A DNA stretch of 64,000 nucleotides from positions 2,837,501-2,901,500 of the forward strand of contig NZ_CP110257.1 of assembly GCF_026013905.1 (NCBI RefSeq), given 5' to 3'. The DNA comes from Schlegelella aquatica. GTDB taxonomy: Bacteria; Pseudomonadota; Gammaproteobacteria; Burkholderiales; Burkholderiaceae_C. The notes beneath the pieces were generated by a model. The model did no database searches, was not told the origin of the DNA, and worked only from the letters and a program-made list of their open reading frames with translations. A program made the position numbers and the translations under genes. Every line of letters starts with the position of its first letter. Position 1 is the first letter of the stretch. This document shows, one piece after another, positions 1-64,000 of the stretch.

Positions 1-1707
1 CGAGGCCAGGTGCAGGGCGAGCTTCTGGGTGTCGGAGCGCAAGATCCGCTGCTTGACGGCCGGGATCTGGGAGGGGTGCATCGAGAACGAACGCAAGCCC
101 ATCGCCAGCAGCAAGGGCGTGAAGGCCGGCTCGCCGGCCATCTCGCCGCACACGCTCACGTCCTTGCCGGCCTGCCGGGCGAGGCGGATCGCGTCGGCGA
201 TGAGGCGCAGGACGGCCGGGTGCCAGGGATCGTAGAGGTGTGCGACGGCTTCGTCGGCCCGGTCGATCGCCAGCGTGTACTGGATGAGGTCGTTCGTGCC
301 GATCGAGATGAAGTCGAAATGGCGCAGGAACAGCGGGAGTTGCAGCGCGGCGGCGGGCACCTCGATCATGGCTCCGACCTCGACGTCGGTATGCGCAACA
401 CCGGCGTCCCGCAGTTGCTGCTTGGCGCGCGCGAGGATCTCGAACGTCTGGCGGATCTCGTTGGCGTGCGCCAGCATGGGAATGAGCAGGCGGACCTTGC
501 CGTGGGCGCTGGCCCGCAGGATCGCCCGCAACTGCATGCGAAACATGCTGGGCTCCGAGAGGCTCCAGCGGATGGCCCTCAGGCCGAGGGCCGGGTTGAG
601 CGTGTGCTCGTGGCGCAGCTCGCTCATGCTCATGCGTTCGAGCGGCTTGTCGGCCCCCACGTCCACGGTGCGGATGGTGACGGGCAGGCCCTGCATCGCC
701 TCGACCGCGGCGCGATAGGCCTCGTACTGCTCGTCTTCGCCGGGCAACTCGCCCTGCCGGTTCATGAACAGGAACTCGGTGCGGAAGAGCCCGACGCCGA
801 CCGCCCCGGCGGCCAGTGCCGCGGGGGCGTCCTGGGGCAGTTCGATGTTGGCGAGCAAGGCGACCTGCTCGCCATCGAGCGTCACGGCGGGTGTGTGGCG
901 CAGGCGCGCCAGCCGCTCGCGCTCGAGCTGGCTCTGGCGCTGGCGGAACCGGTATTCCTCCAGCACCATCGGGGAGGGATCGACGATGACCACCCCGGCG
1001 TCTCCGTCGATGATGACCCAGTCGTCCTGACGGATGAGGCGGCTGGCCTCCCGGGCGCCGACGACGGCGGGAATGTCCATGCTGCGGGCGACGATAGCGG
1101 TGTGGGAGGTGCGCCCGCCCACGTCGGTGACGAAGCCCTGGAAGACGCTGCGCTTGAACTGCAGCATGTCGGCGGGGGCGATGTCGCCGGCAATGAGCAC
1201 GAGAGGCTCCTCACCGCCCCAATCGCGCTCACGCGTCTGGGAGACGGCTGCGAGCGTGGAGACGGACTGACGGCTCATCGCGCGCAGCAGGCGCTCGACG
1301 ACCTGCTCGATGTCGGCCTTGCGCTCGCGCAGGTAGTCGTCTTCCATCTCGTCGAACTGCCGGGCGAGGACTTCCAGCTGAGCCGAAAGAGCCCACTCTG
1401 CGTTGTAGTGGCGCTCGGTGATCCACTGCTTCGTGGCGCCGGTGAGCGTTTCGTCGTGCAGCAACATCAGGTGCACGTCCAGCAGGGCCACGAGTTCGGG
1501 CGGGGCGTCATCGGGGACCTCCCGCTTGAGCCTTTCGATCTCGTCGGCCACGGCGTCCCGCGCTTGCCGCAGCCGCTCGATCTCGTGGGGGATCTGGTCA
1601 GGGGCAATGAAATAGTGGGCCACGTCCACCCGGCTGGACGCGACGAGCACCGCGCGGCCGATGGCCACGCCGCGGGACACGGGCAAACCGAACACCTGAA
1701 GCGTCAT
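1..1707 (-). CDS. ptsI: PTS Enzyme I (PEP-protein phosphotransferase), 3' end cut by window edge
   Basis: Enzyme I of the phosphotransferase system: a cytoplasmic kinase that takes phosphate from phosphoenolpyruvate and passes it to HPr. It reads on the minus strand from ATG at 1707. 569 codons are present and the frame is open at the left edge, so about 20 C-terminal residues are probably missing. The phospho-histidine block GRTSHTAIVAR is intact (His about residue 202), and VCGEMAGEP places the catalytic Cys near residue 520. HPr (ptsH) usually lies directly upstream in Burkholderiales; here the upstream neighbour is the divergent cfa gene, so EI is separated from HPr. Whether it feeds a sugar PTS or only a regulatory PTS cannot be told from this window. 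Confidence 0.95.
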   Translation of the reverse strand, partial: MTLQVFGLPVSRGVAIGRAVLVASSRVDVAHYFIAPDQIPHEIERLRQARDAVADEIERLKREVPDDAPPELVALLDVHLMLLHDETLTGATKQWITERHYNAEWALSAQLEVLARQFDEMEDDYLRERKADIEQVVERLLRAMSRQSVSTLAAVSQTRERDWGGEEPLVLIAGDIAPADMLQFKRSVFQGFVTDVGGRTSHTAIVARSMDIPAVVGAREASRLIRQDDWVIIDGDAGVVIVDPSPMVLEEYRFRQRQSQLERERLARLRHTPAVTLDGEQVALLANIELPQDAPAALAAGAVGVGLFRTEFLFMNRQGELPGEDEQYEAYRAAVEAMQGLPVTIRTVDVGADKPLERMSMSELRHEHTLNPALGLRAIRWSLSEPSMFRMQLRAILRASAHGKVRLLIPMLAHANEIRQTFEILARAKQQLRDAGVAHTDVEVGAMIEVPAAALQLPLFLRHFDFISIGTNDLIQYTLAIDRADEAVAHLYDPWHPAVLRLIADAIRLARQAGKDVSVCGEMAGEPAFTPLLLAMGLRSFSMHPSQIPAVKQRILRSDTQKLALHLAS

Positions 1708-1713
1708 GTTTCG

Positions 1714-1719
1714 ATGCTA
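1714..1719 (-). promoter_or_regulatory. Candidate extended -10 for ptsI (TGC-TAGCAT)
   Basis: Reading the minus strand, TAGCAT is preceded by TGC (an extended -10 pattern) and ends exactly 6 nt before the ptsI ATG. If used, transcription would start at or next to the A of the start codon, giving a leaderless or nearly leaderless mRNA. No -35 match and no Shine-Dalgarno sequence are visible, which fits but does not prove this. Confidence 0.35.
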
Positions 1720-1889
1720 GCAGGTGGGTGACATCTCGGCGCCCCGGGTCATCCGACAGTGGACGCAGGCGCCGCCTGCGCCGGGATGTGCGATGAATGG
1801 ACGGACGGCCCCTCTGATGCGGGCTTTCACCGCTTGCGCAAGACTTGGCGGTACGTGCAATTTGTCACTGTCTCACGAGGGGAAAAGAC

Positions 1890-3125
1890 ATGCAGGGATG
1901 GTTCGGTTTGATCGAGCAGCGATTGGAGGCTTTGCCACTGAGCGTCGCCTTGGAATGGCCGGGCGGCCAGGCCGGCCGCAGCGATGCCCAGGTGCGCTTG
2001 CGCCTGAACGAGCCCCGCTGGATGGGTGCCCTGGCGCGCGGTCAGATCGGCGCACTGGCCGACGCCTACGTCCAGCAACGCCTGGAAATCGAAGGCGGCA
2101 TGCGCGACGTGATGGCGGTGGCGGCGAGCCTCGTGGGAGACCCGGTGGCCGCCGGCGAGCGGCCAGCGTGGCAGCAGTGGCTGGGACGTTGGCACTCCCG
2201 ATGGAGGCACCGTAAAAACCGGGACGCGCGGCAGATCGAGTTCCATTACGACGTCTCGGACGACTTCTATGCGCTGTGGCTCGACCCACGACGCGTGTAT
2301 TCGTGCGCCTACTTCCGGGAACCGGAGATGACGCTCGCGCAAGCGCAGGAAGCCAAGCTGGACCACATCTGCCGCAAGCTGGACCTGCAGCCGGGGCAGC
2401 GCTTCCTGGACATCGGGGCGGGCTGGGGCGGCCTGCTGCTGTGGGCTGCCGAGCGCTACGGCGTGCACGCCACGGGGATCACGCTGTCGAAGAACCAGCA
2501 CGCCTATGTGAACCGCCTGATCGAGGAACGCGGGCTGAGGGGGCGTGTGACGATGCACCTGATGGACTACCGGGATGTGCCGGAAGACCAGCCCTACGAC
2601 CGGATCGCCTCGGTGGGCATGTTCGAACACGTGGGGCGCGCGCAGCTGGCGGCCTATTTCGCGAAGATCCGGCGGCTGCTGCGGCCGGGCGGTCTGGTGA
2701 TGAACCACGGCATCACGGCCGCAGGCCTCTACAACGCGCAACTCGGCGGCGGGATGGGGGACTTCATCGAGAAGTACATCTTCCCTGGCGGGGAGCTGGA
2801 GCATGTCTCGCGGGTGGCGCAAGCCCTGTGCGAAGGAGGGCTGGAGCTGCTGGACGCCGAGAGCCTGCGGCCGCACTACGCTCGCACCTTGTGGGCCTGG
2901 TCGGACGGGCTGGAGCGGCAGTTGGACCGGGCGCGAGAGCTGACCCGCGAGCAGACGGTCAGGGCGTACCGGCTGTACCTCGCGGGCTGCGCGATGAGCT
3001 TCGAGCGCGGGTGGATCTCACTGTTTCAACTGCTTGCGGCGCGCCCGAGCGGCTGTGTGGAGGATGGGCCGATGCGGGGGGCACAATCGGCGTATCCGTT
3101 CAACCGCTCGTACATGTACCGCTGA
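1890..3125 (+). CDS. cfa: Cyclopropane-fatty-acyl-phospholipid synthase family protein
   Basis: SAM-dependent methyltransferase expected to add a methylene bridge to unsaturated acyl chains of membrane phospholipids. It is 411 aa from ATG 1890, chosen because AGGGGAAAAG lies just upstream; an in-frame ATG at 1845 lacks this signal. The SAM-binding motif LDIGAGWGGL is at about residues 173-182. The family blocks HYDVSDDFY (about 119) and YSCAYF (about 137) precede it, and a C-terminal region of about 130 residues follows. The protein is slightly longer than E. coli Cfa. It is divergent from ptsI, and the stop is followed one base later by the next ATG, so it is probably co-transcribed with the DUF1840 gene. 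Confidence 0.9.
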   Translation: MQGWFGLIEQRLEALPLSVALEWPGGQAGRSDAQVRLRLNEPRWMGALARGQIGALADAYVQQRLEIEGGMRDVMAVAASLVGDPVAAGERPAWQQWLGRWHSRWRHRKNRDARQIEFHYDVSDDFYALWLDPRRVYSCAYFREPEMTLAQAQEAKLDHICRKLDLQPGQRFLDIGAGWGGLLLWAAERYGVHATGITLSKNQHAYVNRLIEERGLRGRVTMHLMDYRDVPEDQPYDRIASVGMFEHVGRAQLAAYFAKIRRLLRPGGLVMNHGITAAGLYNAQLGGGMGDFIEKYIFPGGELEHVSRVAQALCEGGLELLDAESLRPHYARTLWAWSDGLERQLDRARELTREQTVRAYRLYLAGCAMSFERGWISLFQLLAARPSGCVEDGPMRGAQSAYPFNRSYMYR

Positions 3126-3126
3126 G

Positions 3127-3450
3127 ATGCTCTACAAGTTCAAGTCCAAGGCCGCGGGCGACGTCATCATGACCGGCGCCTCGGGCGACCAGATCCTGCG
3201 CATCCTCGGGCGAGAGCCGGCGCCCCAGGGGATCTTCCTGCCGCAGGACATGCCGGCCGCCATGGCCGCCCTCGAACGGGCGGTGATCGAGGAGGAAGCG
3301 GCCCGGCGCCGCGCGGAGGAAGAGGCGCGCGCCGAGGGCAAGGAACTGCCGCCGCAGGAGGGCGTGACGCTGCGACAGCGCGTGTGGCCGCTCATCGAGA
3401 TGATGAAGCGCGCCCATGCGGCCGACAAGGAAATCGTTTGGGGCGTCTGA
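3127..3450 (+). CDS. DUF1840 domain-containing protein
   Basis: Small cytoplasmic protein of 107 aa of unknown function. It belongs to the DUF1840 family, which is largely restricted to betaproteobacteria. The N-terminus (MLYKFKSKAAGDVIM) and the LRILGREP / GIFLPQDMPAAM blocks are typical. A highly charged Glu/Arg-rich helix (about residues 55-75) and a terminal segment with PLIEMMKRA follow. It starts one base after the cfa stop codon, implying translational coupling. No catalytic motif is visible and no function is proposed. Confidence 0.85.
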   Translation: MLYKFKSKAAGDVIMTGASGDQILRILGREPAPQGIFLPQDMPAAMAALERAVIEEEAARRRAEEEARAEGKELPPQEGVTLRQRVWPLIEMMKRAHAADKEIVWGV

Positions 3451-3480
3451 GCCCCACCCTCGCAGACCAGGAGAGTCGAC

Positions 3481-4107
3481 ATGAAGCTTTGGAGCCACAG
3501 CTGGCAGGACGGCGCGCGCATCCCCGCGAAGTTCGCGGCAGGCAGGCTGGACGACGCCCAGGGGGTCGCCTTCTCGAGCAACGTGAGCCCGCACCTCGCC
3601 TGGAGCGAGGCGCCCGCGGGCACGCGGTCGTTCGTGCTCATCTGCCATGACCCGGACGTGCCGAGCCGCGGCGACGACGTCAACAAGCCCGACCGCGAGG
3701 TACCGGCCGACCTGCCGCGGGTGGACTTCTTCCATTGGGTGCTGGTGGATTTGCCGCCGGGGCTGCGGGAGATCGCCGAGGGCGAGTTCAGCCGGGAGTT
3801 CACCCCGCGTGGCAAGAGCGGACCGCAGACCCTGCACGGGGCACGTCACGGACTGAACGACTACACCGGATGGTTCGCCGGCAACGACGAGCTGGCGGGG
3901 CAGTATTTCGGCTACGACGGGCCGTTTCCTCCGTTCAACGACGCCCGTGTGCACCGCTACGTGTTCACGCTGTATGCGCTGGAGTTGGAGCGCTGCCCGG
4001 TCGATGGCAGCTTCACCGGGGCGCAGGTGCGAGAGGCGATCCGCGGCCACGTGCTGGCCGAGGCCCGGTTCTCGGGCACCTACACCTTGAACCGACGATT
4101 GGGGTGA
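3481..4107 (+). CDS. YbhB/YbcL (PEBP, Raf-kinase-inhibitor-like) family protein
   Basis: 208-aa cytoplasmic protein of the bacterial phosphatidylethanolamine-binding-protein family. The two conserved pocket blocks are present: CHDPDVP (about residues 56-62) and FFHWVLVDLP (about 82-91). The biochemical role of bacterial members is unsettled; ligand binding is inferred from the fold. GGAGAG precedes the start at 3481. The stop at 4105-4107 is two bases from the next ATG, so the phosphatase gene is probably in the same transcript. Confidence 0.85.
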   Translation: MKLWSHSWQDGARIPAKFAAGRLDDAQGVAFSSNVSPHLAWSEAPAGTRSFVLICHDPDVPSRGDDVNKPDREVPADLPRVDFFHWVLVDLPPGLREIAEGEFSREFTPRGKSGPQTLHGARHGLNDYTGWFAGNDELAGQYFGYDGPFPPFNDARVHRYVFTLYALELERCPVDGSFTGAQVREAIRGHVLAEARFSGTYTLNRRLG

Positions 4108-4109
4108 CG

Positions 4110-4781
4110 ATGCCCCACAGCCAGGTCACCCGCATCATCGCGATCCGCCACGGCGAGACGGCGTGGAACGTGGATACGCGCATCCAAGGGCATCTCGACA
4201 TCCCCTTGAACGAGACGGGGCGTTGGCAGGCGCAGCGCCTGGCCGAGGCGCTGTCGGAGGAAGCCCTGCACGCCATCTATGCCAGTGACCTGCGGCGCGC
4301 CTGGGAAACGGCGCACTACGTGGCCCAGGCCGCACGGGCCCCGCTGCGAAAGGAACGGGGGCTGCGCGAGCGCGGATTCGGGCGGTTCGAGGGGTACACG
4401 TTCAAGGAGATCGAGGCCCGCTGGCCGGACGAGGCACTGCGCTGGCGCCGGCGCGACGCCGACTTCGGCCCGCCCGGCGGGGAGACCTTGCGGGGCTTCT
4501 ACGAGCGCGTGGTGGGCACCGCCGAGCGGCTGGCCGCCGCCCACCGGGGGCAGACGATCGCGCTCGTCGCCCACGGGGGCGTGCTGGACTGCCTGTACCG
4601 CGCGGCCTCCCGGGTGGACCTGCAGGCGCCCCGCACGTGGCAGTTGGGCAACGCGAGCATCAACCGGCTCTTGCACACCGACGAAGGCTTCACGCTGGTG
4701 GGCTGGGCGGACACCATGCATTTGGCGCACAGCGGCAGGGACGAGTTCAGCGACGGGGACCGGTTGGGCCGCGCCGCCTGA
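4110..4781 (+). CDS. Histidine phosphatase family protein (phosphoglycerate-mutase-like)
   Basis: 223-aa cytoplasmic phosphatase/mutase of the histidine phosphatase superfamily. The catalytic RHGE motif is in IIAIRHGETAWN near residue 13, and the second histidine is in LVAHGGVLD near residue 150. Its GpmB-like length, and lack of the extended cofactor-dependent mutase sequence, favour a broad phosphatase (GpmB, CobC or PspA type) over a glycolytic mutase. It follows the PEBP gene with a 2-nt gap. The substrate cannot be told from sequence. Confidence 0.85.
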   Translation: MPHSQVTRIIAIRHGETAWNVDTRIQGHLDIPLNETGRWQAQRLAEALSEEALHAIYASDLRRAWETAHYVAQAARAPLRKERGLRERGFGRFEGYTFKEIEARWPDEALRWRRRDADFGPPGGETLRGFYERVVGTAERLAAAHRGQTIALVAHGGVLDCLYRAASRVDLQAPRTWQLGNASINRLLHTDEGFTLVGWADTMHLAHSGRDEFSDGDRLGRAA

Positions 4782-4870
4782 GAAGCGGGAGCTTGGGGGC
4801 GGGCGAATCCGGATCGGCGGACGAGGGCGGATCGCGCACGATACGCGCTTTTCCAGGGATGGAGGTTCCG

Positions 4871-5977
4871 ATGGAAGGTGCCCGCGTCATCGTACTGGCG
4901 ACACCCGTGTTCCTGTTGCTGATCGCCATCGAGTATGCGGTGGGCCTGGCCCGGGGGCGCAACACCTACCGGCTCAACGATGCGATGAGCAGCATCGGTC
5001 TGGGCATGATGAGCCAGCTGGTGGGCGTGTTCACGAAGCTGTTCGCCGTCGGCGTCTACACCGCCGTGTACGAGGCGGCAGCCCTCTGGCATCTGCCTGC
5101 CGACGCTTGGTGGGTGTGGGTGGGCGCGCTCCTCCTGTACGACTTCTTCTACTACTGGCACCATCGCCTGGGGCACGAGTGCGCGGTGCTGTGGGCTGCG
5201 CACGCCGTGCACCACCAAAGCGAGGACTACAACCTTTCGACCGCGCTGAGGCAGACCAGCACCGGCTGGATCGGCGGCTGGCTGTTCTACCTGCCGATGG
5301 CCCTCCTCGGGGTGCCGCCGGTGGTGTTCGCCGCGGTCGCGCTGATCGACTTGCTCTACCAGTACTGGGTGCACACGCAGCAGATCGGCAAGCTCGGCTG
5401 GTTCGACCGTGTCTTCTGCGCCCCGAGCAACCACCGCGTGCACCACGCGGTCAACGACCGCTACGTGGACAAGAACTACGGCGGCATCCTCATCGTCTGG
5501 GACCGCCTGTTCGGCACCTTCGAGGAGGAGGACGACGCGCAGCCCTGCGTGTACGGCACCCGCTCGCCGCTGCGCAGCTGGAACCCGCTGTGGGCGAACC
5601 TGCAGGTCTATCGCGATCTGTGGCTCGACGCCTGGCATGCACGCCGCTGGAGCGACAAGCTCAAGGTGTGGTTCATGCCGCCGGGCTGGCGGCCGGCCGA
5701 TGTGGCGGCCCGCTACCCGAAGCCGCCCTTCGACATCCGCCAGGTGCGGCTGTACGACCCCGAAGTGAGCCGCTGGGCGCAGGTGACGGCCGCGCTGCTC
5801 TTCCTGGGGCTGCTCGGTGCGACGGCGGCGTTCCTGTGGAACGCGCACCTGTGGTCGCTGCCGGCGCAGCTGGGTTACGCGGCCGCGATCATCGCCGGGC
5901 TGTGGCTCGTGAGCGTGTTGACCAGCGGCCGCGAGCGGCCGGCCGAGGCCGCGCCGCCGCAGGGCGCCGCGGCCTGA
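4871..5977 (+). CDS. Sterol desaturase / fatty acid hydroxylase family membrane protein
   Basis: 368-aa integral membrane di-iron oxygenase-type protein. Histidine clusters HHRLGHE, HAVHHQSE and NHRVHHAVND, in that order in the middle of the protein, are the metal-binding boxes of the family. Hydrophobic segments are at the N-terminus (residues about 5-25), around the boxes, and near the C-terminus (about 305-345). ATG 4871 is preferred because GGAGG sits 5 nt upstream; an in-frame ATG at 4859 would add four residues. The substrate is unknown: bacterial homologues act on lipids, carotenoids or sterol-like molecules. It converges on ruvB. Confidence 0.85.
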   Translation: MEGARVIVLATPVFLLLIAIEYAVGLARGRNTYRLNDAMSSIGLGMMSQLVGVFTKLFAVGVYTAVYEAAALWHLPADAWWVWVGALLLYDFFYYWHHRLGHECAVLWAAHAVHHQSEDYNLSTALRQTSTGWIGGWLFYLPMALLGVPPVVFAAVALIDLLYQYWVHTQQIGKLGWFDRVFCAPSNHRVHHAVNDRYVDKNYGGILIVWDRLFGTFEEEDDAQPCVYGTRSPLRSWNPLWANLQVYRDLWLDAWHARRWSDKLKVWFMPPGWRPADVAARYPKPPFDIRQVRLYDPEVSRWAQVTAALLFLGLLGATAAFLWNAHLWSLPAQLGYAAAIIAGLWLVSVLTSGRERPAEAAPPQGAAA

Positions 5978-6022
5978 GCCGAGGCGACCGCGCGGGCCGG
6001 CACCCGACGCGGGCCGCGGAAC

Positions 6023-7090
6023 CTATTCGTCGAACAGATCCGGAGCGAGGCCCGGCTTGGCCGGCGGCTGCAGCCCCAGGTGGCGGTACGCGGCCAAGGT
6101 GGCGATGCGCCCGCGCGGGGTGCGCTGCAGATAGCCCTGCTGGATGAGGTAGGGCTCGATCACGTCCTCGATCGTGCCCGGCTCCTCGCCGATCGCGGCA
6201 GCCAGGTTGTCCAACCCCACCGGGCCGCCGTCGAACTTGTGGATCACTGCGTCGAGCAGCTTGCGGTCCATCACATCGAAGCCCAGCGGATCGACGTCGA
6301 GCATGGCCAGCGCCTTGTCGGCGATGGTCTTGGTGATGCGGCCGTCGCCCTTGACCTCGGCGTAGTCGCGCACTCGGCGCAGCAGGCGGTTGGCGATGCG
6401 GGGCGTGCCGCGCGACCGGCGCGCGATCTCGATGGCGCCGGCAGGGTCGATGGGCGCGCCCAGCAGGCCGGCGGAACGGGTGACGATGCGCGCCAGCTCC
6501 TCGGCGGTGTAGAACTCGAGCCGGGCCACGATGCCGAAGCGGTCGCGCAGCGGGTTGGTGAGCATCCCCGCCCGCGTGGTGGCACCCACCAGCGTGAACG
6601 GCTGCAGATCCAGCTTGATGGACCGGGCCGCCGGGCCCTCACCGATCATGATGTCGATCTGGTAGTCCTCCAGCGCCGGATAGAGGATCTCCTCGACGAC
6701 CGGCGACAGCCGATGGATCTCGTCGATGAAGAGCACGTCGTTGCGCTCGAGGTTGGTGAGCAGCGCGGCCAGGTCCTTGGGTTTTTCCAGCACGGGCCCC
6801 GAGGTTTGCCGCAGGTTGACGCCCAGCTCGTGCGCGATGATGTGGCTGAGCGTCGTCTTGCCGAGGCCGGGCGGGCCGAACAGCAGCACGTGATCCAAGG
6901 GCTCGCCGCGCTTCTTGGCGGCGCCGATGAAGATCTCCAACTGCTCGCGGGCCTTGGTCTGGCCGACATACTCGTCGAGCATCTTGGGGCGCAGCGCGCG
7001 CTCGATCGCCTCCTCGTGGGGCGAGGCTGGCGTGGCCGACACCACACGCTGACGCGGCGGCGGGGCGAAATCGTCGGTCTGGATGGTCAT
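6023..7090 (-). CDS. ruvB: Holliday junction branch migration DNA helicase RuvB
   Basis: AAA+ motor that, with RuvA, drives Holliday-junction branch migration during recombinational repair. It is 355 aa with the Walker A motif GPPGLGKTT (about residue 72), Walker B FIDEIHRL, the sensor block GATTRAG and the C-terminal winged helix, ending in GLAPDLFDE. The length is normal. It lies directly downstream of ruvA on the minus strand with a 28-nt gap, so the two form an operon. ruvC is not in the window. Confidence 0.97.
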
Positions 7091-7118
7091 GGTGGATCTG
7101 CGGGAGGGCGCCTCGGCC

Positions 7119-7691
7119 TCACTTGGCCAGGGCCTTCAACGCCAGCTTGATGCCTTCGCTCACGCCGACGTCGGCCGGCAGTGCCTTGAGCGCTGCTGCG
7201 GCCTCGCGGTCGCTGTAGCCCAGCGCCATCAGGGCCTGCAGCACGTCGGCCTGGGTGTCGGACGCCACCCCTTGGGGGCGCGCGAGCTCGGGGCCGAGCT
7301 TGCCCTTGAGTTCGAGCAGCAGACGCTCGGCCGTCTTCTTGCCGATGCCGGGCACCTTCACCAGGCGGCCGGGCTCCTGCAGACTCACCGCCTGGGCCAA
7401 GTCGGCCACGCTCAGCCCCGACAGGAGGGCCAGCGCCGTGCGTGGGCCGACGCCCGAGATCTTGATGAGCTGGCGAAAGGCCTCACGCTCCTCGGCCGTG
7501 CCAAAGCCGTAGAGCACCTGCGCGTCCTCGCGCACGGCGAAATGGGTGAGCAAGGTCACGCGCTCGCCGAGCGAGGGCAGGTTGTAGAAGGTGCTCATCG
7601 GCACGTCGACTTCGTAGCCGACGCCACCGACGTCGATCAAGACCTGCGGAGGGGCTTTGTCCGCCAGCACGCCCGTGAGACGACCGATCAT
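7119..7691 (-). CDS. ruvA: Holliday junction branch migration protein RuvA
   Basis: 190-aa junction-binding subunit that forms a tetrameric platform on Holliday junctions and loads RuvB. The start [12 protein letters not shown] is the canonical RuvA N-terminus and fixes ATG at 7691. The OB fold (about residues 1-65), tandem helix-hairpin-helix region ([11 protein letters not shown] and [13 protein letters not shown], about 70-130) and C-terminal RuvB-binding domain are all present. It is the first gene of the ruvAB pair. Confidence 0.97.
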
Positions 7692-7743
7692 CGCCCGATT
7701 ATCCCCGGCGACGCCCCGGCGCCGACCAGCACGAGGGAGCGGC

Positions 7744-8409
7744 TCAGCGGGAGTTGCGCTTGAACAGGCCCAGGCGCTGCGCTTCGAGCGCGGCCTCGGC
7801 ACGGGACGAGACGTTGAGCTTGCGGTAGATCTGTTTGACGTAGTCGGCGATGGTGTGCCGGGACAGGCCCAGCTGCACGCCGATCTCGGGCAATGTGAAC
7901 CCCTTGGCCACACGTAGCAGCACCTCGTTCTCGCGTTCGGTCAGCTGGACCGCCGGCAGCAACGGCTCGGCCTGTTGCGGCTGGTTGCGCGCCTGCGAGG
8001 CGAAGTAGGCGATCACTCTTCGAGCAATGGAAGGCGACAAGGGCGGCTCCCCCTGGGTGATCCGCTGCAGTTGCTCGGCCAGCTGCTCCTTCGGCTGCTC
8101 CTTGAGCAGGTAGCCAAAGGCGCCGGCCTGCAGCGCCGGGAACAGATGGTCGTCATCGTCGTGAATCGTCACGACCACCGCCTGCGCGTCCGGTTGGGAC
8201 TCGCGCAGTGCCGCCACCACCTCCACGCCCGACCCGTCGGGCAGGCCGAGGTCGATGAGCGCCAGATCGAAGCGCAGCGCGGTGATCTGCTCCAGTGCGT
8301 CGTGCACGCGCGCACTCTCGGAGACGCGCACGGCAGGAAAAACCTGCAGCACCAACGCCTTCAGCCATTGACGGATCTCGGGAAGATCTTCCAGGAGCAG
8401 GATGTGCAT
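7744..8409 (-). CDS. NarL/LuxR-family response regulator
   Basis: 221-aa two-component transcription regulator. The receiver domain occupies about residues 1-120, with acidic pocket residues near ED (7-8), the phospho-acceptor Asp at about residue 53 in [11 protein letters not shown], and the conserved Lys in YLLKEQ. A LuxR-type helix-turn-helix spans about 150-215 ([22 protein letters not shown]). It lies 131 bp downstream of the histidine kinase at 8542-10401 on the same strand and is presumably its partner. The target genes are unknown. Confidence 0.9.
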
Positions 8410-8541
8410 GAGGCGCTCACGCGCTGCAGAAGGCAGCTGCCGAGCAAATGTACCAGCGGCCCGCCGCAGACTCCATCGCCCGGCCCGGGGGGTGTGGCGC
8501 GCCCGGAACGCTCGAGCCGGCTCCGCGCGGCGCCCTCCCCC

Positions 8542-10401
8542 TCAGAGCGGCAGCGTCAGACGGATGACCGTGCCGAAGCCGGGGCCGGATTCCACCAGGC
8601 ATTGGCCCGCGAGCTGCTTCGCGCGGCGCTTCATGCTCGCCATGCCGTGGCCTCGGTCGAGCTTGCCGTCCAACTCGAGCGGAATCCCGCGGCCGTTGTC
8701 CTGGATCACGAGGTTGAAGTCGGTCTCGTCGATGACGCAGCGGATGGTGCACGCGTTGGCCCCGCTGTGCTTGATGATGTTGCTGACCGCTTCGCGCAGG
8801 ATGCGCGTGGTCTGCACGTAGGCGCGCGCCGCCAGATGCCGTTCGTCGTTGTCGTGCTCGGTCATCCAGTCCACCTGGATGCCGGCCTGCCCCAGCCGGG
8901 ACACCGTCTCGGCGCGCCAGTCGGCCAGCGCATCGGCCACCTTGACCGGCTTGCCGGTCAGCCCCCTCACGGACAGCCGCATCTCCTCCAGGGCCTCGCG
9001 CGCCAGGGTGGAGATGCGCTCGTCGCTGCTGGTGTGCACGATGGTGAGCAGCTTCGCACCGAGGTCGTCGTGCAGGTCGCCGGCGATGCGCTTGCGTTCG
9101 GCTTCGGCCACCTGCTCGATGCGCGCTTCGGCCATCTCCGCATAGCGCTGCTCGATCTCGGCGGTGCGTCGTGCCACCTCCTGCTCCATCGCGGCCTGCG
9201 CCTCGACCTCCCCGCGCGTCGATGCGACGAAGTGGCGTGCCGCCGCCAGCGTGAGCCCGGCCAGCAGGACCGGCAGGGCGTACTCCGTCGGCTGACTGGC
9301 GGGCAAGTCGCCCGCGCCGGCCTGCACGGCCCATTCCACGGCGGCGAACGCCAGCGCCAGGCCGCCACCTGCCGCCACCCAGGGTGAAGAAGCACGGCCG
9401 CCGCGGTGCAGCGCCCGCACGCACACCCCCACCGCGACGGCCACCTGCAGCCAGTGCACCACCCACCAGCCCAGCGCCGCGTCGTGCACGAGCGCAGCCG
9501 GAACGACCAGCACCGTCAGCGGCACGAGCAGGACCTGGGCCAAGAGCGCGGCCTCCACCCGCCGCCTCCGGGCCCCCTCCCATCGCTGCAGCCACAGCAC
9601 CGTGCCGCCCGCCAGTGCGGCAATGAGCATGGCCACCGCTGCTTCGGCGGGCCGTCCGGCGGGCAACCAGCCGAGCCAGAGCTCGCGCGCTTCCAGCAGG
9701 GCCGCGCCGCCCAACAGCAGCCCGGTGGGCCCTGCGATGGCCGCGCCGCCCCACAAGGCGACCGCCAGCCAGCCGAGCGCAAACAGCCCGAGCATGGCCG
9801 CCAACATCCTCGGCAGCCACACTCCCGCGGCCCGCTGACGCTCGGCCCGCGCGTGCAGCAGCCATTCGGGGCCCACCCGGGGCGCCCCGAAGTAGCCTGC
9901 ATCCTGGCGCAGCAGCGTCTCGCTGCGAGGCCGCCCGGCCAGGCGCACCTCGACCAGCCCGCCGCGGGCGGTGTCGCCGGGCAACGCCACCAGCTGCGCC
10001 TGGTCACAACGGGGAGGCCCGGCCTGCGGACGCTGCAGGATCGTGTGCCCCGCCCACCTCACCTCGATCGCCCCGCAAGCGCGTGGCAGGTAGAGGGCCC
10101 GCGGATCGGCCGAAGGAGCCGGCGGCAGATCCAGGCGATAGACCACGGTGCCGGCGAAGCCGGGCCGGCTCGAGGTCCATTCGTCGGGCAGACGCTGGAC
10201 CTGTGAGGCCGAAGCCGCGGCGGGAGCGTCGGCCCCGGCCGGCGCCTCGACCCGAGCCTGATCGATCACGTGCACCGCGGAGGAGGCCTGAGACGCCCAC
10301 GCCGTCACGCAGGCCACGAGGGGCACCACGGCCAGCAGGCCGGCCAGCCCCGCGATGGCCAGCCAAGGCCGGCCACGGACGCTGAACGGAAGAAAGATCA
10401 T
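8542..10401 (-). CDS. Membrane sensor histidine kinase (HisKA_3 type, 7TM-like sensor)
   Basis: 619-aa inner-membrane sensor kinase. It has an N-terminal transmembrane helix (about residues 14-36) and an extracytoplasmic region of about 150 residues. A block of about seven hydrophobic helices (about 195-400) follows, resembling the 7TMR-DISM arrangement, then a short coiled coil. The HisKA_3 dimerisation domain has its phospho-His at about residue 444 in GDLHDDLGAK, and the ATPase domain carries the N box (LREAVSNIIKHS), G1 DNGRGI and G2 GHGMASM. It pairs with the NarL-type regulator downstream. The signal is unknown; the extracytoplasmic fold suggests a small-molecule or carbohydrate ligand, which is inference. 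Confidence 0.88.
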   Translation of the reverse strand: MIFLPFSVRGRPWLAIAGLAGLLAVVPLVACVTAWASQASSAVHVIDQARVEAPAGADAPAAASASQVQRLPDEWTSSRPGFAGTVVYRLDLPPAPSADPRALYLPRACGAIEVRWAGHTILQRPQAGPPRCDQAQLVALPGDTARGGLVEVRLAGRPRSETLLRQDAGYFGAPRVGPEWLLHARAERQRAAGVWLPRMLAAMLGLFALGWLAVALWGGAAIAGPTGLLLGGAALLEARELWLGWLPAGRPAEAAVAMLIAALAGGTVLWLQRWEGARRRRVEAALLAQVLLVPLTVLVVPAALVHDAALGWWVVHWLQVAVAVGVCVRALHRGGRASSPWVAAGGGLALAFAAVEWAVQAGAGDLPASQPTEYALPVLLAGLTLAAARHFVASTRGEVEAQAAMEQEVARRTAEIEQRYAEMAEARIEQVAEAERKRIAGDLHDDLGAKLLTIVHTSSDERISTLAREALEEMRLSVRGLTGKPVKVADALADWRAETVSRLGQAGIQVDWMTEHDNDERHLAARAYVQTTRILREAVSNIIKHSGANACTIRCVIDETDFNLVIQDNGRGIPLELDGKLDRGHGMASMKRRAKQLAGQCLVESGPGFGTVIRLTLPL

Positions 10402-10505
10402 GGTCGCGCATTCTCGGGGAAGCCCCTCTTTGCGGACAATCCGAGAATGAGGGGCGGCGCGCGATGTGCTCGCCCTCCCAAAGGTGCATCCACCCAGGCC
10501 CCGAA

Positions 10506-11471
10506 GTGATACTGCGACACGCTTTCATCCCACTCGACAATCAACGTCTGTCCCACCTGTGCGGCACGCTGGACGAGCACCTGCGCAGCATCGAAGCCGC
10601 GCTCGACGTCTCGATCTCCCGCCGTAACGAGTCGTTTCGCATCGAGGGCTCGAGGAAACAGGCCGAGCGCGCCGTCGCGCTGCTGCAAAGCCTGTACGAC
10701 CGCGCCGGGGCCCCGATCCCTGCCGATGAGTTCCAGCTCGCGCTGGTGGAGGCCATGCAACCGGAGGACCGACGCCACACGCAGGAGGCCGGAGAAGACG
10801 AGGAGATCGTCTTGCGCACGCGCCGCGCCGACCTGCAGGGGCGCACGCCCAACCAGGACCAGTACCTGCGCAACATCCTCAGCCACGACGTCACCTTCGG
10901 CATCGGGCCCGCCGGCACCGGGAAGACCTTTCTCGCGGTCGCTTGCGCCGTGGATGCGCTGGAACGCAATACCGTGCAGCGCATCATCCTCACGCGCCCC
11001 GCGGTCGAAGCGGGCGAGCGACTGGGGTTCTTGCCGGGCGACCTGGCACAGAAGGTCGACCCCTACCTGCGTCCACTGTACGACGCCTTGTACGACCTCA
11101 TGGGCTTCGACCGCGTGACCAAGGCGTTCGAGAAGGGCACGCTCGAGATCGCACCGCTCGCGTTCATGCGCGGGCGCACGCTCAACCACGCCTTCGTGAT
11201 CCTCGATGAGGCGCAGAACACCACGCCGGAGCAGATGAAGATGTTCCTCACCCGCATCGGGTTCGGAAGCAAGGCAGTCATCACGGGCGACGTCAGCCAG
11301 ATCGACTTGCCCCGCGGGCAGAAGAGCGGCCTGGTCGATGCAGAACGGGTGCTGCGGCGGGTGCGAGGCATCGCGATGACGCGCTTCACCGCCGCCGACG
11401 TGGTGCGCCATCCGCTGGTGGCGCGCATCGTCGAGGCCTACGACGCGGCCAAGAAGGCGGCCGAGGAATGA
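10506..11471 (+). CDS. phoH: PhoH family ATPase (YbeZ-type)
   Basis: Cytoplasmic PhoH/YbeZ ATPase, a partner of YbeY in ribosome quality control and rRNA maturation in other bacteria. Walker [10 protein letters not shown] and Walker B VILDEAQN are intact, followed by the [10 protein letters not shown] block. The GTG at 10506 begins [12 protein letters not shown], matching the usual start of burkholderial homologues, and gives 321 aa; an in-frame ATG at 10464 would add 14 residues of unconserved sequence. The last codon and stop overlap the ybeY start (ATGA at 11468-11471), which supports tight coupling. Confidence 0.92.
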
Positions 11472-11923
11472 GGCGCGCCGTCCTGCCGGCGCTGCGCCTG
11501 TCGCTGCAGTTCGCCGACGCACGCCACCGCGCGCTGCTGCCCCGCCACCGCGTGATGCGGTGGATGCGCGCGGCCCTTGAACGGCCGGGCGAGATCACCG
11601 TGCGCATCGTCGATGAGGACGAAGGTCGCACCCTCAACCGCGACTATCGCGGGAAGGACTACGCGACCAACGTCCTGACCTTCGACTACGCACACGAACC
11701 GGTGGTCGTCGCCGACCTGATCCTCGCGGCGCCTGTCGTCGAGCGCGAGGCGCGCGAGATGGGCAAGACGCTGGAGGCCCACTACGCCCACCTGCTGGTG
11801 CACGGCACGCTTCACGCGCAAGGCTACGACCACGAGTCCGACGACGAGGCCGAGGCGATGGAGGCGCGCGAGACCGAGATCTTGCTGGCCCTCGGGTTCG
11901 ACGACCCCTACGCCGCGCGCTAG
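11468..11923 (+). CDS. ybeY: Endoribonuclease YbeY (rRNA maturation factor)
   Basis: 151-aa zinc-dependent single-strand endoribonuclease needed for 16S rRNA 3'-end processing and 70S quality control. The metal motif [11 protein letters not shown] has the H-x3-H-x5-H spacing, and the [19 protein letters not shown] block is present. It overlaps phoH by 4 nt. corC and lnt, which often follow in proteobacteria, are absent; instead the gene converges on the peptide ABC operon. Confidence 0.96.
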
Positions 11924-12002
11924 TCGCCCGGACCTCGCGCAGCAGGGTGCCGAGGCCAACCGGCGCGGCTGGCGCGCCGAGTCACCCCGAGGTGCGCCTC
12001 TG

Positions 12003-12991
<989 letters not shown>

Positions 12992-12995
<4 letters not shown>

Positions 12996-14017
12996 GCGTC
13001 GGTCAGTGCGTTCGGTTGGAAGACGGCCGGTGCAGTCGCCACATCCGACGGCCGGGCCGCGTGGAGCCAGCACGCAGCGCGTGTGCGGCCGGCGTCGAGA
13101 AGATCCGGGCGCTCCCGGTGGCAGCGCTCGAAGGCATGCGGGCAGCGCGGATGGAAGGCGCAACCGGGCGGGATCGCGGTGAGCCGCGGCATCGCACCGT
13201 CGATCTGCGTCAGCCGCTCGCGTTCGTCCTCCATCGAAGGGATGGAGCCCATGAGGCCGACGGTGTACGGATGCGCCGGGGCGTGGATGACGTCCTGCAC
13301 CGGGCCGATCTCCGCGACACGACCCGCATACATCACCGCCACGCGGTCGCAGGTCTCGGCAATCACCCCCATGTCGTGGGTCACCAGCATCACGGCGGCG
13401 CCCTTCTCCTTGCACAAGCGCTTGAGCAGGAAAATGATCTGCGCCTGGATCGAGACGTCCAGCGCGGTGGTGGGTTCGTCGGCGACGATGAGCTTGGGCT
13501 CGGCCGCCAAGGCCAGCGCGATGACGACGCGCTGACGCATGCCGCCCGAGAACTGGTGCGGATAGTGGTCGATGCGCTCCTCGGCCGCCGGGATGCCGGT
13601 GTCTTTGAGCAACTGGATCGCACGACGGCGGGCCTCGGCCGCGCCGACGGGCAGGTGCGTCTGGATCGTTTCGACCAACTGCCGCCCCACGGTGTACAAC
13701 GGGTTCAGCGACGTGAGCGGGTCCTGGAAGATCGCGCCGATCTTGCGCCCGCGGATGCGGCGCATCTCCTCGTGCGGCAGCCGGTCGATGCGGCGCCCCT
13801 CGAGCAGGATCTCGCCCCCGGCGATGCGCCCGGGCGGCTCCAGCAGGCCGATGATCGACGCTCCGGTGAGGGACTTTCCGGCCCCCGACTCGCCGACCAC
13901 ACCCAGGATCTCGCCCGCCGCGATGTCGAACGACACGTCGTCCAGAGCGACCAGGGTGCCCCGGCGCGTCGGAAACTCGACGCGCAGGTTCTTCACTTGC
14001 AACAGCGGTGCGTTCAT
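12992..14017 (-). CDS. dppD: Peptide-type ABC transporter ATP-binding protein (DppD/OppD)
   Basis: 341-aa nucleotide-binding subunit that pairs with the DppF-like protein. Walker A is GESGAGKSL, the Q-loop [11 protein letters not shown], the signature SGGMRQR, Walker [13 protein letters not shown] and the H-loop VTHDMG. The C-terminal domain carries [14 protein letters not shown]. It overlaps dppF by 4 nt and starts 10 nt after the dppC-like permease, so all three are in one transcript. Confidence 0.93.
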
Positions 14018-14027
14018 CGCTCTCTCC

Positions 14028-14981
14028 TCATCGCAGCCGCGGGTTGAGCGCGTCGCGCAGCCAGTCGCCCAGCAGGTTCACGCTGAGCGCGATCAGCACC
14101 AGCATCGCACCGGGGAAGATCGTGATCCACCACTCACCGCTGAAGAGGAAGTCGTTGCCGATGCGGATCAGCGTGCCCAACGACGGTGAGGTGGGCGGCA
14201 CGCCGACGCCGAGGAACGACAGCGTCGCCTCGATGATGATGGCCTGCGCGATCTGGATCGTGGACAGCACCAGCACCGGCCCGGTCACGTTCGGCAGCAC
14301 GTGCTTGTACATGATGCGCAAGGGCGGCACGCCGATCACCCTCGCCGCCTGCACGTACTCCTTGTTGCGCTCCACCATCGTGGAGCCGCGCACCGTGCGG
14401 GCGTAGTCCACCCACTTGGTGAGCGCGATGGACAGGATCAACACCGTGAACGCCAGCGTCTCGTGCGCGTCCGGAAACATCGCCCGGCCGACCCCGTCGA
14501 TCAGCAGGGCCACCAGGATGGTGGGAAACGACAGCATCACGTCGCAGATGCGCATGATCACCGTGTCGAGCTTGCCCCCCACGAAGCCGGACAACAAGCC
14601 CAGCGACACGCCGATCAACATCGACAGCAACACCGACGCCACACCCACGAACAGCGAAATGCGCGCGCCGTACATCAGCGCGGAAAGAATGTCGCGCCCC
14701 TGGTCATCGGTGCCGAAGACGTAGGTCCACTTGCCCCCCTCCAACCACGCGGGAGGCAGGCGCGAGTCCCCAAGCTCCAAGGTGGCCAGATCGAAGGGGT
14801 TGTGCGGGGCCACCCAGCCGGCGAACACCGCACAGAAGATGCACACGAAAGCGATCAGGGCCGCTGCCATCGCCACGGGCGAAGTGCGAAAGCTGTACCA
14901 CAGATCGCTGTCCAGAAAGCGGCGCCAGCGGCCGGGGGCCGGCGCCGTGGGCGCGGAAGAAGCAGTGGAGGTCGGATTCAT
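14028..14981 (-). CDS. dppC: Peptide-type ABC transporter permease (DppC/OppC)
   Basis: 317-aa inner-membrane permease. It has a short Pro/Ala/Ser-rich cytoplasmic N-terminus, an OppC_N-type first helix (about residues 40-62), then the five-helix permease domain. The EAA loop is visible near VQAARVIGVPPLRIMYKHVLPN (quoted in part). The conserved FGTDDQGRDI block precedes helix 2. It follows the dppB-like permease after 61 nt. Confidence 0.92.
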   Translation of the reverse strand: MNPTSTASSAPTAPAPGRWRRFLDSDLWYSFRTSPVAMAAALIAFVCIFCAVFAGWVAPHNPFDLATLELGDSRLPPAWLEGGKWTYVFGTDDQGRDILSALMYGARISLFVGVASVLLSMLIGVSLGLLSGFVGGKLDTVIMRICDVMLSFPTILVALLIDGVGRAMFPDAHETLAFTVLILSIALTKWVDYARTVRGSTMVERNKEYVQAARVIGVPPLRIMYKHVLPNVTGPVLVLSTIQIAQAIIIEATLSFLGVGVPPTSPSLGTLIRIGNDFLFSGEWWITIFPGAMLVLIALSVNLLGDWLRDALNPRLR

Positions 14982-15042
14982 CGTGAGGCTCGTTCGACGA
15001 GGAGCGCCGAGATCCCGCGGCGCCGTGGCAGGAGGACGCAGG

Positions 15043-16023
15043 TCAGTGGCCGGCAGCGCGCGCGGTGCGCAGACGCGGATCGACGGCGAAGTACAGCAGG
15101 TCCACGACCAGGTTGATGACGACGAAGATCAGCGCGATGAGGCACAGGTAGGCCGCCATCACGGGAATGTCGGCAAAGCTCACCGCCTGGATGAACAGCA
15201 GCCCCATGCCGGGCCACTGGAACACCGTCTCGGTGATGATGGCAAAGGCGATGAGCGAGCCCAGTTGCAGGCCGGTGATCGTGATGACCGGCACCAGCGT
15301 GTTCTTCAAGGCATGCCCGAAGTGCACCGCCCGGTCTGTGAGCCCGCGGGCCCGCGCGAACTTGATGTAGTCCGTGCGCAGAACCTCCAGCATCTCGGCG
15401 CGCACCAAGCGCATGATGAGCGTGAGCTGGAAGATCGCCAGCGTCACCGCCGGCAGGATCAAGTGGCGCCAGCCGTCCACCGTGAGCAGGCCGGTGGTCC
15501 ACCAGCCGAGCTGGACGACCTCTCCGCGGCCGAAACTCGGCAACCACTTGAGCGTGACCGAGAACACGAGGATGAGCAAGATGCCGATCAGGAACGTCGG
15601 CAACGACACCCCGAGCAGCGAGAAGGTCATCAGCACCTGCGAAAAGAAGGTGCCCCGCTTGAGCGCCGCGTACACCCCCATCGGGATGCCGAGCGCCAGC
15701 GCCAGCACCGCGGCCGACAAGGCCAGCTCCATGGTCGCGGGCAAGCGTTCGAGGATCAGCGTCGACACCTTGCGGCCCTGCCGCAGGCTCAGGCCGAACT
15801 CGCCTTGCACTGCATTGCCGACGAACCGCGCGAACTGCACCACGAAGGGCTGATCCAGCCCCAACTCGGCGCGGATCTCGTCGCGTTGCTCGGGCGTGGC
15901 GTCCTGACCGAGGAGGTTGGTGACCGGATCGCCGACGAACTGGAACAGCATGAAGGCGATGAAGGCCACCGTGAGCATCACGATGACGGCCTGGAGCAGG
16001 CGTCGAATGATGAATACCAGCAT
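15043..16023 (-). CDS. dppB: Peptide-type ABC transporter permease (DppB/OppB)
   Basis: 326-aa inner-membrane permease starting MLVFIIRRLLQAVIVM, the standard N-terminus of this family. Six hydrophobic helices are readable, with the large loop carrying LLGQDATPEQRDEIRAELGL after helix 1 and an EAA-type loop at YIKFARARGLTDRAV. It is the second gene of the operon, 154 nt downstream of the substrate-binding protein gene; that gap contains a strong stem-loop. Confidence 0.92.
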   Translation of the reverse strand: MLVFIIRRLLQAVIVMLTVAFIAFMLFQFVGDPVTNLLGQDATPEQRDEIRAELGLDQPFVVQFARFVGNAVQGEFGLSLRQGRKVSTLILERLPATMELALSAAVLALALGIPMGVYAALKRGTFFSQVLMTFSLLGVSLPTFLIGILLILVFSVTLKWLPSFGRGEVVQLGWWTTGLLTVDGWRHLILPAVTLAIFQLTLIMRLVRAEMLEVLRTDYIKFARARGLTDRAVHFGHALKNTLVPVITITGLQLGSLIAFAIITETVFQWPGMGLLFIQAVSFADIPVMAAYLCLIALIFVVINLVVDLLYFAVDPRLRTARAAGH

Positions 16024-16097
16024 CTGAACTCACTTTCGGGCCGGTGTGAGGTCCGGCCGCTGCAAGCACGCATGCGCCCCTGACGACAGAAGCGCCG

Positions 16098-16120
16098 CTG
16101 CCGCGCGGGTGGCGCGGCAG
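16098..16120. repeat. Intercistronic stem-loop between SBP and permease genes
   Basis: Perfect 9-bp arms CTGCCGCGC (16098-16106) and GCGCGGCAG (16112-16120) with a 5-nt loop. There is no U-tract, so it is not a standard terminator. Its position just after the substrate-binding protein gene fits an RNA-stabilising or partial-attenuation element, which would give more binding protein than permease. That role is inference. Confidence 0.6.
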
Positions 16121-16177
16121 TCGTGAAAGGCGACTCGGGGCACGCGGTCTGCGCGGCCCCGCGTCCCTCAGGCAAGA

Positions 16178-17770
16178 TCAGTCGACGCGCGCGCTGCGGA
16201 TGTCGATCCGATTGTCGGCGCGATGATAGACGTTCACGTTCTTCTTCATCGCCCACGGAATGACCTGGTTGTGCAGCGGGATGTGGGAGACATCCTGGTG
16301 CGACAGCAGCAGCGCCTGCTCGATGAGCTGGTTGCGCGTGGCGATGTCGCCCTCCTTCTTGATGCGCTCCACCAGAGCGTCCATCTGCGGGTTGCTGTAG
16401 CGGCCGACGTTGTAGTTGCCGTCGCCTTGCGCCCCCACCGAGCGCACCAGGGACTGCAGGGAGTACAGCGCATCGAAGGTCGGCACGCCCCAGCCCAGCA
16501 TGTAGATGCTCGCCTCGTAGCGCTGGATCATCGGGAAGTAGGTCACCAGCGGAAGCGTGCGCAGCTTCGCTTTGACGCCGATGCGCGCCCACATCGCGGT
16601 GATCGCCTGGCAGATCTCCTCGTCGTTGATGTAGCGGTTGTTCGGGCAGGCGAAGTCCACCTCGAAGCCGTTCGCGTAGCCCGCCTCGGCCAGCAGCTTC
16701 TTGGCCGCCTCCACGTCGTAGGGGTAGCGCACGTCGGCCTTCTTCGTCCAGCCGTTGACCTGCGGCGCGATCAGCGTGCCGGTCGGCTGCGACAGGCCGC
16801 GCATGATGTTCTTCTGGATGGCGTTGATGTCGATGGCCTGGTAGAGCGCCTTGCGCACCCGCACGTCCTTCAGCGGGTTCTTGCCCTTCACGTTGGAGCC
16901 CGGCAGTTCGTCGCGGAACTGGTCCATGCCGAGGAAGATCGTGCGGTTCTCGACCCCGTCGATGACCTTGAGCGCGGGGTTGGCGCGCAGGCGCGGCAGG
17001 TCGGTCGGCGAGGGGTCGAGCACCAGGTCCACCTCGCCCGACATCAGGGCCGCCACGCGCGTGGCCTCGGACTTCACCGGGGTGTAGACGATCTCGGTGA
17101 CGTTGCCCTCCATCTTGCCCCACCAGTTGGGGTTGCGCACCAGCACCATGCGCACGTCCTGGTCCCAGCTCTTGAGCATGAAGGGACCCGTGCCGTTGGC
17201 GTTGCGGTGGGCGAAGTTCTCGTCCTTGGAGCGGATGTCCTTCGGCGTGGTGGAACGGTTCTTCTCCGCCCAGTCCTTGTCCATCATGCGCAGCTCGGTC
17301 AGCTGGCGCAGCAGCACGGGGTTGGGCCCTTTGGTGAAGATGTCGACGGTGTGGTCGTCGACCTTCACCACCTTGTCGATGCCCTGGGTATAGACGCCGA
17401 AGTTCGACGCCTTGTCCATCGCGCGGTTGAGCGAAAAGACCACGTCATCGGCGTTGAAATCCGCGCCGTCGTGGAACTTGACTCCTTTGCGCAGAGTGAC
17501 TCGCAACTGCGTCGGCGTCAGTTGCTTGTAGCCGGTGGCCAGCATCGGCTCGACCTTGAAGTTGCGGTCGTAATAGAACAACGATTCATACACCCAGGCG
17601 TGGATGCCGTTGGACAGGGCGTTGTTCTGGGAGTGGATGTCCCAGGTCGGGATATCGCTCGCGCTGGTCCACTTGAAGGTCTTGGCCACGGCCGGAACGG
17701 CCGCGGTAGCCACCGCAGCCGCCGCGAAGGCCGCAGCGATCCCCCCTGCGAAGGAATAACGATGCACCAT
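16178..17770 (-). CDS. ABC transporter substrate-binding protein, family 5 (peptide/nickel type)
   Basis: 530-aa periplasmic binding protein. It has a Sec signal peptide: a hydrophobic stretch of about 20 residues ends near AVATAAVPAVAK, with cleavage around residue 29. The mature family-5 fold includes FKWTSASDIPTWDIHS near the N-terminus and the conserved RKGVKFHDGADFNADDV block (about residues 93-110). It is the first gene of the five-gene operon, with its own promoter at 17800-17828 and RBS GAGG. The ligand could be a dipeptide, oligopeptide or another small molecule; sequence alone does not decide. Confidence 0.92.
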   Translation of the reverse strand: MVHRYSFAGGIAAAFAAAAVATAAVPAVAKTFKWTSASDIPTWDIHSQNNALSNGIHAWVYESLFYYDRNFKVEPMLATGYKQLTPTQLRVTLRKGVKFHDGADFNADDVVFSLNRAMDKASNFGVYTQGIDKVVKVDDHTVDIFTKGPNPVLLRQLTELRMMDKDWAEKNRSTTPKDIRSKDENFAHRNANGTGPFMLKSWDQDVRMVLVRNPNWWGKMEGNVTEIVYTPVKSEATRVAALMSGEVDLVLDPSPTDLPRLRANPALKVIDGVENRTIFLGMDQFRDELPGSNVKGKNPLKDVRVRKALYQAIDINAIQKNIMRGLSQPTGTLIAPQVNGWTKKADVRYPYDVEAAKKLLAEAGYANGFEVDFACPNNRYINDEEICQAITAMWARIGVKAKLRTLPLVTYFPMIQRYEASIYMLGWGVPTFDALYSLQSLVRSVGAQGDGNYNVGRYSNPQMDALVERIKKEGDIATRNQLIEQALLLSHQDVSHIPLHNQVIPWAMKKNVNVYHRADNRIDIRSARVD

Positions 17771-17799
17771 GAGGAAACCTCGAATTATTCAAAGCCCGA

Positions 17800-17828
17800 A
17801 CTACAGCAAAACGAAGATCGGGCGTCAA
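17800..17828 (-). promoter_or_regulatory. Sigma-70-type promoter of the peptide ABC operon
   Basis: On the minus strand: -35 TTGACG (17828-17823), a 17-nt spacer, and -10 TGTAGT (17805-17800). Transcription would begin near 17793 and leave a 5' UTR of about 22 nt before the ATG at 17770. This is one of the best consensus promoters in the window. Confidence 0.6.
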
Positions 17829-17940
17829 AGGGGATTGCCCGTAGACTGGCCTGTCAGGACGAACAGCCCTGAGGGGCGCGGTGCACGGGATGCGGCCGCA
17901 TCCTGTCACACGGGCGGCAGCCGGCTACGCGGACCGCACC

Positions 17941-17975
17941 AAAGAAAACGCCCACCAGCCTGCGGCTCGTGGGCG
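17941..17975 (-). terminator. Rho-independent terminator downstream of the porin gene
   Basis: Reading the minus strand, CGCCCAC (17975-17969) pairs with GTGGGCG (17955-17949), with an inner AGCC/GGCT stem and a 3-nt loop. TTTTCTTT follows. It lies about 55 nt past the porin stop codon. Confidence 0.75.
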
Positions 17976-17986
17976 CTCTGGGAAGA

Positions 17987-18007
17987 CCGCCTCCCGTCGG
18001 GAGGCGG
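17987..18007. terminator. First stem-loop after the porin stop
   Basis: Perfect 9-bp stem CCGCCTCCC / GGGAGGCGG with a 3-nt loop, 22 nt downstream of the porin stop. The tail on the minus strand (TCTTCC) is only weakly U-rich, so it probably acts with the stronger terminator at 17941-17975 or protects the mRNA 3' end. Confidence 0.5.
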
Positions 18008-18028
18008 CTTCTGCGGCATCAACTTCGA

Positions 18029-19006
18029 TCAGAAGTTGTGCTTGAGACCGATGTTGGCACCGGTCTTGTGATTGGCGACCTCGCCATCGCGAGCGACGTC
18101 GGCGTACACCGTGGTGCGCTTCGACAGCGGGTAGTGGTAGCCCAGGCCCCACTTCGAGGACACCTTGACGTCCGTCGTGGTGTTCTTCAGCTGGTTGTAC
18201 GACACACGCAGTTCGCCGACGCCCAGCGGAGCGGTGGCGGCGATGTGCATGTCACGATGCTTCTGGTCCAGGCGGCTGGTGCCGCGGCCGTAGGCAGCGA
18301 TCAGCTTGGCCACGCCGAAGTTGTACGAACCCGACAGCAGCATGTAGCTGGGCGACTCTTCGGCAGAGCCGGCAGGGGCGACGCCACGGTCGTAGCCGAA
18401 GCCGACGAAGATCGGACCGGCCGAGTAGGTCAGCGCCACACCCATGCCGTACTCCTCGTCAGCCGTGTTGGTGACCTTCTCGTCCAGGGACAACTGCGCG
18501 TGAGCGCGGAAGCCCGACATGTTCGGCGAGGAGTAGTTGAGGGTGTTGTTCTTGCGAGACGGGGTGATGCCGCCCAGCAGCGAGCCGTTGGCCGCGACCG
18601 TATCGAAGCCCCACGGATCGGCCGGCAGAGCGACGTACAAGAACAGCGGGCTGTACTCGCGGCCGAAGTTCACGCTGCCGAAGCCACCGGCCAGGCCGAC
18701 CAGGGAGCGGCCGTGCCAGAAGTTGGTCGTGGCGCTGTCGGCACCGTTGTTGTTCGTGCCCACGGCGCCGGTGTCGGCGGCGAAGCGGTGCTCGATGTTG
18801 AAGGTCGCCTTCAGGCCGCCGCCGAGGTCTTCCTCACCGCGGACGCCCAGACGGCTGCCGGAGCCGTTCTGCAGGACGGTGGTGTCACTGCCGATGTTGC
18901 GAGCCACGCTCAGGTCGACACGGCCATACAGGGTCACCGACGACTGCGCAGACGCCGCACCGGCGAACGCGCCCAGCACGGCGAGAGCGAGAAGAGATTT
19001 TTTCAT
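18029..19006 (-). CDS. Gram-negative porin (burkholderial trimeric type)
   Basis: 325-aa outer-membrane beta-barrel channel for small hydrophilic solutes. A clear Sec signal peptide, MKKSLLALAVLGAFAGAASA, is followed by QSSVTLYGRVDLSV, the usual mature start of betaproteobacterial porins. The C-terminus GANIGLKHNF ends in Phe, as required for barrel assembly. The coding sequence is intact. The ATG is 16 bp from the edge of an IS5-family element, so the native promoter and most of the 5' UTR are now about 1.16 kb away; see the mobile element entry. AGGAG at 19020-19016 still serves as RBS because the target duplication rebuilt its first bases. Confidence 0.93.
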   Translation of the reverse strand: MKKSLLALAVLGAFAGAASAQSSVTLYGRVDLSVARNIGSDTTVLQNGSGSRLGVRGEEDLGGGLKATFNIEHRFAADTGAVGTNNNGADSATTNFWHGRSLVGLAGGFGSVNFGREYSPLFLYVALPADPWGFDTVAANGSLLGGITPSRKNNTLNYSSPNMSGFRAHAQLSLDEKVTNTADEEYGMGVALTYSAGPIFVGFGYDRGVAPAGSAEESPSYMLLSGSYNFGVAKLIAAYGRGTSRLDQKHRDMHIAATAPLGVGELRVSYNQLKNTTTDVKVSSKWGLGYHYPLSKRTTVYADVARDGEVANHKTGANIGLKHNF

Positions 19007-19018
19007 TGCAACTATCTC

Positions 19019-19022
19019 CTAG
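19019..19022. repeat. IS target-site duplication CTAG (left copy)
   Basis: CTAG directly abuts the left inverted repeat of the IS and matches CTAG at 20183-20186 on the right. A 4-bp CTAG/YTAR duplication is characteristic of the IS5 group. The A and G of this copy contribute to the porin Shine-Dalgarno sequence on the minus strand. Confidence 0.8.
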
Positions 19023-20182
19023 GGAAGGTCTGAACAACTCCGCCCGATTGCGCGACAATGCCTCACCGTGATCGGGGTGAGTGCGATGCAGCTGTCGTTC
19101 GGTGATGCCGAGGGTCTGGGGAGCCGCAAGCGCACGCGGCGCGAGGTGTTTTTGGCGGAGATGGAGCAGGTGGTGCCGTGGCAGGCGCTGCTGGGTCTGA
19201 TCGAGCCGCACTACCCGAAGATGGGCCGTCCCGGTCGCCAGCCCTATCCGTTGGCGACGATGCTGCGCATCCACTTCCTGCAGCAGTGGTATGCGCTCAG
19301 CGACCCGGCGATGGAAGAAGCCTTGTACGACACGCCGGTGATGCGCCGCTTCGCGCAGTTGGGCGGGCTTGCCGACATCCCGGACGAGACGACGATCCTC
19401 AACTTCCGCCGGCTGTTGGAGACGCACGGGCTGGCCGAGAAGCTCTTCGAGCAGGTCAACGCCCATCTTCAGCGCAAGGGCCTGAGCCTGCGCAGTGGCA
19501 CGATCGTGGATGCCACGATCATCAGTGCGCCGAGCTCGACCAAGAACAAGGCGGGCGAGCGCGATCCGGCGATGCACCAGACCAAGAAGGGCAACCAGTG
19601 GTTCTTCGGGATGAAGGCGCACATCGGCGTGGATGACGCGTCCGGTCTGGTGCACCACGTGGAATGCACGGCGGCGAACGTGGCCGACGTGACGCAGGTG
19701 TACAAGCTGCTGCACGGCCGGGAAGACACGGTGTGCGGCGACAGCGGCTACACGGGTGCCGAGAAGCGCGAGGAGCTGCAGGACGTGGACGCCGGATTCC
19801 TGATCGCGGAGAAGCCGTCGAAGCTGCGTGCGATGAAGAACGAGCGCGAGCGGCGCTACGCCGAGCGGTGGGAGCGCTACAAGGCCAGTCTGCGGGCGAA
19901 GGTGGAGCACCCGTTCCGGGTGATCAAGCGGCAGTTCGGCTACACGAAGGTGCGCTACCGCGGCCTGGCGAAGAACGCGGCGCAGGTGCTGACGCTGTTC
20001 GCGCTGTCGAACCTGTGGATGGCGCGCCGGCGTTTGTTGCCGACGACGGGAGCAGTGCGTCCGTAAGGCGGGGAAACCCGCCAAAAACCGCCCTGCACGG
20101 GCGAAATCCGGCTCGAAAGCGACGCCAGGCCGGCGCCACGATGCCGCAATCCGGGCGGCAGAGCGGGTTGTTCAGACCTTCC
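19023..20182. mobile_element. IS5-family insertion sequence, complete (about 1160 bp)
   Basis: The element is bounded by perfect 16-bp terminal inverted repeats: GGAAGGTCTGAACAAC at 19023-19038 and its reverse complement at 20167-20182, flanked by a CTAG duplication. It carries one intact transposase gene on the plus strand. Joining the flanks across one CTAG copy restores a continuous porin upstream region, so the element inserted between the porin Shine-Dalgarno sequence and its promoter. Intact repeats, duplication and transposase suggest a recent, possibly active insertion. Confidence 0.9.
19068..20066 (+). CDS. IS5-family transposase
   Basis: DDE transposase of about 326-332 aa; the start is either GTG 19068 or, more likely, ATG 19086 (MQLSFGDAEG). 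The N-terminal DUF772-type DNA-binding region contains PYPLATMLRIHFLQQWYALSD. DDE-domain blocks follow: TIVDATIISAPSSTKNKAGERD (quoted in part), the HQTKKGNQWFFGMKAHIGVD region, and the C-terminal VEHPFRVIKRQFGYTK motif with the catalytic Glu. It matches IS5 itself closely over its whole length and has no frameshift. It is transcribed away from the porin gene. Confidence 0.95.
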   Translation: MIGVSAMQLSFGDAEGLGSRKRTRREVFLAEMEQVVPWQALLGLIEPHYPKMGRPGRQPYPLATMLRIHFLQQWYALSDPAMEEALYDTPVMRRFAQLGGLADIPDETTILNFRRLLETHGLAEKLFEQVNAHLQRKGLSLRSGTIVDATIISAPSSTKNKAGERDPAMHQTKKGNQWFFGMKAHIGVDDASGLVHHVECTAANVADVTQVYKLLHGREDTVCGDSGYTGAEKREELQDVDAGFLIAEKPSKLRAMKNERERRYAERWERYKASLRAKVEHPFRVIKRQFGYTKVRYRGLAKNAAQVLTLFALSNLWMARRRLLPTTGAVRP

Positions 20183-20186
20183 CTAG
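20183..20186. repeat. IS target-site duplication CTAG (right copy)
   Basis: Right-hand CTAG abutting the right inverted repeat end at 20182; it pairs with the copy at 19019-19022. Confidence 0.8.
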
Positions 20187-20442
20187 GTTGAACAAGAGGC
20201 CCTGAGAGTGAACTGGCGCCGCTCTTCAGGCCAACCTCCTCGCGGAAGTTGTCGTTATTCCACCAGAGCGGTTCTAGGGAGGCCAGACTTGGCGCCGGAT
20301 TTCGGCGTTCGCTGTTGTCTGCGCACAACGTGCCGGACGCCGCTAGCATGGCGGGCCGTGGACCACAATACGTGCTCACGCGAGCGCGGCGCGGGCCTGC
20401 GCCTGGGCCCCACCGTGCTCGTCTCTTGATGCGCTGGACACC
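20187..20442. other. Displaced porin upstream region and coq7 leader
   Basis: This non-coding stretch was contiguous with the porin start before the IS inserted and should hold the porin's native promoter on the minus strand and the coq7 promoter on the plus strand. For coq7, TAGCAT at 20344-20349 is a candidate -10, giving a leader of about 90 nt. I see no convincing porin promoter hexamers. A short open stretch on the minus strand (about 20190-20290) has no recognisable homology. Confidence 0.55.
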
Positions 20443-21078
20443 ATGCCCCTGAGTGCCGTCGATACCTTGATTTCCACCGCGGACAACGCGCTGCGCACCG
20501 TCTTCGGAGTGCACCGAGCCGGGCGGCCGCGGCCGCAGCCGGCCGTGCAGCCCGGGCCCCTGTCCGAGGATGAACGCCGACTGGCCGCAGCACTGATGCG
20601 CGTGAACCATGTCGGGGAAGTGTGTGCGCAGGCCCTGTACACCGGCCAGGCGCTCGTGACCCGGGACCCGGCCCTCAAGGCGCATCTGGAGGAGGCCGCT
20701 CGCGAGGAAACGGACCATCTCGCGTGGACGGCCGACCGGGTGCACGACCTGGGCGGGCGCACGAGCCTGCTCAACCCCTTGTGGTATGCCGGCTCGTTCG
20801 CCATCGGCGTCGTGGCGGGCCGCGTCGGCGGCGACCCGGTGAGCCTGGGCTTCGTCGTCGAGACCGAGCGGCAGGTCGAGCAGCACCTGCAGGGGCATCT
20901 GGAGAGGCTGCCCGCGCAGGACACCGCCTCGCGCGCCATCGTGGAGCAGATGAAGCAGGACGAGGCGCGCCATGCCGACCGGGCGCAGGCGGCCGGCGCC
21001 GTCACGCTGCCCGTGCCGGTGCGCTGGGCCATGCGGGCGGCGGCCAAGGTGATGACGACGACCGCCCACTACATCTGA
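20443..21078 (+). CDS. coq7: Ubiquinone biosynthesis hydroxylase Coq7 (demethoxyubiquinone monooxygenase)
   Basis: 211-aa membrane-associated di-iron hydroxylase for the penultimate step of ubiquinone synthesis, C-5 hydroxylation of 2-polyprenyl-3-methyl-6-methoxy-1,4-benzoquinone. The di-iron ligands appear in [34 protein letters not shown] and KQDEARHAD, the expected E...ExxH...E...ExxH pattern. It is full length and ends MTTTAHYI, typical of burkholderial Coq7. It stands alone on the plus strand and runs toward the palindromic tandem repeat at 21126-21383. Confidence 0.95.
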
Positions 21079-21125
21079 GCCGACCCTGTACTTCGGCCCC
21101 TCGGACGCCCACCGCTGGGGTCGGG

Positions 21126-21383
21126 GCCCGGCTTCGGGCGGCCGGGCGCCGGGCATCGGATCTTCGCCCCCGGGCTTCGCCCGCCCCCCGGGGGGGGCCG
21201 CGGCCCGGCTTCGGGCGGCCGGGCGCCGGGCATCGGATCTTCGCCCCCGGGCTTCGCCCGCCCCCCGGGGGGGCCGCGGCCCGGCTTCGGGCGGCCGGGC
21301 GCCGGGCATCGGATCTTCGCCCCCGGGCTTCGCCCGCCCCCCGGGGGGGCCGCGGCCCGGCTTCGGGCGGCCGGGCGCCGGGC
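21126..21383. repeat. GC-rich tandem repeat, unit 76-77 bp, about 3.4 copies, internally palindromic
   Basis: Near-identical units start at 21126, 21203 and 21279, and a partial fourth starts at 21355; the spacing is 77, 76 and 76 bp. The first unit has one extra G in its G/C run. Each unit holds several self-complementary blocks, for example GCCCGGCTTCGGGC, CCCGGGCTTCGCCCG and CCCCCCGGGGGGG. It fills the whole space between the convergent coq7 and OsmC genes and ends one base before the OsmC stop codon. It could serve as a bidirectional terminator or a repetitive extragenic palindrome cluster. Confidence 0.85.
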
Positions 21384-21384
21384 C

Positions 21385-21810
21385 TCAGGTGGCCTCGACC
21401 ACTTCGTAGCTGGTGGTCACCTCGGCGGTCTTGCCGAGCATGATGGTGGCCGAGCAGTACTTGTCGTGCGACAGCTCGATCGCGCGCTGCACGGCGGCTT
21501 CGGGCAGGTTGCGTCCGGTGACGACGAAGTGCAGGTGGATCTTGGTGAAGACCTTCGGGTCGGTGCTCGCCCGCTCGGCCTGCAGCCGCACCTGGCACCC
21601 CCGCACGTCGTGACGGCCGCGCTTGAGGATCAGTACCACGTCGTACGCGGTGCAGCCGCCGGCGCCCGCCAGCAGCGTTTCCATCGGCCGCGGGGCCAGG
21701 TTGCGTCCGCCGCCGTCGGGCGCGCCATCCATCGTCAGCAGGTGGCCGCTGCCGGTCTCGGCACTGAAGGCCATGCCCGAGGCGGGCAACCAGTTCACCG
21801 TGCATTCCAT
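21385..21810 (-). CDS. OsmC family protein (Ohr/OsmC-like peroxiredoxin)
   Basis: 141-aa OsmC-fold protein. Both conserved cysteines are present, in GAGGCTAYDVV (about residue 50) and SHDKYCSATIML (about residue 120), consistent with thiol-dependent peroxide reduction. MECTVNWLPASGMAFSAET at ATG 21810 is the usual start of this YhfA-like subgroup. Upstream in-frame codons to 21987 are low-complexity and not conserved. Its 3' end abuts the tandem repeat. Confidence 0.9.
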   Translation of the reverse strand: MECTVNWLPASGMAFSAETGSGHLLTMDGAPDGGGRNLAPRPMETLLAGAGGCTAYDVVLILKRGRHDVRGCQVRLQAERASTDPKVFTKIHLHFVVTGRNLPEAAVQRAIELSHDKYCSATIMLGKTAEVTTSYEVVEAT

Positions 21811-21903
21811 CGTGGGCCTCGCGTTCCGTGAATTTGTGCAGTGCATGGCGATTCTGACACCACCCGGCACCGGGTGCAGGCGCGCGGAATGGGCGCAGCG
21901 ATA

Positions 21904-21932
21904 TTGCAGCGCATCATGGATGACGTTAAACT
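21904..21932 (+). promoter_or_regulatory. Candidate promoter for the putative small RNA
   Basis: TTGCAG (21904-21909), a 17-nt spacer and TAAACT (21927-21932). The -10 keeps four of six consensus bases and the spacing is ideal. The -10 lies inside a dyad TAAAC-N4-GTTTA (21927-21940) that could be an operator. Transcription would start near 21939-21940. Confidence 0.45.
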
Positions 21933-21939
21933 TATGTTT

Positions 21940-22072
21940 ATGTGATGCGAGTCGTGCTGCCGCCGCAGCGGCGCAGCAAGGCGGCATCGGCGAGTCTCCT
22001 TTCAGTTTGTCTCCTCCACCCTCCTCCTTTGGTGGATTCGGCCCGAGGCCTCACGGCTTCGGGCCTTTTTTC
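21940..22072 (+). ncRNA. Putative trans-acting small RNA with an anti-Shine-Dalgarno (CCUCCUCC) loop
   Basis: A transcript of about 133 nt is predicted from the promoter at 21904-21932 to the terminator at 22041-22072. It has a 5' stem-loop (about 21955-21979) and a single-stranded UCUCC-rich segment. A hairpin follows: TCCACC (22016-22021) pairs with GGTGGA (22032-22037) and presents the loop CTCCTCCTTT. The 8-mer CCTCCTCC (22021-22028) is complementary to ribosome-binding sites. A hairpin with a CCUCCUCC loop followed directly by a Rho-independent terminator is the architecture of the cuckoo/CcsR-type sRNAs known in alphaproteobacteria. Alternative: an attenuator leader of ilvA, whose start is 190 nt downstream. 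Confidence 0.5.
22041..22072 (+). terminator. Strong Rho-independent terminator of the putative sRNA
   Basis: An 11-bp stem pairs 22041-22051 with 22056-22066 (one G-U pair) around a TCAC loop, followed by six T residues at 22067-22072. No protein gene ends upstream on this strand, which is the main reason to propose a non-coding transcript here. Confidence 0.85.
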
Positions 22073-22177
22073 TTCTGAGCGGGCCGCGGCGCCTCGAAGG
22101 CGCCCGAGATCGCGAGGGCTCGTTGCCGCGTCGCCTCCTGCATGGCGCAGCGCAGCAAGCCCGGGCAAGGGTTGGCT

Positions 22178-22183
22178 TATGAT
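22178..22183 (+). promoter_or_regulatory. Candidate -10 (TATGAT) for ilvA
   Basis: TATGAT lies downstream of the sRNA terminator and about 77 nt before the ilvA ATG. The -35 region is poor. If real, ilvA has its own promoter and does not need read-through of the upstream terminator. Confidence 0.35.
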
Positions 22184-22259
22184 CCGGCGCCTCGGCGAAT
22201 CGGCCGCAGAACGCCGTGTGCCGCCTCTGCCCCGATGCCGTCTGGCTCCTGGAGATTGC

Positions 22260-23816
22260 ATGCCTCGCACGACCCGCGCCTCGACGTCGCGCACGAAGCG
22301 ACTCACCCCTGCCGACTACTTGCAGAAGATCCTGACGGCCAAGGTGTACGACGTCGCGATCGAGTCGCAGCTGGAGCCGGCGCGGCGGCTCTCGCGCCGG
22401 CTGGGCAATGAGGTGCTGCTCAAGCGCGAGGACAACCAGCCCGTCTTCAGCTTCAAGCTGCGGGGCGCCTACAACAAGATGGCGCACTTGAGCGCCGCGC
22501 AACTCAAGCGCGGGGTCATCTGCGCTTCGGCGGGCAACCATGCGCAGGGGGTGGCGCTCGCGGCGCGCCGCCTGGGGTGCCGCGCCGTGATCGTGATGCC
22601 GGTGACCACGCCCCAGGTCAAGATCGACGCGGTGCGCGCCCTCGGTGGCGAGGTGGTGCTGCATGGCGACAGCTACTCGGACGCCTACCTGCACGCCGTC
22701 GCGCTCGAAAAGAAGCAGGGCCTCACTTTCGTGCACCCTTTCGACGACCCCGATGTGATCGCCGGCCAGGGCACGATCGCCATGGAGATCCTGCGGCAGC
22801 ACCAGGGGCCGATCGATGCGATCTTCGTCGCCATCGGCGGGGGCGGGCTGATTTCGGGGGTGGCGAACTACGTCAAGGCGGTGCGCCCCGAGATCCAGGT
22901 GATCGGGGTGCAGATGAACGACTCCGACGCGATGTTGCGCTCGGTGAGACACGGGCGTCGCGTGCAGCTGCCCGACGTGGGCCTCTTCGCGGACGGCACG
23001 GCCGTCAAGCTCGTGGGCGAGGAAACCTTCCGCATCGCGCGCGAGCTCGTGGACGACTACGTCGTCGTGGACACGGACGCGGTGTGTGCGGCGATCAAGG
23101 ACATCTTCGAGGATACGCGCAGCATCGTCGAACCCTCGGGCGCGATGGCGGTGGCGGCCATCAAGCAGTACGTCGAGGCCCGGCGCTGCAAGAACAAGAC
23201 CTTCGTCGCGGTCACGTGCGGCGCGAACATGAACTTCGACCGGCTGCGCTTCGTGGCGGAACGCGCGGAGGTCGGCGAGGAGCGCGAGGCGCTGTTCGCC
23301 GTGACGATCCCGGAGGAGCGCGGCAGCTTCCGGCGCTTTTGCGAACTCGTCGGGCAGCGCAGCGTGACCGAGTTCAACTACCGCATCTCGGACGAGAAGG
23401 TCGCGCACATCTTCGTCGGCCTGAGCACCAGCAACCGCGGCGAGTCGGCCAAGATCGCGGCCTCGTTCGAGAAGCACGGCTTTCCCACGCTGGACCTCAC
23501 GCACGACGAGCTGGCCAAGCAGCATCTGCGGCACATGGTGGGCGGGCGCAGTGCGTTGGCGAAGGACGAGTTGCTGTATCGATTCATCTTCCCCGAGCGC
23601 CCGGGGGCGTTGATGAAGTTCCTCTCCAGCATGTCGCCCGAGTGGAACATCAGCCTCTTCCACTACCGCAACCAGGGTGCCGACTACGGCCGCATCCTGG
23701 TGGGCATCCAGGTGCCCAAGCGCGACAAGAAGGCGTTCCGGCAGTTCCTCGACACGCTGGCTTACCCCTACGTCGAAGAAACCGACAACCCGGTGTACCG
23801 GTTGTTCCTGCGGTAG
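22260..23816 (+). CDS. ilvA: Threonine ammonia-lyase, biosynthetic (IlvA)
   Basis: 518-aa PLP enzyme converting threonine to 2-oxobutanoate, the first step of isoleucine synthesis. The catalytic domain (about 20-330) has PLP lysine block SFKLRGAYNKM, SAGNHAQGVA and the phosphate-binding IGGGGLISGV. Two ACT-like regulatory domains (about 335-518) show that this is the allosteric biosynthetic form. ATG 22260 is chosen because GGAG lies 7 nt upstream and MPRTTRAS begins shortly before the conserved LTPADYLQKIL; the frame is open much further upstream, but that part is not conserved. It is preceded by the putative sRNA. Confidence 0.95.
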   Translation: MPRTTRASTSRTKRLTPADYLQKILTAKVYDVAIESQLEPARRLSRRLGNEVLLKREDNQPVFSFKLRGAYNKMAHLSAAQLKRGVICASAGNHAQGVALAARRLGCRAVIVMPVTTPQVKIDAVRALGGEVVLHGDSYSDAYLHAVALEKKQGLTFVHPFDDPDVIAGQGTIAMEILRQHQGPIDAIFVAIGGGGLISGVANYVKAVRPEIQVIGVQMNDSDAMLRSVRHGRRVQLPDVGLFADGTAVKLVGEETFRIARELVDDYVVVDTDAVCAAIKDIFEDTRSIVEPSGAMAVAAIKQYVEARRCKNKTFVAVTCGANMNFDRLRFVAERAEVGEEREALFAVTIPEERGSFRRFCELVGQRSVTEFNYRISDEKVAHIFVGLSTSNRGESAKIAASFEKHGFPTLDLTHDELAKQHLRHMVGGRSALAKDELLYRFIFPERPGALMKFLSSMSPEWNISLFHYRNQGADYGRILVGIQVPKRDKKAFRQFLDTLAYPYVEETDNPVYRLFLR

Positions 23817-23956
23817 CGCCACCCGCCCGGCGGGGCGGGCGCGCCCGGGCGTCGGCGCGGCCCCTCCATTCAGGGGCATTGCGAGGGCCGGGCGGCCCTG
23901 AAAGAATCGCCGGCAGCGGCTGGCTCCACGTGCCGCAGCCCGTCTCGCCCTTCTCG

Positions 23957-25000
23957 ATGTCGCTCAACCGGACACTGATCGCCCCCACCTTCCACCCGCC
24001 GCTGGAGCATGCGCTCAGGCACACGCTGGCGCGGCGGGCCGAGTCGGGGGGCGGGCTGGGCGCGCTGGAGCCCCTGGCGGTGCGGCTGGGCCTCATCCGC
24101 AATTCGCTCAAGCCGCGGCTGCACGACCCGCAACTGCTGGTTTTCGCGGCCGACCACGGTCTGGCCGTCGATGGCCTGTGCTTTCCCGGCCGGCCGACGA
24201 CCGCGCAACAGGTGCAGGGCCTGCTCGCCAGGCGAGTACCCCTGGCGGTCTTTGCGCAGTTGCACGGGTGGGCGCTGACGGTCGTCGACAGCGGCCTGGC
24301 GGATCTCGTGCCCCGGCAGGGCCCGTTGCTCGCGCGCAAGATCGCCCACGGCACGCGCAACTGCCGCGTGGGATCGGCCATGACCTTCGAGCAGGCGCAA
24401 TCGGCCATCCGCGCGGGAATGGAGATCGCCGAGGGGCTGCCCGGTAACGTCGTCGCGTGTGCGGGACACGGCGTGGGCAGCGACGAGAGCGCGATGGTCC
24501 TGCTGGCACTGCTCGCCGGGCTGCCGAGCGCGGAGCTGGCCGCCGCCTCGGCGGGCGAAGACCCGGCCTTCGCCGAACATCGGCGAAGGCTGGTGGACAG
24601 CGTGCTGGCGCGGCACGGGGGAATCAGCGACCCGGTGGAAGCGCTGGCGGCGGCGGGCGGCTACGAGATCGCGATGATGGTGGGGGCGATGCTGGTCGCG
24701 GCGAGCCGACGATCGCTCGTCGTGATCGACGGGCTGCCAGCCTGTGCGGCGCTGCGCGTGGCGGCGATGATCGCCTCCCCCGTGACGGACTACTGCGCCT
24801 TCGCCCGCAGCCACACACGCCCGGGCTTGTCCCTGGCGTTGCGGCACTTCCAGGCGACCGCCCTCATGGACCTCGGCCTCGACAGCGCGGACGGCACCGG
24901 GGCCGTGCTCGCGTGGCCGCTGCTGCGCGGTGCCGCGGCCCTGTTGACCGAGGTCGCCGAGGGCGAGCAGGAGGTGGCGGCGCCACGGGCCCGGTGCTGA
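23957..25000 (+). CDS. cobT: Divergent NaMN:DMB phosphoribosyltransferase (CobT family)
   Basis: 347-aa cytoplasmic enzyme expected to activate the lower-ligand base of cobalamin by transferring ribose phosphate from nicotinate mononucleotide. Family blocks are recognisable: LLVFAADHGLAVDG, CAGHGVGSDES, VIDGLPACAAL and DGTGAVLAWPLL. It departs from classic CobT: the N-terminal TKPPGSLG motif reads ESGGGLGALE, and the Glu of the usual LGEGTGA motif (the catalytic base in Salmonella CobT) is Asp here (SADGTGA). No other cobalamin gene is nearby. The family is clear, but lower-ligand specificity and full activity are uncertain. Confidence 0.82.
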   Translation: MSLNRTLIAPTFHPPLEHALRHTLARRAESGGGLGALEPLAVRLGLIRNSLKPRLHDPQLLVFAADHGLAVDGLCFPGRPTTAQQVQGLLARRVPLAVFAQLHGWALTVVDSGLADLVPRQGPLLARKIAHGTRNCRVGSAMTFEQAQSAIRAGMEIAEGLPGNVVACAGHGVGSDESAMVLLALLAGLPSAELAAASAGEDPAFAEHRRRLVDSVLARHGGISDPVEALAAAGGYEIAMMVGAMLVAASRRSLVVIDGLPACAALRVAAMIASPVTDYCAFARSHTRPGLSLALRHFQATALMDLGLDSADGTGAVLAWPLLRGAAALLTEVAEGEQEVAAPRARC

Positions 25001-25049
25001 CCGGCCTGCCGTTTGCCGCACTCGCGACGGTGGGGCGCCCCGCCCCCGG

Positions 25050-25709
25050 CTACGGCAGCCAACGGCTCTGCGAGGCGAGGCGCTGCAGGGCCGCGAAGGT
25101 CACAGGCCCTTGGGCGCGCAAGCGCGGCCACAGGCACAGCAGGAGTTCGGCGGTCGCCAGGGTGTCGGCCGCCGCCTGGTGGCGCTGGAGGCAGCGGATG
25201 CCGAAATGCGCCATCCACTCGTCCAACGTGCGGGCTCCCACCTCGGGGGCAAGCACGCGCGCCACCGGCATCAGATCGACCCACTCGTGCGGGAGCCGCC
25301 GTTGCAGGGTGGCCCGGCAAGCCCGCTCGATCAGCGTCTGGTCGAAGGCGGCATGGAAAGCGATCAGGGGTGCACCGGCCAGGTAGCGCTCGAAAGCGAG
25401 CAGCGCGTCGCGCGGCTCGACGCCTTGACGCTGGGCGCCGACCCCGATGCCGTGCAGCAGGATGTTGTCCTTGTCGAGGCGGTCCGTGGGTTCGGGCTGG
25501 CGCAGCACCACCTCGAAACTGTCGCCCAGGGCGATGCGGGCCCGCTCGCCTTCGACGTGGACGGCCAGCGCCGCGATGGCAAGCAAGCGGTCGCGGCGCG
25601 CGTCCAACCCGCTGGACTCGACATCGACGACCACCCAACGCTCCCGCGCCGCAGACGGGCCCGGCTCGGGCGGCCGGGCGCGCCACCAGCCCCACCACGC
25701 GCGCGTCAT
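25050..25709 (-). CDS. DnaQ-like 3'-5' exonuclease (DEDDh)
   Basis: 219-aa exonuclease of the DNA polymerase III epsilon superfamily. Exo I is VVVDVESSGLD (Asp and Glu), Exo II is HAAFDQTL (Asp) and Exo III is HQAAADTLATAE (His and Asp), so the DEDDh set is complete. A Trp/Arg-rich N-terminal tail of about 25 residues precedes the domain. The ATG at 25709 overlaps the stop of the upstream DUF294 gene by 4 nt, a coupling common for this pair in proteobacteria. It has no polymerase-binding extension, so it is not the replicative DnaQ. Confidence 0.88.
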   Translation of the reverse strand: MTRAWWGWWRARPPEPGPSAARERWVVVDVESSGLDARRDRLLAIAALAVHVEGERARIALGDSFEVVLRQPEPTDRLDKDNILLHGIGVGAQRQGVEPRDALLAFERYLAGAPLIAFHAAFDQTLIERACRATLQRRLPHEWVDLMPVARVLAPEVGARTLDEWMAHFGIRCLQRHQAAADTLATAELLLCLWPRLRAQGPVTFAALQRLASQSRWLP

Positions 25710-27706
25710 CGCAGGTAGTCCAGTTCGAGGCGCTGTTGCAGCCGCCGCGCCAGGCGCAGCGTTTCCTTCAGCACGCGGCGGTCGATGTCGTTGAGCGTGT
25801 TGACATCGATGCTGTTGGGCCGCTCGGTCGCCTGCGGGGCCGCCGCCTCTGCGCCGAGCTGCACGCGCAGCCGCAGCAGTTGAAGGAACTCGAAGCCCTC
25901 GACCCAGGCCTCGCTCTCGCTGGCCGCCACGCCCATCGGGCCGGCCGCGGCCTCGAAACGGCGGCGGGTCGAGGTTTCCTCGATGCCGTGCGCCAGCGCG
26001 TAGATGCGGGCCGTCTCGACGAAGATCGCCGTGCCCTGCAGCTTGACGTCGATCAGCGCGCGGCCGTCCTCGTCGGCCGTGTCGAGTCCGCCCAGCCAGT
26101 TGAGCGGGGGGCGGTGCCGCAGCGCCGCCTCGGCCATCTGCCGCAAGAAGCGGGGCACCGCCCGGGCGCGGCGGGTGACGAGGTCGCGCATCGGCGCGAC
26201 GAGGCCGGGCTCGCCCACCAGCGGCCGGAAGTCGAAGAAGATGGCGGCGTTGAGCAGGTCCTCCGGGCTGCCATGCTCGATCCAGTCGTCGAAGCGCTCG
26301 CACCATTCGCGCGGCGTGAGGCACCACTGGGGATTCATCGCCATCACCCCGCCCTTGCACAGCGGAAAGCCGCAGCGCTCGAGCGCCTCGTTGACGTCGC
26401 GCGCGAAGTCGAGCCAGCCCGGCCGGTCGGCCTCGGGGGCGTCGCTCGCAAACACGAGGCCGTTGTCCTGGTCGGTGGCGATCGTCTGCTCCTGCCGCCC
26501 CTCGGAGCCCAGTGCGATCCAGCACATGCGGCGCAGGTCCACGTGCCGGCGCTCGGCGACGAGCTCGATGAGGCGCGTGGTGAGCACATCGTTGAGGTGG
26601 CTGATGAGCTCGGTGAGCTGGCGCGCGCGCACGCCCTGCGCGAGCAGGTTATGGGCGAAGCGGCGGATGTCCTGCCCCACCAGTTCCAAGGTCGCGACGT
26701 CCCGGGCCGCACGGATGCTGGTGCTCACCTGCTTGAGCGACAGACGCTGCATGGCGAAGAGATCGCGCTCGCTCACGAGGCTCACCAGCCGCCCCCGCTC
26801 GGTGATGGGCACGTGGCGGATGCCGTGGCGCGACATCAAAAGCGCCGCCTCCTGGGCCGTGTCGTCGACCGTGAGCACGTGCACGGGCCGGGTCATCACC
26901 TCGGAGACGGGCGCGTCCAACGGCACCTGCGGCAAGGTGACGCGTCCGAGCACATCGTGCCGCGTGAGGATGCCCAGCACGCGCTCCTCGTCGTCCACCA
27001 CCAGGATGGAGCCGATGTGCTGGTCATGCATGCGCTGCAGCGCATCGCCGAGCGGCGTGTCGGGCCGGCAGGTCACAGGAGTCTTGCGCGCGAAGCTGCG
27101 CAGCGGCGCCTCGAGCGACTGCTCCGCCAGCGTCTGCGAGGCGTAGGCCACCTGCACGGCCCGGCGCGACAACTCGAGGAACTGCAGGACGCGCCGATTG
27201 AGAAAGTCGCCGAACGGCGGACTCAGCTGTGCCAGCTCGAGCACCGTCTCGCGCGGGATCAGCAGGCAGAAGGTGTCCTGCGTGGCATGGTAGGTGGCGG
27301 TGACCGCCCGCTGCCCCAGAACGGCACCGACCGGAAAGACGTCGCCCGCCTCGTACTGGAAGCCGGCAGCCGCCATTTCCGCCAGGCCGCGACGACCGGT
27401 GACGGCCCCTTGGCGCAGGTAGTACAGGTGCGAAGGCGGTCCGTCCTCCGGCTGCAACACCGTCTCTCCCGGCGCGAAGTAGGCCTGCGAGGATTGCGCG
27501 ACCAGGCGGTCCAGGTGCTCCGGGTGCATCTGCGAGAACGGCGCGAAGCGCTGCATCTCGCGCCGCAGTTGTACGACGAGGCCCGACGAAGGCGCCAAGG
27601 GCCCGGCTGCGGAGGGCGGGACCGCGTTCGAGGCGTTCGAGGGTTCGGGCCGGGGGGCGGTTCCTGCAGCGCAGGTGCCAGGCGGGGGCGAGGTGGATTC
27701 GGGCAT
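25706..27706 (-). CDS. cNMP-binding / CBS / DUF294 nucleotidyltransferase-like protein
   Basis: 666-aa cytoplasmic multidomain protein. A Pro/Ala-rich N-terminus (about 1-45) is followed by a cyclic-nucleotide-binding-like domain (about 50-165), two CBS domains (about 205-330, including IGSILVVDDEERVLGILTRHD), a DUF294 nucleotidyltransferase-like domain with ALGSEGRQEQTIATDQDN near residue 400, and a DUF294 C-terminal domain. The GSEGR...DQDN pattern is the glycine/aspartate signature of GlnD/GlnE-type transferases. It overlaps the exonuclease gene by 4 nt. A signalling role with the exonuclease is inferred; substrate and ligand are unknown. Confidence 0.88.
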   Translation of the reverse strand: MPESTSPPPGTCAAGTAPRPEPSNASNAVPPSAAGPLAPSSGLVVQLRREMQRFAPFSQMHPEHLDRLVAQSSQAYFAPGETVLQPEDGPPSHLYYLRQGAVTGRRGLAEMAAAGFQYEAGDVFPVGAVLGQRAVTATYHATQDTFCLLIPRETVLELAQLSPPFGDFLNRRVLQFLELSRRAVQVAYASQTLAEQSLEAPLRSFARKTPVTCRPDTPLGDALQRMHDQHIGSILVVDDEERVLGILTRHDVLGRVTLPQVPLDAPVSEVMTRPVHVLTVDDTAQEAALLMSRHGIRHVPITERGRLVSLVSERDLFAMQRLSLKQVSTSIRAARDVATLELVGQDIRRFAHNLLAQGVRARQLTELISHLNDVLTTRLIELVAERRHVDLRRMCWIALGSEGRQEQTIATDQDNGLVFASDAPEADRPGWLDFARDVNEALERCGFPLCKGGVMAMNPQWCLTPREWCERFDDWIEHGSPEDLLNAAIFFDFRPLVGEPGLVAPMRDLVTRRARAVPRFLRQMAEAALRHRPPLNWLGGLDTADEDGRALIDVKLQGTAIFVETARIYALAHGIEETSTRRRFEAAAGPMGVAASESEAWVEGFEFLQLLRLRVQLGAEAAAPQATERPNSIDVNTLNDIDRRVLKETLRLARRLQQRLELDYLR

Positions 27707-27752
27707 CGCGCGTCCTTCCGTGACCTGGGGCAGCCCGGCGGTGCCGGCTGGG

Positions 27753-28370
27753 CTACTGCGGCGTCTGGGGCGAGCCGCCCGGCGCGGGCGGTTCGCCGTA
27801 GCGCGGCGGGCGCGCCGGGACCGGCTGGGGGGCGACCGTGCCGGGCACCGCACCGGGCGTGGCGGCCGGCGCGGCCGGCGCCCCTGTCGCCGCCGCGCCG
27901 GCTCCGGGGGCCTCGGCGGCGGGCAGTGTGCCGGTGCGTGCGGGCGGCAACTCGGGCAGCTCCAGGGTGAAGGCGACGGCACCCTCGGGGCGCCCGAAGC
28001 TCGCGCTGCGATGGGTGAGACCGCGCAAGACGATCTCGCCTTCCACCACACCGCCCAGCGCCACCGCGCGCGCGGGCTTGCCGTCCACCGAGACGAGCGC
28101 CACCCCGGGACCCTCGGGCCCTTCGCGAGGGGCCATCACCCCCACGAGCTTGAAGCGCGCGCTCTCGGGCGGCGGCGCTGCGGCCGCTCCCGCCCCCTCG
28201 GGGGCGGCGCCCAGCATGCGCTGCACCGCCGCCTGGCTCCCGAGCTGCGCCGTCACAGGGGCCGCCTGCGAAGGCACCGGCAGGGGCGAGGCACTCAACC
28301 GCATCCCCCAGAACACGACGCTGGCGGCGGCCAGGCCCCACAGCGCAAATGTGAACAGTCGCGCAAGCAT
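27753..28370 (-). CDS. gspC: Type II secretion system protein C (GspC)
   Basis: 205-aa inner-membrane protein linking the T2SS platform to the secretin. It has a short cytoplasmic N-terminus, one transmembrane helix (about residues 5-24, FTFALWGLAAASVVFWGMRL), and a periplasmic homology region (about 50-140, with FKLVGVMAPREG and GEIVLRGLTHRSASFG). A Pro/Ala-rich tail replaces a PDZ or coiled-coil domain. The start is ATG 28370; GTG 28388 would add six residues. It is divergent from gspG, with only 72 bp for both promoters. Confidence 0.8.
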   Translation of the reverse strand: MLARLFTFALWGLAAASVVFWGMRLSASPLPVPSQAAPVTAQLGSQAAVQRMLGAAPEGAGAAAAPPPESARFKLVGVMAPREGPEGPGVALVSVDGKPARAVALGGVVEGEIVLRGLTHRSASFGRPEGAVAFTLELPELPPARTGTLPAAEAPGAGAAATGAPAAPAATPGAVPGTVAPQPVPARPPRYGEPPAPGGSPQTPQ

Positions 28371-28442
28371 CGGCCGATTATGATTCACGGCACCCGGCGT
28401 GGCCCGCTTCTGGCCCGCGCCGGCTCAACCCTTTCGAATCCC

Positions 28443-28892
28443 ATGCCCAAGACCTCCTTGCGCCCTTTGCCGTCCCGTTCGTCGCACGCGCGGGGCTTCA
28501 CGCTGATCGAGCTGATGGTGGTGCTGGTCATCATCGGCATCCTGGCCGCGCTGATCGTGCCCAACGTCCTGAACCGAGCGGACGAGGCGCGCGTCACGGC
28601 GGCGCGCACCGACGTGAACAATCTGATGCAGGCGCTCAAGCTCTACAAGCTCGACAACCTGCGTTACCCCACCGCCGAGCAGGGCCTGCAGGCCCTCGTC
28701 GTCAAGCCGACGGCCGGCCCCATCCCGCCCAACTGGAAGCCCTATCTCGACAAGCTGCCGAACGATCCCTGGGGGCGGCCGTACCAGTACGTCAACCCGG
28801 GCGTGAAGGGCGAGGTCGACGTCTTCAGCTTCGGGGCGGACGGGCAAGTGGGCGGCGAAGGCAACGACGCGGACATCGGCTCCTGGCAGTGA
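28443..28892 (+). CDS. gspG: Type II secretion major pseudopilin GspG
   Basis: 149-aa precursor of the main pseudopilus subunit. The prepilin peptidase site is RG|FTLIELMVV, with cleavage after Gly18 and the required Glu at +5. A hydrophobic N-terminal helix is followed by the globular domain with YPTAEQGLQALV, NDPWGRPYQY and the calcium-site region FSFGADGQVGGEGNDADIG. It is the first gene of the gspGHIJKLMNDEF operon and is normal length. Confidence 0.96.
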   Translation: MPKTSLRPLPSRSSHARGFTLIELMVVLVIIGILAALIVPNVLNRADEARVTAARTDVNNLMQALKLYKLDNLRYPTAEQGLQALVVKPTAGPIPPNWKPYLDKLPNDPWGRPYQYVNPGVKGEVDVFSFGADGQVGGEGNDADIGSWQ

Positions 28893-29419
28893 CCGAGGGC
28901 GCCTGTCGCGCCAGTCTCATGGACGCCTTGCCTGAAGCCCTGCGGTGGTCGCGGCGTTCGGCCGGGCGGGCGCCCTTCGGAGCGGGCGGCTTCACCTTGC
29001 TGGAGCTGCTCGTCGTGATGGCGCTGCTGGCGCTGGTGGTGGGAACGGTCTCGCTCGCGCTGCGCGACCCGGCGACGTCGCAGTTGGAGCGCGAGGCCGA
29101 GCGCCTGTCGGCCTTGCTCGAGGCCGCACGGGCGGAGGCCAGGGCCTCGGCGCTGGCGGTGCGGTGGCAGCCCACCCCCGGGGCGGCCGAGCACGACTTC
29201 CGCTTCATCGGACTGCCCTCCTCCGTGCAACTGCCGCAGAGGTGGCTGGAGCCGGGCGTGCAGGCCCAGGTGGTGGGGGCGCCGGTGCTCGTCTTGGGGC
29301 CTGAGCCGATCATCGGCCCGCAACGCGTGCTGTTGGCCCTGGGCGACCGCCGCATCGTGCTGGCGACCGACGGCCTGCAGCCCTTCGCCATTGCGGGGGA
29401 GGACACCGGTGCGCGGTGA
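28889..29419 (+). CDS. gspH: Type II secretion minor pseudopilin GspH
   Basis: 176-aa minor pseudopilin precursor. GG|FTLLELLVVMALL has the peptidase site after Gly34 with Glu at +5. The GTG at 28889 overlaps the gspG stop (GTGA), suggesting coupling; ATG 28919 is an alternative that removes ten residues of the leader. The C-terminal beta domain is divergent, as is usual for GspH. Confidence 0.88.
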   Translation: MTEGACRASLMDALPEALRWSRRSAGRAPFGAGGFTLLELLVVMALLALVVGTVSLALRDPATSQLEREAERLSALLEAARAEARASALAVRWQPTPGAAEHDFRFIGLPSSVQLPQRWLEPGVQAQVVGAPVLVLGPEPIIGPQRVLLALGDRRIVLATDGLQPFAIAGEDTGAR

Positions 29420-29795
29420 CACGCCACGCCTGCCTCCTCGACCCTCGGCGGGCTTCACGCTGATCGAGGTGCTGGTGGCGCTCGCGATCGTCGCGATCGC
29501 GCTGGCCACCGGGGTGAAGGCGGCCGGCGCATTGACCCGCAACGCAGAACGCCTGTCGGACGTGATCGCCGCGCAATGGTGCGCCGAGAACCAGCTCGCG
29601 GCCCTGCTGCTCGCGCGGCAGTTCCCCCCCGTGGGCGACTCCGGCTTCAGCTGCGAACAAGGAGGCCGTCAGTACCAGGGGCAGCTCGTGGTGCGGCCCA
29701 CCCCCAACCCCAACTTCCGTCGCGTGGACGCGCGCATGGCCACCGCCACCGGCGAGCCGTTGCTCGTGCTGTCCACCATCGTGCCGAGGTTCTGA
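29409..29795 (+). CDS. gspI: Type II secretion minor pseudopilin GspI
   Basis: 128-aa minor pseudopilin, part of the I-J-K tip complex. AG|FTLIEVLVALAIVAIAL is the peptidase site, with Glu at +5. The GTG at 29409 is favoured because GGGAGG lies just upstream; the gene then overlaps gspH by 11 nt. The T2SSI-type core includes AQWCAENQLAALLLARQFPP. Confidence 0.92.
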   Translation: MRGDTPRLPPRPSAGFTLIEVLVALAIVAIALATGVKAAGALTRNAERLSDVIAAQWCAENQLAALLLARQFPPVGDSGFSCEQGGRQYQGQLVVRPTPNPNFRRVDARMATATGEPLLVLSTIVPRF

Positions 29796-29797
29796 GC

Positions 29798-30421
29798 ATG
29801 GCCCGCCCACGCGGCTTCACGCTGATCGAGGTGCTCGTCACCATCACCATCCTCGCCGTGCTGGCGGCCATGGCATGGCGCGGCATCGACGGCATGGTGC
29901 GCGCCCGCTCGGTGGCGCAGGAGCGGCTGGACGCCACCACCCGGCTGCACACCGTGATGGCGCAGTGGGACGCCGATCTCGCCGCGCTGCACGAAACCGA
30001 CCTCGTGCCCGCGTTGCAGTTCGACGCAGCGGCGCTTCGACTGACACGCTCGCAGGAACGGGGTGTCCAGGTGGTGGTCTGGGCGGTGCGCGACGGCCGG
30101 TGGCTGCGCTGGGCCGGCCCGCCCGTCACGCGCGGTGTCGACCTCCAGGACCAATGGCTGCGCGCGCAGCAGTTGCTCGGCAATGAGCCCGGCACGGTGC
30201 CGATGCTCGACGGCGTGCAGGACTGGCAGCTCTACTACTGGCGCAACAACGCCTGGAGCCACCCGCAGTCCACGGGCGACATCGAACGCGACGCCGCCTC
30301 GCCCGGCGCGGGGCGCCAACAACTGCCGCAAGGGGTGCGGCTGGCCATCGCGATGGCTCCCCGCTCGAACCTGGTGGGCAGCTACACCCGCGACCGGGTG
30401 CTCAACCACCGTGCGGAGTGA
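29798..30421 (+). CDS. gspJ: Type II secretion minor pseudopilin GspJ
   Basis: 207-aa minor pseudopilin. The short leader MARPRG is cleaved before FTLIEVLVTITILAVLAAM, with Glu at +5. The domain contains W-rich blocks (VWAVRDGRWLRWAG, DWQLYYWRNNAW) common in GspJ. It starts 2 nt after gspI and ends 4 nt before gspK. Confidence 0.93.
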   Translation: MARPRGFTLIEVLVTITILAVLAAMAWRGIDGMVRARSVAQERLDATTRLHTVMAQWDADLAALHETDLVPALQFDAAALRLTRSQERGVQVVVWAVRDGRWLRWAGPPVTRGVDLQDQWLRAQQLLGNEPGTVPMLDGVQDWQLYYWRNNAWSHPQSTGDIERDAASPGAGRQQLPQGVRLAIAMAPRSNLVGSYTRDRVLNHRAE

Positions 30422-30425
30422 TCGC

Positions 30426-31415
30426 ATGCACCCGGTTCGTGCGGTGCCGAGGCGCCGCCCCTCTCGAGGGGCGGCCTTGCTCACCGCGATGATCATCGTC
30501 TCGCTGGTCGCGACGCTGGCCGGCGCCATGTTGTGGCGCCAATGGCGCTCGGTGCAGATCGAAGCGGCCGAGCGAGACCGCTCGCAGGCCTCGTGGATCC
30601 TGGTGGGCGCCCTCGACTGGGCCCGCCTCATCCTGCGCGAGGACGCGCGCACCGGCGGGGCCGACCACCTCTCGGAACCCTGGGCGACGCCCCTGGCGGA
30701 GGCGCGACTGTCGACCTTTCTGGCTGCCGACCAGAGCAACACCGACGATGCGCCGGAAGCGTTCCTTTCCGGGCAGATCTCGGATGCGCAATCCCGCTTC
30801 AACCTGCGCAACCTCGCCCATCAGGGACAAGCGGCCGAAGCACAGCTGCGCGCCCTGCAGCGGCTGTGCGAGCAGCTCAACATCGACAGCAGCGTGCCGG
30901 GCCTGATCGCCACCGCGATCCGACAGGCCTCGCCCGCGCCGCCCGCCACCCCCGCACCCTCGCCCGGCGCAGGGGCCACCCCGAGCATGGCCGCCGAGGG
31001 TCCGCTCCTGCCCCCCAGCGCCGCTCAGCTCGGCTGGCTGGGGCTGGACGCGCAGACCGTCGAGCGACTGTCGCCCTACGTCACCCTCCTGCCGCGCGCC
31101 ACGCCGGTGAACATCAACACGGCCGGCCGCGAAGTGCTGGTGGCGGCGCTGGAAGGCATCGACGCGGGCACGGCCGAGCGGCTGATGCAGATCCGCCAGC
31201 GCACGCCGTTTCGCAGCCTCGAGGACGTGCGCCCGCACGTGGGTGCGGCGGTCACGCTCGACCCCGCGCGCTCCGACGTGCGCACCGACTTCTTCGAAGT
31301 GCGCGGCCGCCTGCGCTTGGGCAGCCGGGTGGTGGAGGAGCGCTCCCTCGTCGAGCGGCGGGGCCTGCAAGTGGTGGTGATCCGGCGTGAGCGGACCGCG
31401 GCGACCGTGCAGTGA
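30426..31415 (+). CDS. gspK: Type II secretion minor pseudopilin GspK
   Basis: 329-aa tip pseudopilin. The N-terminus SRGAALLTAMIIVSLVATLAG lacks Glu at +5 after the Gly, the hallmark of GspK. A SAM-like helical domain and the conserved PVNINTAGREVLVAAL motif follow. A Pro/Ala linker occupies about residues 165-195. It is longer than the other pseudopilins, as expected. A 165-bp gap separates it from gspL. Confidence 0.94.
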   Translation: MHPVRAVPRRRPSRGAALLTAMIIVSLVATLAGAMLWRQWRSVQIEAAERDRSQASWILVGALDWARLILREDARTGGADHLSEPWATPLAEARLSTFLAADQSNTDDAPEAFLSGQISDAQSRFNLRNLAHQGQAAEAQLRALQRLCEQLNIDSSVPGLIATAIRQASPAPPATPAPSPGAGATPSMAAEGPLLPPSAAQLGWLGLDAQTVERLSPYVTLLPRATPVNINTAGREVLVAALEGIDAGTAERLMQIRQRTPFRSLEDVRPHVGAAVTLDPARSDVRTDFFEVRGRLRLGSRVVEERSLVERRGLQVVVIRRERTAATVQ

Positions 31416-31550
31416 GGCCCTTCGGGCCGCCACGCCAGCCCGCGGTGGCGACGCGCCCGCATGCGGGTGCCCTTACACCCTGATGCACACTGCGACAGGC
31501 GGGGGGCCCCGCGTGCGGGGCGGCGCGGCGTCCGCGGGCCGGCCCGTCCC

Positions 31551-31556
31551 TACAAT
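31551..31556 (+). promoter_or_regulatory. Possible internal promoter -10 (TACAAT) before gspL
   Basis: The gspK-gspL gap is the largest in the T2SS operon (165 bp) and contains TACAAT 25 nt before the gspL ATG. No good -35 is visible 17 nt upstream, in a very GC-rich stretch. It may start a secondary gspLMNDEF transcript. Confidence 0.25.
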
Positions 31557-31580
31557 GGCCGCTTCTCATTCGGTGCCGGC

Positions 31581-32858
31581 ATGAGCCTCCTCGTCATTCC
31601 GTTGGTCGCCCGCCCCCATCTCGGCTCGCAAGCCGCGGGCGAGGCCAGCTTGCGGCCGCCGGCCGAGTTCGATTACGTCCTCAGCCGCGACGGCGGCCAA
31701 TCGGTGAGCGAAGGCCGGGCCGCACCGGCCTTGCTGCCGCGGGCCGACGAAGTGGTGGCGATCGTGCCTGCCGACGACCTCGCCTGGCACCGCATCACGC
31801 TGCCGAAGGCCCCCCCGGCCAAGCTGCGGGCGGCGATCATCGGGCTGATCGAAGAAGCGCTGCTGGACGACCCCGAGGACGTTCACTGCGCCGTGCAGCC
31901 CGGCGCCCAGCCGGGGCAGCAGGCGTGGGTGGCGACGACGCAGCGCACGTGGCTGCGGGCGCAACTGGAGGCGTTGGAGTCGGCCGGGGTGCTGGTCGAT
32001 CGCCTCGTGCCCCAAGCCGAGCCGGCCGACCCGCCCCGCGGGCACTTTCTGCACGATGCCGACACCGAAGCGCAACGAGGGCTGCGCCTGCTGCTGGCCC
32101 GCCCGGACGGCGTGCTGGCCCTGAGGCCCAGCGGCTCGCTGCCGCGCGCCTGGCTGCCGCCGCTGGATGCAGCCCTCTGGACGGCCGAGCCGGCCGCGGC
32201 CGAGGCGGCCGAGCAGTGGCTCGGCCAGCCGGTGCAGGTGGTCAGCCGGGCAGAAAAGGCGCTGCGAGCTGCACAGTCGGCGTGGAACCTGCGCCAGTTC
32301 GACTTCGCGCTGCGTCACCGCGGTGTGCGAGCGCTGCGCGACTTGTGGCGGCAGTTCGCCAGCCCCGTGTGGCGGCCGGCGCGCTGGGCCCTGGCCACGT
32401 TGGCCGTCGTGCACCTGGTGGGCCTGAACCTCTGGGCCTGGCAGCAGCGCCAGGCCGTAGCCGAGCGCCAACGGGAACAGGTGCGCCTGCTGCAGGCCGC
32501 CTTCCCGCAGGTGCGGGCGGTGCTCGACGCGCCCACCCAGATGCGCCGCGAGCTCGACCAGCTGCGGCTGGCCGCCGGCAAGCCCGGCGACACCGACCTC
32601 GAGCCGCTGCTGCAGGCGGCGGCCAGCGCCTGGCCCACGCAGCGCCGGCTCGAAGGCCTGCGATTCGAATCCGGCAGCCTGACGCTGGCGGCGACTGGCT
32701 GGCCCGAGGAAGAGATCCAGGCCTTCCGCGATCGGCTGGCAGCGGGCGGCTGGCAGGTCGAGCGCGAGGGCAGCCGACTGACGCTGCGGCGTGCCGCTCC
32801 CCAGGCAGGCGTGACGGGCGCCGCCCCGTCGAGAACCGCTGCAGGAGGGGCGGCATGA
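31581..32858 (+). CDS. gspL: Type II secretion system protein L (GspL)
   Basis: 425-aa inner-membrane platform protein that recruits the GspE ATPase. The cytoplasmic actin-like domain covers about residues 1-265, a single transmembrane helix about 276-296 (ALATLAVVHLVGLNLWAW), and a periplasmic ferredoxin-like domain the rest, with a coiled-coil stretch (RQREQVRLLQAAFPQV) in between. It overlaps gspM by 4 nt. Confidence 0.9.
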   Translation: MSLLVIPLVARPHLGSQAAGEASLRPPAEFDYVLSRDGGQSVSEGRAAPALLPRADEVVAIVPADDLAWHRITLPKAPPAKLRAAIIGLIEEALLDDPEDVHCAVQPGAQPGQQAWVATTQRTWLRAQLEALESAGVLVDRLVPQAEPADPPRGHFLHDADTEAQRGLRLLLARPDGVLALRPSGSLPRAWLPPLDAALWTAEPAAAEAAEQWLGQPVQVVSRAEKALRAAQSAWNLRQFDFALRHRGVRALRDLWRQFASPVWRPARWALATLAVVHLVGLNLWAWQQRQAVAERQREQVRLLQAAFPQVRAVLDAPTQMRRELDQLRLAAGKPGDTDLEPLLQAAASAWPTQRRLEGLRFESGSLTLAATGWPEEEIQAFRDRLAAGGWQVEREGSRLTLRRAAPQAGVTGAAPSRTAAGGAA

Positions 32859-33343
32859 CCTTGAACGAACTGCAGGCCCAGCTGCGCGAGCGCTGGGCCC
32901 GGCTGGAGACCCGGGAGCGCCGGATGGTGCTCGCCGCCGGCGGCCTGATCCTCCTGGCGCTGCTGTGGTGGGTTGCGGTGCAGCCCGCGCTGCGCACGAC
33001 GAGAGAGGCGCCGCTGCAGATTGCACGGCTCGAATCGTCGCTGCAACAGATGCGCGCGATGGCGGCCGAGGCCGAGCAGTTGCGCGGGACTCCCGCCGTG
33101 AATGCCTCGCAGGCGGCCGAGGCATTGAAGGCCGCCGCGCAGCGCCTGGGAACCGGGGCGCGGCTGAACCTCCAAGGCGATCGCGCGACCGTGACATTGC
33201 AAGGCGTGCGCGGCGAAGCGCTGCTCGCCTTCTTGGGAGAGGCCCGTTCGACCGCCCGAGCCCGCCCCCTGGAAGCCCAGCTGACCCGCAGCGGCGACGC
33301 CTACAACGGCTCGCTCGTGCTGGCGCTGCCCTCCGCCCCCTGA
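32855..33343 (+). CDS. gspM: Type II secretion system protein M (GspM)
   Basis: 162-aa inner-membrane protein pairing with GspL. A short cytoplasmic N-terminus (about 1-25) is followed by one transmembrane helix (VLAAGGLILLALLWWVAV) and a periplasmic ferredoxin-like domain. The GspM start lies inside the gspL stop codon (ATGA), so translation is coupled. Confidence 0.9.
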   Translation: MTLNELQAQLRERWARLETRERRMVLAAGGLILLALLWWVAVQPALRTTREAPLQIARLESSLQQMRAMAAEAEQLRGTPAVNASQAAEALKAAAQRLGTGARLNLQGDRATVTLQGVRGEALLAFLGEARSTARARPLEAQLTRSGDAYNGSLVLALPSAP

Positions 33344-33350
33344 CCGGCCG

Positions 33351-34220
33351 ATGAAGCTGCGCACGCCCCGCCTCCGCCCCCGCCCCGCGCGTGCCGCGGT
33401 GGCGGCCCGGCTGCGCGAGGACCTGGCACTTGCCACCGCCCGGCCCCTGCGCCGCTGGGCCTGGGCCGGCGCGGCGCTCGGCGCGCTCGCGGCGGCGGTC
33501 GCCTTCTTGCCGGCCACCTGGCTCGCCGGCCAGGTCGCGGGCTGGACGGGCCAGCGCGTGCTGCTCGCGCAGGCCAGCGGCACGGTCTGGTCTGGCGAAG
33601 CCACGCTGGTGCTCACCGGTGGACGCGACAGCCGCGACGCGACGATGCTCCCTGGTCGTCTGCGCTGGCGGGTGCGGCCGGCGCTGGCCGGCTGGCGGCT
33701 GGAGCTGCAACAGGACTGCTGCCTGAACGGCACCGTCGCGCTGCGCATCTCTCCCGGCATCGCGCGCACCGAGGTCGAGCTGTTGCCGAAGCCGGGTTGG
33801 TTGGGCCAGTGGCCGAGCGCGTTGCTTTCCGGCCTCGGCACGCCGTGGAACACCTTGCAACTCGGCGGCGCCATCCGGCTCAGCTCGCCGGGGTTGAGGC
33901 TGGTGCAGGCCGCCGGGCGCTGGAGCGTCGAAGGCCGCGCCGAGGTGCTGATGCTCAACGCCACCTCCCCCCTGGTCACGCTGGAGCAGCTCGGCAGCTA
34001 CCGCCTGGCCCTGTTCAGCACCCCCGAAGGGCGGGTACAAACGACCCTGGAGACGACCGAGGGGCCGTTGCAGCTGCAAGGCGAAGGCACGCTCGGTCCC
34101 GCCGGTTTGCACTTCCGTGGCGAGGCGTGGGCGGCGCCAGGCGAGGAGAGCGCGTTGAACAACCTGCTGAACATCATCGGGCGACGCCAAGGCGAGCGTT
34201 CGCTCATCTCGATCGGATGA
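33351..34220 (+). CDS. gspN: Type II secretion system protein N (GspN)
   Basis: 289-aa inner-membrane-anchored periplasmic protein. One transmembrane helix is at about residues 36-58 (WAWAGAALGALAAAVAFLP), then a beta-rich domain with the family pattern ASGTVWSGEATL and LGGAIRLSSPGL. GspN occurs in only a subset of T2SS operons; its role is poorly defined. Its stop overlaps the gspD ATG. Confidence 0.88.
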   Translation: MKLRTPRLRPRPARAAVAARLREDLALATARPLRRWAWAGAALGALAAAVAFLPATWLAGQVAGWTGQRVLLAQASGTVWSGEATLVLTGGRDSRDATMLPGRLRWRVRPALAGWRLELQQDCCLNGTVALRISPGIARTEVELLPKPGWLGQWPSALLSGLGTPWNTLQLGGAIRLSSPGLRLVQAAGRWSVEGRAEVLMLNATSPLVTLEQLGSYRLALFSTPEGRVQTTLETTEGPLQLQGEGTLGPAGLHFRGEAWAAPGEESALNNLLNIIGRRQGERSLISIG

Positions 34221-36505
34221 CCATGCTCCACAGATCTCCCCGGCTCGCGCCTCGTGGTACGGCCGCCGCGCTGGCGGTCGCACTGCTCGCCGGTGCGCTC
34301 GCGCCCGGCCTGACGCACGCCCAGACGGGCGGCCCCCGCACCGAGTCCACGGCCACGAGCCAGGTGACGCTGAACTTCGTCAATGCCGAGATCGAGGCCG
34401 TGGCCCGCGCGATGGGCGTGATCCTGCGCCGGCAGTTCGTCGTCGACCCCCGGGTCAAGGGGACGATGACGCTCTACAGCGAGCAGCCGATGAGCCGTGG
34501 CGACGCGTACCTGCGCTTCCTGTCCGAGTTGCGCGGCCTGGGCTTTGCCGTGGTGCAGGTGGACGACCTGTACAAGATCGTGCCGGAGGCCGACGCCAAG
34601 CTGCAGACCGGCTCGGTCGCCGTGGGCGGCGTCACGCCGCAGCGCGGCGATCAGATCGTCACGCAGGTGTTCCGCATCCAGCACGAGAACGCGAACAACC
34701 TCGTCACGGTGCTGCGCCCGCTCATCAGCCCGAACAACACGATCAACGTCAACCCCGGCAACAACACGCTGGTGATCACCGACTACGCCGAGAACGTGCG
34801 GCGGCTCGGCAAGATCATCGCCGCGCTCGACCTGCCCAATGCGACCGACCTCGAGGTCATCCCGTTGCAGCATGCGGTGGCCTCCGACCTGGCGGTGCTG
34901 GTCCAGCGTCTGGTCGACCAGCAGGCCGCCGCGGCGGGCGGGGCGGTGCCCGCGCCCGGCCAGGCGGCGCCAGCCGCTGCGCCGGGCGCGGGCGCCTCGG
35001 GCGTCTCGATCATCCCGGACGTTCGCACCAACTCGCTCCTGGTGCGCGCCCCGAACCCCATGCGGCTGGCGATGGTGAAGTCGGTCGTCGCGCGGCTGGA
35101 TGTGCCGGGCCAGGGCGGGGCGGCCGGCAGCAACATCCACGTCGTCTACCTGAAGAACGCGGATGCCGTGCGGCTCGCGCAGGTGCTGCGCGCGGCCTTC
35201 AGCGCGGAGAGCCGGGGCGGGGCGGCCGGCGGCGCAGGCACCGCCGGGCTCACCGGGCTCGGGGCGGCCGCCGGCACCACGGCTGCGACGGGCGCCCCAG
35301 GCGGCTTCAACGCCCAAGCGGCGACGGGGATGGGCGCAGCCGGCGGGATGGGCTCGCCCCAGGCCACGGCCCCGGTGGGTCAGGTGGCCCCGCCGTCGAC
35401 GGGCGGCTTCATCCAGGCCGACCCGGCCACCAACTCGCTCATCATCACCGCCAGCGAGCCGCTGTACCGCCAGTTGCGCGCCGTGATCGACCAGCTCGAC
35501 TCCCGCCGTGCGCAGGTCTATGTCGAGACGATGATCGTCGAAGTCAACGCGACCAAGGCGGCAGACATCGGCTTCCAGTGGCAAGGCCTGCTCGGCAAGG
35601 AGGGCGACAAGTACGGCCTGATCGGCGGCACCAACTTCGGCACCGGCGGCAACAACATCATCAACCTCTCCATCGCCGCCGCGGGGGGCAACACCACCAC
35701 GCTGCCCTCGCCCGGCTTCAACATCGGCCTGATCCGCAACTTCGGCGGCGTCTACAGCCTGGCGGCGCTGGCGCGCTTCCTCGAGACCAACGCCGACGGC
35801 AACATCCTGTCCACGCCCAACCTCGTGACGCTGGACAACGAGGAAGCCAAGATCACGATCGGCCAGAACGTGCCGTTCGTGACCGGCCAGTACGCCAACA
35901 CGGGCACCGGCGGCACGATCAACCCCTTCCAGACGATCGAGCGCAAGGACGTCGGCATCACCTTGCGGGTGCGCCCGCAGATCGGCGAGAACGGCACGGT
36001 GCGCCTGCAGATCTACCAGGAGGTCTCCAGCGTCGTGAACCAGAACGTCTCGCAAGGCGTGGCCGACGCGACCGCGGGGCTCGTGACCAACAAGCGCTCC
36101 ATCGAGTCGAGCGTGGTCGTCGACGACGGCCAGATCATCGTGCTGGGCGGGCTGATGCAGGACCAGTTCCAGAACAACCGCGACAAGGTGCCGGTGCTGG
36201 GCGACGCGCCGCTCATCGGGGGCCTGTTCCGCAGCGAGAACCGCAACCGCACCAAGACGAACCTGATGGTGTTCCTGCGGCCGGTGGTGATGCGCGACCA
36301 GGATGCGACGATGCGGTTCTCGCTGGACCGCTACGACATGATCCGCGCGCAGCAGAAGGAGGCCCAACCCGAGCCCCGGCGCCTGTTGCCGATCAACGAG
36401 GCCCCGCTGCTGCCGCCGATGCGGGTGCCGCCCGCGCCCGATGCCGCCACGCCGCCGCAACCCGCCGCGAGCGCGCCGGCCCCTGCGGCCGTGCCCTCCA
36501 ACTGA
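34217..36505 (+). CDS. gspD: Type II secretion outer-membrane secretin GspD
   Basis: 762-aa secretin forming the outer-membrane gate. A Sec signal peptide ends near LTHA at about residue 35. N0-N3 domains follow (VTLNFVNAEIEAVARAMG, then repeated TNSLLVRAPNPM / TNSLIITASEPL blocks), then the secretin domain with VPFVTGQYAN, ERKDVGITLRVRPQI and VVVDDGQIIVLGGLMQD. Two low-complexity Gly/Ala/Pro insertions are present, about residues 237-263 and 331-395. The C-terminus is Pro/Ala-rich with no clear pilotin-binding S-domain. The ATG overlaps the gspN stop. Confidence 0.96.
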   Translation: MTMLHRSPRLAPRGTAAALAVALLAGALAPGLTHAQTGGPRTESTATSQVTLNFVNAEIEAVARAMGVILRRQFVVDPRVKGTMTLYSEQPMSRGDAYLRFLSELRGLGFAVVQVDDLYKIVPEADAKLQTGSVAVGGVTPQRGDQIVTQVFRIQHENANNLVTVLRPLISPNNTINVNPGNNTLVITDYAENVRRLGKIIAALDLPNATDLEVIPLQHAVASDLAVLVQRLVDQQAAAAGGAVPAPGQAAPAAAPGAGASGVSIIPDVRTNSLLVRAPNPMRLAMVKSVVARLDVPGQGGAAGSNIHVVYLKNADAVRLAQVLRAAFSAESRGGAAGGAGTAGLTGLGAAAGTTAATGAPGGFNAQAATGMGAAGGMGSPQATAPVGQVAPPSTGGFIQADPATNSLIITASEPLYRQLRAVIDQLDSRRAQVYVETMIVEVNATKAADIGFQWQGLLGKEGDKYGLIGGTNFGTGGNNIINLSIAAAGGNTTTLPSPGFNIGLIRNFGGVYSLAALARFLETNADGNILSTPNLVTLDNEEAKITIGQNVPFVTGQYANTGTGGTINPFQTIERKDVGITLRVRPQIGENGTVRLQIYQEVSSVVNQNVSQGVADATAGLVTNKRSIESSVVVDDGQIIVLGGLMQDQFQNNRDKVPVLGDAPLIGGLFRSENRNRTKTNLMVFLRPVVMRDQDATMRFSLDRYDMIRAQQKEAQPEPRRLLPINEAPLLPPMRVPPAPDAATPPQPAASAPAPAAVPSN

Positions 36506-36514
36506 GGCGTTTCG

Positions 36515-37936
36515 ATGGCCGCACGACACCCCCTGCCCTACGCCTTCGCCAAGGCGCACACGCTGCTGCTGGAAGACGACGGCGAGCGGCTCGTGCTGTG
36601 GGCGGACGAGCAGGCTTCGCCGCAGGCGATCTCCGAGGTGCTGCGGCACTTCGACGTCGACGCCTTCGAGCGCGAGCCGGCCGCGACGCTCGCGCAGCGC
36701 ATCGCGGCGGCCTACGCCGGCGGCGAGTCCAGCGCCGCCGCGGTCGTCGGCGAGGTCGAGAGCGCGGTGGACCTGTCGCGCATGATGCAGGAGCTGCCCG
36801 CGGTGGAGGACCTGCTCGAGGCCGCCAACGACGCCCCCATCATCCGCATGCTCAACGCGCTGCTCACGCAGGCCGCGAAGGACGGCGCCTCCGACATCCA
36901 CATCGAGCCCTACGAACGCAGCTCTTCGGTGCGGTTCCGCGTGGACGGCACGCTGCGCGAGGTGGTGCAGCCCAACAAGGCGCTGCACGCCGCGCTCATT
37001 TCGCGCCTGAAGATCATGGCCGAGCTCGACATCGCCGAAAAGCGCCTGCCGCAAGATGGGCGCATTTCGCTGCGCATCGGCGGGCGGGCCATCGACGTGC
37101 GCGTCTCCACGCTGCCTTCGGCCCACGGCGAGCGCGCCGTGCTGCGTCTGCTCGACAAGGGCGACACCCGCTTCACGCTCGAGAGCCTGGGCATGAGCGG
37201 CGACACACTGGAGAAGTTCAACCGGCTCATCCAGCAGCCGCACGGCATCGTGCTGGTCACCGGCCCCACGGGCTCGGGCAAGACGACCACGCTCTACGCG
37301 GCGCTCGCCCGCATGGACACCGCCACCACCAACGTGCTGACGGTGGAAGACCCGATCGAGTACGAGCTGCCCGGCATCGGCCAGACGCAGGTCAACCCGA
37401 AGATCGACCTCACTTTCGCCAAGGCGCTGCGAGCCATCTTGCGGCAGGACCCGGACGTCATCATGATCGGCGAGATCCGCGACTTCGAGACCGCGCAAAT
37501 CGCGATCCAGGCGTCGCTCACCGGTCACCTGGTGCTGGCCACGCTGCACACCAACGACGCGCCCAGTGCCGTCACGCGGCTGATCGACATGGGCGTCGAG
37601 CCGTTCCTCTTGTCGTCGTCGCTGCTGGGCGTGCTGGCGCAGCGCCTCGTGCGGCGCCTGTGCCCCGTGTGCAAGACGCAAGACGATCGCGGCCGTTGGC
37701 ACCCCGTGGGCTGCCCGGCGTGCGGCCTGAGCGGCTACAAGGGCCGCACCGGCGTCTACGAACTGATGGTGGCCGACGACAAGATCCGCGCGCTGATCCA
37801 CAGCCGCGCGGCCGAGTCCCAGCTGTTCGTGGCCGCCGAGCAAGCGGGAATGCGCACCATGCGCGACGACGGCGAACGGCTCGTGCAAGCGGGCGTCACC
37901 TCGCTCGAGGAAGTGCTGCGCGTCACGCGCGAATAG
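36515..37936 (+). CDS. gspE: Type II secretion ATPase GspE
   Basis: 473-aa hexameric cytoplasmic ATPase powering pseudopilus assembly. Walker A GPTGSGKTTT is at about residue 249, the Asp and His boxes (EDPIEYEL, TGHLVLATLHTNDA) follow, and Walker B DPDVIMIGEIRD is at about 311. The zinc module has four cysteines in CPVC and CPAC (about 383-404). The N-terminus is compact relative to 500-residue homologues but keeps the GspL-binding region. It lies 9 nt after gspD. Confidence 0.96.
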   Translation: MAARHPLPYAFAKAHTLLLEDDGERLVLWADEQASPQAISEVLRHFDVDAFEREPAATLAQRIAAAYAGGESSAAAVVGEVESAVDLSRMMQELPAVEDLLEAANDAPIIRMLNALLTQAAKDGASDIHIEPYERSSSVRFRVDGTLREVVQPNKALHAALISRLKIMAELDIAEKRLPQDGRISLRIGGRAIDVRVSTLPSAHGERAVLRLLDKGDTRFTLESLGMSGDTLEKFNRLIQQPHGIVLVTGPTGSGKTTTLYAALARMDTATTNVLTVEDPIEYELPGIGQTQVNPKIDLTFAKALRAILRQDPDVIMIGEIRDFETAQIAIQASLTGHLVLATLHTNDAPSAVTRLIDMGVEPFLLSSSLLGVLAQRLVRRLCPVCKTQDDRGRWHPVGCPACGLSGYKGRTGVYELMVADDKIRALIHSRAAESQLFVAAEQAGMRTMRDDGERLVQAGVTSLEEVLRVTRE

Positions 37937-37967
37937 GGTCGCTGTGCCCGCCCGTCGCTGATCCACC

Positions 37968-39179
37968 ATGCCCGCCTATCGCTTCGAAGCCCTGGACGCC
38001 GCCGGCCGCACGAGCACCGGGTTGCTCGATGCGGACAACGCTCGCGCCGCCCGGGCGCAATTGCGCGCCCAGAAGCTCGTGCCGCTGGAAGTCACCCCCG
38101 TGGGCGCGCAGGAAGGCGCGCGCGAGGTGCGCCTGCGGCGCCGCGTCTTCAACGCCACGGCGCTGGCGATCTGGACGCGACAGCTTGCGGGCCTGGTGAG
38201 CGCGGGCCTGCCGCTCGAGCGTGCGCTCACGGCGCTCGCCGACGAGGCCGAGGACGAGCGCCAGCGCGAGTTGCTCGCGCACTTGCGCAGCGAAGTCAAT
38301 GCCGGCTCGACCTTCGCCAAGGCGCTCGCCACCGCCCCGCGCGAATTCGACGAGATCTACCGGGCCGTGGTGGCTGCCGGCGAGCAAAGCGGCAGCCTCG
38401 GCAAGGTGCTGGAGAAGCTCGCCGACGACCTCGAGGAGCGCCAGGCGCTCAAGGCCCGCATCGTGGGCGCGGCCCTCTACCCGGCCATCGTCTCGCTGGT
38501 CGCCGTGGTGATCGTCATCTTCCTCGTCACCTACGTCGTCCCCCAGGTGGCCTCCGTCTTCAGCGGGGGCAAGCGCAGCTTGCCTTTCCTCACCGTCGCG
38601 ATGCTCGCCCTCAGCGACTTCGTGCGCCACTGGGGTTGGCTCCTGGCCCTCGGCCTCGTGGCCGGCGGCGGCGCGCTGGCCGTCATGCTGCGCAACGAGG
38701 GGTTCCGGCTGCGCTTCGACGCCGCGTGGCTGCGCCTGCCCCTCGTCGGCCGGCTCTCGCGGGGCTACAACGCGGCGCGCTTCGCCGGCACGCTGGCCAT
38801 GCTGGCCGGCGCCGGCGTGCCCATCCTGAAGGCCTTGCAGGCAGCGGCCGAAACGTTGGGCAACCGCGCGATGCGCGCCGACGCTCTCGAGGCGCTGGTG
38901 CTGGTGCGCGAAGGCGCGCCCCTGGCGGCCGCACTCGCGGGCAAGAAGCGCTTTCCGGGGCTGCTGGCGATGTTCGCGCGGCTGGGTGAGCAGACGGGCG
39001 ATCTGAGCACGATGCTCGCGCGGGCCGCGCAGCAACTGGGCCAGGAAGTGCAGCGCCGGGCCATGCAGATGGCCACCATCCTCGAGCCCCTGCTGATCGT
39101 GACGATGGGTCTCGTCGTGATGTTGATCGTGCTGGCCGTGTTGCTGCCCATCATCGAACTCCAAACCTGGGTGCGCTGA
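37968..39179 (+). CDS. gspF: Type II secretion inner-membrane platform protein GspF
   Basis: 403-aa inner-membrane protein with two T2SSF domains and three transmembrane helices (about 170-192, 222-240 and 370-395). The start MPAYRFEALDAAGRTSTG is canonical. The conserved AGEQSGSLGKVLEKLA and its second copy LGEQTGDLSTMLARAA mark the duplicated domains. It ends the operon; gspO (prepilin peptidase) is not in the window. Confidence 0.96.
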   Translation: MPAYRFEALDAAGRTSTGLLDADNARAARAQLRAQKLVPLEVTPVGAQEGAREVRLRRRVFNATALAIWTRQLAGLVSAGLPLERALTALADEAEDERQRELLAHLRSEVNAGSTFAKALATAPREFDEIYRAVVAAGEQSGSLGKVLEKLADDLEERQALKARIVGAALYPAIVSLVAVVIVIFLVTYVVPQVASVFSGGKRSLPFLTVAMLALSDFVRHWGWLLALGLVAGGGALAVMLRNEGFRLRFDAAWLRLPLVGRLSRGYNAARFAGTLAMLAGAGVPILKALQAAAETLGNRAMRADALEALVLVREGAPLAAALAGKKRFPGLLAMFARLGEQTGDLSTMLARAAQQLGQEVQRRAMQMATILEPLLIVTMGLVVMLIVLAVLLPIIELQTWVR

Positions 39180-39550
39180 GGCGCCGGACCCGCGCCGCGG
39201 GCGGCCGTTGCCTCGAAGGCCTCGAACGGCGATCGGGCGCGGCCGGGCTGCCCCCGGCGCGCGTTGCCAGCGCTCGCCGACGAGCCCGTCGGCCCTTCAC
39301 CGACAGCCTCCGAGACCGCCGTCGTCGCATGATGTCCACGCCGATGGAGGACTTCCCGCGGCGGCGCGTGACGACCATCACGCCCGGGCCCTCGCCTGAG
39401 GCGTCGCTTGGGATCTGTGCGGGGTTTTCCGCTTTGTTCCAAGATTCGGCTCGTGCACGCTTTGCTGGAATGACCTTGGGTTTCCCGGGCAGCGCGCCCC
39501 GTCTGTCGGCACCGCGCGGCCGCCCGGGGACGCAGAGATGGAGGTGAACG
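39180..39550. other. 371-bp intergenic region after the T2SS operon
   Basis: I see no convincing gene, terminator or repeat here. Short open frames exist (for example plus strand 39329-39547) but lack an RBS and have no recognisable product. GGAGGTGAACG at the right end is the RBS of the AAA ATPase gene. Confidence 0.5.
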
Positions 39551-40543
39551 ATGAGCTCGCATGACCTGGTGCCGGCGCGCAGCGGCCACATCCCCATCGC
39601 CCACATGCGCGCGGTCTACCGCGTCACGGACGTCGAGCGGCGGCTGGACAAGCTGCCGCCCAAGGAGCACGAGCACCTGCGCTCGACCTACGAGCGCATG
39701 CTCGAACGTGGACCGGAGCGCTTTCAGGTCAAGCCCTCCGCCCTGCCGGTGATGGAAGCCCTCTACGACGAGCTGCCCAACTTCACCGAGGTGCTGGACG
39801 ACGTCAAACGCCAGCTCGCGCTGTGCCAGGACAGCCGTGACGCGCTCGAACTCACCCCCATGCTGCTGCTGGGCCCGCCCGGGGTCGGCAAGACGCATTT
39901 CGCCAAACGCCTGTCTCAACTGCTGGGTACCGGCATGGGCTTCGTCGCGATGAGCTCGCTGACGGCCGGATGGGTGCTCTCCGGCGCCTCCTCGCAATGG
40001 AAGGGCGCGCGGCCCGGCAAGGTCTTCGAAACCTTGGTGGACGGCCAGTACGCGAATCCGGTCATGGTGGTGGACGAGATCGACAAGGCCAGCGGCGAGT
40101 CCACCTATGACCCGCTGGGCGCGCTGTACAGCCTGCTCGAGCACGACACCGCCGGCAGCTTCACCGATGAGTTCGCCGAGGTGCCGATCGACGCCAGCCA
40201 AGTCATCTGGGTGGCCACCGCCAACGACGAACGCGCGATCCCCGAGCCCATCCTCAACCGCATGAACGTCTACACCGTACCGGCTCCCGACCGGGACGCC
40301 GCGCGCAAGATCGCCCTGCGGCTGTACCAGTCCATCCGGGCCGAGCACGATTGGGGTTCGCGCTTCGACCCCGAGCCGAGCGAGGCGGTGCTGGAGCGCA
40401 TGAGCACCCTCGCGCCGCGCGAGATGCGCCGTGCGTGGATGACCGCCTTCGGCAACGCCAAACTCGACAGCCGCGATCAGATCGAGGAAAAGGATCTGCC
40501 CGAGACCGGTCCGCGCAAGCAGGCGATCGGCTTCGTGCACTGA
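39551..40543 (+). CDS. Stand-alone Lon-type AAA family ATPase
   Basis: 330-aa cytoplasmic ATPase whose AAA module resembles that of Lon: Walker A LLGPPGVGKTHFAKRL (about residue 107), Walker B VMVVDEIDKASG, a sensor 1 region VIWVATANDERAIP, arginine residues in ILNRM, and a C-terminal helical lid. There is no protease domain with Ser-Lys dyad and no large Lon N-terminal substrate domain. A strong RBS (GGAGG) precedes ATG 39551. It is monocistronic and converges on the AhpD-like gene. Partner and substrate are unknown; a chaperone or unfoldase role is inference. Confidence 0.85.
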   Translation: MSSHDLVPARSGHIPIAHMRAVYRVTDVERRLDKLPPKEHEHLRSTYERMLERGPERFQVKPSALPVMEALYDELPNFTEVLDDVKRQLALCQDSRDALELTPMLLLGPPGVGKTHFAKRLSQLLGTGMGFVAMSSLTAGWVLSGASSQWKGARPGKVFETLVDGQYANPVMVVDEIDKASGESTYDPLGALYSLLEHDTAGSFTDEFAEVPIDASQVIWVATANDERAIPEPILNRMNVYTVPAPDRDAARKIALRLYQSIRAEHDWGSRFDPEPSEAVLERMSTLAPREMRRAWMTAFGNAKLDSRDQIEEKDLPETGPRKQAIGFVH

Positions 40544-40674
40544 CAGCGCGGCCGGCGCCCGCACGCCGCCCGCACGCCGCCCGCCGGTCACCTGGCCGTC
40601 GGCGCGGCGCTCGGGTCGCATCGGCCCTGCCCACCGGCCACGGGCAGCGCGCTCCACCCGTGCCTGCCGGGGCT

Positions 40675-41247
40675 TTACGACTTCGGCACCCGGCCGAGCA
40701 GATAGAACTCCTCGTTCGGCTGCAGGCTCGCGAAGTTCGCGAGCCGGTTGCTCATCGCAAAGAAGCTCGTGATGGCGCCGATGTCCCAGATGTCCTCGTC
40801 GGAGAAGCCGTGCGCCTTCAACGCGGCCAGGTCGTCGTCCACCACCTCGCCTGAGCGGGTCGCGAGCTTGACCGCGAAGTCGAGCATCGCCCGCTGCCTG
40901 GGCGTCAGCTCCGCGCGCCGGTGGTTGGTGGCCAACTGGTCGGCCAGGCGGGGGTTCTTCGCGCGAATGCGAAGGATCGCGCCGTGCGCGACGACGCAAT
41001 ACAAGCAGTCGTTCACGCCGGAGGTGGCGACGACGATCATCTCGCGCTCGGCCTTCGTCAACCCGCCATCCTTCTCCATCAGCGCGTCGTGATAGGCGAA
41101 GAAGGCGCGGAACTCGTCCGGCCGGCGGGCGAGCAGCAAGAAGACGTTGGGCACGAAGCCCGACTTCTCCTGCACGGCCAGGATGCGCTGGCGAATGTCG
41201 TCCGGCAGGGAGTCGAGCGGGGGGAAGGGATAGCGGGCGGGGGTCAT
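40675..41247 (-). CDS. Carboxymuconolactone decarboxylase / AhpD-like peroxidase-related protein
   Basis: 190-aa protein of the peroxidase-related AhpD-like family. The redox motif is in NDCLYCVVAHG (Cys-x-x-Cys followed by His three residues later), as in AhpD. Conserved helices include EREMIVVATSGVN and LTPRQRAMLDFAVKL. A strong RBS (AGGAGG) precedes the ATG at 41247. It probably acts in thiol/peroxide chemistry; the exact substrate is unknown. Confidence 0.88.
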   Translation of the reverse strand: MTPARYPFPPLDSLPDDIRQRILAVQEKSGFVPNVFLLLARRPDEFRAFFAYHDALMEKDGGLTKAEREMIVVATSGVNDCLYCVVAHGAILRIRAKNPRLADQLATNHRRAELTPRQRAMLDFAVKLATRSGEVVDDDLAALKAHGFSDEDIWDIGAITSFFAMSNRLANFASLQPNEEFYLLGRVPKS

Positions 41248-41374
41248 GCGGTCCTCCTGAAAGCCACAAAGACTATTGTGTACCGTGACCCTGCCCGCCG
41301 CCCCGGTGCAGGAGCTTACCCACCCGAAGGCCCGAGCCCGGGCGGGTGCTCCAGAGTCAAGACAGTCGGCAGGA

Positions 41375-42331
41375 TCAATAGAAAATGCCGGCGAACGACC
41401 GCCCGTTCGAGCTGGTGGCCTTCGGCGTCGAGCTACCCGCCTCGTAGTACTGATAGATGAACCGGTCCGCAGAGCCGACTATGCGCACGAAGTTCCCGCG
41501 CGAATCCACCACGTCGAGTTCGCCCTGCAGCACCCCGCCGGACCAAGAGAACGGCTTGTTCTGACGCAGCGCGAAGTAGCGGCCTGCATGTTGCACGAAG
41601 CCTCCGAACGAGAACGACGTCGAGCCGGTAGTGCTGTCGTACTCATAGGTCACCGAGTGCCACCATTCGATCCTTTCGGCCCCGCGGGTTGCGCTCAAGC
41701 CCTCATAGACCAACGAGATCGTGTCCTTCGAAGCACTCGTCGAGGCGGCCACCGTGGCGACGCCGTCGATCACCGTCGTCACCCCGTCGGCGGTGACGGA
41801 GAAGTTTCGTGCACTGAGCTGCGCCGCGAACGACTGCTGCGTGACCGAAGTCACCGTGAGGCGCATCCCCCCATCGAGGCGGACGCCGCCTTCTACGCAG
41901 CTTTGCGCCTGGAAATCGACATAGTCGCCCGCGGAGACGGTGTTGGGATCCTTGTAGGACACGGTCACCGCGAGGGAGCCTCCGCTCGAGCAAGCGACCG
42001 TCTCAGAAGCGATGGCCAAGGGTTGAGCTCGCTCGCCGGCGCGAAGCCGCGCCACACCTTGGCGGACCAGCGAAACAATGGCATCGTTCGAGGGCTGGCT
42101 CGCCCCGCCGACAGAATAACTCCCCGCAAGCGCAGATGATGCCGCATTCGTCGCCGTCAGCGTATCGACGACCCCATTGGCGACCACCTCGTAATCGGTG
42201 GCCGAGACGCTCCCGTTCACGGTCGGCTGGGCGCTGCCGCCCCCTCCTCCCCCTCCTCCGCAAGCAGCGAGGAACGGTACCCCCAGGCACAGTGCCAGGA
42301 GCCAAGCAGACATCTTTTTCGACTTCATCAT
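41375..42331 (-). CDS. Putative outer-membrane lipoprotein with poly-Gly linker, function unknown
   Basis: 318-aa secreted protein. The signal peptide MMKSKKMSAWLLALCLGVPFLAAC ends in a lipobox (LAAC), and the acylated Cys is followed by eight glycines. The rest is Ser/Thr/Val-rich and predicted beta, with no recognised catalytic motif, and ends SSNGRSFAGIFY. Codon use and GC are lower than in neighbours (many AT-rich codons in the middle), hinting at later acquisition. The start is the first of two tandem ATGs, preceded by AGGTAGGA. It is divergent from the nucleotidase gene. Confidence 0.75.
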   Translation of the reverse strand: MMKSKKMSAWLLALCLGVPFLAACGGGGGGGGSAQPTVNGSVSATDYEVVANGVVDTLTATNAASSALAGSYSVGGASQPSNDAIVSLVRQGVARLRAGERAQPLAIASETVACSSGGSLAVTVSYKDPNTVSAGDYVDFQAQSCVEGGVRLDGGMRLTVTSVTQQSFAAQLSARNFSVTADGVTTVIDGVATVAASTSASKDTISLVYEGLSATRGAERIEWWHSVTYEYDSTTGSTSFSFGGFVQHAGRYFALRQNKPFSWSGGVLQGELDVVDSRGNFVRIVGSADRFIYQYYEAGSSTPKATSSNGRSFAGIFY

Positions 42332-42461
42332 GCGTGTTCCTACCTCTTTGTTGTAAACCGTTGTAACGGCACGGCGATCTTGCCATCGCCACTCGACCGA
42401 ATTCGTTGACTTCCCCCAAAAGGGGGACGCCCCATCGCAAATTTGTTGCAGGCCACCGACC

Positions 42462-43367
42462 ATGCCCCTCTCCCTCACCGGCCAATTCGTCGTCGCCATC
42501 TCCTCGCGTGCGCTCTTCGACTTCGAGGAGGAGAACCAGCTCTTCGAAGCCACCGACGACCGCGCCTACATGGAGTTGCAGCTGCAGCGGCTGGACGTGC
42601 CGGCCAAGCCCGGGGTGGCGTTCTCGCTCGTGCAGAAACTCCTGGCCTTCAACGCCAACACGGCCGACGGCAAGCCCCGGGTGGAGGTGGTGATCCTCTC
42701 GCGCAACGATCCCGTGTCGGGCATGCGCGTGTTCCGCTCGGCGCAGCATTACCAGCTGCCGATCCAGCGCGGTGTGTTCACGCGTGGCACGTCGCCCTAC
42801 CGCTACCTGCGCCCGTTGCAAGCGCAGCTCTTTCTCTCGGCCAATGAGCTCGACGTGCGTTCGGCGTTGGAAGCGGGCTTTCCCGCCGCGCGGGTCTACC
42901 CGCACTCTGCACGCGCCTCGGACGCTCATCCGCACGAGGTTCGCATCGCCTTCGACGGCGACGCGGTGCTGTTCTCGGACGAAGCCGAGCGCGTCTTCCA
43001 GGACGGTGGGCTGGACGCCTTTCACCGCCACGAGACGAGCCGCGCCGACTATCCCCTGCCCGCCGGGCCGTTCAAGCCGGTGCTGGAGGCCCTGCACAGG
43101 CTCCAGCAGCACGGCAGCCCGACGATGCGCATCCGCACCGCGTTGGTCACCGCGCGCAGCGCGCCAGCGCACGAGCGCGCGATCCGCACGCTGATGAACT
43201 GGAAGATCGAGGTGGACGAAGCCATGTTCCTCGGCGGGCTGCCGAAGGGCGAATTCCTGCGTGAGTTCGAGCCCGACTTCTTCTTCGACGACCAGATGCG
43301 GCACATCGAGAACGCCGCCGCGCACGTGCCCTCGGGTCACGTGGCAGCCGGCGTGATCAACGGCTAG
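42462..43367 (+). CDS. 5'-nucleotidase (PF06189-type, cytosolic cN-I-like)
   Basis: 301-aa cytoplasmic 5'-nucleotidase related to vertebrate cytosolic nucleotidase I, expected to dephosphorylate nucleoside monophosphates. Blocks seen: VVAISSRALFDFEEEN at the N-terminus (DxE-type acceptor region), VVILSRNDP, IAFDGDAVLFSDEAE (HAD-like DGD), and FFFDDQMRHIENA near the C-terminus. It is a single gene, divergent from the lipoprotein. The upstream region has a perfect hairpin TCCCCC-AAAA-GGGGGA about 50 nt before the ATG. Confidence 0.88.
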   Translation: MPLSLTGQFVVAISSRALFDFEEENQLFEATDDRAYMELQLQRLDVPAKPGVAFSLVQKLLAFNANTADGKPRVEVVILSRNDPVSGMRVFRSAQHYQLPIQRGVFTRGTSPYRYLRPLQAQLFLSANELDVRSALEAGFPAARVYPHSARASDAHPHEVRIAFDGDAVLFSDEAERVFQDGGLDAFHRHETSRADYPLPAGPFKPVLEALHRLQQHGSPTMRIRTALVTARSAPAHERAIRTLMNWKIEVDEAMFLGGLPKGEFLREFEPDFFFDDQMRHIENAAAHVPSGHVAAGVING

Positions 43368-43398
43368 GAGTTTGGCCGCGCTGGGCGCGCGAGCGGAT

Positions 43399-44118
43399 TC
43401 AAGCGGAGAACACCTCGCGTTGCAAGCCCGGCAGGTCGAGCACGCGCACCCCGCCGTACTCGATGCGGATCAAGCCGCGGTCCTGCAAGGTGTGCAGCGC
43501 CTGGTTGACCCGCTGGCGCGACAGGCCCACCAACATCCCCAGTTCCTGCTGCGTGATGCGCAGCATCGAGCCGACCCCGGGGTACAGCAGGGGGTGGAAC
43601 AGCGAGGCGAGACTGCGCGCCACGCGGGCGTCCGGGTCGTTGAGCCGGTCGATCTCGCGGGCGGCGATGAACTGGCCCAGCCGCTCGTTGAGCTGGCGCA
43701 TGACGAACCGGTTGAAGGGAATGCTGTTGTCGAGCAGGCGATGGAAGCTCTCGATGGGCAGGCCCGCCACGACACTGCGCCGCAGTGCTTGCACGTTGTA
43801 GCGGTACGGCTCGCGCTTGAGCAGCGTGCCCTCGCCGAACCACGCCCCCGGAGGCAATCCGGTGAAGGTGATCGGGGTGCCGTGCGAGCTGTCGTTGTTC
43901 ATCTTGAGCAGGCCATCGACCACGCCGAACCAGTAGGTGGGCGGCCGACCGATGCGGCACAGCAGTTCGCCGGGCGCCGCGTCGGCCACCCGGATCTCAC
44001 CGGCGACCCGTTCGCGCTCGCTCGCCTCGAGCACCTCCAACCAGGGAATGCCGGCCAGCTCCGCCGCGGTGGCCTCGCGGGCGCGTCGATGCAGCGGCGT
44101 GACGGCGGCTTCGCTCAT
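43399..44118 (-). CDS. Crp/Fnr family transcriptional regulator
   Basis: 239-aa regulator with a cNMP-binding-like beta barrel (about residues 25-145, with PGAWFGEGTLLKREPY) and a Crp-type winged helix-turn-helix (about 165-235, ITQQELGMLVGLSRQRVNQAL). There is no N-terminal FNR-type Cys cluster, so it is not an oxygen-sensing FNR. The ATG at 44118 is preceded by GAGGAG. It is divergent from the acyl-CoA ligase / branched-chain ABC operon, with a dyad at 44247-44262 between them, so it is a candidate regulator of that operon. Confidence 0.88.
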   Translation of the reverse strand: MSEAAVTPLHRRAREATAAELAGIPWLEVLEASERERVAGEIRVADAAPGELLCRIGRPPTYWFGVVDGLLKMNNDSSHGTPITFTGLPPGAWFGEGTLLKREPYRYNVQALRRSVVAGLPIESFHRLLDNSIPFNRFVMRQLNERLGQFIAAREIDRLNDPDARVARSLASLFHPLLYPGVGSMLRITQQELGMLVGLSRQRVNQALHTLQDRGLIRIEYGGVRVLDLPGLQREVFSA

Positions 44119-44246
44119 GGCAGGCTCCTCGTCGCCCGGGCGCGGCTTCTCGAGCGGCGTGGGCCGGCTGGGGCTTCCCCAGGGCCGACGCCGCCGACGC
44201 ACGCGGGTTTTTCCCCACGGGGCGGACCCTAGGATTGTCGTCGCAA

Positions 44247-44278
44247 TGACAACTTAACGTCAAACTTGCCCCTAGCAT
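44247..44278 (+). promoter_or_regulatory. Promoter/operator of the acyl-CoA ligase-Liv operon
   Basis: TAGCAT at 44273-44278 is a candidate -10. Overlapping the -35 position is an inverted repeat TGAC-N8-GTCA (44247-44250 and 44259-44262). The layout suits a regulator binding over the -35 of the ligase operon; the divergent Crp/Fnr protein is the obvious candidate, though this is not a standard CRP or FNR box. Confidence 0.4.
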
Positions 44279-44325
44279 CGCGTTCACACTGGGCACGCCC
44301 CATCGCGCGTGCCAAGGAGTTCACG

Positions 44326-46260
44326 GTGCAGACGACGTTTCCCCGATTGCTGCTCGAGCACGCCGCCCGGCGCCCCGACGCGCCTGCGCTGCGCGAGAAG
44401 GAGTACGGCATCTGGCAGACGCTGACCTGGGCCCAGCTCGCGCAGATGGTGCGCCACTTGGCCGGCGGGTTGGCCGAAGCCGGTTTGCAGCGGGGCCAGC
44501 ACGTGGTGGTGATCGGCGAGAACCGCCCGCGGCTGTACGCGACGATGCTGGCGGCGCAGTCGCTGGGCGCCGTGCCGGTACCGCTGTACCAGGACGCGGT
44601 GGCGGCCGAGTTCGTCTATCCGATCAACAACGCCGAGGTCGCCTTCGCCGTGGTCGAAGACCAGGAGCAGGTCGACAAGCTGCTCGAGATCCGGGCTCAG
44701 TGCCCGCAGCTGGCATGCATCTGGTACGACGACGGCCGCGGCCTGCGCAACTACCGCGAGCCGGGCCTGGAAAGCCTGGATGCCCTGATCGAGCGGGGCC
44801 GGGAGCACGACGCCCGGCATCCCGGCCTGTTCGAGGCCGAGGTGGAGAAGGCCCAGGCGGACGACGTGGCCGCGATGTTCTTCACCTCCGGCACCACCGG
44901 CAACCCCAAGGGCGTGGTGCACACCCACCGCTCCTTGCTCGACCGCGCCGAGGCCGGGGCACGCTTCGACCACCTCACCGAGCGCGAGGAGGTGCTGGCC
45001 TACCTGCCGCCCGCGTGGATCGGACAGAACTGCTTCAGCTACGCCCAGTGGCTGGTGTGCGGCTACGTGGTGAACTGCCCCGAGTCGTCCTCCACCGTGA
45101 TGATCGACCTCAAGGAGATCGGGCCCACCTACTACTTCGCGCCACCACGCATCTTCGAGGGCCTGCTCACCAGCGTCACCATCCGCATGGAAGACGCCGG
45201 ACGCCTCAAGCGCTGGCTCTACAAGACCTTCATGGACGTGGCGCGGCGCGTGGGGCCCAAGCGCATGGACGGCCAGCGGCTCAGCTTCACGGAAAAGCTG
45301 CTGTACGGGCTCGGCAACCTGCTGGTGTACGGGCCGCTGCGCAACAACCTGGGCATGAGCCGCATCCGCGTGGCCTACACCGCGGGCGAGGCGATCGGAC
45401 CGGACCTGTTCACCTTCTACCGCTCGATCGGCATCAACCTCAAGCAGCTCTACGGCTCGACCGAGACGGCGGTGTTCGTCTGCCTGCAGCCGGACCACGA
45501 GGTCAAGGCCGACACCGTCGGCGTGCCGATCGAAGGTGTAGAGATCAAGCTCGATGCGAACGGCGAGATCCTCATCCGCTCGCCGGGGCTGCTCAAGGAG
45601 TACTACAAGAACCCGCAGGCGACCGCCGAGGTCAAGACCGAAGATGGCTGGTACCGCAGCGGCGATGCCGGCTTCATCGACGCCAGCGGTCATCTCAAGA
45701 TCATCGACCGGGCCAAGGACGTGGGCCGCATGGCCGACGGTTCGATGTTCGCGCCCAAGTACATCGAGAACAAACTCAAGTTCTTCCCGCACATCAAGGA
45801 GGCGGTGGCCTTCGGCGACAAGCGCGACAAGGTCTGCGCCTTCATCAACATCGACTTCGAGGCCGTGGGCAACTGGGCCGAGAAGCGCGGGCTCCCCTAT
45901 GCCGGCTATACCGACCTGGCCGCCAAACCCGAGGTGTACGAACTCATCCGCGAGTGCGTCGAAAAGGTCAATGCCGACCTCGCCGCCGACGAGAAACTCG
46001 CCGGCAGCCAGATCCACCGCTTCCTGATCCTCCATAAGGAGCTCGACGCGGACGACGGCGAACTCACCCGCACCCGCAAGGTCCGCCGGGGCTACATCGC
46101 CGAGAAGTACCAGGTGCTGGTCGACGCCCTGTACGCGGGCAAGTCCTCGCAGTACATCGAGACGCAGGTGCGCTTCGAGGACGGGCGCACCGGCACCGTG
46201 AGCGCCGACCTGGCGATCGTGGATGCCAAGACCTACCCCGCCATGAGGAGGGCCGCATGA
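44326..46260 (+). CDS. AMP-dependent acyl-CoA synthetase (FadD-like)
   Basis: 644-aa adenylate-forming ligase that would activate a carboxylic acid to its CoA thioester. The P-loop-like motif FFTSGTTGNPKG is at about residue 187, the YGSTE motif follows, and GWYRSGDAGF marks the hinge; the C-terminal lysine region is TRTRKVRRGYIAEKY. GTG 44326 is chosen for its AAGGAG RBS; an ATG at 44266 would add 20 unconserved residues. It overlaps livG by 4 nt and leads a transport operon, so its substrate is probably what the transporter imports. Confidence 0.88.
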   Translation: MQTTFPRLLLEHAARRPDAPALREKEYGIWQTLTWAQLAQMVRHLAGGLAEAGLQRGQHVVVIGENRPRLYATMLAAQSLGAVPVPLYQDAVAAEFVYPINNAEVAFAVVEDQEQVDKLLEIRAQCPQLACIWYDDGRGLRNYREPGLESLDALIERGREHDARHPGLFEAEVEKAQADDVAAMFFTSGTTGNPKGVVHTHRSLLDRAEAGARFDHLTEREEVLAYLPPAWIGQNCFSYAQWLVCGYVVNCPESSSTVMIDLKEIGPTYYFAPPRIFEGLLTSVTIRMEDAGRLKRWLYKTFMDVARRVGPKRMDGQRLSFTEKLLYGLGNLLVYGPLRNNLGMSRIRVAYTAGEAIGPDLFTFYRSIGINLKQLYGSTETAVFVCLQPDHEVKADTVGVPIEGVEIKLDANGEILIRSPGLLKEYYKNPQATAEVKTEDGWYRSGDAGFIDASGHLKIIDRAKDVGRMADGSMFAPKYIENKLKFFPHIKEAVAFGDKRDKVCAFINIDFEAVGNWAEKRGLPYAGYTDLAAKPEVYELIRECVEKVNADLAADEKLAGSQIHRFLILHKELDADDGELTRTRKVRRGYIAEKYQVLVDALYAGKSSQYIETQVRFEDGRTGTVSADLAIVDAKTYPAMRRAA

Positions 46261-47126
46261 GGGCCGCAGCGATTCCTGTCATGCGGGCGGCCGACGTGCC
46301 CGCCCCCGCCCTGACCCCGGCCACCGACAGCGACGCGCCGGTGGCCGGCCGCAAGATCGGCGACGTCATCCTGGACGTGCGCAACATCTCGCTGAGTTTC
46401 GGCGGCGTCAAGGCGCTCACCGACATCAGCTTCGACGTGCGCGAACACGAGATCCGCGCCATCATCGGCCCCAACGGCGCCGGCAAGAGCTCGATGCTCA
46501 ACTGCATCAACGGCGTGTACACCCCGCAGCAGGGCACGATCACCTTCCGCGGCCAGACCTTCCATCACATGAACTCGCGGCAGGTCGCCGAGATGGGCGT
46601 GGCGCGCACCTTCCAGAACCTCGCGCTCTTCAAGGGCATGAGCGTGCTGGACAACATCATGACCGGCCGCAACCTGCGCATGAAGAGCAACCTCTTCCTG
46701 CAAGCGCTGCGCTGGGGGCCCGCCGAGCGCGAGGAGATCGAGCACCGCGAGTTCGTCGAGCGCATCATCGACTTCCTCGAGATCCAGGCGTGGCGCAAGA
46801 CGCCCGTCGGGCGCCTGCCCTACGGGCTGCAAAAACGCGTGGACCTGGGCCGCGCGCTGGCGATGGAGCCGCAGGTGCTGCTGCTCGACGAGCCCATGGC
46901 CGGCATGAACGTCGAGGAAAAGCAGGACATGTGCCGCTTCATCCTGGACGTCAACGACGAGTTCGGCACCACCATCGTGCTGATCGAGCACGACATGGGC
47001 GTGGTGATGGACATCTCGGACCGCGTCGTCGTGCTCGATTACGGCAAGAAGATCGGCGACGGCACCCCGGACGAGGTGCGCAACAACGAAGACGTCATCC
47101 GGGCGTATCTCGGCACCTCGCACTGA
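46257..47126 (+). CDS. livG: Branched-chain-type ABC transporter ATP-binding protein (LivG)
   Basis: 289-aa nucleotide-binding subunit. An N-terminal extension of about 35 residues precedes the domain with Walker A GPNGAGKSS, Q-loop FQNLALF, degenerate signature LPYGLQKRVDL (normal for LivG), Walker B LLLDEPMAGMN and H-loop IEHDMG. It overlaps the ligase gene by 4 nt (ATGA) and is followed by livH after 19 nt. Confidence 0.93.
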   Translation: MRAAAIPVMRAADVPAPALTPATDSDAPVAGRKIGDVILDVRNISLSFGGVKALTDISFDVREHEIRAIIGPNGAGKSSMLNCINGVYTPQQGTITFRGQTFHHMNSRQVAEMGVARTFQNLALFKGMSVLDNIMTGRNLRMKSNLFLQALRWGPAEREEIEHREFVERIIDFLEIQAWRKTPVGRLPYGLQKRVDLGRALAMEPQVLLLDEPMAGMNVEEKQDMCRFILDVNDEFGTTIVLIEHDMGVVMDISDRVVVLDYGKKIGDGTPDEVRNNEDVIRAYLGTSH

Positions 47127-47145
47127 ACACGTCAGGACAACGACC

Positions 47146-48075
47146 ATGGGATTCTTCATCGAGACACTCATCGGCGGCCTGATGGCGGGCATGCTGTATT
47201 CGCTGATCGCACTCGGCTTCGTTCTCATCTTCAAGGCCTCCGGCGTCTTCAACTTCGCGCAAGGCGCGATGGTGCTGTTCGCCGCGTTGGGTATGGCGCG
47301 CTTTGCCGAGTGGTTCCCGCAGTGGTTCGGCTTCGAAAGCAAGGCGCTGGCCAACGTGCTCGCCTTCGTCGCCGCGATGGCGATGATGGTCGTCGTCGCC
47401 TGGCTGATCGAACGCCTGGCGCTGAGCAAGTTGGTCAACCAGGAGGCCGTCACCCTGCTGATGGCCACGCTGGGCATCACCTACTTCCTCGACGGCTTCG
47501 GGCAGACGCTGTTCGGCAACGACATCTACAAGATCGACGTCGGCATGCCGAAGGACCCGGTGATCGTCGGCGACAGCCTCTTCCAAGGCGGCATCCTCAT
47601 CAGCCAGGAGGACCTCATCGCCGCGCTGATCGCGGCCGCCCTGGTCACGCTGCTGTCGGTGTTCTTCCAGAAGACGGCCACCGGCCGCGCGCTGCGCGCC
47701 GTCGCCGACGACCACCAGGCGGCGCAGTCGATCGGCATCCCGCTCAACCGCATCTGGGTGATCGTCTGGAGCGTGGCGGGCTTCGTCGCATTGGTGGCCG
47801 GAATCATCTGGGGCTCCAAGCTCGGCGTGCAGTTCTCGCTGTCGCTGGTGGCGCTCAAGGCGTTGCCCGTGGTGATCCTCGGCGGACTCACCTCGGTGCC
47901 GGGCGCGATCATCGGCGGACTCATCATCGGCGTGGGCGAAAAGCTCTCCGAGATCTACATCGGCCCGTACTTCGGCGGCGGCATCGAGATCTGGTTCGCC
48001 TATGTGCTGGCCCTCGTGTTCCTGCTCGTGCGCCCACAAGGCCTCTTCGGCGAAAAGATCATTGATCGTGTATGA
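47146..48075 (+). CDS. livH: Branched-chain-type ABC transporter permease (LivH)
   Basis: 309-aa inner-membrane permease with about eight hydrophobic helices. LivH blocks seen are GLMAGMLYSLIALGFVLIFK, FNFAQGAMVLFAA and TATGRALRAVADDHQAAQ. It ends FGEKIIDRV, standard for the family. Part of the importer operon. Confidence 0.93.
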   Translation: MGFFIETLIGGLMAGMLYSLIALGFVLIFKASGVFNFAQGAMVLFAALGMARFAEWFPQWFGFESKALANVLAFVAAMAMMVVVAWLIERLALSKLVNQEAVTLLMATLGITYFLDGFGQTLFGNDIYKIDVGMPKDPVIVGDSLFQGGILISQEDLIAALIAAALVTLLSVFFQKTATGRALRAVADDHQAAQSIGIPLNRIWVIVWSVAGFVALVAGIIWGSKLGVQFSLSLVALKALPVVILGGLTSVPGAIIGGLIIGVGEKLSEIYIGPYFGGGIEIWFAYVLALVFLLVRPQGLFGEKIIDRV

Positions 48076-48164
48076 GCACGAGCAATGCTTCGCTGCGGCC
48101 TGACTTGGCAAGGCCGAGTTGAGCCAAGCGTGCCGAAACCCAAAGATCATCGACTGGAACCACC

Positions 48165-49229
48165 ATGTTCTACAGAGAAAACGGCCAGTTCAAGACGAGC
48201 TATCGCGCCGACCTCGCGATCTTCCCGATCAAGCAAGACCGCATCGCGATGGCGCTGCTGCTGCTCGTGGCGATCGTCGTGATCCCGTTCACCGCCGACG
48301 AGTACCTCTTCCGTGCCATCCTGATTCCGTTCCTGATCCTGTCGCTGGCCGCGCTGGGGCTCAACATCCTGGTGGGCTACTGCGGTCAGATCTCGCTGGG
48401 CACCGGGGCCTTCATGGCGGTGGGCGCCTACGCGGCCTACAACTTCCATGTGCGCATCGACGGCATGCCGCTGCTCGCCTCGCTGCTGCTCGGCGGCGCG
48501 AGCGCCACCGTCGTCGGTGTCATCTTCGGTGTGCCCAGCCTGCGCATCAAAGGCCTGTACCTCGCCGTGGCGACGCTCGCCGCGCAGTTCTTCGTCGACT
48601 GGGCCTTCCTGCGCATCAAGTGGTTCACCAACGATTCGCCGTCGGGCTCGGTCAGTGTCGCGGGGCTCAACGTCTTGGGCATGCCGATCGAAACACCGGT
48701 CCAGAAGTACCTCTTCTGCCTGGCCTTCGTGCTGGTCTTCGGTCTCTTGGCCAAGAACCTCGTGCGCAGCGCCATCGGGCGCGAGTGGATGGCGATCCGC
48801 GACATGGATGTCGCGGCTGCGGTCATCGGCATCCGCCCGGTCTACGCCAAGCTCACCGCGTTCGCGGTCAGCTCGTTCATCGTCGGCGTGGCGGGGGCGT
48901 TGTGGGGCTTCATCTACCTGGGTGCCTGGGAGCCGGCCGCCTTCAACATCGACCGCTCGTTCCAGCTGCTCTTCATGGTGATCATCGGCGGCCTGGGCTC
49001 CATCATGGGCAGCTTCTTCGGCGCGGCGTTCATCGTGCTGCTGCCGATCCTGCTCGACGCCGTGCCGCGGTGGCTGGGCGCGCCGCTGTCCACCGCGATG
49101 GCCGCGCACCTCACCTACATGATCTTCGGCGCGCTGATCGTCTTCTTCCTGATCGTCGAGCCGCACGGACTGGCACGGCTGTGGTCCACCGCCAAGGAAA
49201 AGCTGCGGCTGTGGCCATTCCCGCATTGA
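48165..49229 (+). CDS. livM: Branched-chain-type ABC transporter permease (LivM)
   Basis: 354-aa inner-membrane permease. The LivM core includes LAALGLNILVGYCGQISLG, the FMAVGAYAAYNF block, RIKGLYLAVATLAAQ and GREWMAIRDMDVAAAVIGI. The start ATG 48165 follows an 89-bp gap after livH and is preceded by GGAACCACC. Confidence 0.93.
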   Translation: MFYRENGQFKTSYRADLAIFPIKQDRIAMALLLLVAIVVIPFTADEYLFRAILIPFLILSLAALGLNILVGYCGQISLGTGAFMAVGAYAAYNFHVRIDGMPLLASLLLGGASATVVGVIFGVPSLRIKGLYLAVATLAAQFFVDWAFLRIKWFTNDSPSGSVSVAGLNVLGMPIETPVQKYLFCLAFVLVFGLLAKNLVRSAIGREWMAIRDMDVAAAVIGIRPVYAKLTAFAVSSFIVGVAGALWGFIYLGAWEPAAFNIDRSFQLLFMVIIGGLGSIMGSFFGAAFIVLLPILLDAVPRWLGAPLSTAMAAHLTYMIFGALIVFFLIVEPHGLARLWSTAKEKLRLWPFPH

Positions 49230-49288
49230 TCTTCCGGCAACGAGTTCCCTCGCACCTTCGAGTGCCCACCACCAAAAGGAGACAAGAG

Positions 49289-50617
49289 ATGAAACTGAAG
49301 TCACTCGCACTCGCTGCCGCTTGCGCGGCCGCGGTGTCCGGCTCGCTGATGGCCCCGCCTGCCCATGCGCAGGCCAAGGAGCAGTTCTTTCCGCTGCTGG
49401 TCTACCGCACCGGCCCGTACGCGCCCAACGGCACGCCCTGGGCCAACGGCAAGCAGGACTACATCAAGCTCATCAACGAGCGCGACGGCGGCGTCAACGG
49501 CGTCAAGCTCACGTTCGAGGAGTGCGAGACCGGCTACGCGACCGACAAGGGCGTGGAGTGCTACGAGCGCCTGAAGGGCAAGGGCGCGACCGTCTTCGAC
49601 CCGCAGTCCACCGGCATCACGTTCGCGCTCACCGACAAAGCGCCGGCCGACAAGATCCCGCTGATCACGCTGGGCTACGGCCTGTCGGCCTCGCAGGACG
49701 GCGGCGTCTTCAAATGGAACTTCCCCTTGATGGGCAGCTACTGGACCGGCGCCGACATCCTGATCCAGCACATCGGCAAGAAGGAAGGCGGCCTCGACAA
49801 GCTCAAGGGCAAGAAGATCGCCCTCGTCTATCACGACTCGCCGTTCGGCAAGGAGCCCATCCCGCTGCTTGAGGAACGCTCCAAGATGCACGGCTTCGAG
49901 CTGCTGAAGATCCCGGTCACCGCGCCGGGTGTCGAGCAGAAGTCCGCCTGGCTGCAGGTGCGCCAGCAGCGCCCCGACTACGTGCTGCTGTGGGGCTGGG
50001 GGGTGATGAACTCCACCGCCCTGAAGGAAGCGCAGGCCACCGGCTACCCGCGCGAGAAGATGTACGGCGTGTGGTGGGCCGGGGCGGAACCCGACGTGAA
50101 GGACGTCGGCGAAGGCGCCAAGGGCTACAACGCGCTGGCGCTCAACGGCTACGGCCAACAGCCCAAGGTGATCCAGGACATCCTGAAGCATGTGCACGGC
50201 AAGGGCATGGGCACCGGCCCCAAGGAAGAGGTCGGCTCCGTGCTCTACACCCGCGGCGTGATCATCCAGATGCTGGCGGTGGAAGCCGTGCGCCGCGCGC
50301 AGGAGCGCTTCGGCAAGGGCAAGGTCATGACGGGCGAACAGGTGCGCTGGGGCTTGGAGAACCTCGCGCTCGACCAGAAGAAGCTCGACGCGCTGGGCTT
50401 CAATGGCGTGTTGCGGCCCATCAGCACCTCGTGCCAGGACCACATGGGGTCGACCTGGGCCCGCGTGCACACCTGGGACGGCAGCAAGTGGAACTTCAGC
50501 TCCGACTGGTACCAGGCGGACGAACAGATCATCCGCCCGATGGTGCGCGCCGCGGCCGACAAGTACGCCAACGAAAAGAAGCTGACCCGCCGCACGCCGC
50601 AGGACTGCCAGTCCTGA
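49289..50617 (+). CDS. ABC transporter substrate-binding protein (LivJ/LivK type)
   Basis: 442-aa periplasmic binding protein with a Sec signal peptide cleaved near PPAHAQA (about residue 28). Type I periplasmic fold with FFPLLVYRTGPYAPNG at the start, the DPQSTGITFALTD region and KIALVYHDSPFGKE at the hinge. It is about 70 residues longer than E. coli LivJ and carries a Trp-rich segment (LLWGWGVMN, MYGVWWAGAE) near the presumed pocket, suggesting an aromatic or hydrophobic ligand rather than leucine. That ligand guess is inference. Confidence 0.9.
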   Translation: MKLKSLALAAACAAAVSGSLMAPPAHAQAKEQFFPLLVYRTGPYAPNGTPWANGKQDYIKLINERDGGVNGVKLTFEECETGYATDKGVECYERLKGKGATVFDPQSTGITFALTDKAPADKIPLITLGYGLSASQDGGVFKWNFPLMGSYWTGADILIQHIGKKEGGLDKLKGKKIALVYHDSPFGKEPIPLLEERSKMHGFELLKIPVTAPGVEQKSAWLQVRQQRPDYVLLWGWGVMNSTALKEAQATGYPREKMYGVWWAGAEPDVKDVGEGAKGYNALALNGYGQQPKVIQDILKHVHGKGMGTGPKEEVGSVLYTRGVIIQMLAVEAVRRAQERFGKGKVMTGEQVRWGLENLALDQKKLDALGFNGVLRPISTSCQDHMGSTWARVHTWDGSKWNFSSDWYQADEQIIRPMVRAAADKYANEKKLTRRTPQDCQS

Positions 50618-50640
50618 TCCACCCCGTCGCGGCTCGCGCC

Positions 50641-50693
50641 GCGCCCCCTCGAGGGGGCGCCGCCTCTGGACCGGCCGTGCCGGTCCAGAGGCG
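50641..50693. repeat. Two adjacent intercistronic hairpins between SBP and livF
   Basis: 50641-50660 is a perfect 20-bp palindrome centred on CTCGAG. Directly after it, 50661-50674 pairs perfectly over 14 bp with 50680-50693 around a 5-nt loop. No U-tract follows. As after the peptide-ABC binding protein gene, the placement suggests protection of the upstream binding-protein message. Confidence 0.7.
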
Positions 50694-50751
50694 ACACTCG
50701 AAATGGACCGGGCAGCCTCGCGGCTGCCGGCCCCACGGCAGAGGAACTTGC

Positions 50752-51558
50752 ATGAGCAACGTGCTACTCAACGTCAACGGCATCGAGGTGATCTACAACC
50801 ACGTGATCCTCGTGCTCAAGGGCGTGTCGCTGCAGGTGCCCGAAGGCAGCGTGGTCGCGCTGCTGGGCGGCAACGGCGCGGGCAAGACGACGACCTTGCG
50901 GGCGGTGAGCAACCTGCTGGCCGGCGAGCGCGGCGAGGTCACCAAAGGCTCGATCGAGCTGCGCGGCGAGCGCATCGAAAAACTCACCCCGGCCGACCTG
51001 GTGCACCGGGGCGTGGTGCAGGTCATGGAAGGCCGCCACTGCTTCGGCCACCTGACGATCGAGGAGAACCTCCTGACCGGCGCCTACACCCGGCGCGACG
51101 GCAAGGCGGCCATCGCCGAGACGCTGGAGAAGGTCTACACCTACTTCCCGCGCTTGAAGACGCGCCGCCACTCGCAAGCCGCGTACACCTCGGGCGGCGA
51201 GCAACAGATGTGCGCCATCGGCCGCGCGCTGATGGCCAATCCGAAGATGGTGCTGCTCGACGAGCCGTCGATGGGTCTTGCCCCTCAGATCGTCGAGGAG
51301 GTCTTCGAGATCGTGAAGGACCTCAACGTCAAGGAGCGGGTCACCTTCCTGCTGGCCGAGCAGAACACCCGGGTCGCGCTGCGCTACGCCAGCTACGGCT
51401 ACATCCTCGAGAACGGCCGCGTCGTGATGGACGGCACGGCCAAGGACCTGGCCGAGAACGAAGACGTCAAGGAGTTCTACCTCGGCATGGGCGGCGGCGA
51501 CCGCAAGAGCTTCCGCGACGTCAAGAGCTACAAGCGCCGCAAGCGCTGGCTGTCATGA
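50752..51558 (+). CDS. livF: Branched-chain-type ABC transporter ATP-binding protein (LivF)
   Basis: 268-aa nucleotide-binding subunit. Walker A is GGNGAGKTT, the Q-loop VMEGRHCFGHLT, the signature TSGGEQQM, Walker B VLLDEPSMGLAP and the H-loop LLAEQN. A basic C-terminal tail of about 20 residues (ending YKRRKRWLS) extends beyond E. coli LivF. GAGGAAC precedes the ATG. It completes the GHM-SBP-F importer. Confidence 0.93.
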   Translation: MSNVLLNVNGIEVIYNHVILVLKGVSLQVPEGSVVALLGGNGAGKTTTLRAVSNLLAGERGEVTKGSIELRGERIEKLTPADLVHRGVVQVMEGRHCFGHLTIEENLLTGAYTRRDGKAAIAETLEKVYTYFPRLKTRRHSQAAYTSGGEQQMCAIGRALMANPKMVLLDEPSMGLAPQIVEEVFEIVKDLNVKERVTFLLAEQNTRVALRYASYGYILENGRVVMDGTAKDLAENEDVKEFYLGMGGGDRKSFRDVKSYKRRKRWLS

Positions 51559-51655
51559 ATCAGGCGAGGCTGGCCGGCGGACGCAGGCCGGGCCCGAATC
51601 CGAGGACGAACCGACCCGCCGGCACGACCCATGTGCCCAGGTGCAAGGTGCTTCC

Positions 51656-51955
51656 ATGACGACGGACGACTTCTCTTTCGCGTTGCCGCCCTTCAAACCG
51701 GACGAGGCGATCGTGAAACTGCGCCGCGACCTGCGCGAGTTGCGGGGTCTGACCGCGCGCGGCGACTCGTTCGAGTACCGCGGGCACCCCGTCGTCTTGC
51801 TGACGCTCGAGCCGGACTGCATCCGCGCGAAGGTGGTCGAGCGGCCGGCCCGCACACCGCATTGGGAGGACCGGCGCCTGGCGAGCGGGGCCGACGTGCG
51901 CCGGTTCACGGAAGACGTTCGGCGCCGTCTCGCGCGCTGGAACGAGGACGAATGA
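51656..51955 (+). CDS. Small hypothetical protein in the ligase-transporter cluster
   Basis: 99-aa acidic/basic cytoplasmic protein starting MTTDDFSFALPPFKPDEA. No family recognised. A central segment, FEYRGHPVVLLTLEPDCI, looks like a small beta fold, and the C-terminus is an Arg-rich amphipathic helix (DVRRRLARWNEDE). It lies between livF and the PaaK-like ligase gene with a 20-nt gap to the latter. Position, length and codon use support a real gene. Confidence 0.6.
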   Translation: MTTDDFSFALPPFKPDEAIVKLRRDLRELRGLTARGDSFEYRGHPVVLLTLEPDCIRAKVVERPARTPHWEDRRLASGADVRRFTEDVRRRLARWNEDE

Positions 51956-51975
51956 GACCGAAGGAGCTCCAGGCC

Positions 51976-53247
51976 ATGCCGGAACCCGCCCCCTACTACG
52001 ACGACCTCGAATGCCGCGACCCCGAGCAGCGCGAGCGCGCCCTCTTCGCTGCGCTGCCGGCACAGATCGCGCATGCGCGCGCGCAGGCCCCCGCCTACGC
52101 CGAACTGCTGCACGAGGTGGACCCCGACGCCATCACGTCCCGCGCGGCCCTCGCCCGACTGCCGGTGGTGCGCAAGCACGAGCTGCTGGAGCGCCAGAAG
52201 GCGCGGCGCGCCGACGATGTGTTCGGCGGTTTCGCCACCGTCGGCTGGCGCGGCCAGGGTCCCGGGCGCGGAGCGCGTCGCGTGTTCCAGTCGCCCGGCC
52301 CCCTGTACGAGCCCGAAGGCGCGGCCGCCGACTACTGGCGCATGGCCCGCGCGCTCTACGCGGCCGGCTTCCGCGCCGGTGACCTCATCCACAACAGCTT
52401 CAGCTATCACCTGACGCCCGCCGGCTCGATGATGGAAACGGGCGCCCACGCCATCGGGTGCACCGTCTTCGCCGGTGGCGTGGGCAACACCGAGCTGCAG
52501 TTGCAGGCGATCAGCGAGCTCAAGCCCCAGGGTTACGCCGGGACGCCGAGCTTTCTGAAGATCCTCCTGGACAAGGCGGCCGAAGCCGGCATCGGGCTGC
52601 CCTGGCTGCGCAAGGCCTTGGTCTCCGGCGAGGCGTTTCCGCCCTCGCTGCGCGACTGGCTGGCGGAGCGTGGCGTGCAGGCCTTCCAGTGCTACGCCAC
52701 GGCGGACCTCGGCCTGGTGGCCTACGAAACCCCGGCGCGCGAAGGGCTGGTGCTCGACGAGCACGTGATCGTCGAGATCGTGCGTCCCGGCACCGGCGAC
52801 CCGGTGGCCGAAGGCGAGGTGGGAGAAGTGGTCGTCACCACCCTCAACCCCGACTACCCCCTCATCCGTTTCGGCACCGGCGACCTGTCGGCCGTCCTGC
52901 CCGGACGCTGCCCCACCGGCCGCACGAACACGCGCATCCAAGGCTGGATGGGCCGGGCCGACCAAACCGCCAAGGTGCGCGGCATGTTCGTCCACCCCTC
53001 GCAGATCGCCGACGTCGCCCGCCGTCATCCCGAGATCGGGCGCGCGCGGCTCGTGGTCTCGGGCGAGATGGCTCAGGACCGGATGACCCTGCGCGCCGAA
53101 GTGGCCTCCCCGGCGCAAGGGCTGGCCGAGCGCATCGCGCAGACGCTGCGCGAGGTGACCAAGCTGCGCGGCGAGGTCGAGCTGTGTGCCCCGGGCACCC
53201 TGCCCAATGACGGCAAAGTGATCGAGGACGCCCGCCGCTACGAGTAG
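51976..53247 (+). CDS. Phenylacetate-CoA ligase (PaaK)-like adenylate-forming enzyme
   Basis: 423-aa member of the PaaK-like family, which activates aryl or other carboxylates to CoA esters. Seen: the N-terminal helical region with LPVVRKHELLERQ, HNSFSYHLTPAG, the YATADLGLVAYE active-site region, and the C-terminal RFGTGDLSAVLPG and GRADQTAKVRGMFVHPSQI. The usual Ser/Gly/Thr-rich ATP-binding loop is poorly conserved: the corresponding stretch reads FQSPGPLYEPEG. The start could instead be ATG 51952, overlapping the previous stop; 51976 has AAGGAG upstream. A strong terminator follows. Confidence 0.82.
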   Translation: MPEPAPYYDDLECRDPEQRERALFAALPAQIAHARAQAPAYAELLHEVDPDAITSRAALARLPVVRKHELLERQKARRADDVFGGFATVGWRGQGPGRGARRVFQSPGPLYEPEGAAADYWRMARALYAAGFRAGDLIHNSFSYHLTPAGSMMETGAHAIGCTVFAGGVGNTELQLQAISELKPQGYAGTPSFLKILLDKAAEAGIGLPWLRKALVSGEAFPPSLRDWLAERGVQAFQCYATADLGLVAYETPAREGLVLDEHVIVEIVRPGTGDPVAEGEVGEVVVTTLNPDYPLIRFGTGDLSAVLPGRCPTGRTNTRIQGWMGRADQTAKVRGMFVHPSQIADVARRHPEIGRARLVVSGEMAQDRMTLRAEVASPAQGLAERIAQTLREVTKLRGEVELCAPGTLPNDGKVIEDARRYE

Positions 53248-53256
53248 AAAAGAAAA

Positions 53257-53277
53257 GGGCGCCTGGGGGCGCCCTTT
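53257..53277. terminator. Bidirectional Rho-independent terminator
   Basis: GGGCGCC (53257-53263) pairs with GGCGCCC (53268-53274) around TGGG. TTT follows on the plus strand, and on the minus strand the hairpin is followed by TTTTCTTTT. It separates the convergent PaaK-like and rhodanese-like genes and serves both. Confidence 0.8.
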
Positions 53278-53326
53278 CGTCTGGTGCGGTCTGGGGGTCT
53301 GGTGAGGTCTTGCGCGTACGCTCGCC

Positions 53327-53872
53327 TCAGCGGGCGCCCGCGACCTCCCACAGGGCGAAGGGGTGCGGGCGGCGCAAGGCATGCGCCGCCATGCGCAGGT
53401 CGCGCTCGTTGTCGTCGCGCACCACGAGACGCTGCGGCACCGGGGCCCGCACCGCCACCTCCCGGCTGACCTTCCCCCCGGCCAGCTGCCATTCCTCGAG
53501 CCCGCCCACCAGCCAGTACACCTTGCCCGGAGACACGCTCTCCAGCCGCGCATGCAGACGCGCAGCCCCCTCATCGCCCGGCAGGCCGTACACCACCACG
53601 CCGCGCGAAAGGTCGATGCCCCGGGCGCTGACGAGCGCCTCCAGAGCGGCCAGGTCCAGGCTGTCGACGCGCGCCGACACGGCCCCCGGCAGGTGGCCCT
53701 GCGCATACGCCGCGGGCGCCCGTACGTCCCACGCGATCGCGCCGGAGGCCAGTGCTTCGCGCGCATGAGCCGCAGACACCGGCTCCGCATGGGCGGCGCC
53801 GGCCCAGAGCATGACGGCCACGGCCGCCCACGCGCTCAGCGCGCTCTTCCCGGATGCCCTGATGCCTGCCAT
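53327..53872 (-). CDS. Exported rhodanese-like protein lacking the catalytic cysteine
   Basis: 181-aa protein with a signal peptide (MAGIRASGKSALSAWAAVAV, then GAAHA, cleavage about residue 30). The rhodanese fold is clear: AIAWDVRAPAAYAQGHLPGAV is the CH2A-type start and VYWLVGGLEEWQLAGG the end. The active-site loop reads VVVYGLPGDEGAAR, with Gly where the sulfur-carrying Cys should be, so sulfurtransferase activity is not expected. It might bind a ligand or protein in the periplasm. It is divergent from the Bug gene. Confidence 0.83.
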   Translation of the reverse strand: MAGIRASGKSALSAWAAVAVMLWAGAAHAEPVSAAHAREALASGAIAWDVRAPAAYAQGHLPGAVSARVDSLDLAALEALVSARGIDLSRGVVVYGLPGDEGAARLHARLESVSPGKVYWLVGGLEEWQLAGGKVSREVAVRAPVPQRLVVRDDNERDLRMAAHALRRPHPFALWEVAGAR

Positions 53873-53915
53873 GACTGCTCTCCTGATGCGATGGAGCGAG
53901 GGTAGACACCGCCCT

Positions 53916-53945
53916 TATGGACGTCCAATACACTTTCGGAATTCC
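53916..53945 (+). promoter_or_regulatory. Paired palindromic operators upstream of the Bug gene
   Basis: A near-perfect 15-bp dyad (53916-53930) is centred on GGACGTCC, and GGAATTCC lies at 53938-53945, about two helical turns apart. The T-N11-A-like layout resembles LysR-type regulator sites, but no LysR gene is adjacent. Confidence 0.4.
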
Positions 53946-54037
53946 CAAATCACTGCTACACATATAGAAGCGCAGCGCGCCGGACCTAGGGGCGCTCCTT
54001 ACGTAGTTCCCACCGGGCGGCGGGGGCGCCCGGCCCT

Positions 54038-54043
54038 TAGCAT
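54038..54043 (+). promoter_or_regulatory. Candidate -10 (TAGCAT) for the Bug gene
   Basis: TAGCAT, in the same context (TAGCATCG) as upstream of ptsI and the acyl-CoA ligase operon, would give a 5' UTR of about 47 nt to the ATG at 54097. No clear -35 is visible. Confidence 0.35.
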
Positions 54044-54096
54044 CGGCCGGTCTTTCGGACTCGCACCGAGAGTCCCTTTCCGCTTAGGAGACACGC

Positions 54097-55071
54097 ATGA
54101 AACGTCTGCTGATGGCCGCCGCGGTCGCGGCCCTGACCTCCGGGGCAGCCTACGCTCAGGACTACCCCACCAAGCCGGTGACCTTCGTCGTTCCGTTCGC
54201 GGCGGGCGGGCCGACCGACAAGGTGGCGCGCGACCTGGCCGACACCATGCGCAAGGCGCTGGGGGGCCAGATCATCATTGAGAACGTCGCGGGCGCCGGC
54301 GGCACCCTGGGCGCCACCAAGGTCGCCAAGGCCGCACCGGACGGCTACACGATCCTGCTGGCGCACGTGGCGATGGCCACCTCGCCCGCGCTGTACCGCA
54401 ACCTCCAGTACAAGACGCTGGAGGACTTCGAGTACATCGGCCTCATCAACGAAGTGCCGATGACGCTGATCGGCCGTCCCACGCTGCCGGCCAACAACTA
54501 CGCCGAGCTGCTCAAGTGGCTCAACGACAACAAGGGCAAGATCAACCTGGCCAACGCGGGCCTCGGCTCGGCCTCGCACCTGTGCGGCCTGCTGTTCATG
54601 TCCACCCTCAAGATCGACATGACCACCGTGCCGTACAAGGGCACCGGCCCCGCGATGACCGACCTGATCGGCGGCCAGGTCGATCTGATGTGCGACCAGA
54701 CCACCAACACCACCACGCAGATCGAGGGCGGCAAGGTGAAGGCCTATGCCGTGACCACGGCGAAGCGCCTGGCCACGCCGGCGCTCAAGCACCTGCCCAC
54801 CCTCGACGAGTCGGGACTCAAGGGATTCAACGTCACGATCTGGCACGGGCTGTACGCGCCCAAGGGCACGCCCAAGCCTGTCCTCGACAAGCTCAATGCC
54901 GCCCTCAAGACGGCGCTGAAGGACCCCGAGTTCCTGAAGCGCCAGGAATCGCTCGGTGCGGTGGTGGTGACGGACAACCGCGTCAATCCGGCGGATCACA
55001 AGAAGTTCGTGGAAGCCGAGATCAACAAGTGGGGCCCGGTCATCAAGGCCGCAGGCCAGTACGCCGACTGA
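54097..55071 (+). CDS. Bug family (tripartite tricarboxylate transporter) substrate-binding protein
   Basis: 324-aa periplasmic binding protein. Signal peptide MKRLLMAAAVAALTSGAAYA is followed by the Bug hallmark YPTKPVTFVVPFAAGGPTD. Other family blocks: IENVAGAGGTLGATKVAKA, VPYKGTGPAMTDLIGGQVD and the ADPHKK-like terminus NPADHKKFVEAEINKWG. RBS TAGGAG lies upstream. No TctA/TctB membrane genes are nearby, as is typical for the many orphan Bug proteins of Burkholderiales. The ligand is a carboxylate or small organic acid by family analogy. Confidence 0.94.
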   Translation: MKRLLMAAAVAALTSGAAYAQDYPTKPVTFVVPFAAGGPTDKVARDLADTMRKALGGQIIIENVAGAGGTLGATKVAKAAPDGYTILLAHVAMATSPALYRNLQYKTLEDFEYIGLINEVPMTLIGRPTLPANNYAELLKWLNDNKGKINLANAGLGSASHLCGLLFMSTLKIDMTTVPYKGTGPAMTDLIGGQVDLMCDQTTNTTTQIEGGKVKAYAVTTAKRLATPALKHLPTLDESGLKGFNVTIWHGLYAPKGTPKPVLDKLNAALKTALKDPEFLKRQESLGAVVVTDNRVNPADHKKFVEAEINKWGPVIKAAGQYAD

Positions 55072-55115
55072 GCGGGCCGGCCACGCCGCCAAGGCGGTGG
55101 GCCGCAGCGCGCACG

Positions 55116-55138
55116 GGCCGCCTTCGGGCGGCCTTTTT
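55116..55138 (+). terminator. Rho-independent terminator of the Bug gene
   Basis: GGCCGCC (55116-55122) pairs with GGCGGCC (55127-55133) around a TTCG tetraloop, followed by TTTTT. It begins 45 nt after the stop codon. Confidence 0.85.
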
Positions 55139-55161
55139 CATGGCCGCCCGGCAGGCGGGCG

Positions 55162-55614
55162 TCACGCCCCTTCGGCGGCGAACCGCAGCGGTATCGTCAC
55201 CGGCCCGTCGTTGACGAGGTGCACCTGCATGTGGGCGCCGAAACGGCCGGTGGCAACCTGCGGATGCGCAGCGCGCAAGCGCGACACCACATGCTCGTAG
55301 AGCTGCCGCCCCTGCTGCGGCGGCGCCGCCCCGGCGAAGCTCGGACGATTCCCGCCCGAGGTGTCGGCGGCCAGCGTGAACTGCGAGACGATCAGCAGGC
55401 CGCCTCCGACGTCCTGCACGCTGCGGTTCATCTTGCCCGCCTCGTCCGAGAAGATGCGCAGCTTGAGCAGCTTGGCGACCAGCTGGTCCGCCTGGGCCTC
55501 GGTGTCGCCCGGCTCGGCGCACACGAAGACGAGCAGCCCCCGGCCGATCGCGCCCACCACCTCGCCCGCCACTTCGACGCGCGCTTCGGCCACCCGCTGC
55601 ACCAGCGCCAGCAC
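55162..55614 (-). CDS. dtd: D-aminoacyl-tRNA deacylase (Dtd)
   Basis: 150-aa cytoplasmic enzyme that hydrolyses D-aminoacyl-tRNAs and glycyl-tRNA(Ala). The catalytic [17 protein letters not shown] region and the cross-subunit Gly-Pro motif in NDGPVTIPL are intact. The start [15 protein letters not shown] is canonical. It lies 1 nt after the CDF transporter stop, so the two are co-transcribed. Confidence 0.95.
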
Positions 55615-55615
55615 C

Positions 55616-56536
55616 TCAGCCCTCCTCGATCGGGTCGTGCCCGGTGCCCGGCTGCGCGGCCAGCGGTTCCGCGGCCACGGGGGCGAGCTCGATCGTCACC
55701 CGCAGCCCGGGCACCCGCTCGATCAGCGCGGCGGCGAGCGTCTGCCGCAACTGCATCGCCCGGCCCACGCTCCATTGCTCGGGCACGTGCAAGTGCAGTT
55801 CGCAGAAGCGATGCCGCCCGGCGCGCCGCGTGCGCAAGTCGTCCGCGCGCACCCCATCGGCGGCCCACCCCTGCACGTGGGCGGCGATGACGGCCTCGAT
55901 CTGACGCTGCTCCTCGGGGTCCAGGGCGCGGTCCATCAGCCCGTGGGCCGAACGGTAGAGCAAGGAAGCGCCTTCGCGCACGATGTTCAGCGCGACGGCG
56001 ATCGCCAACACCGGGTCCAGCCACTGCCAGCCGGTGACGGGCACGAGCAGGAGCCCCGCCACCACCCCGGCCGAGGTGTACACGTCGGTCATCAGGTGCC
56101 GTGCGTCGGCCTCGAGCGCGATCGAGTGATGCTCCCGAGAGGCGCGCATGAGCATCCAGGCGACGCCCGCGTTGATGAACGAGCTCAGCACGCTCAGGGC
56201 CATGCCGAGGCCCAGGGTTTCCAGCGGCTGAGGCCGCAGCAGCCGGTCCACCGCCGCCACCATGATGGCCAGGGCCGCGAGGAAGATCAACAGGCCTTCC
56301 AAGGCGCTCGAGAAGTACTCGGCCTTGGCATGTCCGTAGTGGTGTTCCGAATCCGCCGGCCGCTGGGAGACGCTCACCATCCACAGCGCAAAGAGCGCCG
56401 CGGCGAGGTTCACCACCGATTCCAGCGCATCGGACAGCAGCCCCACCGAATCGGTCACCCACCAGGCGCCCGTCTTGAGCGCGATGGTGGCCACCGCCGC
56501 GGCGACCGACAGATGCAGATAGCGCTGGATCTTCAC
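55616..56536 (-). CDS. Cation diffusion facilitator family metal exporter (FieF-like)
   Basis: 306-aa inner-membrane metal/proton antiporter with six transmembrane helices (about residues 8-180). The metal site residues are in SDALESVVN (helix 2) and [11 protein letters not shown] (helix 5), and [10 protein letters not shown] is the conserved loop after helix 2. A cytoplasmic CDF domain follows (about 205-290, with CELHLHVPE). Zn, Fe, Co or Cd are possible substrates. It is downstream of tyrS with an 10-nt gap and upstream of dtd. Confidence 0.9.
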
Positions 56537-56546
56537 CGACGGAGGC

Positions 56547-57824
56547 TCAGGCCAGCGTCACGCGCGCGAACTTGCGCTTGCCCACCTGCACCACGTACGT
56601 GCCGCTCGAAAGCTTCAGGGCCCGGTCTGAGACCACCGCCCCATCCACGCGCACGCCGCCCTGGTCGACCAGACGCAGGGCCTCGCTGGTGGAAGGCGCA
56701 AGCCCGGCCTGCTTGAGCAGCGCACCGATGGCCAGCGGCGCGCCCGGCAGGCTCACCTCGGGGATCTCGTCCGGCACGCCCCCTCGCGCGCGCAGGTTGA
56801 AGTCCGCCTCGGCCTCGTCGGCCGCGCGGGCGCTGTGGAAGCGGGCCGTGATCTCCTTGGCCAGCAGCACCTTCACCTCCTTGGGATTGCGCCCATCGGC
56901 CACCTCCCGCCGGAGCTTGGCGATCTCGGCCTCCGAGCGGAAACTGAGCAGCGTGAAGTACTTCCACATCAGCTCGTCGCTGATCGACAAGAGCTTGGCG
57001 AACATGTCGTTCGCCGGCTCGGTGATGCCCACGTAGTTTCCCTTGGACTTGGACATCTTCTCGACGCCGTCCAGGCCCTCGAGCAGCGGCATGGTGAGGA
57101 TGCACTGCGGCTCCTGCCCGTACTCCTGCTGCAGGTGGCGTCCCATGAGCAGGTTGAACTTCTGGTCCGTGCCGCCGAGCTCCAGATCGGCGCGCAGCGC
57201 CACGGAGTCGTAGCCTTGCATCAGCGGATACAGGAACTCGTGGATCGAGATGGGGGTGCCGGCCTTGAAGCGCTTGGTGAAGTCGTCGCGCTCCATCATG
57301 CGCGCGACGGTGTACTTCGCGGCGAGCTGGATCATGCCCCGCGCGCCCAGCGCATCGCTCCACTCGGAGTTGTAGCGGATCTCGGTCTTCTCCGGGTCCA
57401 GCACCAGACTCGCCTGCTTGTAGTAGGTCTCGGCGTTCGCCTTGATCTGCTCGGCGGTCAGCGGCGGGCGGGTGGTGTTGCGCCCGGACGGGTCGCCGAT
57501 CATCGAGGTGAAGTCCCCGATCAGGAAGATCACCGTGTGCCCCAGGTCCTGGAGCTGCCGCATCTTGTTCAGGACCACCGTGTGGCCGAGGTGGATGTCC
57601 GGCGCAGTGGGGTCCAGGCCCAGCTTGATACGAAGTGGCACGCCTGTTGCTTCAGCCCGCGCGAGTTTGTGCAGCCACTCCGTTTCGGGCAACAACTCCT
57701 CACAGCCGCGTAACGAGATGTTCATGGCCTCCCGAACTTTGTCCGTGATCGGGTATTTCGGGGCCGGCGATGACAAATCTTGCGCGGGAGCCGCGGCGGA
57801 AGGCTGAGATGTAACCGAGGACAT
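56547..57824 (-). CDS. tyrS: Tyrosine-tRNA ligase (TyrS)
   Basis: 425-aa class I aminoacyl-tRNA synthetase. The HIGH-like motif is HLGH at about residues 77-80, KMSKS is at about 257-261, and an S4 RNA-binding domain is at the C-terminus (about 360-425). It has a non-conserved N-terminal extension of about 20 residues. ATG 57824 is chosen; an upstream TTG at 57881 adds 19 doubtful residues. No strong SD is visible. It heads the tyrS-CDF-dtd set on the minus strand and is divergent from the M23 peptidase gene. Confidence 0.95.
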
Positions 57825-58116
57825 AGGGGGTTTTTCAGTAGGGGCAAAGGGGGTGGCGGCTCTATACTCCGCCGCACTCAATCCCCTGGCTATCGGTGCT
57901 TCGGCATTCTAGGGGCTGTCGGTGGGCCCACCCCGCGACCGATGCTGTTCGGCCACGGCGGGTGACAGGCCTGCCCCGGCTCCCGGCGCGAAGGCACGGC
58001 GGCCGGCACATGGCCGGATCGGCGGCCTCGCAGAAGTGACGGCAACGTCACCACGAAGCGAGGGTTCATCGGGGCGCCCCACGGGACGCTCCCACGTTTA
58101 ACACAAGACGCATCCA

Positions 58117-59493
58117 GTGAACGACACCTTGGAGTCCTTGGAGCGCGGGTTCGGTCGGGCGATGGCCTGGGCACACGAGCATCGCCGCGGCATCACGGCC
58201 GCCATCCTCACGCTGCTGCTCGGGACCGGCATCACCGCCTTCGGCGTGGCGCCGCTCGCTCCCGACGCCGCGGACCTGCCCCGCCGCCTCATCGCCGAGG
58301 AGGTGCAGCCCCTGCCGATCGATGAACAGATCGAGGCGCTGAACGACCACGTCCTCGAACTCAACCGCAACGACCTCACCCGCGCGAGCGACACGGCCGA
58401 CACGCTGCTGACCCGGCTGGGCGTCACCGACGCCGCCGCCGCGGCCTTCCTGCGCCAGGACCCGCTGGGTCGGCTGGTGTTGCAGGGCCGCCCCGGCAAG
58501 ATGGTGCAGGCCACCGCCGGCGAGCTGGGGCAGTTGCGCCAGCTGGTGGTGCGCTACCCGGCCGAGAAGGACACGCAGTTCTCGACCCACTTCACGCGGC
58601 TTTCGATCACGCGCGAAGGCGAGTCCTTCAAGGTCACCAAGGAGCAGGCCCCCCTCGCCGCCCGCGTGCGTCTGGGCGGCGGGGTGATCCACAGCTCGCT
58701 CTTCGCGGCGACCGACGCCGCCCGCATCCCGGACACGGTGGCGACCCAGCTCGCCGAGATCTTCTCGAACGAGATCGACTTCCGGCGCGACCTGCGCCGC
58801 GGCGACCGGTTCACGGTGCTCTACGAAGCCCTCGAAGCCGACGGCGAGCCCGTCACCTGGAATCAGGCGGCCGGCCGGGTGCTGGCGGCCCAGTTCACCA
58901 ACAACGGCAAGACGTTCGAGGCCGTGTGGTACCAGGAGCCGGGCGGCAAGGGCGGCTACTTCGACTTCAACGGCCAGAGCATGCGGCGCGCCTTCCTGTC
59001 CTCGCCGATGGAGTTCTCCCGGATGACGTCGGGGTTCGCGATGCGATTCCACCCGATCCACAAGACCTGGCGCCGCCACCTGGGCGTGGACTACGCCGCC
59101 CCGACCGGCACACCGGTGCGCACGGTGGGTGACGGCGTGGTGGACTTCGCCGGCGTGCAGAACGGCTACGGCAACGTCGTCTACATCAAGCACGGCGCAG
59201 ACCGCGTGACCGTCTATGCGCACCTGAGCCGCATCGACGTGCGCAAGGGCCAGCGCGTCGAGCAAGGCCAGCGCATCGGTGCGGTGGGCGCCACCGGCTG
59301 GGCCACGGGCCCTCACCTGCACTTCGAGTTCCGCGAGCGCGGCGAGCAGGTCGATCCGCTGCGCGTCGCCCGATCGTCCGAAACCTACACCTTGTCGCCG
59401 GCCATGCGCGAGCGCTTCCTCGCCCACGCGCAGACGCTCAAGGCCCAACTGGCGGTCGCCGCCGCTCAGCAGCAGCTGGCCAGCGCCGAGTGA
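58117..59493 (+). CDS. M23 family metallopeptidase (peptidoglycan endopeptidase type)
   Basis: 458-aa inner-membrane-anchored periplasmic peptidase expected to cut peptidoglycan cross-links or regulate such cuts. An N-terminal transmembrane helix (about residues 27-46) precedes an OapA/LysM-like region (about 70-300). The LytM domain has its first ligand His at about 321 in HLGVDYAAPTGTPV and the second pair in PHLHFE (about 400-402), so the zinc site is complete and the enzyme is probably active. The start is GTG. The anmK start overlaps its stop by 4 nt, tying cell-wall cleavage to recycling. Confidence 0.92.
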   Translation: MNDTLESLERGFGRAMAWAHEHRRGITAAILTLLLGTGITAFGVAPLAPDAADLPRRLIAEEVQPLPIDEQIEALNDHVLELNRNDLTRASDTADTLLTRLGVTDAAAAAFLRQDPLGRLVLQGRPGKMVQATAGELGQLRQLVVRYPAEKDTQFSTHFTRLSITREGESFKVTKEQAPLAARVRLGGGVIHSSLFAATDAARIPDTVATQLAEIFSNEIDFRRDLRRGDRFTVLYEALEADGEPVTWNQAAGRVLAAQFTNNGKTFEAVWYQEPGGKGGYFDFNGQSMRRAFLSSPMEFSRMTSGFAMRFHPIHKTWRRHLGVDYAAPTGTPVRTVGDGVVDFAGVQNGYGNVVYIKHGADRVTVYAHLSRIDVRKGQRVEQGQRIGAVGATGWATGPHLHFEFRERGEQVDPLRVARSSETYTLSPAMRERFLAHAQTLKAQLAVAAAQQQLASAE

Positions 59494-60611
59494 CCGCTCG
59501 CACCGGCCTCTACATCGGCCTGATGTCCGGCACCTCGCTGGACGGCGTGGACGGGGTGCTGGCGCGCTTTGGCGAAGCAGGTGCGCTGCAGGTCCTCGCG
59601 CACGCCGCGCGCCCCTTCGACCCGGCCTTCAAGGCCGAGTTGCTCGCCCTGAACACCCCGGGGCCGGACGAACTCCATCGCGCGGCGCTCGCCGCCAACG
59701 GCCTGGCACGCCGATACGCGCAGGCGGTGCAGGACCTGTTGCAGGCGGCCGGCCTGCGCCCCGACGAGATCGTCGCCATCGGCGCTCACGGGCAGACGGT
59801 GCGCCACCGGCCGGGCGAGTTCGACGGCACCGGCTACACGATCCAGCTCTTCCAGCCCTCGTTGCTCGCCGAGCTGAGCGGCATCGCCGTGGTAGCCGAT
59901 TTCCGCTCCCGGGACGTGGCCGCTGGCGGCCAGGGCGCCCCGCTCGCCCCCGCCTTCCACCGCGGCGTGTTCGCCCGGGCGGACCGCGAAGTGGCCGTTC
60001 TCAACGTGGGCGGCATCGCCAACCTCACCTTGCTGCCGCCCACAGGCCCGGTGCTCGGCTTCGACTGCGGCCCGGGCAACGTGCTGATGGACCTGTGGTG
60101 CGAGCGCCAGCTGGGCCAGCCCTATGACGCGGGCGGCCGCTGGGCAGCGAGCGGCCGGGTGGCTCCGGCGCTGCTGACGCTGCTGTACGCCGAGCCCTGG
60201 CTGGCCCTGCCGCCGCCCAAGAGCACGGGCCGCGACCTGTTCCACGCGAACTGGCTGCAGGAGCGGCTGGACGCCTTGCCGGCCCTGGCACCCGAGGACG
60301 TGCAGGCCACGCTGTGCGAGTTCACCGCCGCGTGCTGTGCGGCGCAGCTGCGCCGGCACGCCCCGGCCACTGCCGAACTGGTCGTCTGCGGCGGGGGGGC
60401 TTACAACGAGCACCTGCTGTCGCGTCTGGCCGCCTTGCTGCCCGGCTGCCGCGTGGTCACGAGCGATGAGCGGGGCTTGCCGCCCCTGCAAGTCGAGGCC
60501 GCCGCCTTCGCCTGGCTGGCGCGCGAGCGCATGGAGGGGCGGCCCGGCAACTTGCCGGAAGTCACCGGCGCCGCCGGTCCTCGGCTCCTGGGGGGCGTCT
60601 ACGCGCCGTAG
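59490..60611 (+). CDS. anmK: Anhydro-N-acetylmuramic acid kinase (AnmK)
   Basis: 373-aa cytoplasmic kinase that cleaves the 1,6-anhydro ring of recycled anhydroMurNAc and phosphorylates it to MurNAc-6-P. The start GLYIGLMSGTSLDGVD is the family signature; IGAHGQTVRHRP, NVGGIANLT and DCGPGNVLMD follow, and VVCGGGAYNEHLL is near the C-terminus. The start GTG lies in the peptidase stop (GTGA). Confidence 0.95.
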   Translation: MTARTGLYIGLMSGTSLDGVDGVLARFGEAGALQVLAHAARPFDPAFKAELLALNTPGPDELHRAALAANGLARRYAQAVQDLLQAAGLRPDEIVAIGAHGQTVRHRPGEFDGTGYTIQLFQPSLLAELSGIAVVADFRSRDVAAGGQGAPLAPAFHRGVFARADREVAVLNVGGIANLTLLPPTGPVLGFDCGPGNVLMDLWCERQLGQPYDAGGRWAASGRVAPALLTLLYAEPWLALPPPKSTGRDLFHANWLQERLDALPALAPEDVQATLCEFTAACCAAQLRRHAPATAELVVCGGGAYNEHLLSRLAALLPGCRVVTSDERGLPPLQVEAAAFAWLARERMEGRPGNLPEVTGAAGPRLLGGVYAP

Positions 60612-60635
60612 ACGAGTGGGGCGACGAGAAACGAA

Positions 60636-60657
60636 GAAGCCGCCCGCAGGCGGCTTC
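60636..60657. terminator. Bidirectional terminator hairpin between anmK and erpA
   Basis: GAAGCCGCC (60636-60644) pairs perfectly with GGCGGCTTC (60649-60657). It lies 24 nt past the anmK stop and 25 nt past the convergent erpA stop. The U-tracts are short, so efficiency may be moderate. Confidence 0.65.
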
Positions 60658-60682
60658 TCGCGCGTGTGGCGCCGAGCGTCGA

Positions 60683-61060
60683 TCAGACCGAGAAGCTCGA
60701 CCCGCACCCGCAGGTGGTGGTCGCGTTCGGGTTCTTGATGACGAACTGAGCGCCTTCCAGGTCTTCCTTGTAGTCGATCTCGGCGCCGATCAGGTATTGC
60801 AGGCTCATCGCGTCGATGAGCAGCGTCACGCCGTTCTTCTCCATCTTCGTGTCGTCCTCGTTGACGATCTCGTCGAAGGTGAAGCCGTACTGGAAGCCCG
60901 AGCAGCCGCCGCCTTGCACGAAGACGCGCAGCTTGAGCTCCGGGTTGCCCTCCTCATCGACCAGCTGCTTGACCTTCTGGGCCGCGCTGTCGGTGAAGAT
61001 GATGGGCGCCGGCATCTCCTCGGCGACGGGGGTGGAAAGGGTTTCGGCTGCTGCGCTCAT
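60683..61060 (-). CDS. erpA: Iron-sulfur cluster insertion protein ErpA
   Basis: 125-aa A-type carrier that delivers Fe-S clusters to apoproteins. The three cluster cysteines are in [11 protein letters not shown] and TTCGCGSSF. The leader is about 15 residues longer than E. coli ErpA. ATG 61060 is followed by [10 protein letters not shown]. Single gene between anmK and argC. Confidence 0.95.
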
Positions 61061-61093
61061 GCGGACTCCTGGCGGTCGGGAAAGGCTGCCCTC

Positions 61094-61099
61094 ATTATC
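61094..61099 (-). promoter_or_regulatory. Candidate -10 (GATAAT) for erpA
   Basis: On the minus strand GATAAT sits 34 nt upstream of the erpA ATG. No good -35 is seen 17 nt further up. Transcription would start near 61087. Confidence 0.35.
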
Positions 61100-61279
61100 G
61101 GCGAGCGGATCGGCTCGCGCGGACCTGCGGGCGGGCGCCCTCCCCGGGCAATCGGGAAAATGCGGCCACGCGCCGCGCTTTCAAGCGAATCATCCCACAG
61201 CGGCCTTCACCTGGCACCCGCACGGGCTTTCGGTACGGGGCTGCGGGCGTCGTGCCCCCCTGGCCGCTGCCCGCAGGAC

Positions 61280-62332
61280 TCAAGGCAACACCGGCACCTG
61301 CAGCAACCCGACGGTTTCCTCCAGCCCGAACATCAGGTTCATGCACTGCACCGCCTGGCCCGAGGCGCCTTTGGTGAGGTTGTCCTCCACCACCAGCACC
61401 ATCGCGAGGTCCGGCATGGGTTTGTGCACCGCGATGCGCACGAAGTTCGAGGCCCGAACCGAGCGGGTCTCCGGGGCCGAGCCCGGGGGCATCACGTCCA
61501 CGAAAGGCTCGTTCCGGTAGAACTCCTCGAACAGCCCCTGCAGGTCGGCCGCCTGCCCCTGCGGGGTCAGCCGTGCATACAAGGTCGAATGAATGCCGCG
61601 GATGGCCGGGATCAGGTGCGGCACGAACAGGCAGTTCACCTCCGGCGAGCCGGCCGGCACGCCAGCGATCTGGCGCAACTGCTGGTTGATCTCCGGCCCG
61701 TGGCGGTGGCCCTTGACCCCGTAGGCCTTGAAGTTGTCGCTCGCCTCGGCCAGCAGTGTGTGCACCTCGGCCTTGCGTCCGGCGCCCGACACGCCGGAGG
61801 CGCAGTTGGCGATGAGATGCGCCGCATCCACCAGGCCCGGCGTGCGCAGCAGCGGCGCAAAGCCGAGCTGCACGCTGGTGGGGTAGCAGCCCGGATTGCC
61901 GATCACGCGCGCCCGGCGGATGGCCTCGCGGTTGAGCTCCGGCAGGCCATACACGGCCTCGGCGAGGATGTCCGGGCAGGCGTGCGGCATGCCGTACCAA
62001 CGCTCGAACTCGGACACGTCCTTGAGGCGGAAGTCGGCCGCGAGGTCGATGAGCTTGACGCCGGCGGCGAGGAGCTCGCGCGCCTGCGACATCGCCACGC
62101 CGTGCGGGGTGGCGAAGAACACCACGTCGCATTCGGTGAGGCGTGCCTCATCGGGGGTGACGAAGGCCAGATCGACGCGCCCCCGCAGCGAGGGGTACAT
62201 GTCGGCCACCGGCATGCCGGCTTCCTTGCGCGAGGTGATGGCGACCACCTGCGCCTCGGGATGCTGCGCGAGCAGGCGCAACAGCTCGACCCCGGTGTAG
62301 CCCGTGCCCCCGACGATACCGACCTTGATCAT
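61280..62332 (-). CDS. argC: N-acetyl-gamma-glutamyl-phosphate reductase (ArgC)
   Basis: 350-aa NADPH-dependent reductase, third step of arginine synthesis. The dinucleotide motif [19 protein letters not shown] is at the N-terminus, the catalytic Cys is in GNPGCYPTS (about residue 150) and the conserved His region is [12 protein letters not shown] 62332 has GGAGG 5 nt upstream; a TTG at 62344 is not needed. It follows the rpsI terminator on the same strand. Confidence 0.95.
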
Positions 62333-62400
62333 CACGACCTCCAAGCAAGCCCGCGAACCGCGAGCGCAGAAACGACGATTCTAGAAGCACCACAAGCACG

Positions 62401-62422
62401 AAAGCCGCCCGAAGGCGGCTTT
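62401..62422 (-). terminator. Terminator of the rplM-rpsI operon
   Basis: AAAGCCGCC and GGCGGCTTT pair over 9 bp around a 4-nt loop. On the minus strand TTTCGTGCTT follows. It lies about 90 nt past the rpsI stop and upstream of argC. Confidence 0.7.
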
Positions 62423-62510
62423 CGAAATCCGGGCACGAGCCGAAACGAGCGACTCGCCGAGGGCGCGAGCCGAACCCACCCGGGACGGCCCGCCCTGGGG
62501 CGCCGGAGCG

Positions 62511-62903
62511 TCAGCGCTTGCTGAACTGCTTGCGGCGACGGGCCTTGTGCAGACCCACCTTCTTGCGCTCGACCTCACGGGCATCGCGGGTGACGAAGCC
62601 GGCCTGGCTCAGTTGGGGCTTGAGCCCGGCGTCGTAGTCGATCAGCGCACGGGTGATGCCGTGGCGCACCGCGCCCGCCTGGCCCGACTCGCCACCGCCG
62701 TGGACGTTGACCTTGATGTCGAACGCCCCCTCGTGGCCCGTGAGGACCAGCGGCTGCTTGACGACCATGATCGAGGTCTGACGACCGAAGTACTGCTCCA
62801 CGGGCTTGCCGTTGACCACGATCTGGCCGGTGCCCTTCTTGATGAACACCCGCGCCACCGACGACTTGCGGCGGCCGGTGCCGTAGTTCCAATTGCCGAT
62901 CAT
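62511..62903 (-). CDS. rpsI: 30S ribosomal protein S9
   Basis: 130-aa ribosomal protein uS9. The start [20 protein letters not shown] and the basic C-terminal tail ending RKQFSKR, which reaches the P-site tRNA, are canonical. It is 9 nt downstream of rplM in the conserved rplM-rpsI operon. Confidence 0.98.
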
Positions 62904-62912
62904 CGCCGCTCC

Positions 62913-63341
62913 TTAGATTTCCAGCGTCTTGGGCTGCTGGGCGGTGTGCGGGTGCGAGGCACCGGCATACACCTTCAGCTTCTTGAACATCGCATAGCCG
63001 AGGGGGCCCTTCGGCAGCATGCCCTTGACCGCCTTCTCGAGCGCGCGGCCGGGATGCTTGGCCTGCATGTCCTTGAACTTGGTCGCGTAGATCCCGCCCG
63101 GGTAGCCGGAATGGCGGTAGTAGACCTTGTCTTCGGCCTTGTTGCCGGTGACGCGGATCTTGTCGGCGTTGACGACGATGATGAAGTCGCCGGTGTCGAC
63201 GTGGGGCGTGTAGATGGCCTTGTGCTTGCCACGCAGGCGGAGAGCGACTTCGCTGGCCACTCGTCCGAGCACCTTGTCGGTGGCATCGATCACATACCAC
63301 TCACGCTGCACCTCGGCCGGCTTGGCGCTGAAGGTTTTCAT
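62913..63341 (-). CDS. rplM: 50S ribosomal protein L13
   Basis: 142-aa ribosomal protein uL13 starting [19 protein letters not shown]. The conserved [18 protein letters not shown] and HSGYPGGIY blocks are intact. It heads the operon, preceded by AGGA and a leader of about 190 nt from the promoter at 63540-63569. Confidence 0.98.
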
Positions 63342-63533
63342 GCGTAGAGTCCTGGAGGAAAGTGAACCGGCTTTGCGACCCGAAAGACGCGGCGGTGCGG
63401 TCGGTGCTGCTTCTGAGGGCAGCCTCTCAGGCACCGGGGATGCGCACCGCAGCTCGGCATAGAGGCGGGCTTGGATTCCAAGCCCCCACTGCCAAGGTGC
63501 GCGCACCCCTCCCCGAAGCCGATGGCGGGGAAG
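63342..63533 (-). promoter_or_regulatory. Long structured leader of rplM-rpsI
   Basis: About 190 nt of untranslated leader. It contains a perfect hairpin-forming segment GGGCTTGG-AAT-CCAAGCCC (about 63467-63485 on the plus strand) and further GC-rich pairings. In E. coli this operon is autoregulated by L13 binding its mRNA leader; an analogous control is plausible here but not shown. Confidence 0.4.
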
Positions 63534-63539
63534 CCGGCG

Positions 63540-63569
63540 ATTATAGCGGGCGCATGCTTGCCGCAGCAA
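63540..63569 (-). promoter_or_regulatory. Promoter of rplM-rpsI
   Basis: On the minus strand: -35 TTGCTG (63569-63564), an 18-nt spacer, and a perfect -10 TATAAT (63545-63540). It is the only perfect -10 hexamer noted in the window, which fits a strongly expressed ribosomal operon. Confidence 0.7.
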
Positions 63570-63674
63570 TCGGGCCTCTTGCCGCGCCAACGCGCGCTCG
63601 GCGTGAGCGACTGCACGATTGCGGCAGGCATGTAACGGCGATCCGGTACGCCGGGGGACCCCTTCGGGTATCAT

Positions 63675-63688
63675 TAGGGTTAACCCTA
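63675..63688. promoter_or_regulatory. 14-bp perfect palindrome upstream of the GNAT gene
   Basis: TAGGGTTAACCCTA is a perfect inverted repeat 27 bp before the ATG of the last gene and about 130 bp upstream of the rplM promoter. Position and symmetry suggest an operator for a dimeric regulator or a promoter-overlapping site. Confidence 0.4.
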
Positions 63689-63714
63689 GGCATGGAGCCT
63701 TCGAGGCGATCGAC

Positions 63715-64000
63715 ATGGGATTTCCCGGCGACATCCTTGCACAACCCCGATTCGGCGTCGGGCGCCACGAGCGCCCCCGCGCCTCGGGCCGCGCCCCGCA
63801 GGATGCGGGCTGGTCGTGGGTGCCGATCCGTTCGCTCGCGCCCCGGCATCGCAGCCGCATCCTGGCCCACCTGCTGGCCCTGGACCCGCACGACCGCTAC
63901 CTGCGGTTCGGTTACCAGGCCACCGACGCGCAGATCGAGAAGTACGTCGCCTCGCTGGACTTCCAGCGCGACGAGGTGTTCGGCATCTTCAACCGCCGGC
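63715..64000 (+). CDS. GNAT-family N-acetyltransferase-like protein, 3' end cut by window edge
   Basis: The first 95 codons of a plus-strand gene that runs off the right edge. The N-terminus ([16 protein letters not shown]) is followed by an Arg/Pro-rich stretch and then [20 protein letters not shown] and [18 protein letters not shown]. That pattern is the opening of betaproteobacterial GNAT-like proteins with an LRFG block. The acetyl-CoA-binding motif lies beyond the window, so the assignment is provisional. It is divergent from rplM with 373 bp between starts. Confidence 0.7.

Follow-up and report, generated by a model that had tools for sequence, protein, structure and literature searches.

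An RF02278 anti-Shine-Dalgarno small RNA gene of Schlegelella aquatica and a possible link of its promoter to PhaR and stored PHB

Introduction

In the window, i.e. the whole analysed stretch of 64,000 nucleotides from Schlegelella aquatica, a gap of 449 bp separates the start of an osmC-like gene (21810) from the start of an ilvA-like gene (22260). A first-pass annotation had correctly described this gap and placed in it an sRNA that ends in a terminator and exposes a CCUCCUCC-type anti-Shine-Dalgarno (anti-SD) sequence. The locus raises the question of which RNA is made here, which signal controls it and which mRNAs it acts on. The reading preferred here, with a probability of roughly 0.7, is a trans-acting anti-SD sRNA of the Rfam family RF02278 that would be orthologous to S17 of Bordetella, controlled by PhaR and PHB, and able to block the ribosome-binding sites (RBSs) of uptake and catabolic genes. 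The kind of RNA is already known; the PHB link and the target logic are the new, testable part.

An RF02278 sRNA gene between osmC and ilvA

The segment 22008-22072 (+) matched RF02278 (Betaproteobacteria toxic sRNA) with 66.9 bits (E 4.7e-13, positions 1-64 of 64; gathering score 50 bits). The RNA gene is a real member of this known family, which was named after growth inhibition on overexpression. In the one-contig genome of 3.35 Mb it is the single match above the cut-off, and the next best reached 33.8 bits. RF02278 RNAs are widespread: among 150 genomes of the same bacterial family, 132 had a match at E 0.01 or better, 107 had one above the cut-off and 18 had none. The NmsRb/NmsR model (RF02877) was matched over its whole length at 21974-22070 with 43.1 bits; as this is below its gathering score of 52 bits, membership in that family was rejected. 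The MmgR model (RF00519) scored 14 of 41 bits on the window. The features of the locus are as follows.

20443..21078 (+): coq7-like neighbour gene; homologous stretch upstream in 29/30 family loci; named after the first-pass annotation and the S17 paper
21385..21810 (-): osmC-like neighbour gene; homologous stretch in 30/30 family loci; named after the first-pass annotation
21904..21932 (+): promoter TTGCAG, 17 nt, TAAACT; conserved in the 30-locus alignment
21939..22072 (+): predicted long transcript of about 134 nt, postulated on the basis of the promoter and of S17L as an analogue
22008..22072 (+): RF02278 sRNA core, the predicted processed short form
22008..22014 (+): exposed seed UGUCUCC (Site 1); invariant in 29/29 loci
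22015..22036 (+): hairpin 1 with CU-rich loop (Site 2); one pair changed on both sides
22040..22071 (+): Rho-independent terminator from a terminator scan; two-sided changes in 8/10 pairs
22260..23816 (+): ilvA-like neighbour gene; homologous stretch downstream in 29/30 family loci; named after the first-pass annotation

The promoter-like pair with 17-nt spacing noted earlier is present (-35 TTGCAG at 21904-21909, -10 TAAACT at 21927-21932) and conserved in relatives, though it is too weak for the strict 9-of-12 promoter scan, which found 0 sites with 0.1 expected. The terminator was likewise confirmed, with an 11-bp stem at 22040-22065 followed by TTTTTT. One terminator-like site was found on the + strand and two in all; the terminator alone is without significance because shuffles gave 0.8 for both strands. 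The fold of 21940-22074 had -64.4 kcal/mol (z -4.34), and none of 200 shuffles was equally stable. The 5' stem-loop of the first-pass annotation was also predicted by folding, but neither its sequence nor its length is conserved in the alignment of 30 loci.

In hairpin 1, TCCACC (22015-22020) pairs with GGTGGA (22031-22036) and encloses the loop CTCCTCCTTT at 22021-22030. The anti-SD motif assigned to this loop is there, but one base off, since CCTCCTCC lies at 22020-22027 and not at 22021-22028. A second CU-rich run, TCTCCTCC, was found at 22010-22017 within the most conserved part; it had been placed just 5' of the hairpin, but its last three bases are inside the stem. The seed is open in the predicted short form (unpaired probability 0.97-1.0), while pairing in the long form largely hides its first four bases (0.05-0.12 open), in agreement with the lower activity reported for S17L.

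The structure was examined in an alignment of 29 of the 30 loci (L015 left out), in which the sRNA core is conserved and the flanks drift. The motif that had been expected to be conserved in relatives was the one in the loop; instead, the seed-containing UGUCUCCUCCA is invariant in 29/29 aligned loci, whereas the loop itself varies. In the two helices, 93.1% of cells are paired. Changes on both sides were seen in 58 cells, where shuffles gave 16.0 and slid versions no more than 12, and the covariation score was 0.351 (slid versions at most 0.107). Two-sided change affected nine pairs, of which eight belong to the terminator. Helix 1 has six pairs: five are invariant and the remaining one changes from C-G to U-A in 5/29 loci. 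The two-hairpin structure of RF02278 is kept by covariation that is mostly carried by the terminator.

Between coq7 and osmC (21115-21385), the window also contains about three near-identical, GC-rich tandem palindromic copies.

Synteny and relation to Bordetella S17

Thirty same-family loci were compared: that of the window and those of the 29 sRNA matches that scored best elsewhere in the family sample. osmC was present in 30, coq7 in 29 and ilvA in 29, with side and strand constant for each. Beyond this family, the 29-nt core and the start of the terminator were found exactly in at least 120 named contigs; among 80 of them named by title, most belong to Alcaligenaceae and nine to Bordetella. 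In the fetched stretches of these at least 120 named loci, coq7 was found in 97/120, osmC in 91/120 and ilvA in 1/120. In many of them, the sRNA directly follows coq7 and osmC lies on the far side of coq7. In L060 and L067 (both Pigmentiphaga) and in L155, the sRNA core is duplicated in tandem at a distance of about 380-430 nt, and in L067 and L155 an operator-like block precedes each copy.

S17 of Bordetella pertussis adjoins coq7 (PMC11722255), and together with the RF02278 match this corrects the first-pass statement that no named homologue exists. The coq7 neighbourhood of S17 is shared by the window, with osmC intervening, and so are a -35 beginning with TTGCA, the 17-nt spacer and the terminator. 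The 29-nt core is exact in the nine listed Bordetella contigs, and the conserved 27-nt block of the S17 short form is present; both comparisons refer to Bordetella relatives and not to B. pertussis itself. The window differs by osmC between coq7 and the RNA and by ilvA behind it, and S17 was studied under Bvg control. The window RNA is probably orthologous to Bordetella S17.

S17 is made as a 190-nt form, from which RNase E helps to produce the 67-nt short form; it depends on Hfq, and it directly represses BP2158 via Site 1 as demonstrated with compensatory mutants (PMC11722255). Complementarity near the RBS was reported for 70 of 91 candidate targets, and S17 was hardly toxic in E. coli (PMC11722255). 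Its authors postulate a repressor without naming it; PhaR, PHB and phasin are unmentioned in the available parts of that paper (PMC11722255).

A putative PhaR-type operator at the promoter

The 30-locus alignment showed a conserved block TTGCNNCGCANCA over the -35, followed by TANACT. This block resembles the Ralstonia eutropha PhaR consensus, which the accessible portion of PMC12849132 gives as YTKNTGCRNYGCANMAR. With one mismatch or less, the consensus was matched in the 200 nt upstream of the sRNA in 14/30 loci; shuffles predict 0.18 such loci, and one of 300 control windows had such a match. The phaR gene itself is present (PF07879 at C1:1814054-1814230, 105.8 bits), as it is in 149/150 genomes of the family. 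The syntenic site in the window is:

21901..21917 (+): degenerate PhaR-type operator ATATTGCAGCGCATCAT that overlaps the -35; differs from the published consensus at 3 positions; matrix score 5.6

A matrix was trained solely on 78 phaP-promoter sites, which had been preselected by the published consensus (2 mismatches or fewer), with the own genome left out. With 300 flanking windows as controls, it scored 27 of the first 30 loci beyond the 95% level and 23 beyond the 99% level, and 18 outscored every control. With 30 fresh orthologs, the next-best-scoring sRNA matches, the numbers were 26, 25 and 18 (360 controls). Below the 95% control level were 7/60 orthologs (L015, L025, L031, L251, L257, L258 and L275). 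Of ten further RF02278 matches, the single one that occurs in the osmC-coq7 context carries the site, as does only one of the other nine. The operator is thus tied to the coq7/osmC copy and not to the RNA family.

The window's own site lies at the same place as the strong sites of its orthologs, but its score is reached by 1.7% of 300 control windows, while the site of a genus mate scores 20.6. The best consensus match of the window (2 mismatches) falls in the predicted 5' stem; the matrix prefers the syntenic site to it. For the named loci, 113 sites remained after removal of stretches with less than 250 nt upstream. The separation was weaker here, with 65 above 95%, 22 above 99% and one above the maximum of 783 controls. 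The block may be a PhaR site in Bordetella as well. Overall, the comparisons suggest that the promoter of the coq7-osmC-ilvA copy overlaps a putative PhaR-type operator, which is new as far as the literature was searched: no report of PhaR control of RF02278 or of a phaP 3'UTR RNA was found among the best-ranked matches in the open literature.

Alternative readings of the locus

Alternatively, the RNA could be the same anti-SD sRNA while the block over its -35 is recognised by a different regulator whose site is a TTGC-GCA palindrome, or is a mere promoter feature, PHB being uninvolved. The weak site in the window would fit this, as would the Alcaligenaceae-type version of the block (mostly WTCTTGCANYGCACAAA), which the phaP matrix separates less well from controls. 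Against it stands that a matrix built from phaP promoters alone detects the sRNA site in the majority of orthologs, in both sets independently, yet in only 1/9 paralogs. The perfect PhaR consensus occurs in 6/30 orthologs of the first set and 7/30 of the fresh set, and the whole genome holds only two perfect sites, one of them at phaP. This reading without PHB is rated unlikely, but it is to be taken seriously.

That the operator belongs to the divergent osmC gene, its overlap with the sRNA promoter being a mere matter of position, is very improbable. The site does lie between osmC (-) and the sRNA (+) in the window's family; yet the spacing to the sRNA -10 is kept, the block TTGCNN-17-TANNNT precedes the sRNA in 88/113 sites of named loci, and in many of these loci osmC lies beyond coq7. 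Still harder to defend is a cis-acting leader or attenuator of ilvA. The RNA is on the same strand upstream of ilvA, which follows in 29/30 family loci, but the strong terminator ends 194 nt before ilvA, the core stands without ilvA in 119/120 of the named loci listed, and RF02278 paralogs occupy unrelated sites. A betaproteobacterial cuckoo/CcsR RNA by descent, suggested earlier from a likeness in layout (CU-rich loop hairpin plus terminator), can practically be dismissed, as the alphaproteobacterial models ar14 (16.6 of 58.8 bits), SorX (14.2 of 46.6) and SorY (16.2 of 111) stayed far below gathering while RF02278 reached 66.9 of 50.

The second perfect PhaR-consensus site of the genome is located at L161 1501-1517 (C1:277839-277855), between an hpf-type gene and a ptsN-hprK-type pair according to sequence reading.

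A similar element downstream of phaP

The second-best RF02278 match of the genome (33.8 bits; L002 1501-1573, -) begins 92 nt after the phaP stop. Forty phaP loci (L176-L215) were compared; in 39/40 the 250 nt upstream contain one or more PhaR sites with up to 2 mismatches. Downstream of phaP, a conserved element consisting of the seed UGUCUCCU[CU], a hairpin and a terminator was noticed. At the DNA level, 33/40 loci have TGTCTCCT[CT] at 11-145 nt from the phaP stop codon, followed in turn by a terminator-like end. Eight of the loci (seven from G145, G034, G032, G064, G103, G096, G051 and the window's own) had been chosen for an RF02278 match beside the phasin gene, and without them the count was 26/32. 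Four of the seven loci without the seed have, by eye, a shorter GTCTCCTCGG, GTCTCCTCGGG or TCCTCGG-type run.

RF02278 was matched at E 0.05 or better in 8/20 phaP-UTR loci with 29.7-47.9 bits, all below gathering. RNAalifold on 33 phaP-UTR elements recovered only five terminator pairs, the alignment being poor over hairpin 1; hairpin and terminator were judged from single folds of 12 elements. The spacing down to 11 nt speaks for processing from the phaP mRNA rather than for an own promoter in the gap. The phaP-UTR element resembles an sRNA derived from a 3'UTR, and it shares the seed UGUCUCC with the window RNA.

A transposase-like ORF was seen at 19068-20066 (+) of the window, and an apparently related piece, identified by eye, lies in the same genome just upstream of the operators of the phaP promoter (L002 about 2400-2700).

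Predicted targets

The seed complement GGAGACA, followed by ATG after 1-10 nt, occurs at 52 genome sites; its reversed version occurs at 5. Receptor genes of the amino-acid/organic-acid type number 31 (13 TctC and 18 Peripla_BP_6), and GGAGACA sites precede 4 and 7 of them, 11 in all. Near-identical control SDs of the type GGAGA[AGT]A (59 rows, 57 sites) precede none of the 31 (Fisher, 11/52 vs 0/57, p 1.6e-4). The hypergeometric value was 9e-13 with an assumed total of 3000 genes.

Thirty of the 52 sites were fetched, and 28 gave frames of 60 aa or more. Family searches were made on 27 frames (10 with Pfam, 17 with NCBIfam; L219 left out), and 6 of the 17 NCBIfam-searched frames had no match at 1e-10. 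The genes behind the fetched sites include three for binding proteins of the branched-chain amino-acid type and three for TctC receptors, assigned by family or position, as well as those for a permease, a propionate-CoA ligase, FDH3 beta, a thiolase, 3-oxoacid CoA-transferase A and catechol 2,3-dioxygenase. Many of the genes lie outside uptake and catabolism, namely FabI, PDH E2, a response regulator, a nucleotidyl transferase, a peptidase and a chemoreceptor, together with TetR and AraC regulators. Two predicted targets lie in the window; their duplexes were computed with the first 24 nt of the sRNA.

49278..49291 (+): predicted target, from the RBS (GGAGACA) to the start codon (ATG) of a Peripla_BP_6 binding-protein gene; duplex -13.0 vs -9.3 kcal/mol for the 16S tail
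54087..54099 (+): predicted target, from the RBS (GGAGACA) to the start codon (ATG) of a TctC-type receptor gene; duplex -12.7 vs -7.3 kcal/mol for the 16S tail

With its own neighbours, the sRNA gave -10.1 (ilvA), -10.8 (osmC) and -4.7 kcal/mol (coq7). The perfect 10-nt complement GGAGGAGACA was found nowhere in the genome within 10 nt of an ATG, so that perfect pairing would be short. The predicted receptor targets agree with the transporter-rich targets of S17 and with the carbon-use phenotypes of NcS27, for which the accessible part of PMC10987360 was consulted.

Discussion

For the preferred reading, a PhaR-controlled S17-type sRNA, the following sequence of events is proposed. A sigma-70-type promoter at 21904-21932, conserved among the loci, would give a precursor of about 134 nt that ends at the terminator. 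When PHB is scarce, PhaR would sit on the operator overlapping the -35 and repress the sRNA; this step is modelled on the orthologs, the site of the window being weak. Again judging from the orthologs, PHB granules would titrate PhaR away and the sRNA would be derepressed. By homology to S17, RNase E would then trim the precursor to about 65 nt and free UGUCUCC, in line with the computed change in folding. With Hfq, the seed would pair with GGAGACA-type RBSs and block the translation of uptake receptors and catabolic enzymes; for this, pairing and target enrichment were computed, and repression is established for relatives only. The sister RNA from the phaP 3'UTR, with the same seed, would presumably be made together with phasin.

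Several known systems are comparable, as far as the available parts of the sources go. The double-hairpin RNAs ncS03, ncS05, ncS27 and ncS62 of Burkholderia cenocepacia likewise belong to RF02278 and have two hairpins, CU-rich unpaired segments and predicted RBS targets in transport and metabolism; a common upstream motif was reported for three of the four (PMC5688073). The Neisseria siblings NmsR/NgncR (RF02877) share anti-SD segments and metabolic targets and are hard to express in E. coli, but their genes are in tandem and the window scores below the gathering score of their family (PMC5362039); the structural similarity to these siblings had been noted earlier in PMC5688073. MmgR of Sinorhizobium meliloti is an sRNA tied to PHB and negatively controlled by AniA (PhaR) (PMC8401924, PMC12542648). 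It differs in belonging to another family (RF00519), in being under NtrC control too and in affecting phasin levels. In its accessible part, a review calls the role of riboregulation in PHB synthesis of Cupriavidus necator undeciphered (PMC8401924).

Taken further, a PHB-sensing RNA circuit in this betaproteobacterial family may be envisaged, which is put forward tentatively and at somewhat less than even odds. PhaR repression would act on the RF02278 copy of the coq7-ilvA locus and likewise on the phasin mRNA, from whose 3'UTR a second UGUCUCC RNA would be released. On PHB build-up, both RNAs would mask the GGAGACA RBSs of branched-chain amino-acid and organic-acid uptake and of parts of aromatic and propionate catabolism, and PhaR might also be the repressor postulated for the S17 promoter. 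If true, the operator would give the S17-type copy a concrete signal, namely stored carbon, and would join this signal to a coherent set of predicted targets, the uptake receptors. The Betaproteobacteria would thereby gain a counterpart to MmgR.
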